A stretch of DNA of 64,000 nucleotides, from contig WPIO01000019.1 of NCBI GenBank assembly GCA_009760855.2, positions 5,746,501-5,810,500 on the forward strand. Direction: 5' to 3'. Below, piece by piece: positions 1 through 64,000 of the stretch. Made by a program: the position numbers and the translations under genes. This DNA is from Cristatella mucedo (taxonomy: Eukaryota > Bryozoa > Phylactolaemata > Cristatellidae). Within the stretch, counting starts at the first letter, position 1. Each line of letters opens with the position of its first letter. A model generated the notes under the pieces. That model saw nothing but the letters and a program-made list of their open reading frames with translations, did not search any database and was not told the origin of the DNA.

Positions 1-59
1 TTTTTGGTAAAACTATGGTTTTGATGTTACTTTATAGATTAACCTAATTTTATGACATT

Positions 60-935
60 AGGGCAGGTGTGTTTTAGTTCTACAGCCTCCAGTGGACCCG
101 GCCGTCAGAGGTCATAGTAACATAACGCGTTTGCACAATCGCATACAGTTTAGTCGGTAAATCCGGAACTGTTTTCCATAATAAGCAGTCAAAACCGTAG
201 TCCGATGACCACGACGAATTTGAACCATTGTTGGAATTGGTAGCCGTATTGCAGTTTCAAAATGCCGGGCCGGGTTATTGGAGGCCATTGCGTGAAGACT
301 CGCAATGGCTATGTTATGAAATTTGGTTGGTAAACTTGAAGCACTTTGCTATAACATGAAATCAAACGCAGTTGTTCAACCCTCATTGTTGAAATGACAG
401 CTGTATCGCAGTTTGATTACATACGGAGGCTGGCTGGTCCGGGTCATTGGAGGTAATAGCAGGAGAGCGCCCATTTGCTGAGCCATAAAATTCCGTTGCT
501 TAACCCGGAACACTATTCGGAATCAAAACCGAAGTTGCATGAAGCCTATTATAGAAATGGCAGTTTTATCGCAGTTCGACATTGCACGGCTACCCGGGGC
601 CATTGGATGCTACTGCATTAGAACAGGCATGCGCAATTGTACGAAATTTTAAGGGTGAACCAGTACCGCCGTTGTCGATAATGTGGAATTCAAACCACAA
701 TTGCGTGATGCCTATTGTGGAGATGGCAGTTGTACCACCATTCGAATCAATGAATATGCTGGCTGTCCAGGGCCATTTGAGGCCATAGCAAGAGAAGGCA
801 CAAGTGCATGTATATGAAATTTGGTGGGTAAACCCGTAACACCATTCTGTATAATTTGGAATCGAAACTGCATTGTTCTGACTATTATTGTGGAAATGGT
901 AGCTGTATACCGCAGTTATTCGTGAGGCCCGAATG
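60..935. repeat. degenerate tandem satellite, about five units of 157-173 bp
   Basis: Landmarks recur in order in each unit: a CC(A/G)GG-x-CATTGGAGG-type start (near 102, 275, 443, 600 and 773), then ATGAAATTTGGTNGGTAAAC, then GGAATCNAAACC, then GAAATGGCAGTTGTA/TCGCAGTT. Units are strongly diverged from one another. The array lies in the CDC23 intron upstream of 1427. The 68-codon reading frame inside it (582-788) looks like chance. Confidence 0.7.
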
Positions 936-1206
936 CTTGTGCTCGAAGCATCAACACCCTACATCGGAGCAGTCCTAATTGGAGATTACATTAAAGGAAT
1001 CCCACACAACCTCAGCATCTAATCAAAAATAGATTAACAATAATAGGTTATAAATACCCTTACTATATAACCATACCATTTCAAGATATATTTAAAAGCT
1101 GGCATAAGGTATAATGTGATGTGAGTTATACTATGTATGTATTTTCTCAAATAAAATACTCTAATTATGAATATCTTTAAAGCAGCATTCCTTAAGATTA
1201 TTGTTT

Positions 1207-1282
1207 GCTCACTTTTGTCCTGCATGCTTATGTTGCTTCGCGCTCTTGTCCTGCACACTTTTGTCCTGCACACTTTTGTCGC
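1207..1282. repeat. short 16-bp tandem repeat in CDC23 intron
   Basis: The unit CTTTTGTCCTGCACAC occurs twice in tandem, with two more degenerate copies to the left. It lies about 150 bp upstream of the CDC23 exon at 1427. Confidence 0.6.
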
Positions 1283-1426
1283 GTTATCGTGCTGGCTAAG
1301 CGTATCATTTCGGCAGCTTGGTTACTAATGGCGTTTTTGTGAATTTTGTTAATGAGCCCATCCACTGGCTGTCCCTTGTTTTGCCAAATGACCTGGGAAT
1401 TAGAGCCAGTTATCTTTAATCGACAG

Positions 1427-1543
1427 GTGTACAATAGCCAAGAACTCGCCAGTGCTTACAAGTTTTTAGCCAACCACCACTTGAAGAGCGGTAACCTAGA
1501 AGAAGCTTATGTGGCTGCTCAGAAATGCCTCGAGTTTCCCGAG
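1427..1543 (+). CDS. CDC23: CDC23 penultimate coding exon
   Basis: The exon is 117 bp (39 codons), phase 0 at both ends. It follows an acceptor ending TCGACAG and stops at a strong donor GAG|GTAAGC. It encodes part of the last TPR. The acceptor's pyrimidine tract is weak, so the 5' edge is less certain than the 3' edge. Confidence 0.85.
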
Positions 1544-2443
1544 GTAAGCTGACTGCGAGAACCAATCGCTGTAATCCATTTCGTCATTGCAGCCTCTGAA
1601 GCCCTCATAATCCCCGGCAGCGACCTCTGTCTGGTCCCAGGGTCGTTGGCTGCAGCAGCAGCTGATGTTGCATGTGAATGTGGAGTGTTTACCGCCTGAT
1701 TGCACCATCTGTTGATCTGATTGGCAAATGACGGCAATGTAGGTGACCCATCTCCCTTTGTGCATCAGGCGTCCGCTGGCCTGGCTGCCATCATGCTGGG
1801 TTACTGCGGTTCCACCAGCTAGCTGGTTTGCTGGGCTTTGCCTGCATGTCCTTTTCTCTCCTGGACTAGAGCTTTGGGCTTACGCTAGTGCCAGCATAAT
1901 TTGTTCCCTTAGTTCTCTTACTGGAGGTCTTGTCGTGCCGTGACTCGAGTTCTTGTGATTTGCTCCATTGTCTGTTAGTCCCTTCTCTGACTGCTGACGA
2001 CATATGATGGGATGTCGAGTTAACTCGGCCAGTCCTGCTTCCTCTGTGCTGTCATAGCGAGCAGAGAAGAAGCAGAGCCATCTTTCATTTCGAAATCTTG
2101 TGCAATTCGTGGCTATGCCATTTTATTTAGAAAAAGCAAGATGTTAAGGCTGTAGCTGGGTGCGAGCCATTTTTTTAGTGTATATATATATCTACATCTG
2201 ATATGTACTAGTTCTATGTTATCTGTACCCGTCGGTTGGTTGGAATGGTCTGGACGTCGGCTGCTTTGCAGTTGAGTGCTTAGCTCCTAGGGTTGACCCT
2301 GTGCATGTCACCCCTAACCATGTTATTAATTTCGTTTGTTTATCAAGCATGATTTTACTCACCATTCAATTGCATTTCACGTTGCAGCAAATGTAAAGCG
2401 CCTAGAGAGAGATTAAGTTCTCTGAGGGCGCTTTATCAAGTGA

Positions 2444-2480
<37 letters not shown>

Positions 2481-3573
2481 GAGTTTGCGGCCATGATGTG
2501 GACGGCTTCACGTGCATGCACGTATGATAGTTTGAGGATGTTCGACAAGGCTGTACTTCACGGTGTCAAAGTACCCTGATGGCTTAATAGATCGGTCCTT
2601 TCTGAAGTACGCTAATTGATTTCACACTACATCAGCATTGGCACTCTACAGCTAGCCGATGTTGATGTAATTAGTAATTAGAATACTAGATGGACTTTAG
2701 TTGTTTGACAGCCAGTAGGGCCAGGGTTTCATTGGTAATTGAATTCACATGTTGCACCAAAATAAGCAGTTAGTGACTGCGATCTACTGAAGCCTGTCTG
2801 GCAATTATTATTGACGACGATCTCGACGACGCACTTGCTGCACGGTCGTATTAGTAAGTCTGCAGGAGGCAGAGGTGGAGACAGCAGGTGCTCCAGTTGT
2901 ATAGCCTCATGCATGCATTACCGCATTTGCAATTCTTTGTATGTCGGCAGCCTTAGTGTAGGTGCAGCCAAGACATAATTGAATTGTGTGGTTTATTTTG
3001 TATTCGGCAGTACTTGTTGCTCTCACTCATTCCTACTCCACCACTCTTTCTTGCTTATTCCCTCTTCCTTTCAGCTCTCTTCTCTCTCCCCCTTTTTTCT
3101 TAAATCAATTCCTGCAGTGTGTCTTGGCGGATGTCCATGCCACTCCTGACTTGGTACAGTGCTTACATGAATTCCGAAATGCTCGTGTGCCTCCTGGAAG
3201 CACTTTTGCCACAAGACCTCTAGTTATCTACTGATTGTATGGTGCGCAAACACACACGTGCACACACACAGAGTCTTGTCATTATGGCTAGTCTGCTCGA
3301 CTAGGCCGATCTGTGATTATGTGGACATGTCTCGTGTATTTGGTTTGCCCTTCTCCACATCTGCAGGTACGTGAAGAAGGCAAAGCATTGCTTCGACAGA
3401 TCAATAACACTCGTACAGCTACGACTGGGACTCCGGCTGAGACCAGCACTGTTCCGGCAAATGGTGTGCTGCATGCCAACGACACAATATCAGAAGTATT
3501 TTTTGGAAGGCGTACAGACGAGAGGCCATTGCCAGATCTGTCACCTATGAACCTCACTTTCACTAACCCCTAA
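1427..3573 (+). CDS. CDC23: CDC23 / APC8, anaphase-promoting complex subunit (C-terminal part, two exons)
   Basis: This is the 3' end of the gene for APC8, a TPR scaffold subunit of the nuclear anaphase-promoting complex (cyclosome), the ubiquitin ligase that triggers chromosome segregation and mitotic exit. Coding exons are 1427-1543 and 3367-3573, joined in phase 0. The first carries a TPR-like helix pair (A-Y-K-F-L-A-N-H-H-L-K and E-A-Y-V-A-A-Q-K-C). The second opens with VREEGKALLRQI, nearly identical to human CDC23, and ends with the motif SPMNL-x-FTNP like the human SPLNLSSVTP tail. All upstream exons lie to the left of the window. The middle of the last exon is low-complexity and diverged, as in other CDC23 proteins. 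The gene converges with FAM184. The family call is very secure because motif, order and C-terminus all agree. Confidence 0.93.
1544..3366 (+). other. last CDC23 intron
   Basis: The intron runs from GTAAGC to TCTGCAG. It holds a LINE-B 3' tail with an (ATT)n run at 2295-2481. No other gene or exon is recognised. The open frame at 2986-3234 follows a pyrimidine-rich tract but has no CDC23 similarity. Confidence 0.8.
2295..2481 (+). mobile_element. LINE-B 3' tail with (ATT)n end
   Basis: The sequence around TTTATCAAGCATGATTTTAC and the hairpin AAAGCGCCTAGAGAGAGATT...TCTGAGGGCGCTTTA recurs at 55600-55755 in the same orientation, and at 35.8, 43.3 and 48.05 kb in the opposite one. It ends in twelve ATT units. 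This is a 5'-truncated non-LTR retrotransposon insertion. Confidence 0.75.
3367..3573 (+). CDS. CDC23: CDC23 last coding exon
   Basis: The exon starts after the acceptor CCACATCTGCAG and ends at TAA (3571-3573); it has 68 sense codons. VREEGKALLRQ at its start continues directly from the previous exon, as in human CDC23. Confidence 0.93.
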   Translation, partial: VREEGKALLRQINNTRTATTGTPAETSTVPANGVLHANDTISEVFFGRRTDERPLPDLSPMNLTFTNP

Positions 3574-3723
3574 TTCTTGCACAGTTAATGTCATTATGGT
3601 TCTTGCAATGTTCATATTTCTTATCAACCATTGTTCACCATGCTTGCTATCTTGTCCTTGACATGTCGACGCTCTTTACTTGGCTTGGCACTGGCATGAT
3701 TAGCTGCTTAACATGTTATTAGT

Positions 3724-3729
3724 ATTAAA
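3724..3729 (+). promoter_or_regulatory. candidate polyadenylation signal for CDC23
   Basis: ATTAAA lies 150 nt after the CDC23 stop codon. It is the first AATAAA-type hexamer I see on this strand after the stop. No downstream GU-rich element was verified. Confidence 0.3.
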
Positions 3730-4646
3730 ATTGTTAACAATTCTAGATATCCATCTATTCTTTTGGTGGCTGGCATCATTATTCTGCTGCAAAGTCTTTT
3801 GGTACCTTTTTCTCAACGTGGCCAAGGCTAAGGCTGCCGTTCTTGGCCATAGAGTATCGCTCACTAATATTTTTGATCATTTGTATTTGCACCAACACAA
3901 AGAGTTATCGCGGTGGCTGTTAATGTTAAGCTGAGGCGGTGGACTTAGGATGCTTGTCAGTGCTTCAAACTGATCTGCCTACCAAATCCCCAATCTGGAG
4001 AAAGAGTGCCATTAAGGTACGAAGTAGATGGCACTGGGTTAAGAGTTTTCATCATCATGCTCGTGTCAGGGATCACGGTCACAGCAGCTTAGCTCGCTTC
4101 ACCTTGATTTGTGCTGTGCATTGACGACCGTTCACGTTCCTGCGTTTTTCCTCCTCCTAAACCCCCCTGAGCTTGTGAGTCAGAGACCCGAGGATGAGTG
4201 TGGTCCATCAAAAGTAACCAAGGCTACTGTGTCTCATCTTCGTTCTGGTGGTGCCACTGCACGGCTAGTCGTAATGTATGCTTGGAACTTGGTCACGGCC
4301 CGTTGGAGAGCTAGTACTTTAAGCAGTAGGGTAGGAATGGAAACAAAAACTTTCAGACATGAAAACGAGCTGTACAGCAGCAATTAAGGTGCATAAGCAG
4401 AGCTTCCGTATGTAAAGTGCTTCTTTGTTTCAGTGGCAGCGTTACCATAAAGCACCGTTCTGACTCTGTGCGCACATCACACATTGCTAGCGTATCGTAT
4501 TCCTTCGCAGCTGCACAGCAGCAGCAGCTGCGGCGTCGTGCTCGAAACGTCTTTCGTAGCTGCTGCTGCTGCTGCCGTCGTCCCGACGACGACCAGGCAC
4601 CTCTCCCAGCATGCGTACAGTTGACTACAAACTTATTCATTTTCAA

Positions 4647-4652
4647 TTTATT
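4647..4652 (-). promoter_or_regulatory. candidate polyadenylation signal for FAM184
   Basis: AATAAA on the - strand lies about 1.15 kb beyond the FAM184 stop. It would give a GC-rich 3'UTR covering 4.65-5.80 kb. This is inferred from position only. Confidence 0.3.
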
Positions 4653-5796
4653 TTCAATGCTAATGATATGCTTTCGTGTTCACTGTCGGGTCTTTGGAAA
4701 TGTTTTACAAGCCATCTGGGGTCGTGCAGAAAATGCGCTGGAGTCACAAACGCCCGGCCGCAAGCTTTCCAAAAGTGGGTTCGCTCGATGCTCTTGCCGC
4801 CGTGCCCCACGAGTCTGCTTACAGTCTGCCAGTGCGCGAGGAGCGTGCCCTCGCGCGGCAGCAGCAGCAGCACTTGCAGCCGGAGAAGAATCCAGAGTCC
4901 GCTTAGCTAGCGGTTTTTTTTTTTTTTTAAGTGCAAGCCTTCTCTTCGCTCGCGTTCGTCACGGCTGCAGCTGCCCCAGACGCCGTGACGACCCTGCCGG
5001 TCGGCCGGTTGGCTGGCGGTGGCTGATTGGCGATGATCGCTGCCACGCCGCTGAGAGGCCAGGTTTTTCAACATTGCACAAGTCCGCTCGTGTGCGCTGG
5101 GATTTTCGCTCACCTGCGGCTGCAAAGGAGCAGATCGCGGTGCGACGTCGGTCGGCCGCGCGTTTGTCCGCAGCCTTCCCTTCGGCTGCTCCCGCCTGGC
5201 CGCATTGGGCATCGCATCCATGCGCGATCGCCGTGGTGAGGAGCGAGTGATAAGTGGAAGACGAAGTTCCCCTCCCTCCCTCCCCCCCCCCCGAGGTAGA
5301 GAACCGCCAAGTGGCCAGCGCCGTCCTTCGTTCGCTGGCCTTGCTCCACGAAATGTTGACGGCTGCTGGTGGCTGTGCCTCGTTAGAGGCAGTCCCTTGG
5401 ATCATCGCCGAGCTTGCCCCACCCCCTCTCTACCCCCTCCCTCCCTCCCTCCCTCCCTCCCTGCAGCCCCCTCCTGCTATTTACTCCCCCTCGTAGCCTG
5501 CCACCCGTCCAGCCAGGAGAGGCACCGAAGAGTGTGCCCCTGGACCGCTGTGCTGCTGCTGCAGTGAGTTTTGAGCCCCTTGAGACACCGGTGTGGGCTC
5601 GTCGGTGTGCGAGCCGACGATGACGCAGTAGCTCCGCTTGCAAGGTGGCCGGTTGGATGGGGGGGGGTGGCCTACGGCCGGCTTGGCTACCAGGTTGGAC
5701 TGAGCTGCCCACTGGAGCGGCCCACAGGGTCAAGCGCTGCTTGGCGAGTGCTGCTTGAGCGAACGGAAGTCGTCGTCGTCGTCGTCAGATCGCGGC

Positions 5797-5997
5797 CTAT
5801 TGGACGAATCTCTTGGCGAACGCCTGTGGAGGCGGGAGCACATGGTTCGGGTTGAGCGGCTCGTCGTGCACCGGCGAGCCGGCTATGGGCCGCAGGCGGC
5901 CGTTGCTCGTAGCCGAGCTCGGCATCGCCGCGCTCGACGCTCCGATTACCGGCGAGCTCACGGTGTACTTCGTCGGACCTTTGTCGCCTTTTTTCTT
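5797..5997 (-). CDS. FAM184A: FAM184 exon 16 (stop codon)
   Basis: After acceptor CTCGTTGCAG the exon opens KKKGDKGPTK (human QKKKNDKSPT) and carries GRLRPIAGSPVHD (human NRLDPIPNSPVHD). It ends at TAG (5799-5797). It has 66 sense codons, Ser/Pro-rich and non-coiled. Confidence 0.93.
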   Translation of the reverse strand, partial: KKKGDKGPTKYTVSSPVIGASSAAMPSSATSNGRLRPIAGSPVHDEPLNPNHVLPPPQAFAKRFVQ

Positions 5998-8900
5998 CTG
6001 CAACGAGTTTTTCCCCTCGCCTGATCGCGCACCCTGCGGCATCCACGCGCGCGAGAGAGCGATCGAGCGCCGCCGAGCGGAAGCAGGACAGAAGCCTGCA
6101 GCACGATCGACCTGCGCTTGGCGCTTCCTGGCCGACGGCAGCTACCGACGGACCCGGTGGCTGCTGCAAGGACACGTGGCCAGCAGACGACGACGATCAA
6201 GTGGCAAGCTCCGAGGGAGAGAGGGCGGTGCAGCTGATACGGCGCTGCAGCAGCTGGTTCGGCCTGCTGCCGCTGCTGCCGCTGCTGCCGGTCGAAGCTT
6301 GGAACAGTTCGAGTCGCTCTCGACACTTGCTGACACGTGACCACGATTTAGCCGATTCTCGGGACCAGACCTCGACCTCACAAGGCAGCCAATCGTAAGA
6401 TGGCTTAATGGCAGGCTTCGGACGGCCCAGACATGCCTGGGCAGGTAGGTCTCTTGCCCGCGTGCTTATGCAGCAGGTTGCAGGCTGTGGTGCACTCACC
6501 TTTGCCAGAGGGTTTATGAAGCCCACCTGCGGCGAAGCCGAGAAGACCTTGTTAAAATTCGTTTCCCTGTTAACTAGTTCCATCTGGTAGTAGCGTTTCT
6601 CCTCCTGTTGCGAATCAAAGGCACGTAAGTTAGAACGCAGCCAGCTGTGACTACCACGATCTTGCCAAAGCAGAGCCTTCCAGGCCAGGCTTGCCGCGTC
6701 GTCGAGCCGAGACGTGGCGGGCGGCCCAGCCGTGAAAGTGGCCAAGCAAGCATGCTTACGAGCAGCTTTTGCACTTCGGCCTCGAGCTGACCCACGAGCT
6801 CCTTCAGGTGCTCGATGGCGTCCAGGTCCTCAGGCCGCGACTCCCGGTTCCGGTAGCGCTCTTCTGCCTCCTCCAACCTTGAGACAGTGGCAAAGCAACG
6901 CGATTCTACCACAAGTCGCTGGCATGCTGTACACGATCTGAGACGTGCTAGCCATGCACGAACAATGCCAACCGAGGGAGGGGTTTAGTAGAGGGAGCTC
7001 AGTGGTAGGAACAAGCGGGGGGGGGGGGGTGGGTGGGGGGGGTGATGGTTGTTAGGAGGGGTTGGTTGAGCGAGCAACCAGTGAGCGGAACGTGCAAATG
7101 CTATGTTCAAATTCAGCACAGGTATCAGAGTCCCCCCATATGCTATGTTCAATTTCAGCACAAGTATCAGAGTCCCCCCCCCCATATATGGCAACAGCCG
7201 GTGGCAAATGGCACAGCAGCTGAACAGGAAACAAACACAGGACAGCAGGAAAGTCACTCGGCAAGTGAGTGTCTTGTTTTGACTGGCGCATGCCACACGT
7301 GGGGTGCCGAGGGTCAGCCGTCTGATGTCTCACCGCACCAGCCAGCCAGCGTGCGCTGGCTGGCCTGACGTACGTACATGATCTGCAGCGCGGCAATTTT
7401 CTCCTTTAGCATGTCCTGCGCCTGATTGAAGTCCTCGAGCATCCGCTGCACCTGGTGGGAGTGCTCCGCGGCCAGCTTGTCGCTCTCCGCCCGGTGCTCC
7501 TTCAGCAGACTCTCTTCTCGCCTTCTGCAAAGAGCGCCGGGAAGAAGCCTCGTTTGGCCGCCATTCTTACATCGCCTGATGCTTGGCCTGCAGCGAGCCT
7601 GCTCCACGTGCCGACTGCCTGCGACAATGGCACTGCCAGGCACTTGGCCTGTGAAGCTCATCATACCACTCGACCACTACCTCGATCACACATCGTACCA
7701 CTCGACAGTTTCGGCAGTTCTCTGTCAGCCAAGTGCTCTTTGTTGCCCGCACACACACATATTGCAGCACTGGGATGGGAGAATAATGTGGTTCTATGTG
7801 GTTGATAATAATAATAATAGTAATAATAATAGGGCGTTTATGTAGCACCCTAAGAGAAATTTGTCTATTCAGGCTCTTCACAACTCAGTGCAAGGGTATC
7901 AATGCCCAAGAAGTAGTGTCCTGCATGTTGTCAAGCATGCCACAGCAAACAAGTATCATGCTTAGGCCAGCATGCTAAAGCAAGCACGAACGCACTCGTG
8001 GCCACCGTTTAGTAAGACCTATGGCACGGACATGGAAATCTCGGACATGTATGCACGGACATGGAAGTCTCGGACATGTATGCACGGACATGGAAATCTC
8101 GGACATGTATGCACACGAGGAGCACGCCAGCACCAAAAAAGGAAAGTTCGTAGCTGACCAGAGTCGAGGTCACCGGCAGGTCAGTGTTTCAAGGGCCACG
8201 CTCGCTCGCGAACGAGAGTTACGCACCTGAGCTGTTGATTCGCATCGCTGCGCACCTTGAGCACCTCCTTGCCCTTGCTGTCAAGCTCCTTGTTCAGCTG
8301 CTCTATGCTCTGCAAGTACTTCTGGATGCTCGCTTCCATGTTCCTAATGTGCGCCTCCTTGGCGCTCAGCTTGGCGTTCATTTCCTCGGCAGCAGAAAGG
8401 AATTCCCTCTCCTGAAATGGGCAGTTTCTGTCCATAGCCGACGCAGCGTCCGCATGACACCAGTGGCTGTATTTGCAAACCTCCGCACCTATTCCGCGGC
8501 ACCATGCTGGGCAAGCGCAAAGCACTGCCGCCACCAGCAGCAGCAGCGGCAGCAGTGTTCTAGTTGGAAGCTAAGAGCTGAAGCTTGCTCTAACTGTCGC
8601 CGAGTGGCAGGCAATGGGATGGCGACCGTAGCAGCATCGACCCCGACAGGACTGCCGTGTAACCGCGAGAACGCATGGAAGAGAATGATTGCAGTGACAT
8701 AATTAATTGAAGCTGCACCTTCCCACCACCTGCTTTTTCTTTGTCACACTGCAGGAAAGCGCACGGAGCAAGCTGCGGCCCTTGCATAACTGATGAGCTC
8801 GCCGGCCGCCGGGTGAGTTCACCGGAGCACAGAGCTCTGCTCGGCACAGCAACCGAAGAGCCACCAGCACCTCCGGCCCCTCCACTGCCTGCTGCTGCTT

Positions 8901-11900
8901 GCTCAATGTCTGGCCGCCCGTATGCCAGCATTTTTGGCACGATTTGAGAGTAAACACTGACCACACAGAGCCTCAAATAGCAGAGAGGCTATTGCCTTCA
9001 AAAGCAATCTCATGCCTGCCTTGCGCTATCTGTCGGCACAGCATAGTAGCTACCAACAAACTACTGACATAAGTGGCAGGATGCCAACCTCATCTGGAAT
9101 GCAGATCGTACACATGCGGCAAGGAATAATTTTTAGGAAAAGTAGCCGCTAAACTTCGACTCCTACATGTCTGCCAGATTTAAGCTTGTACTGTTGCACA
9201 GCATGCATATCGGCCAGTCGTGGGCCGGCCATAATGGAATACCACTCGGCTTGTCTGCGACCTGATTTGATACCAAATTAGATGACCGCCCTATCAAGCA
9301 GACTTCTGGCACATGTGCAGCAATGTGATTTTAATATGACCTTTTTGTTTTGTTTGTGTTATATTTACGGTTCGTTCTGACCTACCATTAAGTGGAGCAC
9401 TAGCTCTTCCGGCTGCACCAGATTACACCGGCTGTGGTGAGCACGCGTTGTGGCTAGGCATGAACAAACGTCTGGTCGTTAGGCACGACTCACTGCTAAC
9501 CGTTGGAGGCACGTGTCATTGCATGCTTTTGCCAAACCTACAGGGGACACAACAGCTTCATCAGCGTAGGTGCTGGCTCTTGATGACCCAGGGGTCGTAG
9601 GCTCGAGTCCTGCAGTGGGCGATCCTTTATTGCCATTATTGTGCTCTTCTGCTGCTGTATAAAAGAGGCTGTTGAATCTGCTAAACTTTAACTGTAACAC
9701 GCACACGGCACCGGCAATGTTACCAACGATCTTGAATATTTTCAACCAGTAACTTTGCACAGCACAGCCGGGCTCCTGTGCTGCCTGCCAGAAACATTGG
9801 CAACTTGTAAGTCGGAACTGCCGACAGTGAACCACACTATGGATCCGAGCATGTTTTTAAAAAGGAACAGCAATGCTTGTCGAAAAGCATGCCGCGTAAG
9901 AGTGCACGGCAAGCAAAGCGGACAGGGAACGATGTTGCAGCAGGCGCTGCAACGAGCCGCGGTCGTTGAAATGATCTAGAACTACTTATTTTGCTCTATT
10001 ATTAATATTTGGAACTCGAAAGAGGATCTATCTGATGAATTTGTACGAATTATGGTACCGAGCGAATCAATTTCTAAGAATATCGTTGAACTGTATGAAA
10101 CCGAATTTATGCAAATTCTGGATCACGTGCTCATTTCAAAGAGTTTTCGAGGCCGTCCTGGAAGTTTAGCAGCATCCAGATTCGGGCTGCTGCCCAAACT
10201 CCATTCTGCCGAATTCCACCCGAAGACACTGGAACACGAAGTGGCAGGCTGTTATGTCTAAACTCAAGCTCTTATGTCTAAACTTCAAATCTAGCTAGTA
10301 AGTTCCAGTCAGGTTTTCAAACAAATCACTCCACAGTGTCAGCAATTCTGCAAGTGCATTACTACCTTGTCAGCAATGCTGACTTAGGCAGAGTCTCTGT
10401 GCTAGTTCAGTGGAATCTCTCGGCAGCTTTTGACGCTATTGATCGCCAAATCCTTCTTGAGCACCTGCCGTCTTGCCTACACAATAGCAGGCAGTATGTC
10501 GAAATGGTTTAGGTCTTTCTAAGGGAGAGAATTCAGAGAACATGGGTCAGTAGAGAATGATAATCCAGTGATCCTTGGACGTATAGGGTGCCTCATGGAT
10601 CAGTTTTAGGTCCACTCCTTTTCATGCTTTATACTCTCTCTCCTGCCAATGTAATCGCCAAGCACAATCTAGGCTTTCATTCTAATGCAGACGAAACGCA
10701 GCTGTACTTGTACGTTAATCCATCCTTCCAGCCCCTCAGACTATCTCCGCTCCCTAACAGGCTGCATTGCTGACATTCGCACTTGGATGGCGACAAACTT
10801 TCTGAAATTCCAACGAATTCAAAACCAACTGACTAACTATGGGCAAATCAAGTGTTACTCAGAAACGGGAAAGCCTAGCTCTCCAAGTCGGCACAACCAG
10901 CGTATCTCCTGCAGCCTCCACTCGGAATTTGCGTGTCATCGTCTGAAATGACTTGTCACTAGATCAGCACATTAGCTCCACCGTCATGTCTGTCTACTTT
11001 CACCTACGAAACATTGCGGAAATTCGGCAGAGCTTGAGTAAGGACACCACAGCCAAGCTTTTGCGACATCCCGACCAGACATCTATAACTCAATACTTTC
11101 AATTCCTCATGCACGTGCAATAAAACACTTACACGTTGGTGCAAAACTCAGTGGCTCGGCTTATCTGCTGTAAACGTTGCAACTGCCATATGACACCACT
11201 GCTTAGCAGTCTACACTGGCTGCCTGTCAAGGAGCCTACCAACTTCAAGACACTGCCACTCACCTTTAGGTCTCTCCATTCTCTGGACTGGTCTCTGAAT
11301 TAGTTTCACATCGTAGCCTTCTGTATTACCAACTGCTCAATTCTGGCTCAGGTCGACTACTTGTGCCTCTAACTGACTTCGAATCCCTCGGAGACTGGAT
11401 GCCTTCAGCTGTGCTTCTAAAGCTTGGAACTCACTGCCCACTGATATCACGTCATCTCTTGATTGTTCCTGTGCCTTTTTGATTGCTTGCTTAAGCGCGA
11501 CACCTTGCTTTTCATTAACTATTGGCGATTGCTGCTGTTGCTGCGAGTTGGAAAGAGCCTGCATGGAGATTACAAGTTCTCTTGCGGTGACACACAAAAG
11601 ACTCACAGCTAATATTATCAGTAGGTGGCTACCAGAGAACTGATGCAGCACAGGTAAACACGAGCCGAGTACTGCTTGACTGCTGCTCGGCCAAGCAGTA
11701 CTTGCACCCTGTCTGGCCATGCCCTCCGCCTGGGTAGCTGCAGCTTAAGCCGAGATTCATTTACAGGCCATGTAGCGCAGTTCACAGCAAAGAAGCGCCC
11801 ATGCCGATTACTAATAGGACATTTGTGCAGCGCACCAAGAGAACGAAATCTCTTTCTAGTCACTTTACGTATGCTGGATAGGAAGCACAATCACTTGGTG

Positions 11901-14900
11901 ACATGCGCAATGTCAGCGCATGCATGCAAAGGGCAATTCACGCAGACAGCAAATGCTGCGATGAGAGGAGCAGGCAGGTGTTCTTGTTGGGTCTTTCCCA
12001 CTTTGACCCCTCCCCCACTTCACTCTGACCTCCGGGAGCAGATTACAAATTGGCCAGCTGCATTAGCTTGCAGTGGGGAGCTCGACACTTGGATTGCGTA
12101 CTCGAGCTACAATTGTTTTGTTGGCCGAATGTCCAGGGCAGCATCTGTTGGTCTGTGAGCCGGCTCCCTTTTCATAATATTGCAGAATCCCTTTTTGTAT
12201 CATTTCCTCCTTTTCCATTTAAATACCCCTAAGACCAAGTGAACGCTCTTTATGGGCTGTTTTAAACACTTCACACCCTTTGCCAATTGTATTATACTCA
12301 CTGCGAAAACTGTGCAGTTCAATCGAGGCCCTCAGTTGGTACCGCGTTCGCTCGCCTTGCGCAGTGCGTAGCCGCCTCGCCTGATGAGGAACAGCTACTG
12401 TGAAAGACCTTAATAACCTAGCCAATTCCACAAAAGAGAGCCCGAGGCGATTGCGTTCACATGCACGTGCAGCCGCTACGGTTGCTCATCTGAAACCCTG
12501 CTCTGAAACCAAGCGTTGCTGGAGTCCAGCGACCGGAGCCGTGCGACGGGAGACAAGCAGGCAGCCGTCTGCTCGCGGAGAGGCGGGTCCTTAGCCGGCC
12601 ACCGTCGGTGGAGAAAGGCAGACTTGAGACCCTGACTGCGGATACAGCAGTGGCATCAGCTGCTGAGCAGCTGCTGAGCCAGCTGACTTTGGACTTCGGC
12701 ATGCGCAGAAAGGCGAGCGCCACCGAGGCCGACCTTTGCTAGTAAAGACAGCAGCCTGAGCTCAGAGCCGCAGCGCCTGTGCCGCACCTTCTGTGCTTTC
12801 AGCTCAACGGCTCGCTGCAGCTCCATGCGTATGGCGGCGATCTGTCGGTTGGCGTTCTGGCTGACGCCCTCCATCTCGTCGGCGTGGGCTCGCTGCAGGT
12901 CCCTCTTTGCCGCATCGAGGTCGCGAGTGAAGGCCTCCGTCTTCGCTGCAATCTCGGTGGTCCGAGCATCGGCGGCCTCCTTCTGAGCGACTGCCAGTGC
13001 TGCCCTGTGCGCGGCCATCTGGGCCTGCAGGTCCTCGACGTGCTTGGCCTTGAGCGCCCTCGCGAGCTCCTGGAACGCGAGCCGGTGCCGCATCGTGCGC
13101 TCCTTAGCAATTTCCCTTTGAAATCGGGTGGCGCTGAGTGCAGCAAGCACCAGCACGGCGATCGCGATCAGTCGAGTGCACAGACAGACAGCAGCAGCAG
13201 CAGCGCAAGGCAGGCGGCAGCAGCGGTGGCGGCTTGAGCAGCTATAGCTAAAGAGGAAGCAAGAAATGTCGAACACAATGCGCTCGAGGTCAAAATCTGG
13301 CATCGACTTAGTTTCTGCTGCCTCGGAGCAGCCGCCCGGCTGGTGCGGCAGGCAGTTGCAGCATAGGCGGCATCGGTTTCCGTGGCATGCCACGCACCAC
13401 CACGTCAGGTGTTGCGTGGCATGCCACGGAAACCTGACGTGGTGCCCTGCTGCATGTGCCTGCGTCGATAGAAGCGGCAGGGGGGAGCATGAGCTCGAAT
13501 CTCGCTGCTTGCTCACCTTGAGCTCTTGCTCCTGGCGCAGCTGGGCCTGCCTCGCCTGCTCGTCGGAGCCGGCCCTGGCCGCATCCAGCTGCGTGCAGAG
13601 CTCGGCGACGGCGTGCTCGTGCTCGGCGAGCAGCTCGGCGATGCGCCGCTCCAGCTCGGCACGCAGCTCTGCGAGCTGCTTGGCGGCGGCGTGCCGCTGC
13701 TCGCCGAGCGCAGCGTCGAGCTGAGCGGCGCGCGCCTCCAGCTCGGCCGCTCGCGCCTCCAGGCGTCGGCGCAGCGCCTCGGTGCTTCGCTCGCTCGCCT
13801 CGCTCAGCTGTCGCTCTGCAGCCGCCCGCTCGGCGGTGGCTTGGGCGAGCAGATCCTGGCGCAGTCGCTCGCACTCGGCCCTGAAACCAAGGCGGCAGCA
13901 GCGAGATGCAGGTCGGCACTGAAGGCAATGACCAGCTGCAGGCAAGGCTGGGCGTAGCAGGCTTTTTGCATCGTTGCAAGAGTCGTGGCTGGTGTATCTG
14001 CTGGTCAGTGGATAGGAGAGAGCAAAGCGGTGCCATCATGAGGGGATTGGAACGGGAGAGGGAGACAGACAGAGAAGAAAGAGAACAGAGAGAGGTAAAG
14101 ATCAGGAGAGATTGAGAAAAATGAGAGGGGGATCGGGAGAGAAGTGAGAACAGAAAAGGAAAAGAGAGAGAGAGAGAGAGAGGCTTAAGGGACGCTTCAT
14201 GGTGCAGTCGCACGGAAGTGGTGAGCAGCAGACGGGCAGGAGTCCTACAGCCAAGCATCTTGTAGGGCCCACTGTCGCACGAAAGGCTTGCTGCAAAGCT
14301 GTCACGTGGCCCATGTATGTCAAAGCACAGCGGGAGGGCTCCGACACCACTGCTGCAGCACGATGGAGATGGCAGCTCTAGAGATAGAGAAGAGATAAAA
14401 TAACTGAGGTAGGAGCCTTATCTCCTTTGCCCCAGCAATCGCTCGCCCGATCGTCCTCCGTTGTCGCCCCGTTGAGCGAGAGCACGACGCTGGCGCCACT
14501 CACCGCAGCTTGTCGGCCCACTCGGCGTTCAGTTGAGCAGCCTGCTCGCCGAGCCGGCGCCGGACGTCGTCTCGATGCTGCTCCTCCTGCTGTAGGCCAG
14601 CGATCCTGAGCTCCTCATTTTCAGCCTGCAGCGACGTCAATACCTGGCAAGGTGCACACGCTCCCCCACTCATTCTCGTAGCCTCAGTTGCTCTGCACAC
14701 GGTCGCCGCCGACACAGAATCAGTCGTGCGACGCCGGCGTTTTTCTAGCATGCACCGTCGTGTGGAATGGCTCTCAATCTCCGAGTACGCTATTCTGGCG
14801 TGACTCGGATACTAGTAGTACTACTGAAAGCAGGGACGAACTGGTTCTGGAACTAATTAGCTAAGCGTTTCGACTGTAGCAAACGCCTGGAAATTGGTTT

Positions 14901-15476
14901 GCTTGCTCTTGCAGATACTGATGGTATCCGGCATTCATCGAAATCTATGTCAATGCAGCTTTCTCTCTCTCTCTCTCCACTCTCTTTTTTTTTGCTGTCT
15001 CCCCTCTATTGCTCTCTTCCTCTCATTTCACAAGTAAAAGTTCGTAAGTAATTCACAGAATGCATAGCCCACACTGGCTCAATACTTATCGGCCCCTGGG
15101 TGGGTCTTCGCCCCCTCCCCAGGAGGTCCCAGCTGCTCGCTCTTCACGACCCAAGTCACCGGTTCGAGTCCCGTAGATGGGCAATCCATTTATTGCCCAT
15201 CTCAAGCGGTGCTTATAACCATTAAGGCTCTTCTGCCGCTAAATAAATGAGGCTGTTGAATCAGCCTATTGGCATATATCAGCATGTTATATATCATGTA
15301 TATATCAGCATGTAAGCCCTCCTCCTCCTCCCTAACTCGGCCTTTCACGTTCTCTCTGCCTGCTGCATGTCTCTCACTTTCACGTGTGGGCAACCAGTGT
15401 TGACATTGCATGAGTTTGTTTGCGGTCTGCAAACAAAAACGGAAGGTCCTCGAGATGTTACTGAGCAGATCATCGG

Positions 15477-15511
<35 letters not shown>

Positions 15512-18500
15512 GAGCGGTGACACTGTGGCAATGTTCGATGCTGCATTGCTCAAAACTGCTTTTAGCACCAACGAAAGCCAAACTTGGGTCCCACTTTGGT
15601 GCCACTCAAGTGCTACCTGAGTAGCATCCAGGTCCATCCCATGCTAGCAAAAGTATGCCTGGGCTCGGCTTGCTCGGCCATCAGCCCTGCAAAGTCTGCT
15701 CTGCCTTTCTTGGAGGCTCCGTGCTAGCCAGAAATGGGCACCTGCAGCACCAGTCATTCCTCTTACCTGCAGCCTAGCAGCGAGTGTCTCTGCTGCTGCC
15801 AGTGCAGCACTGGTGCTCTTCAGTTGGTCTTCGGCAGCCAATGCCCTCTGGTGCGCCTTTGCCAGCTCTGCAGATTTAAGATCGAGCCCAGAGGTTGCCG
15901 ACAGCACGGCCTCGGTCAGTCGCTGGACCTGGAAGCACAAGAGCTGTTGCGGCTCTCAGCCTTGCTAATGCCGCCGCGACCCTTTAATACAGCTCCTCAT
16001 GTTGTGGCGACCACCAACCATAAAATTATTATCGTTGCTGCTTCATAATGGAACTCTATATGCAGGATATATTTTCATTGTTACAAATTGAACACAATTA
16101 AAGCATAGTGATTAATCACAAAAACAATAGCGGCTCCTAAGACGGAAATGCGTGTTTTCCGATGATCTTGGGCGACCCCTGTGAAAGGGTCGTTTGCACC
16201 CCAAAGGGGTCGGGACCCACAGGTTGAGAGCTGCTGCACAAGGGGATGGCATGTCTGCAACTGCAACCCGCCAGTCGGCCTTGGGGCGGCGGCGCCTAAA
16301 TGTTCTCCAGTTTGCTTCTTCGACTCTCCTATGCCTGCAGCCCTCCTGCGACTGCTTTGGTCAGGATGACAAAGCATGGGCATCAGGATTCAAATGTCAC
16401 AGAGAGAAGCCATCTGCAGTCCAAATCCTTGCCCGGCCACGTGTCTGCGAGCTGACGGTGCAGCTCGCAGACACACATGTGCAGCACACACAGCCTTATT
16501 AGCCCCGAGGGCAGCAGTAAATCAGAAGCAGTTCAAGTGCAGCTGTCTATGTCTAGAACGATCGGTTCAATGTTTGGGTACCCGAGATATCAAAAAGTAG
16601 ACATCAAAGGTAGGGGGTGGGAAATGATGCTGAGATTCAGTTGAATCAAAGCGAATGTGCAGCACAAGGACGAGTATGGCTAGCGGCTGCATGAATGAAA
16701 CAGAAAGCCGCTGCCGCCACCAAATTGCCACACGACTCGAGTTGAAACAGCTCTAGCTTGGCGTGCATAGTCAAAAGATTGCCGCGAGTTTGAATCTAAG
16801 TGGTGTGGTAGGTGGCGAGGTGACATGTCACCGGACGTGGCCCAAGCTCACCTCGGCTTCGGCGTGCACCAATTTGCTCCTCAGGTTTGCTGAGCCCGAC
16901 TCCAGATCCATAGCCAGCAGTGCGGTCTCTGCTTTGTGCTTTTCAAGCAGTTCATGCACCCGTTGTTTCCAAGTCTGCAAGTGTACCAGTGGATGAGACA
17001 AGAGCAGTTTGATCTAGCAGCTTGACCGAATGAGTGCACTGGAGCAGCATGGAGGGTACACTCTCAGCTACGGTGCAGGAAACTCGCGAGGACAAGCATT
17101 TCTGGACTACGATTGCTCAAAAGAAACTCGAAATCGGCACACGGTGACGTGTGGCATGGCCTCATCGCCTGAGCACGAAATCGCGGATGTTGCTTTGCCT
17201 TTTTTGCAAAGCGTTCGTGACGTTTACGTTACAAGTTCAGAATGCAGGGATTGCTTCGCACGAACTGCCCAGGATCAAGCTGCAAAAGTAGCCATTGCTC
17301 GCTGACTTCTCAACCATTATAATTCAGGAACGCTCAGCTCTAACTGACTTTTGACCCAACTCCGCTTTGCTCTGCATCCAATTCACTTTATTCCCTTGCA
17401 GCTTTCTTTATTCCTATCCTGTATTCCCTTGTCGAAGACGTTCTCAAGTGGATGGCTACTAACTTCCTGAAGCTTAACACCTGCCAGACCAGCCTAATAG
17501 TTATGAGAAAGCCTACTGTCACCATCGAGCTGGAGGACCTCACCTTCAAAATTGGTTAATGTAGCATCACTCCATTGACGTCTGTTCGTAGTCTGGGCAT
17601 GCTCATCGTTTGATGAGCAGCACATTGCCTCTACAGTCAAGTCAACCTGTTTTCAGCTGTGGAACATGGCCAAATCAGGGCGTGCTTAGCCAGGTGTACG
17701 ACACGCAAATTAGTTTAAGCGTTTGTGAAATCGCGTCTAGATTACTGCGATTCCTTTTATTCTGGACTCCTAGATTGTGCCCCTAATCGTCTGCAACTGA
17801 TTCAAAACTTAGCAGGTTGTCTGACCTGTCTTCACTGGAGTTTCTGCCACATCACACCACTTCTGCCTGAGCTTCAACAGCTCTAAATCAAGCATCGAAT
17901 CTACTGCAAGATCCTCTCTCTGCCTGGCTTACAAGACGCTTCACTCGATTGCAACAGCCTAACTGCATGTGAGCCATGATGGCTCACTAGGTAAGGTGAT
18001 TGCTTTTCTCGACCTCAGCCCCGAGGTCATAGTTTCGAATCCTGTGGTGGGCAGTCCTTTATCGCCGCTGCAAGTGGTGGTGATAGCCGTAAAGGCTCTT
18101 CTGTCGCTATACAAAAGAGGCTGTTAAATCAGCTTTTCTTTTTTTAACTATCCAACATCCTTGCTCCTTTAGAGTGCTCCTATACCTGTGCCTGCACTCG
18201 CCTATCAGTCGTCTTCCCAGTCCGTGCACTAGATTGAAATCGATCCTTCAGCTCGTATGCAACGAAAGTGTGGGACTCACTTTCAGCTATGGTAACTACT
18301 TGCAATGACCATGCATCACTTAAGCCTCAGCTAAAGACGCATTTGCTCCAATCAGCGTTCCCTTCACCTCAGTAAGCTTGTCTTTTTTCTATTCCGGTGT
18401 GGTTTGCATGCAGACCCATGCATGATTCAATGCTGTTATTAACTAGGGTAAGCACAACTCTTAGGGTAACTAGGGTAAGCACAACTCACTCGCGATTGCG

Positions 18501-21500
18501 TTTAGACATACCTGTATGTCTAAACGTGATAGGCACGAGTGTACAGCACCATCCATAACCTACGACTCAATGACACATGACATTAAAGTTGTGCCATTTC
18601 TGCTCATGCTGCAATTTGTAAAGTGCCTGGATAAATGTTTGGTTCTTTGAGCATGCCATACAGAGGACTTGTTATTATTACTATCATTGCACTTCAAAAA
18701 GTAGCACTCTATTAAAATGGCCAACCTTTGTGCAACAAGCAACATGTTACAAGAATAGCAATGTGGTTGCCTTAATGCCACTTAATCTAACCGCTGCTAT
18801 CAACACTATCGACCAATCAGTTTCTGCACGGGCATTTTCATGAGTCTCGACGTTTCGAGTAGCATGCTTAATTAAGGGTTTCAGACATAATGCCGATCTG
18901 ATGAAAGGATAGGTAACTCGCCTGACAGTCTGCTGCCGACAGCACTCCTGCAGCAGTCCCCCACAGCTCTGCTATCGATCCCCCTTTTTGTATTTACAGT
19001 GCATCTTTAGGTCTGGCCATTCAGTAAGGCAACGTCGAATGGCACTTGTGTCCTAATGATAACAAACTCTACTGCCTGCTAGTCTGCTTAGGCAATGGCC
19101 ACCTAAACGTACCATTTTCTCCTGCTTCGTTGAAGAGACCCTAATACAGCAGCTAAATAAGAAAATAGTATGCAAACAGGTACGGACGGACATACAGAGC
19201 TGAGTCAACAGTCGGTATCTAGAAATATATGTGCATTCATAAAATCACACACTGAATTAGCAAAGCTCGCCAGAAGAGGCTGGAGGGAAGCAGCAAAGCA
19301 GAGCCGTCGCCGAGTCACCTTTTCCAGCTGATCCAGCTCTGCAGTCGCCCTAACTCGAGCCTCTTCGGCCTCCGCCTTCAGTCGAGCAACTTCAGCTAGC
19401 AGTTGCTCTTGCAGGATGCGATGCCGCTCCATCTCTCGCTCGGCGTTTGCCTGGACTTGGGCAAGCTCAGCACTATGCTGCTTGTGTAATGCCGTCACCT
19501 CTGAGCGTGCACCCTCTACCATCTGCGAAAATTGGAAGCCCAGTTACATAAAGTCAGCATGTGAATCAATACAGCGATATCAAGTCGAGCGTCAGCGTGA
19601 AAATCTAATGTAGTCGATACACTGTATCCACTAGTGTGGGAGGTGAGAGAGATCAGCTAGTAGGAGCCACCCACTGGTGGCATGGATCAACAGTATTCCA
19701 GAATTCAGGACGAACAAAAGTAAATACTTTTGCACAAAACGTATTCCAAAAACTCACAAATCTCAAGTGTCTCAGTCTGTCTCTCTTGCTTGCTCTCTGT
19801 CTCTCACGTCTTTCTCTGTCTGCCATTCATACAGCCTTCCATCCCTTGGCTGTCTTTCTTTATTTCTCTGTCTCCCTGCCTGTATCAACGTCCTAGTCGG
19901 TCTCTGTTTTGTCTATATATCTGACTCGCCCAATTCCTCTCTGTCCCTCTCAGCCTCCACTCCTCCCTCTTTAGATCACTCACTCACTTATTTTCTCTCT
20001 CCCGGTCTCAGCATGCTAACGGACTTAGAATATCGGCCGATCAGCGAAGGTATTAAGGGTATATGTTGAGGAAATACTGAGAAGATTGTACCAACAATCG
20101 AATAACTGTTTAGGTAACCTTTTATAACACAGTCACGCTTGAAATGGGATCTAATTTTATACAATTTCCACATAAAATGAAAGCCTTAAAATTATACAAA
20201 ACTAATCTTAACCGGAAGTAAACTGGAAGCAAAGCATCCAAAAGCAAAACATTTACCGATCTCTGCATCATATACAAATTGTGACCCAACTTGCTGAATC
20301 GTGGTACCTCGAAGTACCTGTTTGCAGGCTGTTGAGATACGGGCTTGTGACGTTTAGACAGCTTCGTTTACTACAGTGTAGCTTTGTCCCTTGTAAATTC
20401 CATAACTTGACTCAACCAATATTAGAAGAATCAACATGAAATTTTAAATGTCAGTTCGGTTCTCTTTTACACCACCGCAGAATTTCATTCCTGATTTCGG
20501 CTCGATAGGTTTTGCTATACATGTCATCGTACCTGTGCGTCCTTGAATTTTATGATATGCAATTGCGGGCATATATAGCAAAAGTTATCTAACCGAAATC
20601 ACAGATTAATTCTTGCAGAGGTGCGCAAGCAGAGCTGAACTCACGTTTCCAATTTCACGTTGGTCCATCGAGTATTGCCAAATTATGGAATTTACAAGGC
20701 ACAAAGCTACACTGTAAATGAAGCTACCTGCTACTAAAAGTCACAAGCACGTACCTCATCAAGCTGCAAACATGTACCTCGATGTACCAAGGTTCAACAA
20801 CTAAGAAAACTAGTGGTGTATGATTCAGAGATCGGTAAATTTTTTGTTTGTAGATAAGTTGCTTTTGGTCAACTTCCGGTTTAGGCGAGGTTTCCCTGAT
20901 CGCTTTTTAATGTTTTCATATCGCTTGGAAATCTTCAAAACTCCCTATCCCATTTCCAACATGTTTGTGTTTTAAAAGGTATCAGCAAAAGCTATTCGCT
21001 TGTTGGTGCAATCTTCTTAGTGTTTTCTTGACATTTACCCTTAAACTACTTTAACGGTTAATAAATAGCGCTGAGGCCAATCAACAGAAAAGCATCAGCA
21101 AAACAATAAAGGCAAGTTTACATTTAGGAAAAGTATAATACAAAAATTACCTACAGCAAATACTTAAGTACAAGAAGTATTGCTTCGGTATGTTGCTAAG
21201 AAGTTCCAATCGGAAGTTTGAGCTAACCATTTGACATATACCTGGGTTTCGTCCAACAGGTTGGTCATATGATTCATATCGGTGGCCATCTTCTGGAGCT
21301 CATGATCACAAATTATGTCAGTCCTACTGACCTTGCTGTGCGCTTGCGGACCATTTCGTATCATTGCACAATCTCGTTTACTTTTCCTGTTCCGTCTTAT
21401 GTGCAGGTTAGTATTGAGTTTTTCCAGCGACGCAACTTAAAAATGCATCGATGCTGAGAAATTTTTGGAATCTGTTTGTGAAGCAGATCTTCTTGATCTG

Positions 21501-24500
21501 CCCAGGTTCCGCCGACAGCTTCGATATCCTCATTGAAATAGTAAGCTTAAAAATTAAGAGTGTTCCCAACGAGAACGCTGTCCACGTACAGAGTCGACGA
21601 GATTCCTTTCAATTTACAAAAACCTTCAAACGATGCACCGTGTAAATCGCAGGCTTTAAGGCCGCTTTTGGAAGCCTGGGTCTGGCGACTAGCTATCTAG
21701 ACTAGACGATCTAGCCAGTTTCAAGGCTTTTTCCAGGGAGCTTGGAAAATCCAGGGCTTCTTTTTTTCACTCAAAAACTGAACTGTCAGTCAGACCCCCC
21801 TAACAATATTCTTAAGATTGAATGATTCGCTTGCCAGCTCTTGACAGGTCTCACTCCCTGGATACTTACGGTTCAGCCAATGAGTTTACCACCTTCTTGA
21901 AAAAGCTGGACACATTCGTGCCTGCATAAAGACACCTCCTTCTAAAGCAAGCATTAGTCGCAACATGTGACCTTAATAAATTTTCCGAGGTATATGTATA
22001 CGAAGTGCCTAAATTAATAAGGTCGAGTAAGAAAAAACTCGTCTCCTGAAGACTATGTACCATCCACTCTGTGGCCTCCATTGGCAGAGAAACCAGATGT
22101 CCAGCCATAACTGTCAGATGGTGAATACTTCTCTGGATAACGACGGGTTTGTTCTAGTGTCTTTCGAATCGGCCATTCTTCGACCGCTACTTAAAACACT
22201 ACTTAAACGCTACTTAAGCAGCCTTGATTGGAATAAAAGGCTCTAGCAAAATATCGCCCAGTCTCCCGTCTACTTTTCTGTCCAAGATTTTCAAAGAGAT
22301 CGTCAGTAAGTAGCTTGTACAACACATTGAGTAGACTGCATTGTCAGATAGTTTTCAATCACAATTCAAGTGATAGCACCACACTAAAGCTCTCCTCCGT
22401 GTGACCAACACCATCCTCAGCAGTAACGATGACAGCAATGTTACCTTCATTCTTTGGCTCCAGCATACACCAGGCTAAGCATCGTACCACCTGTTTTCGG
22501 AATCTAATTGTTTACCTAAACCTCATATGAACCTCAAATCATCATTATTATAATTATTACCGACAAGGCCCTGCTTGATCTACCAGCTGCGTTCGACACT
22601 ATTGATCACAAATTTCTACTTGAACGATCGATAACAACAATCGCTCTTGGTAGAAGCGGAACTAGTATGGTTCAAATCGTACTGGTCCGATCTTTTGAAT
22701 CCGTGTTGTGTGGTGGTCAAGTCTCATCCAGCAGGCAATTCACATGGGGAGTTCCGCAAGGATCCATTCTCGGTTCTATGCTATTCTTCATGTATACCGA
22801 GTCTCTGAGAAAAGCAATTCGGGCCTACGGAGTTGGTTATCACTTCTATGCCGACGATATCCAGCTATTTGTCGTCTGAACCCTCGGAATCTGCTGCAGC
22901 GAACTGATAAACTGAATGCTTGCCTTGTAGACATCCTATCCTGTATATTGATCAATTTCCTTAAACTAAACGGCGATACAACCGAACTCGTAGGGCACCC
23001 GAAGCGTGCAGTTGGACTAAGAGACTTTGCTCCTCTAACTGATGATACTGTTGTGCAACCGTCACCGTGTGCTTGGAATTTGGGCGTCCTCTGTGATAAC
23101 TGCTTACATTTTGAAATATCACGAAGAAGATCTCTGTCGCGCCATTACTTTCAATCCCTGTCCAAGATTAGGTATCGTCAAAAACGGTGGCTGGCTAAAA
23201 ACTCCAACTAGCTCTTTGGTTCAGTCCAGGCTGGACTTCCGTTTTGGCTGGGCTGCCGACAAAATCCATTAGGGGTCTGCAGCTGGTGATGAATACGGCA
23301 GCAAGGTAAGTCAAGAAATCACGGGGGTACCGTACAACGATGTGTCACCTTTGCTGAAGGGGCGGAAATTACTCCGGTTGATAGGCGGATGTAGAGCAAA
23401 ATTTCTTCAACTCACAAGGCTCGGCCATGGCTTGACCCCGTCATACCTAGCTAGGTACAGCTACACTAGATTTAGCCTCTTCATGCCCTCAGTTCCTATA
23501 CAGAAAATAAATTAGCTGCTCCATTATCACGCTAAAAAACCCTAGGCAAAGTCTTTAAGCTTTTGGTCTGCAGGTTCTTGACTGCGGTCATTGACTGCAT
23601 TGACTTCCACAATTTTTAAGCGACGAAATCTACTCTCCTGCTGCCTCTCATTTCCAGCCGTCCTGAGCCGATACGTCCATTGCTACTAACTTGCTCGACT
23701 TCCGTCCTGACTAAGCTATGCTTCTTACTTTCTCTTTGCTTCGTGAGATAATAATGCTTTAATAATATAATTCATTTATATAACGCCTTAAGAGATCTTA
23801 ATCTCTATTCAGGCGCTTCACATATGCCACAGGGCTCGAGCCCGCGACCTCAGCCAAATCTTGGTCGGGGCGAGCACCTTAACCACTGGCCAAACCAGAG
23901 ATTAAGTCTGTTGGCTACAGCATGCGTACCGAAAGCCACCTAGGCTTTGAGCGAACTATAGAAAGCTCTCTCAATACCTACTTAGTCTTTGTGGCTTTGT
24001 GGAGTTATAGGCGGAGATACATTCCATTGCAATATATGTGTGCAGTTGAATGGTTGTCGGTCCTCTGGTCAAGCCCTTCGGGTATAAGGTACTTCGGGGT
24101 TCGGTCTCAGGCCCGCTTCTTTTCGCTATCAGTACTCTACCTCCAGCCGATGTCATGGCCAAATACAAACTCTCCTTTAATTTCTATTTCGATGACACCT
24201 ATCGTTGGACTCTTCTAAGCTTGCCCTGCATCCGACGCACGTATTCTGCTTGCAGCCTGCATCGTCGATGTCGTTCCCGATGGCCACTAAATCCCCGAAG
24301 CTTTACGACAATGAAACTAATCTAATAGTTATAGGACAACCTGTGTCTCCCTCAAGTGCACGACTTCAACCTTAAGATTAATTCATCTAGCATCACTCCG
24401 GTGACGTCAACTCGTAATCTGGGCACGTTACTCTAAAAAGAATGTGCCATTAGATGGGCACATTGCCTCCACTATCAAGTCGGCCTATTTTGAGGTGAGA

Positions 24501-27500
24501 AACATTGCAAAAATCAGGACGTGCTTGCAAGAGCTCGGCAGTCAAACTTTTTAGCAAGTTTGTAACATCGCGTCTAGAGTATTGCATTTCCCATTTGTTC
24601 AGGACTAAGGCATCATGCCTTTAATTGCCTGCAACTGGTGCGAAATTCGGCAACTCGTGTGCTCTGTTATCAACGGCGTAGTTGCCACATCACAATCATT
24701 CTCTCTGAGCTTCACTGGCTCACTTATCGAGTATCAAATCGACTTCGAGATCCTCGGGTTTGGGCCTGCAAGCCTGCTTCACTCGCTTCGAGTAGCCTGC
24801 CTATCCGAACCCCTTGCTCTTCCATACTCCACTCTGCTCACCAACTCTGCTCCTCCTCGGCCTCGAGTCGTCTCACCATTGCACTAAATCATTGAATTAC
24901 ATTGGTTGAAATCTATCGGTGATCAGGCTTTCAGCTCGTATTCGCCGAAAGTCTGGAATACGACTCCGGATTCTGTCATCACCAGCAATGACCTTGCATC
25001 ATTTAAGTCTCGGCCAAGAATTCAGTGAAGTGCCGCTCAGCTTTCCGTGCACGTCCCCAATGGACGTGTCTATTTTGGTCCCTGTTTGCTCTGCATGCAG
25101 GACCGGAGCATGATTCAGTGCATGTTACTAGCCAGGGCTCTACTAATCGGCGAGTGCTCAGCGTGTGCATTTGCATGTTGGTCTAAGCATGATACTCGTT
25201 TAATTTTGTAATTTGTCAAAGCACGATATCGTGCATGACATTAATTCTTGGACATGGCTTCTCTTGTAGTGAGTTGCAAAGCGCCTGAATATGGATTTAG
25301 TTCTAATAGTAGGGCTTATTATTTTAATATCGCGAAGAAATCTCACTACTCACCCACGTAGTGAATATTGAGAGCATGTACGTGAAGCACGGCTTTTACT
25401 AGCGGTTTAAATAGAAGGGAACAAGTCAAGTTTTGTAATAGACGGTCTCATTGGTAGATGCACAGAAGGAGCCCCAGCGATTCGATTCGCATTCAACTCA
25501 GCGTTTCAGTGTTTCTGCTGATGCAAGCTTTGCCTCTCGTTTTAGCTCAATGCCGTTGTCTAAATTCGTGTGGTCTACACACCTGCTGGTAACAGCTTAC
25601 TCCGTGCGGGCCGGTGGATCGCACGCTGTGGCACCGAAATAATGTGTGCCTATCGTAGCTCAAGTCGCTTGTACACAGCAGCAGGATAATGGGGGGGGGG
25701 GGACAATGCTCAAGCCACCCTTTACGGCCGCCCAGTGACGATTCTCAGAGGCTTTCCCCGGGACTATCCGGAAGCGGCAGTCGTGGATCGTAGCAAAGAT
25801 GACAGCCACGTTCGGAGCCGTAATGCTGGCTAGTTTCTTATGATGATACGTGCCTCGTGACGCAAACGAACTTCCCTATTTCTCTCAGCTGCGACCAGCC
25901 TAGATAGAATGGAAGCCGCTGCAGCAAGTGCACCTGCTCACCTGCTCCAGTGCAGCCACGCGGGAGCTCGTCTCCGATGCGGCTCCACGGCTGTGAGACA
26001 GGAGCTCGTCCCTTTCGCTCTCGAGACTCGCCAGCTTTCGGGACGACGCCGCCAGGTCGTCGAGCAGCTGCTGCACGCGCTTCTGCAGAGCGCCATGCAG
26101 TGCCTCCGACTCAGCCAGACGAGCTTAAGAAAGGAATTATTTGTCCTCAAATGAGCATCCAGCGGAGCCGGTGCAGCCAAACGCGCGCACAGCCTGGCAG
26201 ATGCAACGAGCTGTGACGGCCCTTGTCTAATTGAGGAGAATAAAGGAAGAAAAAGAAAGCGTGCTCTTATACGCTTCCTCTAGCTCTTATAGGTTTCTGA
26301 AGATCGTGAGCTGGTGATCGAAATCCCTATCGCCGGAAACTGTAACGCGGTAGGAATTGTGAGACACAGCGGCTACATGCCTGCCGGAGCGTGATTAATC
26401 TGCGTAGTATACCGAAGCAAGACGAAGGACGAGTGACCAGTTGTCTTAGTGTCGGCCTTCTAGTTACGCCTTATAGAGAGTAGGAGGAGAGGAGGAGTGG
26501 ATACTTTTTGTACAGCCTCGGAGTTATGCAATGCGGCAACTTGAAACGCAATGGCTCGGAAAGCAAATTCAACAGCGAAGCCGTGTCTAGTTGCTACCGA
26601 GAGTGCTGTGCGATGCAGGCAAGCGTTGCGTGACAACCAGCTCCACGGCCGGCGATATTTGCGCTATTTGGCGCCAAGCTAGCAGGCAGTTTTCGGAGCG
26701 AAACGACGGGTGGCTGCTGCCACTGCTTGCAGTGGCATGCATTGCGACTTTCTTACAATTAAGAGGACCGCAAAGCCAGCGCTAGTTGCCGCAGCACCGA
26801 CGTCAGCACAGCTCGGGCTAAAAGAGAAACCTTACCCGACTGAGCACGAAGCTGGGCCGCCTGAGACGAGCTCCTCTCGCCGGCCTCTGTCAGATCGGAA
26901 GCGGTCTTTTCGTATAGCGATCTCAGCTGCTCTGCAGCCTTATTCGTCTCGGCCAGCTGCGGTTCAAAATTAGAAGCCCGCTAAGCCTGCTGCGAAACTG
27001 ACGCTTTCGGGAGCTGATATAGAGGGACCTCAACAGCGGGGCAGGCAGCGGCAGCAGCAGCAGCGGCGGCTCGAGCGGCTGCAGCTCACCCGAGTCTCGG
27101 CGGTAGCCAGGCGTGCGCCGGCGGCTCCTTCGGCCGCTCTGCTCCGCTCGAGCTCGGCGCGCAGCCCGCTCTCGCCCTCCTCGGCCGAGCCGAGCCGCTC
27201 GACGAGCTCGTCGATGCGCCGCCGGTGCAGCGATTCCTGGAGCTGCGCGTCCTTGAGCAGCCTGTCGCACTGCTCCTGCAGCAGCCGCGCCCGCTCGTCG
27301 GCTGTCCTGCTCAGGGCGCCGCGAGCCGCCTCCAGCTCCCGGGCGTGCAGCGCTCGCGCTGCGTCGAGCTTCTGCTCGCACTCGGCGGCCAGTTCGCGCC
27401 TCTCCTGCCGCTCGCGGTCGAGCTCGGCGGCGGCGGTGGCGAGCTCGGCCGCGTGAGCGCTCCGGGCTCGCTCCAGCGCGCCGTCGGCGTCCGACGACAG

Positions 27501-30500
27501 GGCGCTCTGAGCCGCACGGAGCAGCTGCTCCGTCTCTATCTGGTGCGCCTTTCGCATGTCCGCGATGGCCTCGGCCTTGTCCCTCTCGATGGCCTCGAAC
27601 GCTCGCCTGAACTTCGAGACGCTCACCTCGTAGTCGCTCTGCACCCTGGCCAGCTCCTTGGACAAGCCGACGACGGACTGCGCGTGCTCGGCCCTGAGCG
27701 CCGACTCGCGCTCTGCGCTGTCCCGCCTGACGAGCTCCGCGTCCTGCAGGAGCCGCTTGCGCTGCTTCTCGTGCTCGTCCACGCACAGCTCGAGGCCCTC
27801 TATCCTCCTCCTGAGCTCAGCTTCAGAATTGACCTTGGCCTTGAAGGACTCGAGTTTCGTCTTGGTGTCGGCCATGAGCTGCTGCACGTCCTTGTCGTGC
27901 TGCAGCTGAATGGCCTTGACGATGTGCTCGTGCTCGTCATTCTTCGTGTTCAGCGCATAAATGACCTGTTTCGGGGCGGTTGGAGGGGGGTAAGGAGCGA
28001 ACGTGGTTGCACAGGGGAAGGCTGCGCCATGTCAGCAAAAGCCGAAGCGGAAACGATTGAGCGACAGGGCCGGGCTAATTCGGATAAAGTTGGAATGAAG
28101 TCTCGAGGAAAAAAAGAATAAAAAGGACGCACAGTGAGTGCAAAAGTAGCTGCTTGTGCCTACGCCTGCAGCCGGACTAGCGGCGCCTTAACGAATGGGG
28201 CGGGGCTTCTTCGCTCGCGTCTTCGCTCTCGCTGTTAAGGAAAAGCTAAGAAATGAAGACGAGGCAATTCGGCAGTGGTTGGAGAGTTAGACTTCGGCCC
28301 AGCGACAGCCGACCGCAACCGTCTTAGCGTGAAGCAACTCTGACGAATGAAGCGGTTTTCAGAAGAACTCGCTGTGTGGTGGAGTTACAGAGATTATTAC
28401 TATCTCTTTAATTCACGCATTGCAAATAGAACACGTACCGGAGCTGCGTTTCGGTAAGCGTACTGCGCTGCCATAAAAAAGAATCAAAGGTGAGCGACCT
28501 TATATGAAAATGACGGGGAACATTCTGCTGCACAACCCAGCCTGGTGTCCGGACTGCACGTGAAAACAATACGCGTCCCATTGTACTGCGCCAACACAGC
28601 TCGACGATTAAAATAACGTCCGTCGTAAAACTGTTCAGCGAACGGCTGACCGCGAGTGGCACTCGCTCGCTCTGCAGGTCAAGCATTTCTGCGGGTCTCC
28701 TCGCGGAACGAGCAAAAGTATCAGCACGATGCTGCGACGGGTTCGCAAAACTTTGCAGATGGAAAAATTAGCACAATGCATGCAAAGATCGTCGTGTGAT
28801 TCCCTAATTAAATGCAGCGGTTAAGGTGCTCGCCCCTACCAAGGGCTCGCCGAGGTCATGGGCTAGAGCCCCGTGGCATACGTGAAGCACCTGGATATAG
28901 ATTAAGTTCTCTTAGGGCGCTACACAAATTAATTACATTGTTATATTATCATATTATTAAATCACCCATAAGCCGAAAAATGTCGCATTAAAAACCGCCA
29001 GATCAGGCATTTCCTAACTATAGCACTATCTGCATTTCAATGCAGGCGTGCTCCTACGTAACTTATAGCATACAACGTGCCTGTGTCGACACAAAACTAT
29101 GCAACATGCAGGACTACTTTACCTTTCATAGGTACGCGTGGGTTTTTGTCTGTGACTCTATACGGTAATGAGCACTACCAGGTTACCGTGTTGCGATGGG
29201 GGGGGGGGGAGGTTGCTATTGTGCGCTCGAGCCCGGAGCGGCTTTTGGCTTCGAGTGCGAAAGCAGCCGAAAGAAGAGATCTCACGTGACGAATAAAGCC
29301 GGAAATGCTTGGCTGGATCAGCAAGAGGACATTCAAGGGAGAAAATACCAGCGTTACCCTGCGTCACAGAGGTGAGAGGTGAGAGGCGCTCGCTCTTCAC
29401 GACCCGGACCCAGCAAAGCCAAAGCTTCTGTCACGTCAACAACAATCTTTACGAGCGATGGCTAATTTATGGTTCGGATAGAACGGAAGGGCTAAAAATA
29501 GGAGGCTGAAAATAGTACAGCAGTCTGCTATGAGCGAGAAGAGGTCAAGCCGCAAAGGACCTTGCGGGTCAAGGTCACAGTGAGAAGTATCCGCTTAGTA
29601 TCCGCTGATCAGCCGACGAAGCCAACGAAAAAATCCTTTAAAAATCGTCAATCGGGAATGTGACTAAATATCTCGGATTTCAAGACCAGCCTGGTGGCCG
29701 CATTTAGCAGCAACTACAGAGACTTAGCGGCATTGACGACCGCCCAACCAATAGCAGTAGCTTAGCTTCCAGAGAGGAGGCCATGGAATCTACCTATGGT
29801 CTACAGCTAGCTGCCACAGCTGCTAATACCTAATCCCCGACTGAGATTGAACGGCTGCGGTAAATGGCTGCGAAAAGTGCCTTCTGGATGAAATTCTCAG
29901 GTGGTTATCAAAAAGGAAACGCAGCTTACGACGTTCGTCAACGATCGCACTATGGCTACTCCAACTAGGAGCGCAAAGTCATTAATGCAGCTAGGTATTT
30001 AAGGTTTTCAATGAACAGCAGCAAAGGTCATTTGGTTGCAAGAAAGTTGGTCGACGTGCAGGAAATGGTGTCAGCATGAAAGGCATTCAGTATCAATCAA
30101 TGCAGCTACACCTCGAGGCTTTAATGACTAATGCAAATGGGCATCGTTGGCATGGTAGTTAGTTCATCCGATGCCAACGTCTGAATTACTTTTTTCGGGA
30201 GGCGCAGTATGGATGAAGAACATCGAAGGGGTCCAGCACAAACGCGAAAGAGCACCTCACGCTAGATGAGAGTGCATGGTAGGAACTAGACACGGTCGGA
30301 CTCAGGTCACAGGGTGAGACTCGTGTCACAGGGCGACTCTGGTCACGGGCTCCGACTCAGATCGCGTCGTCTTTTTGATCTTTCGATCTTTTCTTTTCGA
30401 TCTTTTGAGGACGAGGATCTTGTCGTCGACGGTGCCCGAAGTCGCCGAGACGTCGAGCACGACTGAGCGTCGACTGACGCTCTCCGCATTATTTCGCTCC

Positions 30501-32130
30501 TCTCATCCTCTCGCTGAGGAGAGCGGTTTCGATAGAGCGGCGAGTCGCTCGAGTCTCGCTGAAGTTTTCCTGACGCAGAGCCGCTTTTACCTTTGTGCTG
30601 CATGAGTTATTTAGCAATAATTTATTTTCGAGAGTCTCCAAGAATGGAGACTGGGTTGCAAACAATGGCTGAATTTTCGGCATCCGATCGAAGCTTTCTT
30701 AACGCGTTTCCGACCATGACCCTATGACAAATGACTTTGAAAGAAATCCTTTTATCGAGAGAAGCGTCGGCAACTTTGAGTTCTGGCTGGGTTAACATTG
30801 CAGCACCAATGAGGACAAGGGGGAGGGTAAACGAGCTGCCGGTGACGAGCCCTTTTTTTACTGGCTTCATTCGTTGCAATGACATCGCCTGAGTTAACCT
30901 CCGAAAGTTACATCGATGTGGCTGCACGTTGAGTCGCACAATTGCGGCAGACAAGGTGGCTTAACGCAGGCAAGAGACTACGAAATTTCGTCAATGAAGA
31001 CGAAGGAAAACTTGTCAGCTAACCAGCAAACATTCTCTGTGTAGGACAGCTTGGCCTTGTCAAGAAATCATTCACGGTTCATTCAATAATTTCTTTTAGG
31101 GAATGAATGAAATTTAGGGGCTAGAAAAGAGAAGCGCCGGTGCATCCAAGTTTTTGAGTGCAGATAAACGGAAGCATAGCCGAGGGGCAGCGCGCTCGCA
31201 CTTCACGATCTGGAGCGTGAACTCAAGCGGTCCTGCAGCGGCCATTCCTCTATTGCCCACTGCGCGCGGCGGTGATGGCCGCTGTGAAGGTTCTTCTGCC
31301 GCTAAATTAACGAGGTTGCTAAAAAAAATCACCTTACCCTTTTTTCTAAGCGCTTTGCTGCTAAATAACAGGGATTGTTGACGTGTTCGAGGTTTACATG
31401 GCGAATTTCTCGGAGGGTATTTCCGGCGCGCTGCGAGGCGCCTCTTTGGTTTCGCACGCCGAGAGCCTTCGAAAGAGCGCGCCTATCGAGAGAGATAGAG
31501 AGCAGAGAGAGAGTGAGAGAGAGAGAGTGAGAGAGAGAGAGAGTGAGAGAGAGAGAGAGCAGTCGTCCTAAATTACTACTATTATTACGACTGCGTCTTT
31601 AGCACGATTGCCATTGCCGCACACCCGCTGCTGTTTCATGCCACAATGTCCTTCGACGAAGGAAAAGTTTCTTAGTAAGCGTCTGTCGCTCGCCTGGAGT
31701 GCGGTAGTCAAGAGGAGCGCGCGACAGCGGAGCGGCCGAACAGTCCGAGTGCAGTCGCGCAAGACCAAAGGAAAGGCCAACGGTAACTAAGTATGAGGGG
31801 CGCAAGTAGTGCGGGGAAAGGAATTCTTTGCATTACGTTTCACGGCCAGGTTTTCTAAATTTCAGACCGGAACTAATTCAGCAGCGTGGGAGTGGGCTGG
31901 AGTTGGAGCTCTATTGGCGCCCCAGGGCGGTCCGCTCGTCCCGTTCTAGCGGTTGCCAGCGGCAGCAGCAGCACTACCTTTGTCAGTTGGGCTATCTTCT
32001 TTGACATCTTCAGGTGAAGCTCCTGGTCTACTGCCATATCCGCTGACAGGATATCCTGAGTCACGCCTCCGCCGTACTTTCGGCCGGCCGCTCCGCCAGC
32101 CTGGGGGGCCAGCTTCGCGCTGGCAGCCAT
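5797..32130 (-). CDS. FAM184A: FAM184 family coiled-coil protein, complete gene
   Basis: Coding exons in transcript order are 32130-31978, 27965-27090, 26956-26836, 26123-25942, (21292-21242 candidate), 19522-19319, 16974-16852, 15928-15767, 14643-14504, 13880-13517, 13102-12788, 8411-8227, 7524-7378, 6877-6760, 6604-6500 and 5997-5797. Splice phases agree at every junction and give 1,131 codons (1,148 with the candidate exon), close to human FAM184A (about 1,140). Diagnostic matches are HLKMSKKIAQLTK/VIYALNTKNDEHE at the N-terminus, SKGKEVLKVRSDANQQLR, RESRPED, YYQMELVNRETNFNKVF with INPLAK, and the C-terminal SPVHD motif. Almost the whole protein is heptad-rich coiled coil, very rich in Ala, Glu and Arg; the last 66 residues are not. 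I see no signal peptide or membrane segment. The molecular function of the family is poorly known. Vertebrates have FAM184A and FAM184B; this looks like the single invertebrate orthologue. Confidence 0.93.
5998..6499 (-). other. FAM184 last intron
   Basis: The intron is GC-rich with CAG/CTG and GCTGCC runs (6233-6300). Open frames on both strands are compositional. No other feature is seen. Confidence 0.7.
6500..6604 (-). CDS. FAM184A: FAM184 exon 15
   Basis: The exon is 105 bp, phase 0 in and out, donor GCAAAG|GTGAGT. It carries the family's best conserved C-terminal block: YYQMELVNRETNFNKVF followed by INPLAK. Confidence 0.95.
6760..6877 (-). CDS. FAM184A: FAM184 exon 14
   Basis: The exon is 118 bp, phase 2 in and phase 0 out (CTGCTC|GTAAGC). 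LEEAEERYRNRESRPEDL corresponds to human LEEMEEKYLMRESKPEDI. Confidence 0.94.
6878..7377 (-). other. FAM184 intron 13
   Basis: The intron holds a poly-G tract (7017-7041), a 42-bp tandem duplication (7097-7183) and a 10-bp-arm hairpin GCCAGCCAGC...GCTGGCTGGC (7341-7364) just downstream of the exon 13 donor. Confidence 0.7.
7097..7183. repeat. 42-bp direct tandem duplication
   Basis: Two adjacent copies of a unit beginning TGCTATGTTCAAATTCAGCA and ending in a C-run plus ATA. They differ at a few bases and in C-run length. Confidence 0.8.
7378..7524 (-). CDS. FAM184A: FAM184 exon 13
   Basis: The exon is 147 bp, acceptor CTCTTTGCAG, phase 2 in and phase 2 out (ATCAT|GTACGT). MLEDFNQAQDMLKEKIAALQ corresponds to human MRADFNKTNELLKEINAALQ. 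Confidence 0.93.
7790..7995 (-). mobile_element. LINE-B 3' tail
   Basis: TAATAATAATAGGGCGTTTATGT...AAGAGAAATTTGTCTATTCAGGCTCTTCAC followed by CAAGCATGC...CAAGCACGAAC is the reverse complement of the LINE-B terminal hairpin and adjoining 3'UTR. It lies in FAM184 intron 12, in sense with the gene. Confidence 0.6.
8024..8112. repeat. 29-bp tandem repeat, three copies
   Basis: Units start at 8024, 8053 and 8082 (GCACGGACATGG...ATGTAT). They are identical except for one A/G difference in the middle copy. The array lies in FAM184 intron 12, about 115 bp downstream of the exon 12 donor. Confidence 0.9.
8227..8411 (-). CDS. FAM184A: FAM184 exon 12
   Basis: The exon is 185 bp, acceptor CCATTTCAG, phase 0 in and phase 2 out (CTCAG|GTGCGT). 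LNKELDSKGKEVLKVRSDAN matches human LTKELEFKGKEILRIRSESN almost residue for residue. Confidence 0.95.
9565..9690 (+). mobile_element. SINE1 copy (partial)
   Basis: A tRNA-like B box (GTAGGCTCGAGTCCTGCAGT) is followed by GGGCGATCCTTTATTGCC and the terminal AAAAGAGGCTGTTGAATC. The same order recurs in all SINE1 copies of the window. Confidence 0.8.
10290..11500 (+). mobile_element. LINE-B copy with reverse transcriptase remnants
   Basis: Broken frames give the RT blocks [37 protein letters not shown] and F-x-x-NADETQLYLYV (degenerate catalytic box), then KAWNSLPTDITSS of the C-terminal domain. Several stops and frameshifts are present. It is a non-LTR element of the CR1/L2/Jockey-like group, inactive, antisense within FAM184 intron 11. 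Confidence 0.85.
12788..13102 (-). CDS. FAM184A: FAM184 exon 11 (5' edge uncertain)
   Basis: The exon encodes RLAFQELARALKAKH...MEGVSQNANRQ, equivalent to human VLAFQ...SMEGFRIEMEQ, and ends CAGAAG|GTGCGG in phase 0. With acceptor GCTAAG at 13104-13103 it is 105 codons in correct phase. The better-looking acceptor TTTCAAAG (exon from 13115) would leave one extra base and not fit the phase of exon 10. Confidence 0.8.
13377..13444. repeat. two interlocked inverted repeats (a-b-a'-b')
   Basis: Arm a (13377-13396) is perfectly complementary to 13413-13432, and arm b (13398-13409) to 13433-13444. Arm a itself contains the palindrome CGTGGCATGCCACG. The order a, b, a', b' is pseudoknot-like rather than nested. 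It lies in FAM184 intron 10. Confidence 0.9.
13517..13880 (-). CDS. FAM184A: FAM184 exon 10
   Basis: The exon is 364 bp, phase 2 in (acceptor TTGGTTTCAG) and phase 0 out (CTCAAG|GTGAGC). AECERLRQDLL corresponds to human QECSKLREELR. Alanine, glutamate and arginine dominate, with heptad repeats such as RRLEARAAELEARAAQLDA. Confidence 0.9.
13881..14503 (-). other. FAM184 intron 9
   Basis: The intron contains a purine-rich GAGA stretch (14041-14182). Nothing else is recognised. Confidence 0.6.
14504..14643 (-). CDS. FAM184A: FAM184 exon 9
   Basis: The exon is 140 bp, phase 0 in and phase 2 out (CTGCG|GTGAGT). It ends in AEWADKL, matching human IKWTENLR. The arginine that follows is split across the splice junction. 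Confidence 0.9.
15125..15275 (+). mobile_element. SINE1 copy
   Basis: Tail blocks GCAATCCATTTATTGCCC, CATTAAGGCTCTTCTGCCGC and GAGGCTGTTGAATCAGCC follow a B box GGTTCGAGTCCCG. The 5' half is partly decayed. Confidence 0.8.
15475..15514. repeat. poly-G and (GGA)n microsatellite
   Basis: A G-run is followed by about nine GGA/GAG triplets. Confidence 0.9.
15767..15928 (-). CDS. FAM184A: FAM184 exon 8
   Basis: The exon is 162 bp (54 codons), phase 0 in and out, from VQRLTEAVLSATSG to AARLQ, donor CTGCAG|GTAAGA. Its acceptor tract, CTCTTGTGCTTCCAG, is only 15 nt long before a SPIN-like transposon begins. Confidence 0.88.
15944..16236. mobile_element. SPIN-like non-autonomous hAT transposon
   Basis: This ~290-bp element has hAT-type inverted ends (CGGCTCTCAGCC on the left; GGTTGAGAGCTGCTG on the right, compared with the remembered SPIN end CAGCGGTTCTCAACC). 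Its interior agrees from end to end with SPIN as I remember it, including CGACCCTTTAATACAG, CTCATGTTGTGGCGACC, TGCAGGATATATTTTCATTG, AAAGCATAGTGATTAATCAC, TTTTCCGATG and GGGTCGTTTGCACCCCAAAG. Candidate 8-bp target duplications are CACAAGAG (15936-15943) and CACAAGGG (16237-16244). There is no transposase, so it is a MITE. Differences are scattered, consistent with an old insertion. Confidence 0.85.
16852..16974 (-). CDS. FAM184A: FAM184 exon 7
   Basis: The exon is 123 bp (41 codons), phase 0 in and out, acceptor CACTTGCAG and donor GCCGAG|GTGAGC. It encodes TWKQRVHELLEKHKAE and continuing coil. Confidence 0.87.
17968..18145 (+). mobile_element. SINE1 copy nested in LINE-B
   Basis: A nearly complete unit: GATGGCTCACTAGGTAAG (A box), GTCATAGTTTCGAATCCTG (B box), GCCGCTGCAAGTGGTGGTGA, and TATACAAAAGAGGCTGTTAA. 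It splits the LINE-B copy, so it inserted later. Confidence 0.88.
18499..18526. repeat. 12-bp perfect hairpin
   Basis: CGTTTAGACATA and TATGTCTAAACG are separated by 4 nt, in the LINE-B 3' region, next to a duplicated ACTAGGGTAAGCACAACTC. Confidence 0.85.
19319..19522 (-). CDS. FAM184A: FAM184 exon 6
   Basis: The exon is 204 bp (68 codons), phase 0 in and out, acceptor TTTTCGCAG and donor GAAAAG|GTGACT. EVTALHKQHSAEL corresponds to human EVTQLNEAHSKTL. The rest is charged coiled coil. Confidence 0.9.
19523..21241 (-). other. FAM184 intron before exon 6
   Basis: The intron carries a pyrimidine-rich stretch (19760-20005) and the 680-bp foldback element (20208-20884). No gene signal elsewhere. 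Confidence 0.6.
20208..20884. mobile_element. foldback (long palindromic) element, about 680 bp
   Basis: Left-arm landmarks reappear as reverse complements at mirrored positions on the right: AACCGGAAGT / ACTTCCGGTT, ACCGATCTCTGCATCAT / ATGATTCAGAGATCGGT, GTAGCTTTGTCCCTTGTAAATTCC / GGAATTTACAAGGCACAAAGCTAC, and GATTTCGGCTCGATAGG / CCGAAATC near the centre (about 20550). Arms are roughly 340 bp, clearly diverged, with almost no loop. No open frame is present. It resembles a non-autonomous foldback or MITE-type DNA element. Confidence 0.8.
21242..21292 (-). CDS. FAM184A: candidate FAM184 exon 5 (17 codons)
   Basis: A 51-bp segment reading KMATDMNHMTNLLDETQ lies between the acceptor-like GAGCTCCAG and donor CAG|GTATAT. 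It is phase 0 on both sides, as the neighbours require. Adding it makes the spacing between LEQ of exon 4 and EVTALH of exon 6 nearly equal to human. The pyrimidine tract is poor, and the exon could instead start further upstream (AGCAAG|GTC, 27 codons) or not exist. Confidence 0.45.
21880..24045 (+). mobile_element. LINE-A copy, broken, with nested SINE2
   Basis: RT blocks are DLPAAFDTIDHKFLLER, WGVPQGSILGSMLFFMYTES and YGVGYHFYADDIQLFVV (intact YADD), with frameshifts and stops between them. The 5' part aligns by eye with 59450-59640 and the 3' end (CTTAGTCTTTGTGGCTTTGT) with 61490. A SINE2 splits it at 23750-23897. It is inactive and antisense within FAM184. Confidence 0.87.
23750..23897 (-). 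mobile_element. SINE2 copy inside LINE-A
   Basis: On the - strand: a tRNA-like head (GGTTAAGGTGCTCGCCCCGA, then GCGGGCTCGAGCCC) followed by AGGCGCTTCACATATG-type sequence read in reverse and an AT-rich tail. GAGAT flanks both ends (23745-23749 and 23898-23902), a likely target duplication. The LINE-A sequence resumes exactly after it. Confidence 0.85.
24050..25335 (+). mobile_element. LINE-B copy
   Basis: Fragments read GSVSGPLLFAISTLPPADVMAKYKL, F-Y-F-DDTYRWTLL and, at the 3' end, KVWNTTPDSVITSNDLASFK. It ends in GCAAAGCGCCTGAATATGG, the LINE-B terminal hairpin. Many stops; antisense to FAM184. Confidence 0.82.
25942..26123 (-). CDS. FAM184A: FAM184 exon 4
   Basis: The exon is 182 bp, phase 1 in (acceptor TTCCTTTCTTAAG) and phase 0 out (GAGCAG|GTGAGC). 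The coil segment LASLESERDELL aligns without gaps with human LSQLEEERAFLR. Confidence 0.87.
26124..26835 (-). other. FAM184 intron 3
   Basis: 712 bp of apparently unique sequence. No repeat or gene is recognised. Confidence 0.6.
26836..26956 (-). CDS. FAM184A: FAM184 exon 3
   Basis: The exon is 121 bp, phase 0 in and phase 1 out (TCGG|GTAAGG). It encodes LAETNKAAEQLRSLYEK and then a Ser/Gln/Ala-rich coil. It lies only 133 bp downstream of exon 2. Confidence 0.85.
27090..27965 (-). CDS. FAM184A: FAM184 exon 2, N-terminal FAM184 domain
   Basis: The exon is 876 bp (292 codons), phase 0 at both ends, after acceptor CCCCGAAACAG and before donor CGG|GTGAGC. It begins VIYALNTKNDEHEH, directly continuing exon 1 as in human FAM184A. 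It encodes residues 52-343, the conserved N-terminal coiled-coil domain. It is very GC-rich and Ala/Arg/Glu-rich, so all six frames stay open for long stretches. Only this frame matches the family. Confidence 0.93.
28808..28950 (+). mobile_element. SINE2 copy
   Basis: GCGGTTAAGGTGCTCGCCCC, AGGTCATGGGCTAGAGCCCC, then GTGAAGCACCTGGATATAGA and TTCTCTTAGGGCGCTACAC. This is a tRNA-like head with a LINE-B-like 3' hairpin. Confidence 0.85.
31165..31330 (+). mobile_element. diverged SINE1 copy
   Basis: CTCGCACTTCACGATCTGG, CCTCTATTGCCCACTGCGCG, GGCGGTGATGGCCGCTGTGA and TTCTTCTGCCGCTAAATTAA follow SINE1 order, with the terminal GAGGTTGCT decayed. Confidence 0.65.
31488..31562. repeat. (GA)n microsatellite
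   Basis: An interrupted AGAGAG run of about 75 bp. Confidence 0.95.
31978..32130 (-). CDS. FAM184A: FAM184 exon 1 (start codon)
   Basis: The exon encodes 51 codons from the ATG at 32130-32128. An in-frame TAA lies four codons upstream, so this is the first available start. It ends GACAAAG|GTAGTG, phase 0. The family-defining HLKMSKKIAQLTK closes the exon. Confidence 0.92.
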
Positions 32131-33000
32131 GTTGTGTATTTACGTTCCTAGCAGCATCGGCCAATATTGAGAACGACTTAGGCTGGCTTAGTCAGAGCAA
32201 TAGCTACGGCAGCAAGTGACGTGTTGTTCTTCCAAAAAAATTTCTTCTAAGTGGGCCTTAAAAATCCTGATGGGTGGTCGACCACAGTGGTCGAGGCAGC
32301 TGCGCACCGGAAGAGGCAGTTGCTATGTGCGAGCCCATGGGTGGTTGTCGCAAAAAGCACCCGTCTGCTGCGTCGGAAACCTGGCCACCGCGGCGGCCGG
32401 CCGCAGCAATCCGTTAGCCAATCTCTGGCGCTGGATAAACTATCTATGGCTAGTCACCTACTCTATTTAATGGCCAGCCGTCTATCTATATGGCTTGTCG
32501 CCTGCACTATTTATTGGCTAGCCGTTTATCGCCGCGTCGGTGCCCTGGTGGTCAGTGCCGGCAGCGACGGCCCTTTTAGGGCTTACGTCCGGTGGCTCTC
32601 GCAGTCACCCGTGAGTTTTGAAGCACCGATGTCTTTGGCAGCTGCGATCGGGCTTTCGGAAAGGGCGGCATGCGTTGTTGGGTAAACGCCCCGCCCCCCT
32701 GCGTGCCTCTTGCGCTGTGCCGCGAGTGCGCGTGCTTCTCATTTTGCTGAGCTTCTGCTCCAGCCGCGTCGTCTCTCGCTTCTAATACCTGCGAGTAGCT
32801 AAAGAGGTAATTTAGCTTAAATGCCGCGGCGACGTTTCGAGCTAATGGATGGATGCCTGTGTCCTCTAGACGGTAGGAATGACGTGTGCGTCATCTGCCC
32901 TCCGACGTCTGCGATAAGATTTTGTTTGCGATATAATTTACTTTGTTGTTTGAGTTTACGCCCCTGGATTACCTGGGCACCGTCGCTGTACTTGTAGTTG
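32131..33000. other. FAM184 upstream region
   Basis: Sequence upstream of the FAM184 start is moderately GC-rich. It has a degenerate repeat of about 48 bp (TGGCTAGTCACCTACTC...TTATTGGCTAGCCG, about 32449-32530). No TATA box or defined promoter is recognisable. It presumably holds the promoter and 5'UTR. Confidence 0.4.
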
Positions 33001-33240
33001 AAGCCGTTGGCATCAGCTGCAGCGACTGATTAATAAATGTTTTCTTTGCAAGCATTCAATCCAGGTTGTCAGTCAATTTTCTTAAACTAAACGACAATGC
33101 AGTCGAACCCCTACTCGTAGTATACCGCAAGCATGCGGCTGGACTAAATGACTTGAATCTTCTAATTGATGGTGCTGTAGTGCGGCCGTCATTTTGTGTT
33201 CGGAATTGTAGGTGTCCTCTTTGATAACTTCTTAATGCCG
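33000..33240 (+). mobile_element. LINE-A fragment
   Basis: Reads F-L-K-L-N-D-N-AVEPLL then LNDLNLLIDGAVVRPSF, matching [15 protein letters not shown]...[10 protein letters not shown] of the LINE-A copy at 60.6 kb. Confidence 0.8.
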
Positions 33241-33261
33241 AAAGCTTCATTAAGAAATAAA

Positions 33262-33445
33262 TAAATCCCAGCTGATTAAACAGCCTCTTTTTTATAGCGA
33301 CAGAAGAGGTTTTACGGCTATCACCACCACTTGCAGCAGCGATATAGGATCACCCACGGCAGGAATCGAACCCATGACCTCGGGTCATGAATCTGAGGTC
33401 GTTGAAAGCAACCGCCTTAACTAGTGTGCCTTCGCGGCTCACGTT
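33262..33445 (-). mobile_element. SINE1 copy
   Basis: Reverse complement of the full SINE1 pattern: AACAGCCTCTTTTTTATAGC, CTATCACCACCACTTGCAGC, AGGAATCGAACCCATGACCT, ending AGTGTGCCTTCGCGGCTCAC. Confidence 0.9.
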
Positions 33446-33742
33446 CGATCCCAGCCTAAAATAGGGGACTGCCCACCGCGGTGGCTGGCTAAAAATGCAG
33501 CTCTCTGCTTTGGCCTAGGCTGGGCAACTGTAGTTTAGTGTTGGTTCGGGTACAAAAATGGGCACCGTGCCTTTGCAGCAGGTAATTAATATGGTTGCAC
33601 GATTAGTCTGCAAATTTTAGAAGTGTAGCGTAGCGCGAGTCTGGAATACTTTTCGAGCGCACAAGAACTGCTCTGCTGAAAAACGCCTTTGTCCTCGAGC
33701 AGTAAGCACAAGGGTGCAGCAGTTGTAGTAGGACCCGTCCGG

Positions 33743-33923
33743 ACCCGTTTCTGTTAGAACGATGTTGTCCGGACCCGTTTCTATTACAACGATGGTGGTG
33801 GGCGAGCACTCGCGCCAGCGATCGACGGCCACAGGGCAGCGAGAGGCGGCGTCAGGAAGAGAACTTGGTTGACTCCACCGAATACGTTCGAATATCGTTT
33901 ACGGCTCACATTTTTTGTTTTTA

Positions 33924-33989
<66 letters not shown>

Positions 33990-34231
33990 CGCGCGCATGC
34001 TGTCCCGTCTAGCTATTTAAGAATAAGGCTGCAGTGTCCGGACCCGTTTCTGTTAGAACGACGGTGGTGGGCGAGCACTCGCGCCAGCGATCGACGGCCA
34101 CGGGGCAGCGAGAGGCAGCGTCAGGAAGAGAACTTGGTTGACTCCGCCGAATACGTTCGTATATCGTTTACGGCTCACATTTTTTGTTTTTATGTGTGTG
34201 TGTGTGTGTGTGTGTACGTGCGTGTGTGTTT

Positions 34232-34295
<64 letters not shown>

Positions 34296-34312
34296 ACGCT
34301 GTCCCGTCTCGG
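33743..34312. repeat. tandem duplication (about 270 bp) ending in GT microsatellite
   Basis: GGACCCGTTTCT...CGATGGTGGTGGGCGAGCACTCGCG...CTCACATTTTTTGTTTTTATGTG plus (GT)n and GCTGTCCCGTCT occurs at about 33771-34010 and again at 34040-34306, with a few substitutions. A shorter 28-bp head repeat (GTCCGGACCCGTTTCT) occurs at 33737/33765. Confidence 0.85.
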
Positions 34313-34347
34313 AATTTAGCGCTGTGAAGTAGTATTAGCGAGTAGTA

Positions 34348-34390
34348 GCGAGAGAGAGACAGAGCGAGAGAAAGAGAGAGTGAGAGAGAG

Positions 34391-34486
<96 letters not shown>

Positions 34487-34514
34487 CGAGAGAGAGAGAG
34501 CGAGAGAGAGAGAG

Positions 34515-34562
<48 letters not shown>
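34348..34562. repeat. (GA)n microsatellite, about 210 bp
   Basis: A long AG/GA run with sporadic AGCG interruptions. The frames through it encode Arg-Glu or Ser-Leu repeats and are not genes. Confidence 0.97.
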
Positions 34563-34563
<1 letters not shown>

Positions 34564-34627
34564 GAGAGAGGCAGGACCAGGGGGATCGAAATAACGAAAG
34601 CCAGCAGGGGACGGCGTAGTAACAGAC

Positions 34628-34800
34628 GACCGTGATGGCACACTAGTTAAGGCGGTTGCTTTCACGACTTCGGCCCCGAGGTCGTGGGTTCGATTCCTGC
34701 GGTGGGCGATTCTTTATCACCACTGCAAGGGGTGGTGATAGCCGTAAAGGCTCTTCTGTCGCTATACAAAAAGAGGCTGTTTTATCAGCTAGGATTTATT
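34628..34800 (+). mobile_element. SINE1 copy
   Basis: A full-length unit: GTGATGGCACACTAGTTAAG, GGTCGTGGGTTCGATTCCTG, GGGGTGGTGATAGCCGTAAA, AAAAAGAGGCTGTTTTATCA. It is among the best preserved copies here, closest to the one at 59.0 kb. Confidence 0.92.
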
Positions 34801-35805
34801 TCTTTTATTTATAGAAAAGGAAGGAGTTCATTCTCTCAGTTGCGAAACACAGGTTTCGCTTTGCTGTCCGTCACCTCAGAGTCGGTTCTGCCTAAGTCTG
34901 AGGGGTCTGCATACTTCTTGATGCTTAGCAAGTCGGAAACTTGGCTGATAGGGGGTGCTCGCGTGGAGGACGGGTCTTCTCCACTTACTTTCTGTCTTGG
35001 GTGCAGGTGTCCGTTAGAGGAGACCACTTGGTGGGTAAGCTAAGGGAAATTCAGGTTATGCTAATTGTCACAGATCAGATATAGATAGCGTAGGGGCAGT
35101 GACCGGATACAATGGCCGGCTAGCATTCATCTGTCAAGGCTCGTTCTCATATTGGCAAGCTCAAAGCAGGACCGATGTAGTAATGCTTCAATGGCTTTCA
35201 AATCGATCAGCAAATTTATTTACGCAATTCGACACAAAAGTCACAATGACTTCGTTCTCAATTATTAGCATCTATGCTAGCTCTTCTGGCTGATAGCTAT
35301 AAACCAGCTAGGCGTTTCTAGTTCCTGAAGTCCAAGAAGCACACAAGCTATTCTTCTCTGCCAGACGAGTCAAAATGGTCGGAGATCGGCGATGTCACCT
35401 ATCGTGCTGCTGCTGTGGAATTCGTTATCGAACTCGGTTTGTTAATTCGTCACCGGCTTCGTCCAAACAAGACCGCAAGACCTTGATTGACCTTGACGGA
35501 CCTTGCAGCAGCTTCATGTAGCTTCGGCAGTCAAGCATACGGCTTTGCACTTTACTCGTGACGAAGAAACAAGATCACAGCATACAAAAATAGAACAATC
35601 AAATGTATATCAAACTAAAAATGGCGACCCTAAAGATGAGCGACAACAACAAAAAACCATTGTATTTGTGTCTTGGCAAGACTGCCCTCTTATTTTCATA
35701 GCTTCAGTTCTTAGCCGGCCCTTCGGCTACGACAGTGCTACTAACAAATGCCTCACTCGGAGCTAGTGCTACTTGCTTTGCAACTCTGCTTCAGAGTGAA
35801 TAAAA
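34801..35805. other. intergenic, nothing recognised
   Basis: No gene or repeat family is recognised in this roughly 1-kb stretch. Confidence 0.5.
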
Positions 35806-36255
35806 ATCATAACAATAATGCAATGTTATAGCGCCCTCAGAGAACTCAATATTTGTCTAGGCACTTTACAATTGCTGTAAAGGAAGCTTGATCGAATAGT
35901 TAGCGGAAGCATGCTCAATGACCAGCATGAATAACATGGTTAGGGGTGACATGCACAGGGTCAGCATGCAAGTGTGGTTAGTGGCAGCATGCACAGTGTC
36001 AGCACGCATAAGCACATCAAGGACGAATCACAGGGACCCACCAAATGCTATCCTAAATAGGTGCGTTTTTAATTTCTTTTTAAATGCGATCAAGTCAGAG
36101 GATGTTGTGACGAAAGTCGGGAGGGAGTTCCAGGCTTTGGGAGCATACGAACTAAATGCACGGTCTCCAAAAGATTTGATGTTCGTACGATGTATGGGTA
36201 AGCGATTATATTCCGAAAAGCAAGTGGTACGATGCTTAGCTTGGTGGGGGGGGTA
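35806..36255 (-). mobile_element. LINE-B 3' end
   Basis: On the - strand, a remnant of the KAWNSLP...SVTTSPDL-type C-terminus is followed by the 3'UTR with repeated CAGTGTCAGCATGC motifs and the terminal GCGCC hairpin with ATT units. It is nearly collinear with the copies at 43.3 and 47.4 kb. Confidence 0.82.
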
Positions 36256-36462
36256 GATCTAATAGGTAGGCTGGAGCCACAGAAAGAAAAGACCTGAAAG
36301 TGACGCAACCTTGAAGTCGATCCGTTGCTTGACTGGGATGCTAAACAGTCGATAGAAGTGTTGTCCACTTAACCTTATTCAAATTTTTCCTCACGTCAGA
36401 ACTAGTTGTCTCTTTGTCGGTAATTAAGAGAAGAAAATTCCTGTAAGGTGCGACGTGGACGT

Positions 36463-36635
36463 GATGGCTGACTAGGTAAGCTGCTTGCTTTTCACGACCT
36501 CGACCCCGAGGTCGTGGGTTCGAATCCTGTAGTGAGCGATACTTTATTGCCGCTGCAAGCGGCGGGTGATAGCCATTAAGGCTCTTCTGTTTCTATACGA
36601 AAGAGGCTGCCGAATTAGTTAGTCTTTTTTTAGTC
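36463..36635 (+). mobile_element. SINE1 copy
   Basis: GTGATGGCTGACTAGGTAAG, GTCGTGGGTTCGAATCCTGT, GCGGGTGATAGCCATTAAGG, ACGAAAGAGGCTGCCGAATT. Confidence 0.9.
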
Positions 36636-37750
36636 ATTGAACCAGTTCCGCGTTTAAGTTCAGTGAGCACGAATCGTCGAGGCTGATAATGTGGACAAAC
36701 CGGATGCCGCCAAGCCAAGCCTAAGTACCATTCCTAAATCATAGCGGTTTGGGAGGATGGCGGACCAAATTCTGCCTTAACTGTACAATGTGATCAGCTG
36801 GCGAAAATGACGCGAGTGCTTTTTTCCTCGGTATGCAAATATGTTTTTGGGTGACAAACGAAGGTCAGCGGCGAAATGTCAGCTGATCTTGTTTGCTCCT
36901 CCGATATTCTTAATGATAAATGCTGCCCACCAGCCTCATGAAATACATGCGAGAAACACTATCACAATCCATATTGGTATACGTAAGTACGAGCCTTGAT
37001 ATTGACACGTATTATTCTGATGCACTAATGGATAGTCACGTCCCAATAAGATTAGAGCGGATCCTATTAATGAACCAGCAAATGATCAAGGAACGAATTC
37101 AAGTACTTTACCCCTCTCTATCGCTGCCGCTGGGAGCGTACGCGATCTTGGCAGTGAATGTGGAAGTTCGTATTATTTTTATTCAGCTAGTTTTACATTT
37201 TTCGAAACAGTATCCTTAAAGCTACACAGACACTCTAATGTACAAGCACTAACCTTATGCTTATGGTGTCACTAATAGGCGCCAGAGCAATGGGTGGCTG
37301 AGATTTCCTTTAAAACAGGAATTGTTTGCACACACTGCGGTGTTAGTTCAATATCGATTGCTAGTACGGAAAACAATACTTGTCTCTATGAAGAATAGGT
37401 AGTGCAGGCAAGAAGCATACTGGGTAGAAACAAAGCGTCGGCTGCAAACAATATCAAGAATAAAGTAATCTTAGAAAGGAGAAATATTACTTTACCAAGG
37501 ATACCGGATTTATGCGACGCTCATCTCTGTATCAAATAGGGATGATATCATTTAAAAAATGTGAAGCAATCTTCTCCAGCCCCGATCTTCTGACCTGAGC
37601 ATCAGTAGCATTATACTGCAAGGTTCTTTCTCAACGTGAGTTTCCGAGAGCGTAGCTGCAAACGGACAATGGTCATACTGTGAGCCTTTAAAGTATGCTG
37701 TACTCCATGAATTAGTTCCATGTCAACTTCTTTTCACAATTTGCGTTTTA
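36636..37750. other. intergenic, nothing recognised
   Basis: About 1.1 kb without recognisable coding or repeat signal. A 99-codon open frame at 36920-37219 has no family match that I know. Confidence 0.5.
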
Positions 37751-37867
<117 letters not shown>

Positions 37868-37879
37868 GTAATGGTCGAG

Positions 37880-38700
37880 AAAAATGTAATCTTCGCTTTC
37901 TACGCAGAAGACACAAAGCTGCAGATAGGGTTTAAATTATTTATGCTTTCAGGCACTTGAGACTCTATCCACTTCCTTGCAGCCCGTAGTGCCGATATTC
38001 GCTTGGACGGTCGCAAATTTTTTCCCATCGAAGGACGACGAAAACATAGAAAAACAAAGTCTCATTCAGAAACTGGAAAGCCTCACTGTTAAAAATTTCT
38101 TTCCCTGCACATGCCCCAAATCTTGCACGCTAAATAAACTGCTCCAAGATTATCTTCCGCTGGATGATCCAAGTTCGGGCCAGCCATAAGGCTGCCCACA
38201 GGCTTCTTACTGATTAGATTTTTGCAGGTGTTCCTGCTTGCGCGATCTGGCGCTTACAGCTGGTTGAAAACTACCCACCTAGGCTTATCTGTCGTGAATG
38301 TCGCAACTGCCAGATCACGCGACTTCTCACCGAACTGCACTGAGCTCCCCATAAAGCAGCGTAGCGACTTCAAGGCGCTTCCGTCCACTTGTAGGTCCTT
38401 CATTCTCTCTTACTTCGGCTTACCTCTCTGAAATACGTGCTCCCGAGGATTCCGTTCGTCTGGTCGGGTTGAAGCACAGCCTCAAGCCGACCAGACTGTG
38501 CAGCAGCATCCTTTGGAGATTGGGCGCTCAGTTTCCATGCTTCCGAAGTCTGTAGAGCGCCAGCGACTGACTTCACGGCATCCCCCTGATTCATACAATT
38601 TAAAAAGGATGCTAAAACTCGCCTGCTCCTCAAAGCATTTGCTTCGTTCTCGCGCATTGTCCCTTGCATGCTGAAATCTCTCTGAAATCGCGCACGCATC
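37880..38700 (+). mobile_element. LINE-B copy
   Basis: FAFYAEDTKLQIG (altered FYADDTQL box) sits right after the TC tract. WTVANFFPSKDDE and a decayed 3' domain follow. The microsatellite interrupts or abuts the element's RT region. Confidence 0.7.
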
Positions 38701-39467
38701 GGTTAGCAGTTAGCTCCCTTTACCGTATATTTGAAATAGAACCTAGAAAGAGAATTAGTTCCCCTTCGGTCGCTATTCAAATGTTGTATTGCTATTACAA
38801 TCGTTGTTATTACAGCTACGAAACGCGGCTGACTCGTTGGTGCGTGCGAAGCGATATCCGAGCGGATGCGGTTCGCGCCTCTAGCTAGCCTTCCGTCCCG
38901 GCAGGTGCCCGTTTCCGGGCAGACATGCTTGTTTATTACGTAAGCGGCGGTCGGGCGCGCTGTCGACTCGCTGGGGGAGGGGGGACGAGGAGAGCCCAGC
39001 TTGCTAGTTTCGGCTACTTGTGGCTAGTTCAAGCGACGGGGTCAGCTGACCTCCGAGCCAACAACCTTGCCTGGCGAGGCGACGTACGTGTCCCTCTCGT
39101 ACGACCGAGTGCGTCGAGCCGGGCTAGCGCGGTGCAGTGCAAAGTGCAAATGGAGAAGCGGGGATCGGTTCGCGGCCGCCGGAACGCTGCGCACGGATCT
39201 GATAACGGAACGTCAACTATTCCGCGGCTGCTATCACTCAGCTTAGCTAGCCGGCGCCGTATCTACCATAAGAGATTCCAAATAAGGTTAGCCGAGCCAG
39301 ACAATAACAGCTTGCCAGTAGCAGGCTAAGGATCGGCGGCTCCCTGCCTTCCGCTGCGAGGCTACAGTCGGCATGGACGCCATCTGTAAGAGTAGCTCGA
39401 CCGCTGTGCAGCGCCGACCTTTGCTATCGGAAGTGGCACTGCAAACGCCTATGTAAAGCGTTCGCCC

Positions 39468-39470
<3 letters not shown>
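38701..39470. other. GC-rich intergenic stretch
   Basis: Moderately GC-rich with CpG. A 134-codon + frame at 38925-39329 has no recognisable similarity and looks compositional. It could hold regulatory or untranslated sequence. Confidence 0.35.
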
Positions 39471-39524
<54 letters not shown>

Positions 39525-39578
39525 TCTCTCTCTCCCTCTCTCTCTCTCCCTCTCACTCTCTCTCTCTCTCTCTCTCTG
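39471..39578. repeat. (TC)n microsatellite
   Basis: A CT run with CCCT interruptions, followed by simple pyrimidine sequence to about 39690. Confidence 0.95.
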
Positions 39579-39967
39579 CCTCTCTTCACGTATGTCTGTT
39601 CATTCGCGTTCGCTTTCACTCTCACTCTCTTTCTTTCACTTTCACTTTCTGTCCGTCTCTTTCGATCTCTGTCTGTCTCTTCTATCGTGATAATCTACAG
39701 AGATCTCCAACACTCTAGTCACAGCCGGTCGAGGTTCGCCACCTTCGGACGGCTGTGGTTTCATGTAAATTACGAGCTGTGGTTTCAGGTACGATAGGAG
39801 GGGAAAAGATTTCGGAATGCTGGCGTCGGCAGCCCGAATTCGGCAAACCAAGACTAGCAGTTCGGCAAACTAAGTCTAGCAGACTTGGAAAAAACACGAT
39901 GAAGCGACGACCCGAGATATATAATATGAATAATGTGGTTTCATGTGCACAACGCCCCAAAGAAAAC

Positions 39968-40092
39968 TTAATTTGCACTCAAGCGTTTCACATATGCCGC
40001 AGAGCTCAAACCCAAGACCTCGGTCATCGAGTGCATTCATTCACCTTGACCCCGGTCATCAAAAGGTGAGCGCCTTAACCCTTGGGCCAAAT
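39968..40092 (-). mobile_element. SINE2 copy
   Basis: On the + strand it reads TTTCACATATGCCGCAGAGC, CAAGACCTCGGTCATCGAG, GTGAGCGCCTTAACCCTTGG, the reverse complement of the SINE2 head and centre. The 3' tail is truncated. Confidence 0.75.
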
Positions 40093-40850
40093 CGGGGCGG
40101 CATTGTCATCTGAGGGGATGCTAACGATGCATTGTGCACAGCGGCGGCGTGTGCATTTGACTTTTTCTACAAATTTCAGGAGGCGCGGTCAGTGCAATAG
40201 TAAAGATGCAGGTATTGGTATGTAGCACCAAGTTAGGGCAAGTTAGGGAAACGTAAGAGGTCGAAGCGCTCAGCCCACATGACCCGGTCCATTCCTAAAT
40301 CCGGCAAAGAGAACTGCGAATGTCGGTATGAATACTCGGTGTGATATTGTGCCGAGCGCCGCGATATTGTCACGAACGCGCCACAGTGGCTTCTGAATTA
40401 GAGTACTCCGGCTACGAATGCAGCTCGTAAAACCTTGGCTGGTCCTCGGCGACGCCTATCGAATGCCCGCTCAAAGCGCGACGTCGCGTCGAGGAGGCGT
40501 GGCGCGGCACAGCGAACCGTACGTGCTGCCTCGATGCTACAGGCACGCAGTCGTTCCAATGACTGCTCGATCGCGGTAGCAACGAAGACCTTAAAGCATA
40601 ACCAGGTCTGCACCTGTACGTAGCGTCCGGCAGACGATTATAGCCACAGAGGGCTGCCCACGTGTCCAGCTCACTCGATAATCCGACGCACGACCGAATG
40701 ACAATTACATGAGTCAGGCTTTTTATAACACCCAACTACAGACTATGACAAAACCGGCTCCTAATACTTCTTGTATTTTTGGAATAGCGAGTAATGTCTA
40801 TGTAGTAACAATCTTGCCGATGTTGCATTTGTTATAATAATAGTACATTT
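40093..40850. other. intergenic, nothing recognised
   Basis: No feature that I can support. Confidence 0.5.
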
Positions 40851-41080
40851 GCATGGCGGCCTAAGAGAATACATAAAAAATATAATTCATTTGCATAGCG
40901 CCCTAATAGAACTTTGTTTCAATTCGGGCGCGTCACATATGCCACGGGGTTCGACCTCTGTCAGGGCGAGCACTTTACCTACAGGGCCAAACCAGAGAAC
41001 TCAATCTCTCTTGGCACTTTATCTTCGCTGTAAAGGAAGCATGACCGTACGGTTAGTGTTAACATATACAGTGCCAATAT
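40850..41080 (-). mobile_element. LINE-B tail with nested SINE2
   Basis: A SINE2 on the - strand (about 40880-40998: ATTCATTTGCATAGCGCCCT, GTCACATATGCCACGGGGTT, GGGCGAGCACTTTACC) is followed by LINE-B 3'UTR sequence (GAGAACTCAATCTCTCTTGG, TGTAAAGGAAGCATGACC). Confidence 0.7.
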
Positions 41081-41773
41081 TCATAAACATTCCAACGTTT
41101 CACTCTTGGTACGCGTGCTTCTGAGACATACTGCAAAGCAGACAGCCCCTCCGCCTTCGACTGCACGCGGAAGAGGAGTTCCTAATGAAATAACCGCGCG
41201 GCGGAAAGGCGCGGCGACGGACGCTGCCCAGCCTTGCTCAGCCTCGTGGCAGCTGGTCGCAGCCGCTGCTGGACCGCTACTAGGGAACGCGCGGTGCCGC
41301 TCGCACATCCAGCTGAGCCAACGGCAGAGATTCGCTGCCTGTGAGACATTTACCGGCAGAAGTGACGAGCAACTGACTTGACCGCCTCGCAAATATGGCG
41401 GCGGAAGAGCATAAGCCGCATTGATCCTCTCTTGCAGCAGGCATGAAAGAAGTGCCTTTGGAGTCAGAGCTAGAAACCCCGAAGGTGTCGTAAAGTGTGA
41501 CAACTTTTGTCGCTGGCTTTAAGACCCAGCTAGTAGCCGCAAATGCAACGCGAATTGCGCGTTGCCGCTAGAGGTCCTGCTTGCAAGAGGGGTAGCCAGA
41601 CTTTTGGCACGGAGGCGGTAAACCCTGACTTTGAGGGCCGTGACGCAAGTGTCAAGGCCTTCGTGGTGCAGAAATCCGCTCTGAAAGACTCTTCAGAGCC
41701 TCTAAAAACCTGTTTTACCGTTTTTATCTTTATTTCAACTGCTCACTGTAACTGTTAGGTTGGCTCTTTAGAC

Positions 41774-41778
<5 letters not shown>

Positions 41779-41868
<90 letters not shown>
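41779..41868. repeat. (GA)n microsatellite
   Basis: A pure GA run of about 88 bp. Confidence 0.97.
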
Positions 41869-41869
<1 letters not shown>

Positions 41870-43320
41870 CTGGAAGCACTAGGCCAAATGCTCAGAGCCC
41901 GAAAGTCCATTTAAAACTTGAATAAGAGTTTTATTTAAGAACATAATTGGATTATAGTAGTCCATTTAAAAACTCGAGTAACAAGTTTGCGGCCCATTTC
42001 GAGAGCCTGCAGCAGCGTTCCGAAGGCAGCCGGCTCGGCAAGCCGGCGTAGCCTGCTTTAAAAGAAGGAACTCTTTAGAAGCTCTGAGAATATTATCGTC
42101 TTCTAAACCCCCTGTGGAACTTGACAACTCACTGAATGCGTGCACCGAAGGCGTCCCTTCTAGGAGCCTTTCTAGACCAATCTAAAATGGTGGAATTCCC
42201 TTCTGGAGAGATAACCTGCTTGGTCCTTGATCTTTAGTCCGCTTGCCGAAGGTGTCTTTAGATTATTCCCCAGGTCTTGGCATTCGGGGGTTGAGGGGCA
42301 AACGGCTCAATAAATCTTTCGCGTCTGGCCTCACTGTGGCCACTTGCTAGAACAATCAGGAAGGACTGGATGAATTCCACCGGGCTGAATGCCTCATCTA
42401 TGCCTATAATAAGCTAGCTTAGCCAGTCAGTCCGTTAACTAGTATGTCCGTCGCTGACGTCACGTTTACACCGAGTCCTTATATGAAAGCTTATACAAAC
42501 CTTTTATCTGCTATATGCTTATGAAGGCTATGAGGGCTATATATCTTTCTTATAGGGTTGCTCAAAGAGTGGCCTTGGTATTCCAGCAGCTTTCGCTCTC
42601 TGCACTACGACAGCCATTGCTGTCGCTCGAAGTGACGACAGGTGGCGCTTCCCAGCTGACGCTAGGACTTCGGCTGAGTTGACACATTGGAAAGCTCCCA
42701 GAGTGAGCGTAGCCGACCGGAAGTAGTTTTGCACCTGCCATTTAAAAGTGACGGACGAGCATAAGTAGAATCTGCCAGTGAATATTCATGGGGACGGGGC
42801 TTACTATATCAACCGCTACAACTAGCTAAGCTTTTCAGTGTACTTGGCAGTCGGCGGTGCGGGCTCACCAGCTAGGTCAGCGGTCACTGTGGCCCGCCTT
42901 CCAAATAAGTTGGAGTTTTCCGTGATTTTTCTACTGTGGTGCAAGCTAGTGCACACATAAGCAGATTTTTCTCCGGCACTGACAGCTCGTGGCAGTATTT
43001 TTGAGCTGGCTGTTCAATCTCTGGGCACTTATCAGCGGTTGCCGGGTGAATAGACTTGTCTCCACTTGCTACGAATGCACTCAAAAGTTCTTCCAAAGAT
43101 AGTTTCTGACTCACTTTAGAATGTCTAGAAATCGTCACGCAGGCGAAAGGTAGCGGGAAGTGTCCTCGTTAGCATTTCGTCCCGTGCGGGCAAAATGGTA
43201 GTTGGTTGAATTGTGAGGTGGGTAGTTTTGCAAGTTGACGCTCTGACACCGTGCACGCGCCGGTACACAAACGACGAAAGGCAGACACCGAGGGGGTCTT
43301 CAACACTGGTGCATTCCTTA
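41869..43320. other. intergenic, nothing recognised
   Basis: About 1.45 kb. The 84-codon - frame at 42884-43138 has no similarity that I recognise. No repeat family is seen. Confidence 0.5.
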
Positions 43321-43735
43321 TATTATTAATAATAATAATAACATACTTGATAAAGCGCCCTCAGAAAACTCAATTTCTTTCTAGGCGCTTTGTATTTGCT
43401 GTAAAGGAAACACGATCGGATGGTTAGTGGTAGTATGCTCGATAAACAACAAGAATAGCGTGGTTAGGGGTAATATGCACAGGATCAGCATGCAAGTGTG
43501 GTTAGTGGCAGCATGCACAGTGTCAGCACGCATAAGCACATAAAGAATGAATCACAGTGACCCACAAAATGCTTTGATAAATAGGTGTGATTTAATTTCT
43601 TTTTAAATGCAGTCAAGTCAGGGGATGTCGTGACGGAAGTCGGGAGAGAGTTCCAGGCTTTTAGGAGCACAAGAACCACAGACACGGTCTCCAAAGGATT
43701 TTATGTGTGCACGAGGTATAGGTAAAAAGTTAGAT
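43321..43735 (-). mobile_element. LINE-B 3' end
   Basis: The - strand encodes LLKAWNSLPTSVTTSPDLTA and FKKKLN, the conserved C-terminus of the LINE-B protein. A 3'UTR with CAGCATGC motifs, the AAAGCGCCCTCAGAAAACTC hairpin and (ATT)n follow. Confidence 0.88.
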
Positions 43736-44281
43736 TCCGGAAAACCTTCCTTCAGCACTCGCAGCGTTACACCACACAGACCGTACTCCTCTCCGTCCTG
43801 TTTCCCACAGCCGGCTCCTGTCCAGGCAGTGACTCACCCGTGTAAAACATTAAATCATTCAACCATAATCCCATATAACCTATAAACCAATAAAACCATA
43901 AACTAAACCCACAATAGACCATGAAACCACAAGTTTCTCGGTCGGCCGCAGGTTCGCCCGCGCTCACTCGTCCAGCACAGCAGCGATCCATGCCAGCACA
44001 GTAGGCTAGCAGACCTGTCCGCGGCAGCGATGGCAGTACCATTGCAAGACGCCTTGGCGACCGATCGTCCTCCGTACGCGCCGCCCGCTTACCGATGGAT
44101 TTAATTCTGGCAGAGCGCGAAGTCTCGCCACCTCTTCGGCAGTGCGGACTCGCCGTCCTGGTACGTTAGAGACCGTCTCCGCGAACCTTCGGGCCGCCGC
44201 TGCGCTCTCCTCAGCGCTGCTCGGTGGAGCATCTCAGAAGGCGAGATGCGCAGCAGGCAAGTGAGAGCGGGCAAGTGAGAG

Positions 44282-44348
44282 CGGGCAAGAGCGCCGCCGC
44301 CGTTCGCGCCGCCGCCGTTCGCGGCGGCGGCGGCGGCGGCGGCGGCCG
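44282..44348. repeat. CGG-rich triplet tract
   Basis: GCCGCCGCCGTTCGC units are followed by about ten pure GGC triplets. Confidence 0.95.
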
Positions 44349-44511
44349 AGTTAACCGCTCAAAGCCCAAGTACTCTTGAACCGCGCGCGGCTGCGACCAA
44401 AGCGGGCGGCATACCCTCATTGGGGGGTGGGGGTGGGTCAAGTGGGTCGGCGCGAGTTGGGGATGGCGGGGCTAGAGCGAGGCGTGTCCCCCGGCCCGTC
44501 ACCCCTCGCTC

Positions 44512-44542
44512 TCGCGCGGCGGCGGCGGCGGCGGCGGCGGCG
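44512..44542. repeat. (CGG)n tract
   Basis: About nine CGG triplets. Confidence 0.95.
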
Positions 44543-46080
44543 CTCGCCAACGTCGACGGGACTGCGGCGCCAACGCGCGCGCCCACGTGCCCGGCTGGCA
44601 CGTGCTGTCTGGCGGAACCTATTTTAGACCCCCGGTCGCAGTCGGGCGTGTAGCTGCCATCGACGGGCGGCCGCGGAGTCCTCCCGGCAACCGCTGTAAG
44701 TGTACACCGCAAGCCTCGGCGTCGTCTATTGCAGACGACGTGGCTCCCCCTCCCTTCGTTGCGCGCCCGCCGGGGCGACCGTAGCACGCTGGTTCGGCAG
44801 CTGATCTGCAAGCGTCTGGGAATGCCGTCGGTGCGCCGCCCCTCGCGCATCGGCTTGCGCACCGCTTTGGCCGGTCCCCACGTTCGCCGGCGCCGCCGCT
44901 CTGGTCTGTCCGAGCGGAGGCGACGCAGCGTCTTCACTGGCGAGCGAGCGCTCCACCGTACGCGCCGCCGCTGCTGCAGCTGCCGTGCGCTGCAGCTGCT
45001 CGCTCTGCCGCCGCAGCGCCGCCGTAGCGCGCGCGGGGACCGACGGACCGAACGGCGGAGGCTTTTGCTTCAGCCGCCGCGGCGCTTCATTTCTACCCTG
45101 CGCAGCACGGTGCCGCGGCGGCTAGCGCGGCCGAGCGTGCAGCCGCCCGCACCGCCGCGAGCGTGCACGTCTCGTAACCAGAACGCCCCGGCGCCTTGTT
45201 TGCGATGGCGGCGGTCGCTCCTCGCGGCGGCGCGATCACGCCATCGGCGAGTGGGCCCGCGCGTGCACTCGCCAGCCTACCGGCCCGCCGCGGGGTTGGC
45301 GGGCGGGTGGTGGCGCCGTGGGAGGGAGGGGGTGCTGCGATGCCTACCCAACGTGCGGCGCTCGCGCCGGCGGCATACGAGCGGCGGTGTCGCTCTCTGG
45401 CGCCCGACCGAGCGAGGACTCGAGCCGCGTGCCGCTGCGGCAGTCGGGCCGCGTCGTCGGAAAAGCGACGGGTACGTCGCCTTAGTACGCGGCGGCGGCG
45501 TAATTGGACGCCAGCGCGCGCCGGGCCGCCTGCGCCGCGAGAGTCTCTTCTCGGGTGACTAGTTCTCGGGGTCTGTCGCTCCGACTTCCAAGTAGCAGTA
45601 GCTGGTCTGGTTGCAGTGAGGAGAGGGCGAGGGGGGAGGGGTAGGTAAGGAGGGAAAGGGAAGGCGAGACGCGGTTGGTTGCAGCTCGTAGCGTAGCGCC
45701 TCGCCACGATCCTCGGTGCCGTATGGAGGCTTCGAATGACTGCCGATCGTCGAGCGCGAATCGCTAGCCGGCCGGACTCGGGAGCCAGCGCAGCGCGGAG
45801 CTGCTGCTGCCGGCTCGCAGGACCTGCAGGTATCCCCGGTCGCGAGGGTGACCGAGCTGAGAGAGAGCGGGAGTCGCTGGCAGCTGCGCTGCACTTCCTG
45901 TTTTGATGCCGGTCCGGATGGGCTGGCTTCGAAGCACAAGACAAGACATGAGCGGACTGCAGCGCGTTCTTTTAGCCGGTCTGTCCTATGGGCCGCCGCC
46001 GCCGCCGGTCGCGGATGTAATTCCGTCTACGGTAAACGCGAGAGAGGCTGCGACGCGCGAGCGCGCTGCACGGCTTACGC

Positions 46081-46205
46081 GCACAGCACGTCGCGCGTGG
46101 GCGGCACGTCGCGCGCAGGCAGGACGTTGCGCGCGAGCAGGACGTTGCGCGCGAGCAGGACGTTGCGCGCGAGCAGGACGTCGCGCGCGCGTAGCACGTT
46201 GCTCG
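46081..46205. repeat. 18-bp GC-rich minisatellite
   Basis: The unit GTTGCGCGCGAGCAGGAC is repeated about four times exactly, with degenerate copies on both sides. Confidence 0.9.
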
Positions 46206-46330
46206 CGTGGCGGACGGAAGATAACGCGTCGACGAGTGCACGTGCGTAGACGTGCTTGGACGCGACGCTTGCATGACCGGCGGCCGTTTGCGCTTGGCAT
46301 CCGTTTTCGCATTCCGGTAGATTAGGGCAG

Positions 46331-47268
46331 TTTTACAATATACTTAGCGTAGAGTATTAATAAGAGCGTTGCTGATATAGCATAGTGGGATTCGGAGTTT
46401 TCTTCCCATCCATTCAGCAAATCTGACGGTAGCTGCGCCAGCGGAAGGCTTAGTGGTGGTACATCTAAACCGCCGGGGCTGCTGTTGTTGGAGTGAGGAC
46501 GTCAACCTCTTAGCCGTTCATCGTTTGTGCATTGCATTATCACCGGTTCTTATTCTGTGAACTCTCTCGTTTCACTGTCTTTTGCTGCTGCAAGTTTTTT
46601 AGTGATGTATTTATCTGTGGAACTTAAATCTTTATAAACTTTCTTAAGACCTTGGTAAAGAGAATCGAGTGTACCGGTGACTCTCTACACCACTAAGCGT
46701 GCGGTTGATTACAGATGGTCCTATAATCATAACATGAATTCATTCATGCATTTAATCTCTCTCTCCCCCCTCTCTCTCTCTCTCTTTCGCCTCTCTGTCT
46801 TTCACTACTTTGTCTTTCGCCGCTTTCTGCCTCGAACTCTCTCTATCTCTCATTGTTTCTCAGCATCTCTGCCTCTCTTGTCTGTCTTACTTCATCCCTC
46901 ATTGTCTCTTCACCTTTCTTGTCTTGATCTCTTTTCTTAACCGTGTAACTCTGCCCCGGTGTCTCGCTCCTGTCTGTCACTTCACTCTGTCTTTGCTGCT
47001 ATCTGCTTTTCTGTCTGTCCCAGTCTTTCTCTCTCTCTCTACGTCACGTCGTGTTCGGCCCGATCTTCGTCGAAGTGGCTTGCATAGTTCAGCCGTGATG
47101 TAGTCACAGCTTGCTGCAAAACATCTCTTTCGTAAGGGCTCAAACCTGTTCAAAGTGCCACTTGCTCATAAGCATTAGCCAGCTAACTAACACCGGTTCA
47201 GTCTCGTCCGGGTGCATGGGTTGGCTCATTAGCTAGTATTGTAATAAAAGAATGTTTGAAAGAAGCGA

Positions 47269-47270
<2 letters not shown>
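46331..47270. other. intergenic, pyrimidine-rich
   Basis: Pyrimidine-rich simple sequence at 46755-47040. No gene signal. Confidence 0.5.

Positions 47271-47302
<32 letters not shown>
47270..47302. repeat. (TC)n microsatellite
   Basis: A short CT run next to a LINE-B 3' end. Confidence 0.95.
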
Positions 47303-47304
<2 letters not shown>

Positions 47305-47334
47305 CCGGAGGCTCTGGAGATGTGCTTCGACTTC

Positions 47335-47720
47335 CTTTAAGGATGCTGTAAAGAAAGCATGACCAAATGATTAGTGGTAGCATTCGCTAGGGCATCAAGC
47401 ATAACATTGATGGACGTGACATGCACAGGGTCAACATATAGAAATGGTTAGTAGCAGCAGGCAGTGTCAGTATGCATTCATACACGTTAGACCAATCACA
47501 AGGACCCACTAAATGCTGTTAGAAACAGGTGCGTTTTAAGCCTCTTTTTAAATGTCGTCATGTCAGGGGATGTCGTGACGTCAGTAGGGAGTGAGTTCCA
47601 TGCTTTAGAAGCATATTAACTAAAGGCATAGTCTCCAAAGCTATTGAGGTCCGTATGAGGTAACGCTAAACGAGTCAGGGCACGAGTCAGGGCAGTAGGC
47701 GGTACGATTCTTGGCCTAAT
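47335..47720 (-). mobile_element. LINE-B 3' end
   Basis: Collinear with the copies at 43.3 and 35.8 kb: GCTGTAAAGAAAGCATGACC, GACCCACTAAATGCTG, GATGTCGTGACGTCAGTAGG. The terminal hairpin is missing. Confidence 0.75.
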
Positions 47721-47890
47721 GGGAGAGTTTCTGATAGGTCACGTTCGGCTGGACGTTCCAAGTAACGACAAGTAGGCAAGCGTTCTAAGTAGCAACACTA
47801 GCTTCACTGAACAGCGCACTAGAGTCTAGAAGATCGACATTAGCTGATACCCTCAGTGTGTGCTCTGTGTGTCAGGTTGCTCACTTTTAG

Positions 47891-47950
47891 TGTGTGTCCA
47901 CAGTCCATAGTGTGTGTCCACAGTCCATAGTGTGTGTCCACAGTCCATAG
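47891..47950. repeat. 20-bp tandem repeat, three perfect copies
   Basis: TGTGTGTCCACAGTCCATAG occurs at 47891, 47911 and 47931 without differences. Confidence 0.97.
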
Positions 47951-48044
47951 TGTTGCCCGACACTTGTTGCAAGAAAAACCCCAATCCCCACACAGAGTAT
48001 ATCCTCAACAGTGTCCTCTGCTGCCGACTGACTAGAGCAGCGGC

Positions 48045-48235
48045 CTTATAATAATAATACACTTGATAAAGTGCCCTCAGAGAACTCAATGTCTTACTAG
48101 GCGCTTTACATTTGCTGCAAAGGAAACACGACCGAATGGTTAGTGGTAGCATGCTCGATAAACAACAAGAACAGCATGGTTAGGGATGACATGCGCACAG
48201 GGTCAGCATGCACAGTGCGGTCAGTGGCACCAGGC
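48045..48235 (-). mobile_element. LINE-B 3' tail
   Basis: AATAATACACTTGATAAAGT, GAGAACTCAATGTCTTACTA, GGTTAGTGGTAGCATGCTCG: the terminal hairpin plus 3'UTR. Confidence 0.82.
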
Positions 48236-50190
48236 CTTCCCTCCTAGCAGTGGAAGGTGCTGCAATCGACAGCCACCGACAGCACACACCGTGTTTGCTT
48301 CTTCGTAGGACTGCTGCGCTCCTCCTTTACCCCACTCTCGTGGGTGGGAGGAAAATTTCCTACCCTGCTGAACAAGGTCTGAATACCACCCCTACACTCA
48401 CTCATCATCCATCGAGTCGACCTATCCATAGGAACTAGCCCGAGCCCAGGTCGACTTATTTCCTGGGTCTGCATAACAACAGTGGCATGTAAAAAGTGTG
48501 TGTGTGTGCGTGCGTGTGCGTGCGAGCGCGCAAACTCATTGTGTAAGTAATGGATAGTCCCCATTTCCACTTTCTCTTAGAAGAAGCTGTTAAAGGGATT
48601 CGACCCTGGTGAGTGGACCAATAGGATGCTAGTTCAAAAGGCTGTGCAATCTTGGTGGGTTAGTTAGCAAGATAGATATGACCCTGGTTTATTTATGCAA
48701 CACCATGTCCAGAAATAGGGTTTTAGATGCCACTACTGCTGCGCTGCACATTCAGAAAAGTTAAGGCGAGTCGTGCTTGGGTTGGGGTTGTTATCATCCT
48801 CCTCCGGGTAGGTACTTTTTATCCATCCCTATGGCTACGAAGGCCACGTGGATGTTACTCTGGAGAGTTTCTTTAGCGAACTCAAGGCAGCTTTCTGTAC
48901 ACGCACAATGCCAGCCAACAGACCTCGGCTTATGCAGCTCAGAGAAAATGAGAAGCGTAGCTGAGCGAGGGGGAGTGGCACGAAAGCAGCAGCTTAGGAT
49001 GGCTGGAAAGGATGTGCCCGAGTCGGTGGTTGGAAGAGGAGACGCCATGCAACACTTTTTTTGGAGGCGAGTTCTGCCGTCTAAGACCTCGCTGAGCAAA
49101 AGCTTCTCTCCCTATCAATCTTTTAAGTGAAAGACAACGAAGCAGCTCCTCTATTGCCCTGCTAGGATCCGGGTCGCCAAAGAAACGCCCTTGGGTCTAA
49201 AAAGGTCAAGAGGCTACTGTTGCTGGCTTGACTCAAGAAACTTGATTTAGATACTCAATAGAGCAACGGGATCCGGCGGCTCGGCATGGCGCCGCTGAGG
49301 CCGGGAATGACTAATGGTAACAAGTAGCCGGAGGTAGCATGCAGCACCTACAATAAAAGGACAAGTCGATCTGGTTTTGCCAGCTGAGCTGAGCAGACTC
49401 CCAAGACTGCTATCAGCTGTTATCAGCAGCAAAGACAGCTCGGAGGTGACTTTGGCAACTGAGCCTTTGATAGACCTATGGCAAGCGTTAGAGATGCAGC
49501 ATGCGAAGCCTGGTTCATCAGGCACAGCTGCTCTGTGTGTGTGTGTGTGTGTGTGTTTGTGTGCGTGCGTGCGTGCATGTGTGCAGATGCATTTACTCCG
49601 GCCGTCAATACGTGGCTCAATGAAGCCACTTTCCTGTTGCTTTCTATCAAAGTGATTAAGAGCCGTGGGTGATTTAAGTGGGTGTGCTGCTAGCTACTCA
49701 TAGAGGTCACCCATCTTATTGTTACAGTCTGATAGATATTCACTGTCTACTAAGATTTGCATCTGCCACGTTTGGATTGTGGCCAGGACCTACGATGGCT
49801 GCTGTTATGGATGACAGGCATTGTGACGAATAAATGATGCATGCCGAGGTGTGGCCTGGTGGTTGGCATTTATTGAACAACAATGATGGGATCTCCATCT
49901 CAAGGACTGGTCAGGCAAACGTGGCTGTATGAGGTGGTGAGGACCCCTGCATATCTCACCTTTTGGTATCTGAGGATTGGAACATGTGTGAAGCACATGT
50001 TTCGAAGAAGCAAACGTTTTGTCATCTAAATTCGGTGAAGGCTTCAACATGCAAACACGTGGTGACAACTTCCAATAGCCTGCCAAGGCAGCATTTGCTG
50101 GTTTGACTTGCTATCGTTAAAAGTAACACCGAGTGGAGCATATTATTGAGGCCGTATAATAATTGCCTAAATCGTGTTTATAAATAACTA
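48236..50190. other. intergenic with GT tract
   Basis: Holds a (GT)n run at 49533-49578 and a short one at 48496-48530. No gene or repeat family is recognised. Open frames of 92-117 codons (48777-49130 and 48794-49099) overlap on opposite strands without similarity. Confidence 0.5.
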
Positions 50191-50430
50191 TAAAAGAATA
50201 GTTTTCTTTTGTAGGTGCCCTGAAAGAACCAAATCTCTAGCTTAGCTAGGCCCTTTACAACTCGTGCAAGAGAATCTATAATCAAGGGTTAGTGACATAC
50301 ACGGTATCAAGCATGCAGCAAACAAATACTATGCACAGGTGGGCATTTTTAAGCAATATTGATCTTATTCGCAAGTCTACCGATTAGTATGACCTATGGC
50401 TGATTATATGCACTGAATCATGCACAGGTA
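50190..50430 (-). mobile_element. diverged LINE-B 3' tail
   Basis: GTGCCCTGAAAGAACCAAAT, TAGGCCCTTTACAACTCGTG, GTATCAAGCATGCAGCAAAC: decayed reverse complement of the LINE-B tail. Confidence 0.6.
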
Positions 50431-50569
50431 AGCACAGAAACCAAATGGAAACAGACAAGTACAATTTATGACTCGCTGGCCTTGCCCCTACATAAAATTT
50501 TGCGTTTCTTGTTCTCATATCCCTAATGGTTCACCTGTGCTGTAGACCCTGGTTCTGCTCATCCTGTCA

Positions 50570-50775
50570 CGGCTCATCTCCCCTAGCCCTGACCCTAGCC
50601 CTGCTCCTGACCTCCACCCTGACCTCTGGCCCCGGACCTCTGACCCTTACATCTGGTCCCGACCCTGACCTCTGGCCCTGCCCCGGACCTCTGGCTCTGC
50701 CCCCCCCCCCCCCGACCTCTGGCTCTGCCCCCCCCGACCTCTGGCCTTTCCTCCGACCTCTGGCTTTTCCCCTGA
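50570..50775. repeat. CCCTGACCTCTGG-type minisatellite
   Basis: Degenerate tandem copies of CC(T/G)GACCTCTGGC with spacing of about 15-25 bp, including a C14 run at 50701-50713. Confidence 0.85.
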
Positions 50776-51644
50776 TTTCTGGCAACTTCTGTAGGCCTTA
50801 ACTAGTTTGGCACGATGAGTAGCAAAGGTGCAGCATTTTACTGGAGGATATCTTCGGCTGCAAAGCTTCAAACAAATGGACGCCCAAGTCAAGAAAATTA
50901 CGGCTTTGCACATCGCATGCACCAAAAGATCTATCCTGACATTGAACACTTGCGAGAGACGAGCAGCAAAAAGGACCATGAGCAGCGCTGCCAGTCCGGT
51001 GCTCAGGGTGCCCAGGCCTATTCCGCCCACGCCCGAACGTGCACAGCACAGTGCGCTAGCCTTGCCGAGGCACTGGTTGGTTTGAGCGTCATCTTGTGCA
51101 GCTGTGTGACACTTCTAACCAGGCAGCGGTGTCTTGAGTAAGGTCAATCTCTCATCTCGGCCCTGCATCCAAGAAGCATGGTTGTCCGAGAACCGTGTCC
51201 CACGGGTGTTACAGCGAAGAGCATCGTAGAGGCAGGAGATGGTGCTTAAGCAGCCACGCGGGGCTGGTAATTTCGGCTGCATTCTATCGTGCAGTGCCCT
51301 CCCAACTAGAACCGGTTCGACTAGCCCATTTTCAGCTCGAGTTGACTTAGTGCTTCAACCTTAGGCATGCAGAGGTACTCGATCGGTTCGGGGCTCGTGG
51401 TGGTGGTGGTGGTGGTTGGTGGCTAGGGTAGGCTTGGCAGATGGGCGATTGGTCTTGGTTGCTCCCGGCTCAAGATCGACTCTGACCCGGTTGAGCCTCG
51501 AATTTGGCTAATCAAGCTTGACGTCGGCCTCGCCTGAAGTCGGTCACTACTATGCTCTGGATTGAGCTAGCAAGCCGGCTAGCCGGCAGCAGACTACCCA
51601 GGCTGGTATGGGCTAAAGCAATATCTCGAATTTCTTCTGCGCCT

Positions 51645-51826
51645 TTGCTTTGTCGTGCAAGCTGCTGCCTGGCAGCTCGTGAAGAGTGACCGTAACGTTT
51701 CGAGGCAGCTCGCAAGTGCATTATCATTAAAATCAGCATGGTGGTCAGGGTCCTCCAGCGAGCTGCCTCGAAACGTTGCGGTCACTCCTCACGAGCTGCC
51801 AGGCAGCAGCTTGCACGACAAAGCAA
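51645..51826. repeat. long near-perfect hairpin, 69-nt arms
   Basis: 51645-51713 is the reverse complement of 51758-51826 with two mismatches, separated by a 44-nt loop. Arms include TTGCTTTGTCGTGCAAGCTG and GAGGCAGCTCGC. No terminal duplications or transposon ends are evident, and no known miRNA is recognised. Confidence 0.93.
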
Positions 51827-52464
51827 GCCAGTCGCAGGGGGCCGCAGCCGCCGCTGCAAGCCTCAAAGCCTCACTCCGGCTGTCTACCGGCTGGCGTGGT
51901 ACGCTGCCTGCATGTACCTGCACAAGGACCGATTGCTTTGGTCGTCTAGGCGGGCCATTGAGTTTGAGCGCTTACCTTTTGGCTTGGCCCTTCACAGCTG
52001 CCAGAGTCGAGGACAATGCGCTTTGTTGCTGTGCACAGCAGCAGCAGCCAGGCCAACGAGGCGTGCTCTGGCCTGGCCTACTTCCTTGTTGCTCAGTACC
52101 GCCATGCAGTTCAGTGCTATCGGCATCGCTGACACCGGTGTCGTTGCCTACCTCTCCCCTCACCATCTCGTCCCTCTGTGCACCAGGCTGCCATGTCGGT
52201 TGCATAGGTGAGTAATCATCCAGCAGTCTGTGCTGTGGTTGCTGAGTGGCAGCTAAAGACAGTGTTGGATAGGCCGCAGACCCGCTGCCGACTTATGTCC
52301 GGGCATCCCCTGACTTGGAATTAAAAAACGGCACTGAAATCACCACCGAATTCACATGTTCTCTCACTCAGCCTTTACTCTCTGTCCTGTGTACTGTCCT
52401 TTATCAGCTTAGGTGTACTGCAATTATGCATGTCTGCTGGGTGTCAACCCAGCGATGAAGCACT
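51827..52464. other. intergenic, nothing recognised
   Basis: Open frames here start within the hairpin and have no similarity that I recognise. Confidence 0.5.
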
Positions 52465-52605
52465 CGCAGTCCACGACTACTGGTCGTCGATTCGAGAACT
52501 GCAGCCAGGAAATCCTTTATTGCACGCTGCAAGTGGCTTTGAAAGTCAGCCAAAGCATTTCTGTCGCTTTCCAGATAAGGCTGCTAAAAAAGGCAGCCGA
52601 TCTTG
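52465..52605 (+). mobile_element. diverged SINE1 copy
   Basis: GGTCGTCGATTCGAGAACTG, AAATCCTTTATTGCACGCTG, CAAGTGGCTTTGAAAGTC and TTCTGTCGCTTTCCAGATAA follow the SINE1 order. Confidence 0.65.
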
Positions 52606-53218
52606 CCTTTTTTGTTTTTATTCTTTTATGTCATCGTTGCAGATGCTTTGTAAGCTGTAGGCTTTTATTCTAGCCTGTGCGAAGAATACAGTGTGAGCAT
52701 TCAGTTCTCGTGGGGCACAGTTCAAAGGCATTCTCTTTTTTGTTTTGCACACAGCCACTCACGACAAGCGCTAGGTCAAAGGTGTCCCAAAGATGTATTG
52801 TAGCCGCAGACACAACTAATGCAATCAAACTGTTCGATATCGGTAATCTGAGCACTCAAAAAGGAGTTCTATGGTCTGACTGGCATGATCGCGCTCGCTG
52901 AACTTTCACAATCGTTTACAATCTGCCTGAGAAGGCTGCCTTAATTTTATGGAGTACTTTTGCTAGACTGCTTTTCCCCTCAGTGGTGTATTGAGTGAAC
53001 GAAGTGGATCCCTTTGTTGACGACTCGCTAAAGCGGCTGGCTTGGGATTGGGCTTCGCGTGGATGGATCTTGCTGTGCACGGAGGCGCCGAGGCGACTAA
53101 CCTGTCACACTCGGCACCCAACTTCGTTTTTAATTTGCAGTTCACCTGTGCTGCTAGTGATCACCTGCTGCCAGCCGTGCCATTCTTGGGAAGCTTCTGA
53201 AGAAGCCACGTGATTGTG

Positions 53219-54370
53219 ATGTCAGTGGACAGCATGCCATCCGTGCCCAACGAAGCGTTCGGCGTCTTCCTGAGCAGTTCGCCGCCAGCCGTCAATGCTT
53301 TGGCTAGCTACTGTGTCCTCTGGGAAGGTGCTGGCTTGCGGCTGCCGCAGGCCAGGAGAGCTGGCCGAGGGCACATCGTTTCCAGACATGTCCCGAGTCC
53401 TGCGACCACTTCAGCAACATCGCGACAGGAAAGCAGCCGAGAGAATGACGTCAATGTGCCCAGCTACGTTAGTGCCACAGCGACCTATGACCTCAACCAG
53501 CCTGACTGGAGTAAACATTTGCTAATCGAGAGGTCGTCCCCGATCCGGCTTCCGTGTGCAACCAAGCCAAAGAAGAGGGTGACCTTTGCAGACAACCTCG
53601 GCTTTGACCTCGAAGATGTCAAGGTCATTTGCGAAGAACCGAACAGTCCTCCACCCGAGCTTTGCATGCCTGCCGGGAGCAGCGTTTCCACGTCCTCCAC
53701 GGTCGAACCGGCAGCCGATGCTTCCGCCGTGCAGAAGCCGGTCGAAACATTTCGGCAACCGTCCTTTCGCGTTGACTTCCCGCAGCCGGTGTCAAACTAT
53801 GCCGAGTTCAAGGCGAGGCTGCTCGCTCGCTGCATCGCCGTTGAGAACGTGAACGTGGAGTCTATGCCGGCTGCTGCTGCACGTGTAGTCGTCACCGTAA
53901 AGGTGAAGAACCTGGCGTTCGAAAAGCGCGTTTTCTTGAGAGCCACCCGCAACGGCTGGAAAAGCCACAGGGACTTCGATGCCACGTTTCTCGGCTGCAA
54001 TCCGGGCTGCGGCGACGCAGGAGGCCTGCAGTCGCAGCCGACTGAGTGCGCTTACGACACGTTTGTGATGAAGGCCGACTTGGCCGGTGCACTCCATGCT
54101 TCGGGCTTCCTCTCACCGATCGAGTTCGCCGTGTGCTACCAGGCCAGTGGCGGCCATGAGTGCTGGGATAACAATGGCGGCTCGAACTACAGGCTGGTGG
54201 CAAACTTCAGTGGTGGCGTGCCGGATGCAGCCTCAGGTGGTGGCTGCGGCAGCAGTCTTTTGCAGCGGCTGCAGCAGGCCACCGAACCTACCGAGCTTTC
54301 GAGCGACAGGTGGACCGCCTATGCCGCCTGGCGCAGTGGCCGCAGCAGTGGAGACATACCGTATTGGTAG
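53219..54370 (+). CDS. PPP1R3: glycogen-targeting PP1 regulatory subunit (PPP1R3 family)
   Basis: This encodes a 383-residue protein that would bring protein phosphatase 1 to glycogen particles, favouring glycogen synthase activation. It shows the PP1-docking RVxF motif as KKRVTFAD (RVTF at residues 120-123) and a CBM21 carbohydrate-binding domain at about 178-330. Within CBM21 are VKVKNLAFEKRVFLR, NGWKSHRDF, EFAVCY and the glycogen-binding WDNNGGSNYR (316-325). The order and spacing match vertebrate PPP1R3B/C/D; length is slightly greater. The start is the first ATG after an in-frame TGA at 53198-53200. An acceptor-like GATGTCAG at 53218-53225 could instead mark a 5' splice junction. The whole protein lies in one exon, as in PPP1R3B-D. 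CBM21 carries an extra Cys-containing loop. Which paralogue it matches cannot be told. Confidence 0.93.
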   Translation: MSVDSMPSVPNEAFGVFLSSSPPAVNALASYCVLWEGAGLRLPQARRAGRGHIVSRHVPSPATTSATSRQESSRENDVNVPSYVSATATYDLNQPDWSKHLLIERSSPIRLPCATKPKKRVTFADNLGFDLEDVKVICEEPNSPPPELCMPAGSSVSTSSTVEPAADASAVQKPVETFRQPSFRVDFPQPVSNYAEFKARLLARCIAVENVNVESMPAAAARVVVTVKVKNLAFEKRVFLRATRNGWKSHRDFDATFLGCNPGCGDAGGLQSQPTECAYDTFVMKADLAGALHASGFLSPIEFAVCYQASGGHECWDNNGGSNYRLVANFSGGVPDAASGGGCGSSLLQRLQQATEPTELSSDRWTAYAAWRSGRSSGDIPYW

Positions 54371-55132
54371 CTTGTGCGTTGCACAAGGCCTGCACGAGTG
54401 ATGAGGCTGAGGTGAGGCGAAGACCACAGCTGGTAGTGACTGCAAAGCAGCATCGCGACTGCAGTGTGCCCACGTGCTTCCGGTATGCCACCGGCAAGCA
54501 CTTCACCGAGTAGTTTCCCTACTGTGAAATGTGCTGGCTTTCCAAAGACACCACGATCTCTGATCGTAGTTTCATCTCATTGAAAGTGACTAGACTGCGT
54601 GGCTGGACTGACTCGAAGATACATCTCTCCTCCTCACCCCCCCCCCCCCCCGACACTCATGTGTGCCCTCTCCCCTGCCATGCCCCATGTCAGCAGAGCA
54701 TGTGTACCCCTTCTCCCTACTGTGTACAGTTGACTTGCAGCTGCTTGGCTGTGCATCGCATGGCACGCGCATAAGGCGATGACATGCCGTGCGAGGCTGT
54801 GTAGGCTACTGCAGTGCGCTGTATGTCGATTGCTGCAGCTTACTGCCGATCTCTCACCGGTGAGTAGAATTGTAAGTACGTTATTATTATTATTAGAACG
54901 AAATTACAAGACCTGCCGACCCATCCCTGTTCTCTGGACAGCAGAGCTCCAGGGTTTACTTAGAACCAGCGGATTACTTCTTTCCACTCCACGTGTGATC
55001 GCGTATGTGTGCGAGCGAGTGCTCATGCGTGTTTATGTGTGTGCATGCGCGAGCGTGTGTGTTATGCGCGTGCGTGCGTGTGTGTATGCTCTATAGTACG
55101 GTATATATGACAATTGTTTTGCTGGTGATCGA
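54371..55132. other. PPP1R3 3' flank
   Basis: Contains a C-rich tract (54640-54651), a short (ATT)n (54882-54894) and GT-rich simple sequence (55003-55086). No clear polyadenylation signal is seen close to the stop. Confidence 0.5.
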
Positions 55133-55139
55133 AACAAAA

Positions 55140-55175
<36 letters not shown>

Positions 55176-55182
55176 TTTTGTT
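55133..55182. repeat. perfect 50-bp palindrome around (TA)n
   Basis: AACAAAAAACT, then (AT)n, then AGTTTTTTGTT: perfectly self-complementary over its full length. Confidence 0.97.
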
Positions 55183-55599
55183 ACACACTGCAAACTTAAG
55201 TTGCCTGCTGCACGGTTCGATATCTTGGCTGGGATCAGTCGTTGATGAGCTGGACTTGGGTGTCCGACTTGAATCAGCAATATCAGTCGGCTGTGTTGGC
55301 AGTAACTGCAGCAGACAACACCTGTTTAACTGGTATGTAACGAGCAGCCTAGATGGAATGTGCACACTTTTGACAAGGTGTTTGACAGGTGCATTTGGAA
55401 GTGTCCTAGCTGCTGCCAATGCCCGATGCAAGTGCTTGCATTTATGTATCAAACCAAGCAAGTAAATTACAGTTGCAATTTTAGCTTGTACCGTCCTTCC
55501 CTGGGCACCACTGACGTAGCACGTAGCACTGCCGTGGCTTATTTTGGTCCTCTCCCCACGAGAGATTTCAGGGCATGCGGTAGATGTCTAATTAATGCT

Positions 55600-55755
55600 A
55601 CTCATTCTAAAACACCTAACCAAGTTATCTATGTTGTTTATCAAGCATGATATTACTCACCATTCAATCGTGTTTCCCTTTGCAGCAAATCTAAAGCGCC
55701 TAGAAAGAGATCGAGTTCTCCGAGGGCGTTTTATCAAGTGCATTATTATTATTAG
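55600..55755 (+). mobile_element. LINE-B 3' tail
   Basis: TGTTTATCAAGCATGATATT, AAAGCGCCTAGAAAGAGATC, GGGCGTTTTATCAAGTGCAT and four ATT units. Same orientation and layout as 2295-2481. A SINE1 abuts its 3' end. Confidence 0.85.
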
Positions 55756-55908
55756 ATTAACAGCCTCATTTACATTGCAGTAGAAGAGCCTAAACGGCTA
55801 TCACAGCTGCTTGCAGTTGGCAATAAAAGATCGCCCACTGCATGAATCGAACCCACGACCTCGGTCGTGAAAGCGAGCACCTTATCTCCTTGGCAATCGC
55901 CTCATCCG
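55756..55908 (-). mobile_element. SINE1 copy
   Basis: Reverse complement of the SINE1 pattern: TTAACAGCCTCATTTACATT, CGGCTATCACAGCTGCTTGC, GAATCGAACCCACGACCTCG, AAAGCGAGCACCTTATC. Confidence 0.85.
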
Positions 55909-55911
55909 GTG

Positions 55912-56165
55912 AGAGATGCCCCAGGTATCTTACTTCATAGGTCCCTTTTTCATAATCGATACTCTCCCTCCTGCCCATGTCATTGCCAAGCAAAATCCTG
56001 GCTTTCATTACGATCCTTGTGCGATGCTGCTGGCCAGCTGGGAGGTATCTATCTTTCAGAACCAAGAACTATATCTTAGGCATTGGATTCGAAAAGGCAA
56101 GAAAGTCTGTACTGTTCTCTTAGGGCACTATATTAACGAACTAAATTTATTTTATTTATTTTAAG
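55912..56165 (+). mobile_element. LINE-B fragment and tail
   Basis: Decayed RT sequence (TLPPAHVIAKQNPGFHYD, compared with TLSPANVIAKHNLGFHSN at 10.6 kb) is followed by a short LINE-B/SINE2-type terminal hairpin (GTTCTCTTAGGGCACTATAT). Confidence 0.7.
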
Positions 56166-56264
56166 CAAATGGCGTACAATCAATCCTCGGGGCACTGGCT
56201 TAGGGCAGCTTCCTCTAAAAGCTTGTGATGAAGAGGTGATAAGTGTCTTGCTTGATAGCAGCAT

Positions 56265-56335
56265 CAGTTTAATAAAGCTGCGTTTACACTATTGACTTCC
56301 CTTTGCCGACGCCGACTTTCCTACTAGTTTACTCT
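56265..56335 (-). mobile_element. LINE-A 3' terminal fragment
   Basis: ATAAAGCTGCGTTTACACTA and CGCCGACTTTCCTA are the reverse complement of the LINE-A end at about 61537-61590. Confidence 0.75.
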
Positions 56336-57147
56336 GTGAACGTTGGAAACATCGATGGCCAACTTAATATCGCACACAGCCCCTGCACTTACTCAAGATG
56401 CTGCTTAAGAAAGATGGATTCCCGGGAAGCGGCTAAGCCAATTCCCGCAGATGTGGTTTTCTGCTGCATTCATCATTGTCGGCGATTGTATGGCAAGAAT
56501 AGCAAAGGAAGAAAAAGATATGCAGGTTTTCCGGAAAAGCAGTTACGACTGTGTTGACGCATTCCACAGACAGACGCTCGGCGTCTTCTGTGCAGAGGAG
56601 CATGAAGCCGTGGCTGTAACGCACAAACATCCCACGTTCGGGGACTTGCACTAATCGCCCCGATAGAACTCGCGCCTACAAACGCAAGCCATCATTGTGT
56701 TGGTCATAAGTCGTATGCGACATGCCCCGTGGATTTTGATGGGTCCGCTCATACAACTGCAGAATAGTAGCAGCTTCTCCTTCATGATGGCCAGCCGATT
56801 CGGCTCCTCCCCAAGATGTGGTGACTCAGTAGCTCAAATCGGAGAGAAATCCGCACAGAGTCTGCACCGATTAAGGAAGGATGTTGATTGAGGCCGCTGT
56901 CATGTAGGAAGAAGCCGCTTCTACTTAAAGCCTAGCTGTACCCGCCGACCAATCAACGAGTCCCAAAGCGGGTCACGTGGCGCCCCCCCCCCGACCAGGT
57001 AACGCCAAATGCTCCTCAGGGCCCCCCCCCCGTACTCCACCTCTTGCGGAGCGGCGTAGCCAACTGCCGAATGCCGATTGCCGGTGCGCTGAGCATGTAG
57101 CCTCGCCTACAACCTCGCTTCTGGTGCTACTAACTAACTTACCGCTA
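56336..57147. other. intergenic, nothing certain
   Basis: Two overlapping + frames (56303-56557, 56451-56654) have no recognised family. C-runs occur at 56983 and 57021. Confidence 0.4.
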
Positions 57148-57292
57148 CCGCTAGGGGTTAAGGTGCTCGCCCCGACCAAGGTCTGGCTGGGGTCGCGGGC
57201 TCGAGCCCCAAGGCATATGTGAAGCGCCTGAATAGAGATTAAACTCTCTTGGGGCGCTATACAAATAAATTATATATATATATATATATAAA
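57148..57292 (+). mobile_element. SINE2 copy
   Basis: GGGGTTAAGGTGCTCGCCCC, GGTCGCGGGCTCGAGCCCCA, GTGAAGCGCCTGAATAGAGA, ACTCTCTTGGGGCGCTATAC, then AT-rich tail with (TA)n. This is the best preserved SINE2 here. Confidence 0.9.
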
Positions 57293-58980
57293 TGAATTAC
57301 ATATACCGCTAGGAGTTCGTTGGCTTTGAGGAGCTAGACCAAGGTATCGAGCGCACAATAAGGGATTTTGCTATACTCTGTTCGAAAGCGCAATATGTCG
57401 CAGCGCGGTGTCTAATTCCGTGTCGTATCCATACTCCTCGCAAGCATTCACCAAGTGCGCAAATGCACCGACCCCGCCCTGTGCACAGGGCGCTACTAAA
57501 GAGGAAATAACTAGTATAAATAACTAACCGGTTAAGGCGGTGCCAGTGGCTCCGCCGAAACCATCTATGCCTCGAACGCCGCTTCAATGAAGACCCGCCC
57601 CTCCCAAGCAGGGAAACGTTCCTCCTTCCCACACTTCCCCACATCGGGGCGAGAGCCGCCAACCCCGCGCGCGCGCGTACGATGGTGTCAGACGTCCGCG
57701 TTTCGAGCCTTCCCGCCGAATACCTGACTCAAGGACGCCTTCCGTCGTCAATACGTAATAATACGAATGCCTGGCCCGCTGCCTGCGTGGCAAAGGCTCA
57801 AACCGGGTAGGTCGGCGACTTGTCTCCGCTGACGCCGCTGACGCTCAGCGAGTCCTCGTGGCGCTGACACTCGTCATGTCGGACGCTTCGGCTCCTCGGG
57901 CTCCCGATCGACTTCCGCTGACACCGGTCGTCCCAACTCCTCTCTACACTCCCAGTTAAAGCTTAGTCCCATTGAATAGTCTGGGTTATGCTGTGTTTCC
58001 AGGTGGATGACACAAGCAGTCAATGCAATGTGTGTGGTTTGTGTTTCTATGTATGCACGATTCGATCATAGACGCTGGGCTCACCGGCGCACTGCTGGTG
58101 CAGGCAGACCGATAGCGCCCCCTAAACCACCCCAGAGTTTAACCCATTATGGCTGTGGCCTAGGGACAGGCCAGTGCTCAGCTGTGGTCTGGCGGCTTTT
58201 GTTTATCTCCAGACCGGCGGCTTTGTCCTCCCCGCCAACTCACGGGATGAGTTGCGGCTGGGAGAGAGTAGCCCGGGAGAGAGCAGCGTCAGGGGGAGCG
58301 CTGTAGGCGCACGCGAGAGTATACGCTCCTGCGAACCATCGTCGGTGTTCTGCCTGCGCCCGCGTACGTACTCAGTTGGAAGAGCACTGTTTGATCTACA
58401 AAGTGCCTTCTACGTGGCCAGCCTGTAGCATGTTTATTCGGCTTCTCCCGGCGCACGAATGCCCCGGCGGTGTAATTTCCGGAACCAAAGGTGTAATCTG
58501 CGACAAGCGCTGATGCATTACATAAAGGTAAGTTAATAAGATAGAACAAATATAGCATCTAGCATATTAACTCTTACCAACCCCACAGGTTAAAAGTTCC
58601 TTTCTCATGGCCAACAAAAAACAACAACGTGCACGCTGTCATCGCTTATCTGCGAAGCTAAAAATGTAAACCATGAGCTAAAAACCTGCCCAAACGCTTA
58701 TCTATGAAACCATAAGCCATACTATAATAAACCTAACGCTAAATCGTAAATATGCCATCGCGCCTTATTTGTGCGCCACATACTGCCGTGCCATCACCCT
58801 AAAGCATAAACATGTCGAGCAGCTTATCTGCGATAAAACCCAAACTCTGAATCTGTCAAACCACCGTGCTGCCACTCGTCTCTAGAGCCTTCCCATATGG
58901 CGATACGATACAATCAAAACTACAATAACTGACGTTCGAGTTCTATCGAGGGAAAATCCCTGAACATGGGATGCTTAGGC
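57293..58980. other. intergenic, nothing recognised
   Basis: No gene or repeat family is recognised. 57.6-58.4 kb is somewhat GC-rich. Confidence 0.5.
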
Positions 58981-58984
58981 GCTG

Positions 58985-59160
58985 TGAGCCGCGATGGCAC
59001 ACTAGGTAAGGCGTTTGCTCTCACGACCTCTGTCCCGAGGTCATGGGTTCGATTCCTGCGGTGGGCGATTCTTAATCGCCACTGCAAGCGGTGGTGATAG
59101 CCGTAAAGGCTCTTCCGTCGCTATACAAAAAGAGGCTGTTCAATCAGCTAGGATTTATTT
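58985..59160 (+). mobile_element. SINE1 copy
   Basis: GTGAGCCGCGATGGCACACT, GAGGTCATGGGTTCGATTCC, GCAAGCGGTGGTGATAGCCG, CAAAAAGAGGCTGTTCAATC. Full length and well preserved. Confidence 0.92.
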
Positions 59161-59449
59161 GTGGTTACGACTTCACCCACTTTTACACAGAAAACGCAGT
59201 GCGTCTGTATATGGAATGCGCCAACACACCCATAACTTAGCACTATACACTTTCCCGATAAACCTATTTTATATTCATATTTTCCCTTTCTTTCTATTTT
59301 TCTTGTGCTCGTCTTTATCCCTGCATTACCTCCTACTCAGCCATCCTCCGGCATTAGAGCTGGGGGTGGTGGCTGTGGGCGTCACTAAGTCAGCCATCAA
59401 TGTTTCCTGAATCGGGAGTGTAAATGCTCTAACTAGGAGGAATTCATGC

Positions 59450-61600
59450 CTCCATTACGCCCCCTCTGAGTAAAGCGATTGCGGAATCGCAACATGTGAC
59501 CTTCCTTAAAAGATTGTCCGAGGCTTCAGCATGCGATGTGGCTACCTTAACAAAGTCTAGTAAAAAAAAATGCTCGTCTCCTAAAGACCCTATACCATCA
59601 TCGCTGTGGTCTTCTTCACTGGCAGACCAACTTAGCCCTGCCACAACCAAGATTTTTAATGCTTCTTTGGAAATAGGGGTCGTACCCAATGTGGTTTTAG
59701 TTAATTGATGACACTGCCCCTGATCGCTGTACGAGTGGGCTGTGACACTCGATGTGGTAAGCAGCCGGGCCGTGCGATTAGTGGTTTGTTGCCAAGGGAG
59801 TCGGGGGACTCTGGTGGGCGAGAGGGGCGAAGAGAGTCGTGCTTCGCCCTGCTCCGTGTGTAGGAGGAATAAACTGGTGGTGTTGCTCATCGGCTGGCGT
59901 TTTGTGCCATTCGAGACAATAATTCGAGCTACACCCAAGTCCTTCAAATCGGCAATCGTTAGACCGATACTTAAAAAGCCTGGATTACATACAGAGGTCC
60001 ATGTAAACTATCCCCCAGTTTCCCTTCTTCCTTTCTGCTTAAAGATTCTTGAAAAAATTGTTGCTAAGCAGCTTGTTTCACATATCGAAAATAATGAAAT
60101 GTCAGAAACATTTCAATCAGGGTTCAAGAAGCAGCACTTCACTGAAACTGCTCTCCTCCGTGTTAACATTGACATTCTATGTGGCAACAATAACGGGAAT
60201 GTCACTGCCCTAGCTCTGCTAGATTTATCAGCTGCCTTCGACACTATTGATCACGATGTTCTGCTCGAATGGTTGAGAACAATGGTCGGTCCGGAAGACG
60301 AGACACTGGCGTGGTTCAAATCGTACTTGTCTGATCGTGTTCAATCCGTGTCGTGTGGGGGTCAGGTCTGAGACACGAGAAGGTCACCTGTGGAGTCCCT
60401 CAAGGGTCGGTACTTGGTCCCTTGCTGTTCTCCATTTATACACAACCTCTGGGAAAAGTGATTAAGGCACATGGAATAGGATATCACTTCTATGCTGGCG
60501 ATACTCAATTGTATTTGTCATTCAAACCTTCGGAATCTGCTGCGACAACTGAGAAACTGAACGCTTGCATTGCCGATATCCGATCCTGGATGTCGGAAAA
60601 CTTCCTGAAATTAAATGATGATAAAACCGAACTGCTTCTCATAGGACACCCTAAGCGTGTGGCTGGACTAAAAGGCTTTGCTGTTCTAATAGGTGATGCT
60701 ATTGTGCGACCTTCACCACGTGCTCGAAATTTAGGTGTCGTTTTCGACAACTGCCTCAATTTTAAAAGCTCCATTCAGAAGACTGCTTCTGCAGCTAGCC
60801 ATCACGTCCGATCCCTATCCAAGACTAGGAGCTGTCTCCCACAGTGACTTGTAAAAAATTAACTAGCTCCTTAGTTCTGTCTCGGCTTGATTATTGTAAC
60901 TCCCTTTTGGCTGGGCTACCAACAAAAGCAACTATGCCACTGCAAATGGCGATGAATATCGCTGCAAGGCTAGTTTTCAAGTCCCACAGGTTTGAACATG
61001 TGTCTCCTTTGCTAAAAGAGCTAGAATGGCTGCCGGTTGAGCAACGGATACAGAGCAAAGGTCTTACGCTGACCCACAAGGCCCGCCACGGCTTGGCTCC
61101 TTCGTACCTTGCTGAACTGCTGCACCGATTTCAGCCTCCTCGTGCCCTCAGGTACTGTATGGACAGTAAATTAGCTGTTCCATTCTTCCGCTTAAAGACC
61201 GTTGGTGACAGAAGCCTTAGCTCTGCAGGTCCTAGACTGTGGAACTCGCTTCAACAATTCTTACGAAACGACAACTACTCTCCTACTGCCGACTATGGCT
61301 CATTCTTTACAGCGGTCCTGAGCTGCTGCCACTTCCATGCTGCTCAGTACCTCAAATGCTCTCCTGACTCTGCTATGCTTCCTACTTTCTCATTGTTGCG
61401 TGAGATGAAGTCTGTTGGCTACCGAATGCTTACCGAAAGCCTCATAAGCTGTGAGTGCACTATACAAAACTCTCCAGCGTAACACCCACTTGGTCTTTGT
61501 GGCTTTGTTGAGTTACAGACGGAGATACATTGCATTAGGAAAGTCGGCGTCTGTACGAAGAAAAGTAGATAGTGTAAACGCAGCTTTATCCAGCCTCCTG
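59450..61600 (+). mobile_element. LINE-A copy, best preserved, interrupted by a solo LTR
   Basis: Three successive frames cover the RT and C-terminal domains: ALLDLSAAFDTIDHDVLLEW (block with catalytic Asp), [54 protein letters not shown] and GPRLWNSL. Two frameshifts (near 60350 and 60845) break the protein. The catalytic box reads YAGD instead of YADD. A 244-bp LTR is inserted at 59690. It belongs to the CR1/L2/Jockey-like non-LTR elements. No endonuclease domain is seen, so the copy is 5'-truncated. It is inactive. Confidence 0.9.
59690..59933. mobile_element. solo LTR with 5-bp target duplication
   Basis: A 244-bp insertion begins TGTGG and ends CTACA (TG...CA rule) and is flanked by CCCAA at 59685-59689 and 59934-59938. 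An internal GAATAAA (59867) could be its polyadenylation signal. LINE-A coding sequence stops at its left edge and resumes at its right edge. No internal retroelement genes remain. Confidence 0.82.
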
Positions 61601-61771
61601 CATTAAAGCACAGTTGCAATCGGATTGTCTTGACGGTAGAGTAGATTGCCTTAGTAGGTTGTCTGCCGACCCAGCTTTCTCACAGATTTCCAAAGCTTAA
61701 CTTTCGCTGCCACATCGTGCTATATTCGATATAGGGCCGAAACAAAATTGAAGTTTAAAAGTTAAATGTTA
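61601..61771. other. intergenic
   Basis: No feature seen. Confidence 0.4.
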
Positions 61772-61915
61772 GCTTAGTAGTCTCATTTGTGTAGCGGCAG
61801 AAGAGTCTTAACGGCCATTGCCACCGCTTGCAGTAGGCATTAATAGATCGCCCACTGCAGGACTCGCACGCACGACCTGGGTAATGAAGAGCGAGCACCT
61901 TACCCATTGGCCAAG
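61772..61915 (-). mobile_element. SINE1 copy, diverged
   Basis: GTCTCATTTGTGTAGCGGCA, CGGCCATTGCCACCGCTTGC, GGACTCGCACGCACGACCTG, AGCGAGCACCTTACCC: reverse complement of the SINE1 order. Confidence 0.8.
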
Positions 61916-63236
61916 GCCCACCGTGGGTGTATCTAATTCATTACTGGCGCCGGATTTGTGGCTTACACCTTCAGGGTGCACGGTGCTGGTTACAACGAAG
62001 CATGAGGACGCAGGATAAGCAGGTTCTTGCTGAGCGACAGCTGTAGGCAAGTGGTGGGTGCTTTTGGTTTTGGCTTCTACTCCCCATGGGCTCTTTTCAG
62101 ACTATAAAATAGAATGCAATGCAAATCCATAGAATATAGAAGAGATGGATAATACAATGCTATCAATCTCAGGCAGTACTTGTCCAAGGGAAATGAACAC
62201 AGTTGGGCGTTTTTTCTATCTCCACGCACGTTAAAATATTCGCCTATTGGGTGGTAGGATTCGTGTCAATAGAATTGGGCTATTGAGGCAAAATAAGTAG
62301 CTATGGATTGATATTATTCAGCGTAACAAGAAAATGCCAATGGTGCCCCCCATATGTGGTCCGATATGAGTCCGCAGTAAGAAACAGCGAGTGTGGCTTG
62401 CACAAAGAGAACACACTGCATCACAATGAAGCAGTTGAATCACAGCCCGCAAAAATCATGATAATCCAGTTTTTTCGTGTACCTCATCCATCTCCGTTAT
62501 ACAGTGCTATCAAGTGACTGCAGCAGCAAGCACCGGATCCACTAAGTACCACGAAAGCAGCCAGATCGAACGATCGGCCGGCCGTGGACCACCAACAAGC
62601 ATCACTTAGTCTTCCTCATCGAGGAAAAGCCACGCAAAAGCCAATCACACAATTTAAGCATACGTCATTATTTAATGCAACATTAATTGAACATCAATTT
62701 TTGCATGAGCAGCTTTCACTCGATAGCTGTATGAACAGTACACCTAGAGATGTACAGCTAAACGTTCATATAACGTCTGCGAAGACTAGTGTGGCTGCAA
62801 ACACGTTCTGAAGAGCACTCACATGCACATCGAATGTTTTTGGTTTGACAGCTTGCTAGTTACACAGCAGCTGCTAGTTCAGCTCAGAGTGATTTCCGCA
62901 GCAGCAGCACTTCTACACTGAATTTTTGTGCATCGTCTCGGGAAAGTGCAGACGGTGGGATTTCAGGGCAGGACCAGCAGCGGCAGCAGCTGGAAGTTCA
63001 GGAGCAGGCAATCTACTTTTCTTCTGCTGCACGCACAGACGCGGCTCTGTTGCCTAGTTCCCAAGTAAAGTGCATCTGGAATAATGAAATAGTGCCCGAA
63101 TCATCAGCTTTGATCTCCTTGGGTTCCACAAGAACGTCTTCTACATGTCTACTATACAGCAGTGTGTGTAGTTCATTCGGAGAGACGTCGGTTTGGCTGA
63201 ATTCAACTTGGCGTATTGCTGTATTAACGAAGGCTC
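61916..63236. other. intergenic / probable 3'UTR of the calcyphosine-like gene
   Basis: No repeat family is recognised. A - strand ATTAAA at 62676-62671 lies about 560 nt beyond the stop of the EF-hand gene and could be its polyadenylation signal. Confidence 0.4.
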
Positions 63237-63344
<108 letters not shown>

Positions 63345-64000
63345 CTACAAAGAAAAAGAGCTCCGGCTTGACGGGCGGTATCCACCATATCTCGTATTCA
63401 ATCAGCTGGGGGCGACCATGAGCTCACGGGATTTTATCAAGTTGCGATTGAGTTTGTCAAAAAAGCATCTAGCAACACGAATAAGGAAGCAGGCATATGC
63501 CTAATGGTAAGGGACAATAAATCCCTCTCGTGGATCATCTTGGTGCCACAAGCCAAGTTAGCAGCTTGTATCTACTACTTATACTTATTTCGGCGAACAG
63601 GTCAAGGATGAAAAATGTCAGATGTGCGAGACACGTGGCAATGAGCAAGACCCATACTAAATAGTTTTGATTATCAAAAGTATGTGTTACGTTTCGCCGT
63701 TCAGTGAACATTACTTGCTCAAATATACTACACTGCAGTGATATACGAAATTCCATGAAGAAGTTGCATGTATAAGTGAACTAGGTATATCAACTAAAAA
63801 ATCAAAATGAAACTGCGTACATTAAACATAAATAAATAAAGCAAAATAGATGTAATTCAACTGCATAGCGCCCTACGAGAACTTAATCTCTATCCAGGCA
63901 CTTTACGTATGCTGCAATGCTTGCGCCCACGACCGCGGTCGTTAAAGGCGATCGCCTTATTTCTGGGTCAAACCAGGGCAGCGTTCATTGGTTGACGAGC
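63345..64000 (-). other. intron of the calcyphosine-like gene (to window end)
   Basis: Contains a SINE2 copy near the end (63850-63980). No further EF-hand exon is visible, so the intron continues past the window. Confidence 0.55.
63850..63980 (-). mobile_element. SINE2 copy
   Basis: CAACTGCATAGCGCCCTACG, GAACTTAATCTCTATCCAGG, TTGCGCCCACGACCGCGGTC, GGCGATCGCCTTATTTC: reverse complement of SINE2. Confidence 0.8.

What the first reader, a model, noticed from the sequence alone, without database searches (positions are those of the whole stretch)
15944..16236. SPIN-like hAT transposon: signature of transfer between animal phyla
The interior and both ends agree along the whole length with the SPIN consensus as I remember it, including unusual blocks such as CTCATGTTGTGGCGACC and AAAGCATAGTGATTAATCAC. 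SPIN is known for near-identical copies in tetrapods and has been reported in a blood-feeding bug and a pond snail. Finding it beside a diverged, invertebrate-type FAM184 gene adds a host whose identity matters.
Basis: partly seen in the sequence, partly recalled or inferred. Interest (0 to 1): 0.9.

Follow-up and report, generated by a model that had tools for sequence, protein, structure and literature searches.

The report
SPIN-family jumping gene in an invertebrate
A short, dead copy of what looks like SPIN, a jumping gene known from mammals, reptiles and frogs, sits in a gene of a mollusc-like invertebrate together with dozens of sister copies, which is best explained by DNA having crossed between distant animal groups, probably tens of millions of years ago.

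Summary
A 293-bp non-autonomous hAT element lies at 15944-16236 between 8-mers matching at 7 of 8 positions. It is one of at least 65 places of its family in the host genome. The majority consensus of 40 of those copies is 296/304 identical to the SPIN_NA consensus as I recall it, including a stretch of which the window copy lacks about 30 bp, so the recollection is not an echo of the window. The copies have hAT/Buster-type target duplications, and one locus with broken transposase pieces carries a SPIN end. The host is not a vertebrate: its COX1 reads AGA/AGG as serine, and a mitochondrial gene block, as I read it, follows a molluscan order. Two host proteins are 30-35% identical to vertebrate relatives, so near-identical non-coding DNA points to horizontal transfer. 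Copies average 8.5% (non-CpG) from their consensus, about 11-90 My by assumed rate. The copy ends 15 nt before a predicted FAM184 exon, in the 3' splice site. SPIN transfer across phyla is known; the host and subfamily look new. No library consensus was available; host species, donor and route are unknown.

The parts
15936..15943 (.). left target site duplication CACAAGAG
   Evidence: 7/8 identical to 16237-16244
15944..16236 (+). non-autonomous SPIN-like hAT element (MITE), decayed copy
15944..15962 (+). left terminal inverted repeat, decayed
   Evidence: inverted repeat 15949-15962 with 16221-16234, 14 nt, 86%; family TIR CAGTGG.../CAGCGGTTCTCAACC
16046..16057 (+). junction of an internal deletion: net 30 bp against the host consensus, 33 bp against recalled SPIN
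   Evidence: the undeleted stretch scores as present in 30 of 40 aligned copies
16130..16172 (+). internal hairpin block (CCTAAGACGGAAA...TTTCCGATGATCTTGG), a host-subfamily feature not in the recalled SPIN_NA
   Evidence: RNA-parameter fold of 16129-16180, -16.8 kcal/mol, no shuffled control; block scores as present in 30 of 40 copies
16222..16236 (+). right terminal inverted repeat (GGTTGAGAGCTGCTG)
16237..16244 (.). right target site duplication CACAAGGG
15767..15928 (-). predicted FAM184 coiled-coil exon, 162 nt, phase 0-0, 54 aa; its 3' splice site was struck by the insertion
   Evidence: AG|GTC ... CAG|GTAAGA; open frame runs on into 14504-14643. Not itself hit by tblastn with recalled human FAM184A: rests on splice signals, phase and position inside the gene
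14504..14643 (-). next predicted FAM184 exon
   Evidence: splice signals and frame; not itself hit
27030..28031 (-). FAM184 N-terminal domain, open frame
   Evidence: PF15665, E 4.7e-43; tblastn 27087-27968, E 3.9e-40

Best explanation
15944-16236 is a dead, internally deleted member of a non-autonomous SPIN (Space Invaders, hAT superfamily, Buster group) family. SPIN DNA entered the germ line of this mollusc-like invertebrate, or of a recent ancestor, by horizontal transfer. It was then copied to at least 65 places by a transposase supplied in trans that acts on the short terminal repeats, excises and pastes the element, and duplicates 8 bp of target. The one candidate transposase source found has decayed. 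In the window the copy landed in the polypyrimidine tract of a FAM184 intron, 15 nt upstream of a predicted exon. Shown here: family membership by sequence (against a recalled consensus), termini, TSDs, copy spread, non-vertebrate host, one broken transposase locus with a SPIN end. Inferred: transfer, trans-mobilisation, age, and that splicing of the exon now relies on element sequence.
For: Match of the window copy to recalled SPIN_NA. 40 host copies, on 28 contigs (counted by hand), gave a 321-bp consensus 296/304 identical to recalled SPIN_NA, including a stretch the window copy lacks. TSDs: of 30 copies complete at both ends, 21 have flanking 8-mers with at most 2 mismatches, against 61 of 870 cross-paired controls; in those 21, T at position 4 in 39/42 and A at position 5 in 41/42. 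Tree mostly star-like, 94.5% of length on tips; recalled SPIN on a branch of 0.032 against a median of 0.125. 47 core sites against 0 for the reversed control; union with the aligned copies 65 places. One locus carries pieces of a Buster-like transposase (58% over 202 aa of a recalled protein) and a SPIN end, 205 bp at 89%. Host non-vertebrate: AGA/AGG read as Ser in COX1, AAA as Lys. FAM184 30% identical to recalled human FAM184A over a 294-column alignment; PPP1R3-like protein 63/179 identical to a solved PPP1R3C chain.
Against: The SPIN consensus is recalled; no Dfam/Repbase copy was at hand, and a text search for six of its stretches in papers found none. The window copy's own TSD lacks the TA centre, its left terminus is decayed, and at unshifted ends it counts as a TSD miss, 5 mismatches, one of the 9 misses among 30. 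Mean K2P to the host consensus is about 0.10, so the invasion is not young. Mean pairwise K2P among copies is 0.263, more than twice the distance to the consensus, and three copies (L030, L034, L040) form a supported subgroup, so a single simple burst is not proved; alignment noise may add to this. The transposase locus lacks a recognisable second terminus in the 3.4 kb read, and 58% identity shows that the recalled Buster protein is not this family's own.
Confidence: 0.87

Rival explanations
1. It is an old, vertically inherited Buster/hAT MITE of invertebrates that only shares short conserved ends with SPIN.
For: hAT termini can be conserved; Buster1 of planaria has a roughly similar terminus, CAGGGCTTCTTAAAC (PMC4298943, passages); copies are about 10% from their consensus and 26% from each other by K2P.
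Against: Identity to recalled SPIN runs through the non-coding interior, 296/304; vertical descent would need neutral DNA nearly unchanged since the protostome-deuterostome split while FAM184 fell to 30% protein identity. 94.5% of tree length is on tips.
Confidence: 0.04
2. It belongs to a sister family of SPIN (OC1, hAT1 or an undescribed relative) that also moved horizontally, not to SPIN itself.
For: 30 of 40 copies carry a hairpin block absent from recalled SPIN_NA. OC1 is known from planaria (46 copies, 8.6% from consensus) and a triatomine bug (1286 copies, 6.4%) (PMC3621081, table in passages). I have a faint recollection of a similar block in another vertebrate hAT.
Against: 296 of 304 aligned columns match recalled SPIN_NA. 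By recollection SPIN and OC1 are separate families with different interiors.
Confidence: 0.08
3. Contamination or misassembly: vertebrate DNA in an invertebrate assembly.
For: SPIN is best known from vertebrates.
Against: The copy lies inside one gene between its own TSDs, with FAM184 sequence on both sides. The 40 aligned copies lie on 28 contigs; the 20 whose contig lengths one search lists lie on contigs of 1.1-24.8 Mb. 30 of 40 share a block absent from recalled SPIN.
Confidence: 0.01

Closest known systems
SPIN_NA (Space Invaders, non-autonomous; mouse URR1-type, recalled) of tetrapods, Rhodnius prolixus and, by recollection, Lymnaea stagnalis
   Same: Interior and termini (296/304 to the recalled consensus), size class, TIR CAGYGGTTCTCAACC, 8-bp TSD centred on TA, MITE lifestyle
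   Different: Host subfamily has a hairpin block of 27 nt where recalled SPIN has 14 nt, is 3 nt shorter in another stretch and has a few substitutions; at least 65 places; different host, since the mitochondrial gene order is not that of pond snails (recalled)
OposCharlie1 (OC1)
   Same: hAT MITEs with repeated horizontal transfer, also in invertebrates; comparable copy number and divergence in planaria (PMC3621081, passages)
   Different: Different family by recollection; no OC1 sequence could be compared here
Buster1/Buster2 of planaria, insects and bats (PMC4298943, passages)
   Same: hAT Buster group with MITEs and horizontal transfer
   Different: Buster1 TIR CAGGGCTTCTTAAAC differs

Membership tests
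SPIN (hAT, Buster group) | High nucleotide identity to the SPIN consensus along the element | tested here: met
   Host consensus 296/304; window copy 18 differences in 249 columns. Yardstick recalled, not a library entry.
SPIN (hAT, Buster group) | Terminal inverted repeats CAGNGGTTCTCAACC (motif recalled) | tested here: met
   Host consensus ends CAGTGGTTCTCAACC and, reverse complement, CAGCGGTTCTCAACC. Decayed at the left end of the window copy.
SPIN (hAT, Buster group) | 8-bp target duplication, Buster type nnnTAnnn (type recalled) | tested here: met
   21 of 30 complete copies (control 61 of 870); T4 39/42, A5 41/42. Window copy: 8 bp, 7/8 match, but AA at the centre.
SPIN (hAT, Buster group) | Autonomous partner with a Buster transposase sharing the ends | tested here: inconclusive
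   One locus (L077) has broken pieces of a Buster-like transposase and one SPIN end; the other end was not found. Pfam found nothing in the two pieces scanned.
Horizontally transferred transposon | Identity across species far above that of host genes | tested here: met
   97.4% non-coding DNA against 30% and 35% protein identity; the SPIN and FAM184 yardsticks are recalled, and only two host genes were compared.
Horizontally transferred transposon | Patchy presence among the host's relatives | not testable with these tools
   No other eukaryote genomes are held; patterns in viral and prokaryote contigs and blastn of phages and plasmids gave no match.
OC1 | Identity to the OC1 consensus | not testable with these tools

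The most novel reading that the evidence does not exclude
A SPIN subfamily with its own hairpin block spread in a mollusc-like lineage after its own transfer from, or to, vertebrates. One insertion was tolerated inside the 3' splice site of FAM184, so that the branch point, and possibly an in-frame 5-codon exon extension (LLCFQ), now come from the transposon insertion.
Probability: 0.3. Interest if true: 0.7.

Novelty: new member of a known kind. Interest (0 to 1): 0.55.

Why it matters
SPIN is a leading case of DNA crossing between animal phyla. By recollection its invertebrate hosts so far are a blood-feeding bug and a pond snail. A further host without an evident blood-feeding link, carrying its own subfamily, widens the network of carriers and could help to tell donors from recipients. 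The insertion in a splice site shows directly how such transfers can touch host genes.

Tried and rejected
Rejected: lamprey or other vertebrate host (mitochondrial AGA/AGG = Ser; window CpG observed/expected 0.89). Rejected: the hAT family found through Pfam PF05699 as the SPIN source, because blastn of the host consensus against its 30 fetched loci gave no match. Led nowhere: exact patterns in viral and prokaryote contigs, phages and plasmids, paper searches (listings only) for space invaders with lamprey, SPIN with lamprey, SPIN with snail, SPIN transposons with Lymnaea and for letters of the recalled consensus, a search meant to help name the host, molluscan haemocyanin in the host genome (no match, but no control rang either), 18S rRNA in the host genome (not completed). 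Gilbert 2010 and Gilbert 2012 are not held; what I say of them is recalled or taken from passages of later papers. The count of 2042 candidates is a loose first look and not a copy number; one search shows 47 core sites.

The 40 aligned copies are the 40 scored, chosen by similarity to the window copy, so mean divergence may be underestimated. 40 of 40 went into the divergence mean. 10 of 40 without both ends were dropped before the TSD count; the window copy stayed in and is a miss there. On checking, a deletion I had first put at about 44 bp was corrected to 30-33 bp.

Full report
The observation. Positions 15944-16236 hold a 293-bp sequence flanked by CACAAGAG and CACAAGGG. The local alignment score is 311, against a maximum of 30 in 157 other pieces of the window. 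Over 249 gap-free columns there are 12 transitions and 6 transversions, K2P 0.077. The window copy is net 33 bp short of the recalled consensus in one stretch and carries a hairpin block that the recalled consensus lacks. Blastn finds no other copy in the window.

The family in the host. The host genome (572,011,866 bp, 688 contigs) was searched with the window copy: 40 matches were scored out of 2042 loose candidates, on 28 contigs by my count from that table. All 40 were fetched and aligned. Their majority consensus is 321 bp. It is 296/304 identical to the recalled SPIN_NA (K2P 0.027), and it contains the stretch that the window copy lacks (39 nt in the host consensus, 42 in the recalled one, 9 in the window copy). 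A recollection shaped by the window could not have foreseen that stretch, so this is an independent check on the recollection. Mean K2P of the 40 copies to the consensus is 0.098 (sd 0.025); non-CpG mean p is 0.085, CpG sites 0.148. In the tree 94.5% of the length is on tips and recalled SPIN has a branch of 0.032 against a median of 0.125; one subgroup of three copies is supported, and mean pairwise K2P is 0.263, more than a simple star would give. A 26-nt core with up to three mismatches occurs 47 times, against 0 for the reversed control. Together with aligned copies that lack the core, that is 65 distinct places, a lower bound.

Mechanism. Terminal repeats CAGTGGTTCTCAACC / CAGCGGTTCTCAACC and 8-bp TSDs point to cut-and-paste by a hAT transposase. 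Of the 30 copies complete at both ends, 21 have flanks with at most two mismatches, against 61 of 870 cross-paired controls (7%). In those 21 the duplication is centred on TA: T4 39/42, A5 41/42. That this is the Buster-type target is recalled. The window copy is one of the 9 misses unless its decayed left end is shifted. The elements have no transposase of their own and would need one in trans. With a recalled Buster-like transposase as query, one of 73 scored matches (985 candidates) stood out at 57%; the others are at 29-35%. That locus holds broken pieces of a transposase and, at its 3' side, 205 bp of the family's end at 89%, followed by ATCTAAAT, which would fit a TSD; no left partner or second terminus was established in the 3.4 kb read. 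A different hAT family, many of its copies with open frames of about 640 aa and 98.9-99.8% identical to L066 in the longest alignments, may have been active recently, but its 30 fetched loci show no blastn match to this one.

The host. COX1 (PF00115, E 2.1e-132) on contig C688 reads with AGA and AGG as serine, one at a site I recall as conserved, and AAA as lysine at sites including one that I recall as conserved. By the code tables as I know them this excludes vertebrates and fits neither the echinoderm nor the flatworm code. I read the gene block nad1-nad6-cob-nad4L-nad4-nad5 on one strand from the translations, by eye; it is the order of the second block described for molluscs in PMC11488289 (passages). 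Other parts of the order differ from that scheme. I take the host as a mollusc or close lophotrochozoan; the species is unknown, and a search for molluscan haemocyanin gave nothing, without a positive control. Window GC is 50.7%, which by recollection fits neither Rhodnius nor Lymnaea. FAM184 is confirmed by Pfam, E 4.7e-43, and is 30% identical over a 294-column alignment to a recalled human FAM184A. A PPP1R3-like protein is 63/179 identical to a solved PPP1R3C chain.

Transfer. Non-coding transposon DNA at 97% identity between this host and the recalled tetrapod family, beside genes at 30-35% protein identity, is not compatible with vertical descent. Non-CpG divergence corresponds to about 11, 23, 41 or 90 My at assumed rates of 8, 4, 2.2 or 1e-9 per site per year; the host's rate is unknown. 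Published transfers of such elements span about 45 to 15 My (PMC3621081, passage). SPIN in Rhodnius is described in PMC11614815 (passages). The pond snail record is recalled from Gilbert 2010, which is not held. In the listings I saw no paper reporting SPIN in another invertebrate host; that does not show that none exists.

The insertion site. On the minus strand the element ends 15 nt before a predicted 162-nt FAM184 exon (15767-15928, phase 0-0), whose frame runs on into 14504-14643. That exon was not hit by tblastn with recalled human FAM184A; it rests on splice signals, phase and its place between exons that were hit. The two flanks without the element read as an ordinary pyrimidine-rich acceptor. 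The former upstream intron sequence is now about 300 bp away, so the branch point is probably inside the element. The element's last three bases form an alternative AG that would add five codons in frame; another AG would add eight. These are inferences from sequence; no RNA was available.

Verdict. This is very probably a SPIN-family element and a further case of its passage into an invertebrate. The kind of event is known. The host, the subfamily and the splice-site insertion are what appears new here.

Noticed in passing
15767-15944 (-): SPIN copy sits in the 3' splice site of a predicted FAM184 exon; its terminal CAG makes an in-frame alternative acceptor (+15 nt, LLCFQ).
   Followed up: partly
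L047-L076 (host genome): A young-looking hAT family: 62 of 138 PF05699 matches at 73 bits or more (150 of 766 candidates scored); the other loci are 98.9-99.8% identical to L066 in the longest alignments, many with open frames of about 640 aa; no blastn match to the SPIN-like consensus.
   Followed up: partly
9568, 15131, 17968, 33255, 34630, 36460, 55755, 58983, 61769: A dispersed family with a tRNA-like 5' part (SINE-like by eye), about nine full or partial copies in the window; ARAGORN reports no tRNA.
   Followed up: no
20053-21044; 51645-51826; 13348-13463: Palindromic stretches: 992 bp at 70%, 182 bp at 83%, 116 bp at 80% to their own reverse complement.
   Followed up: no
59724-61482 and 22568-23749: Two copies (70% alike) of a non-LTR retrotransposon; reverse transcriptase domain by Pfam in the first, none found in frame 22699-23211 of the second.
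   Followed up: no
G000:C688 (L045, L046, L078): Mitochondrial contig of 21 kb with a repeated stretch (same open frames at L045 5633 and 7748) and nad2, cox2 (read by eye) and rrnL on the strand opposite to the other protein genes I read.
   Followed up: partly
1-64000: CpG observed/expected is 0.81 over the FAM184 body and 0.72 at 48-56 kb with raised TpG/CpA, and 0.99-1.04 in 28.1-44 and 46-48 kb; the PPP1R3-like frame itself is 0.96. This would fit gene-body methylation.
   Followed up: partly
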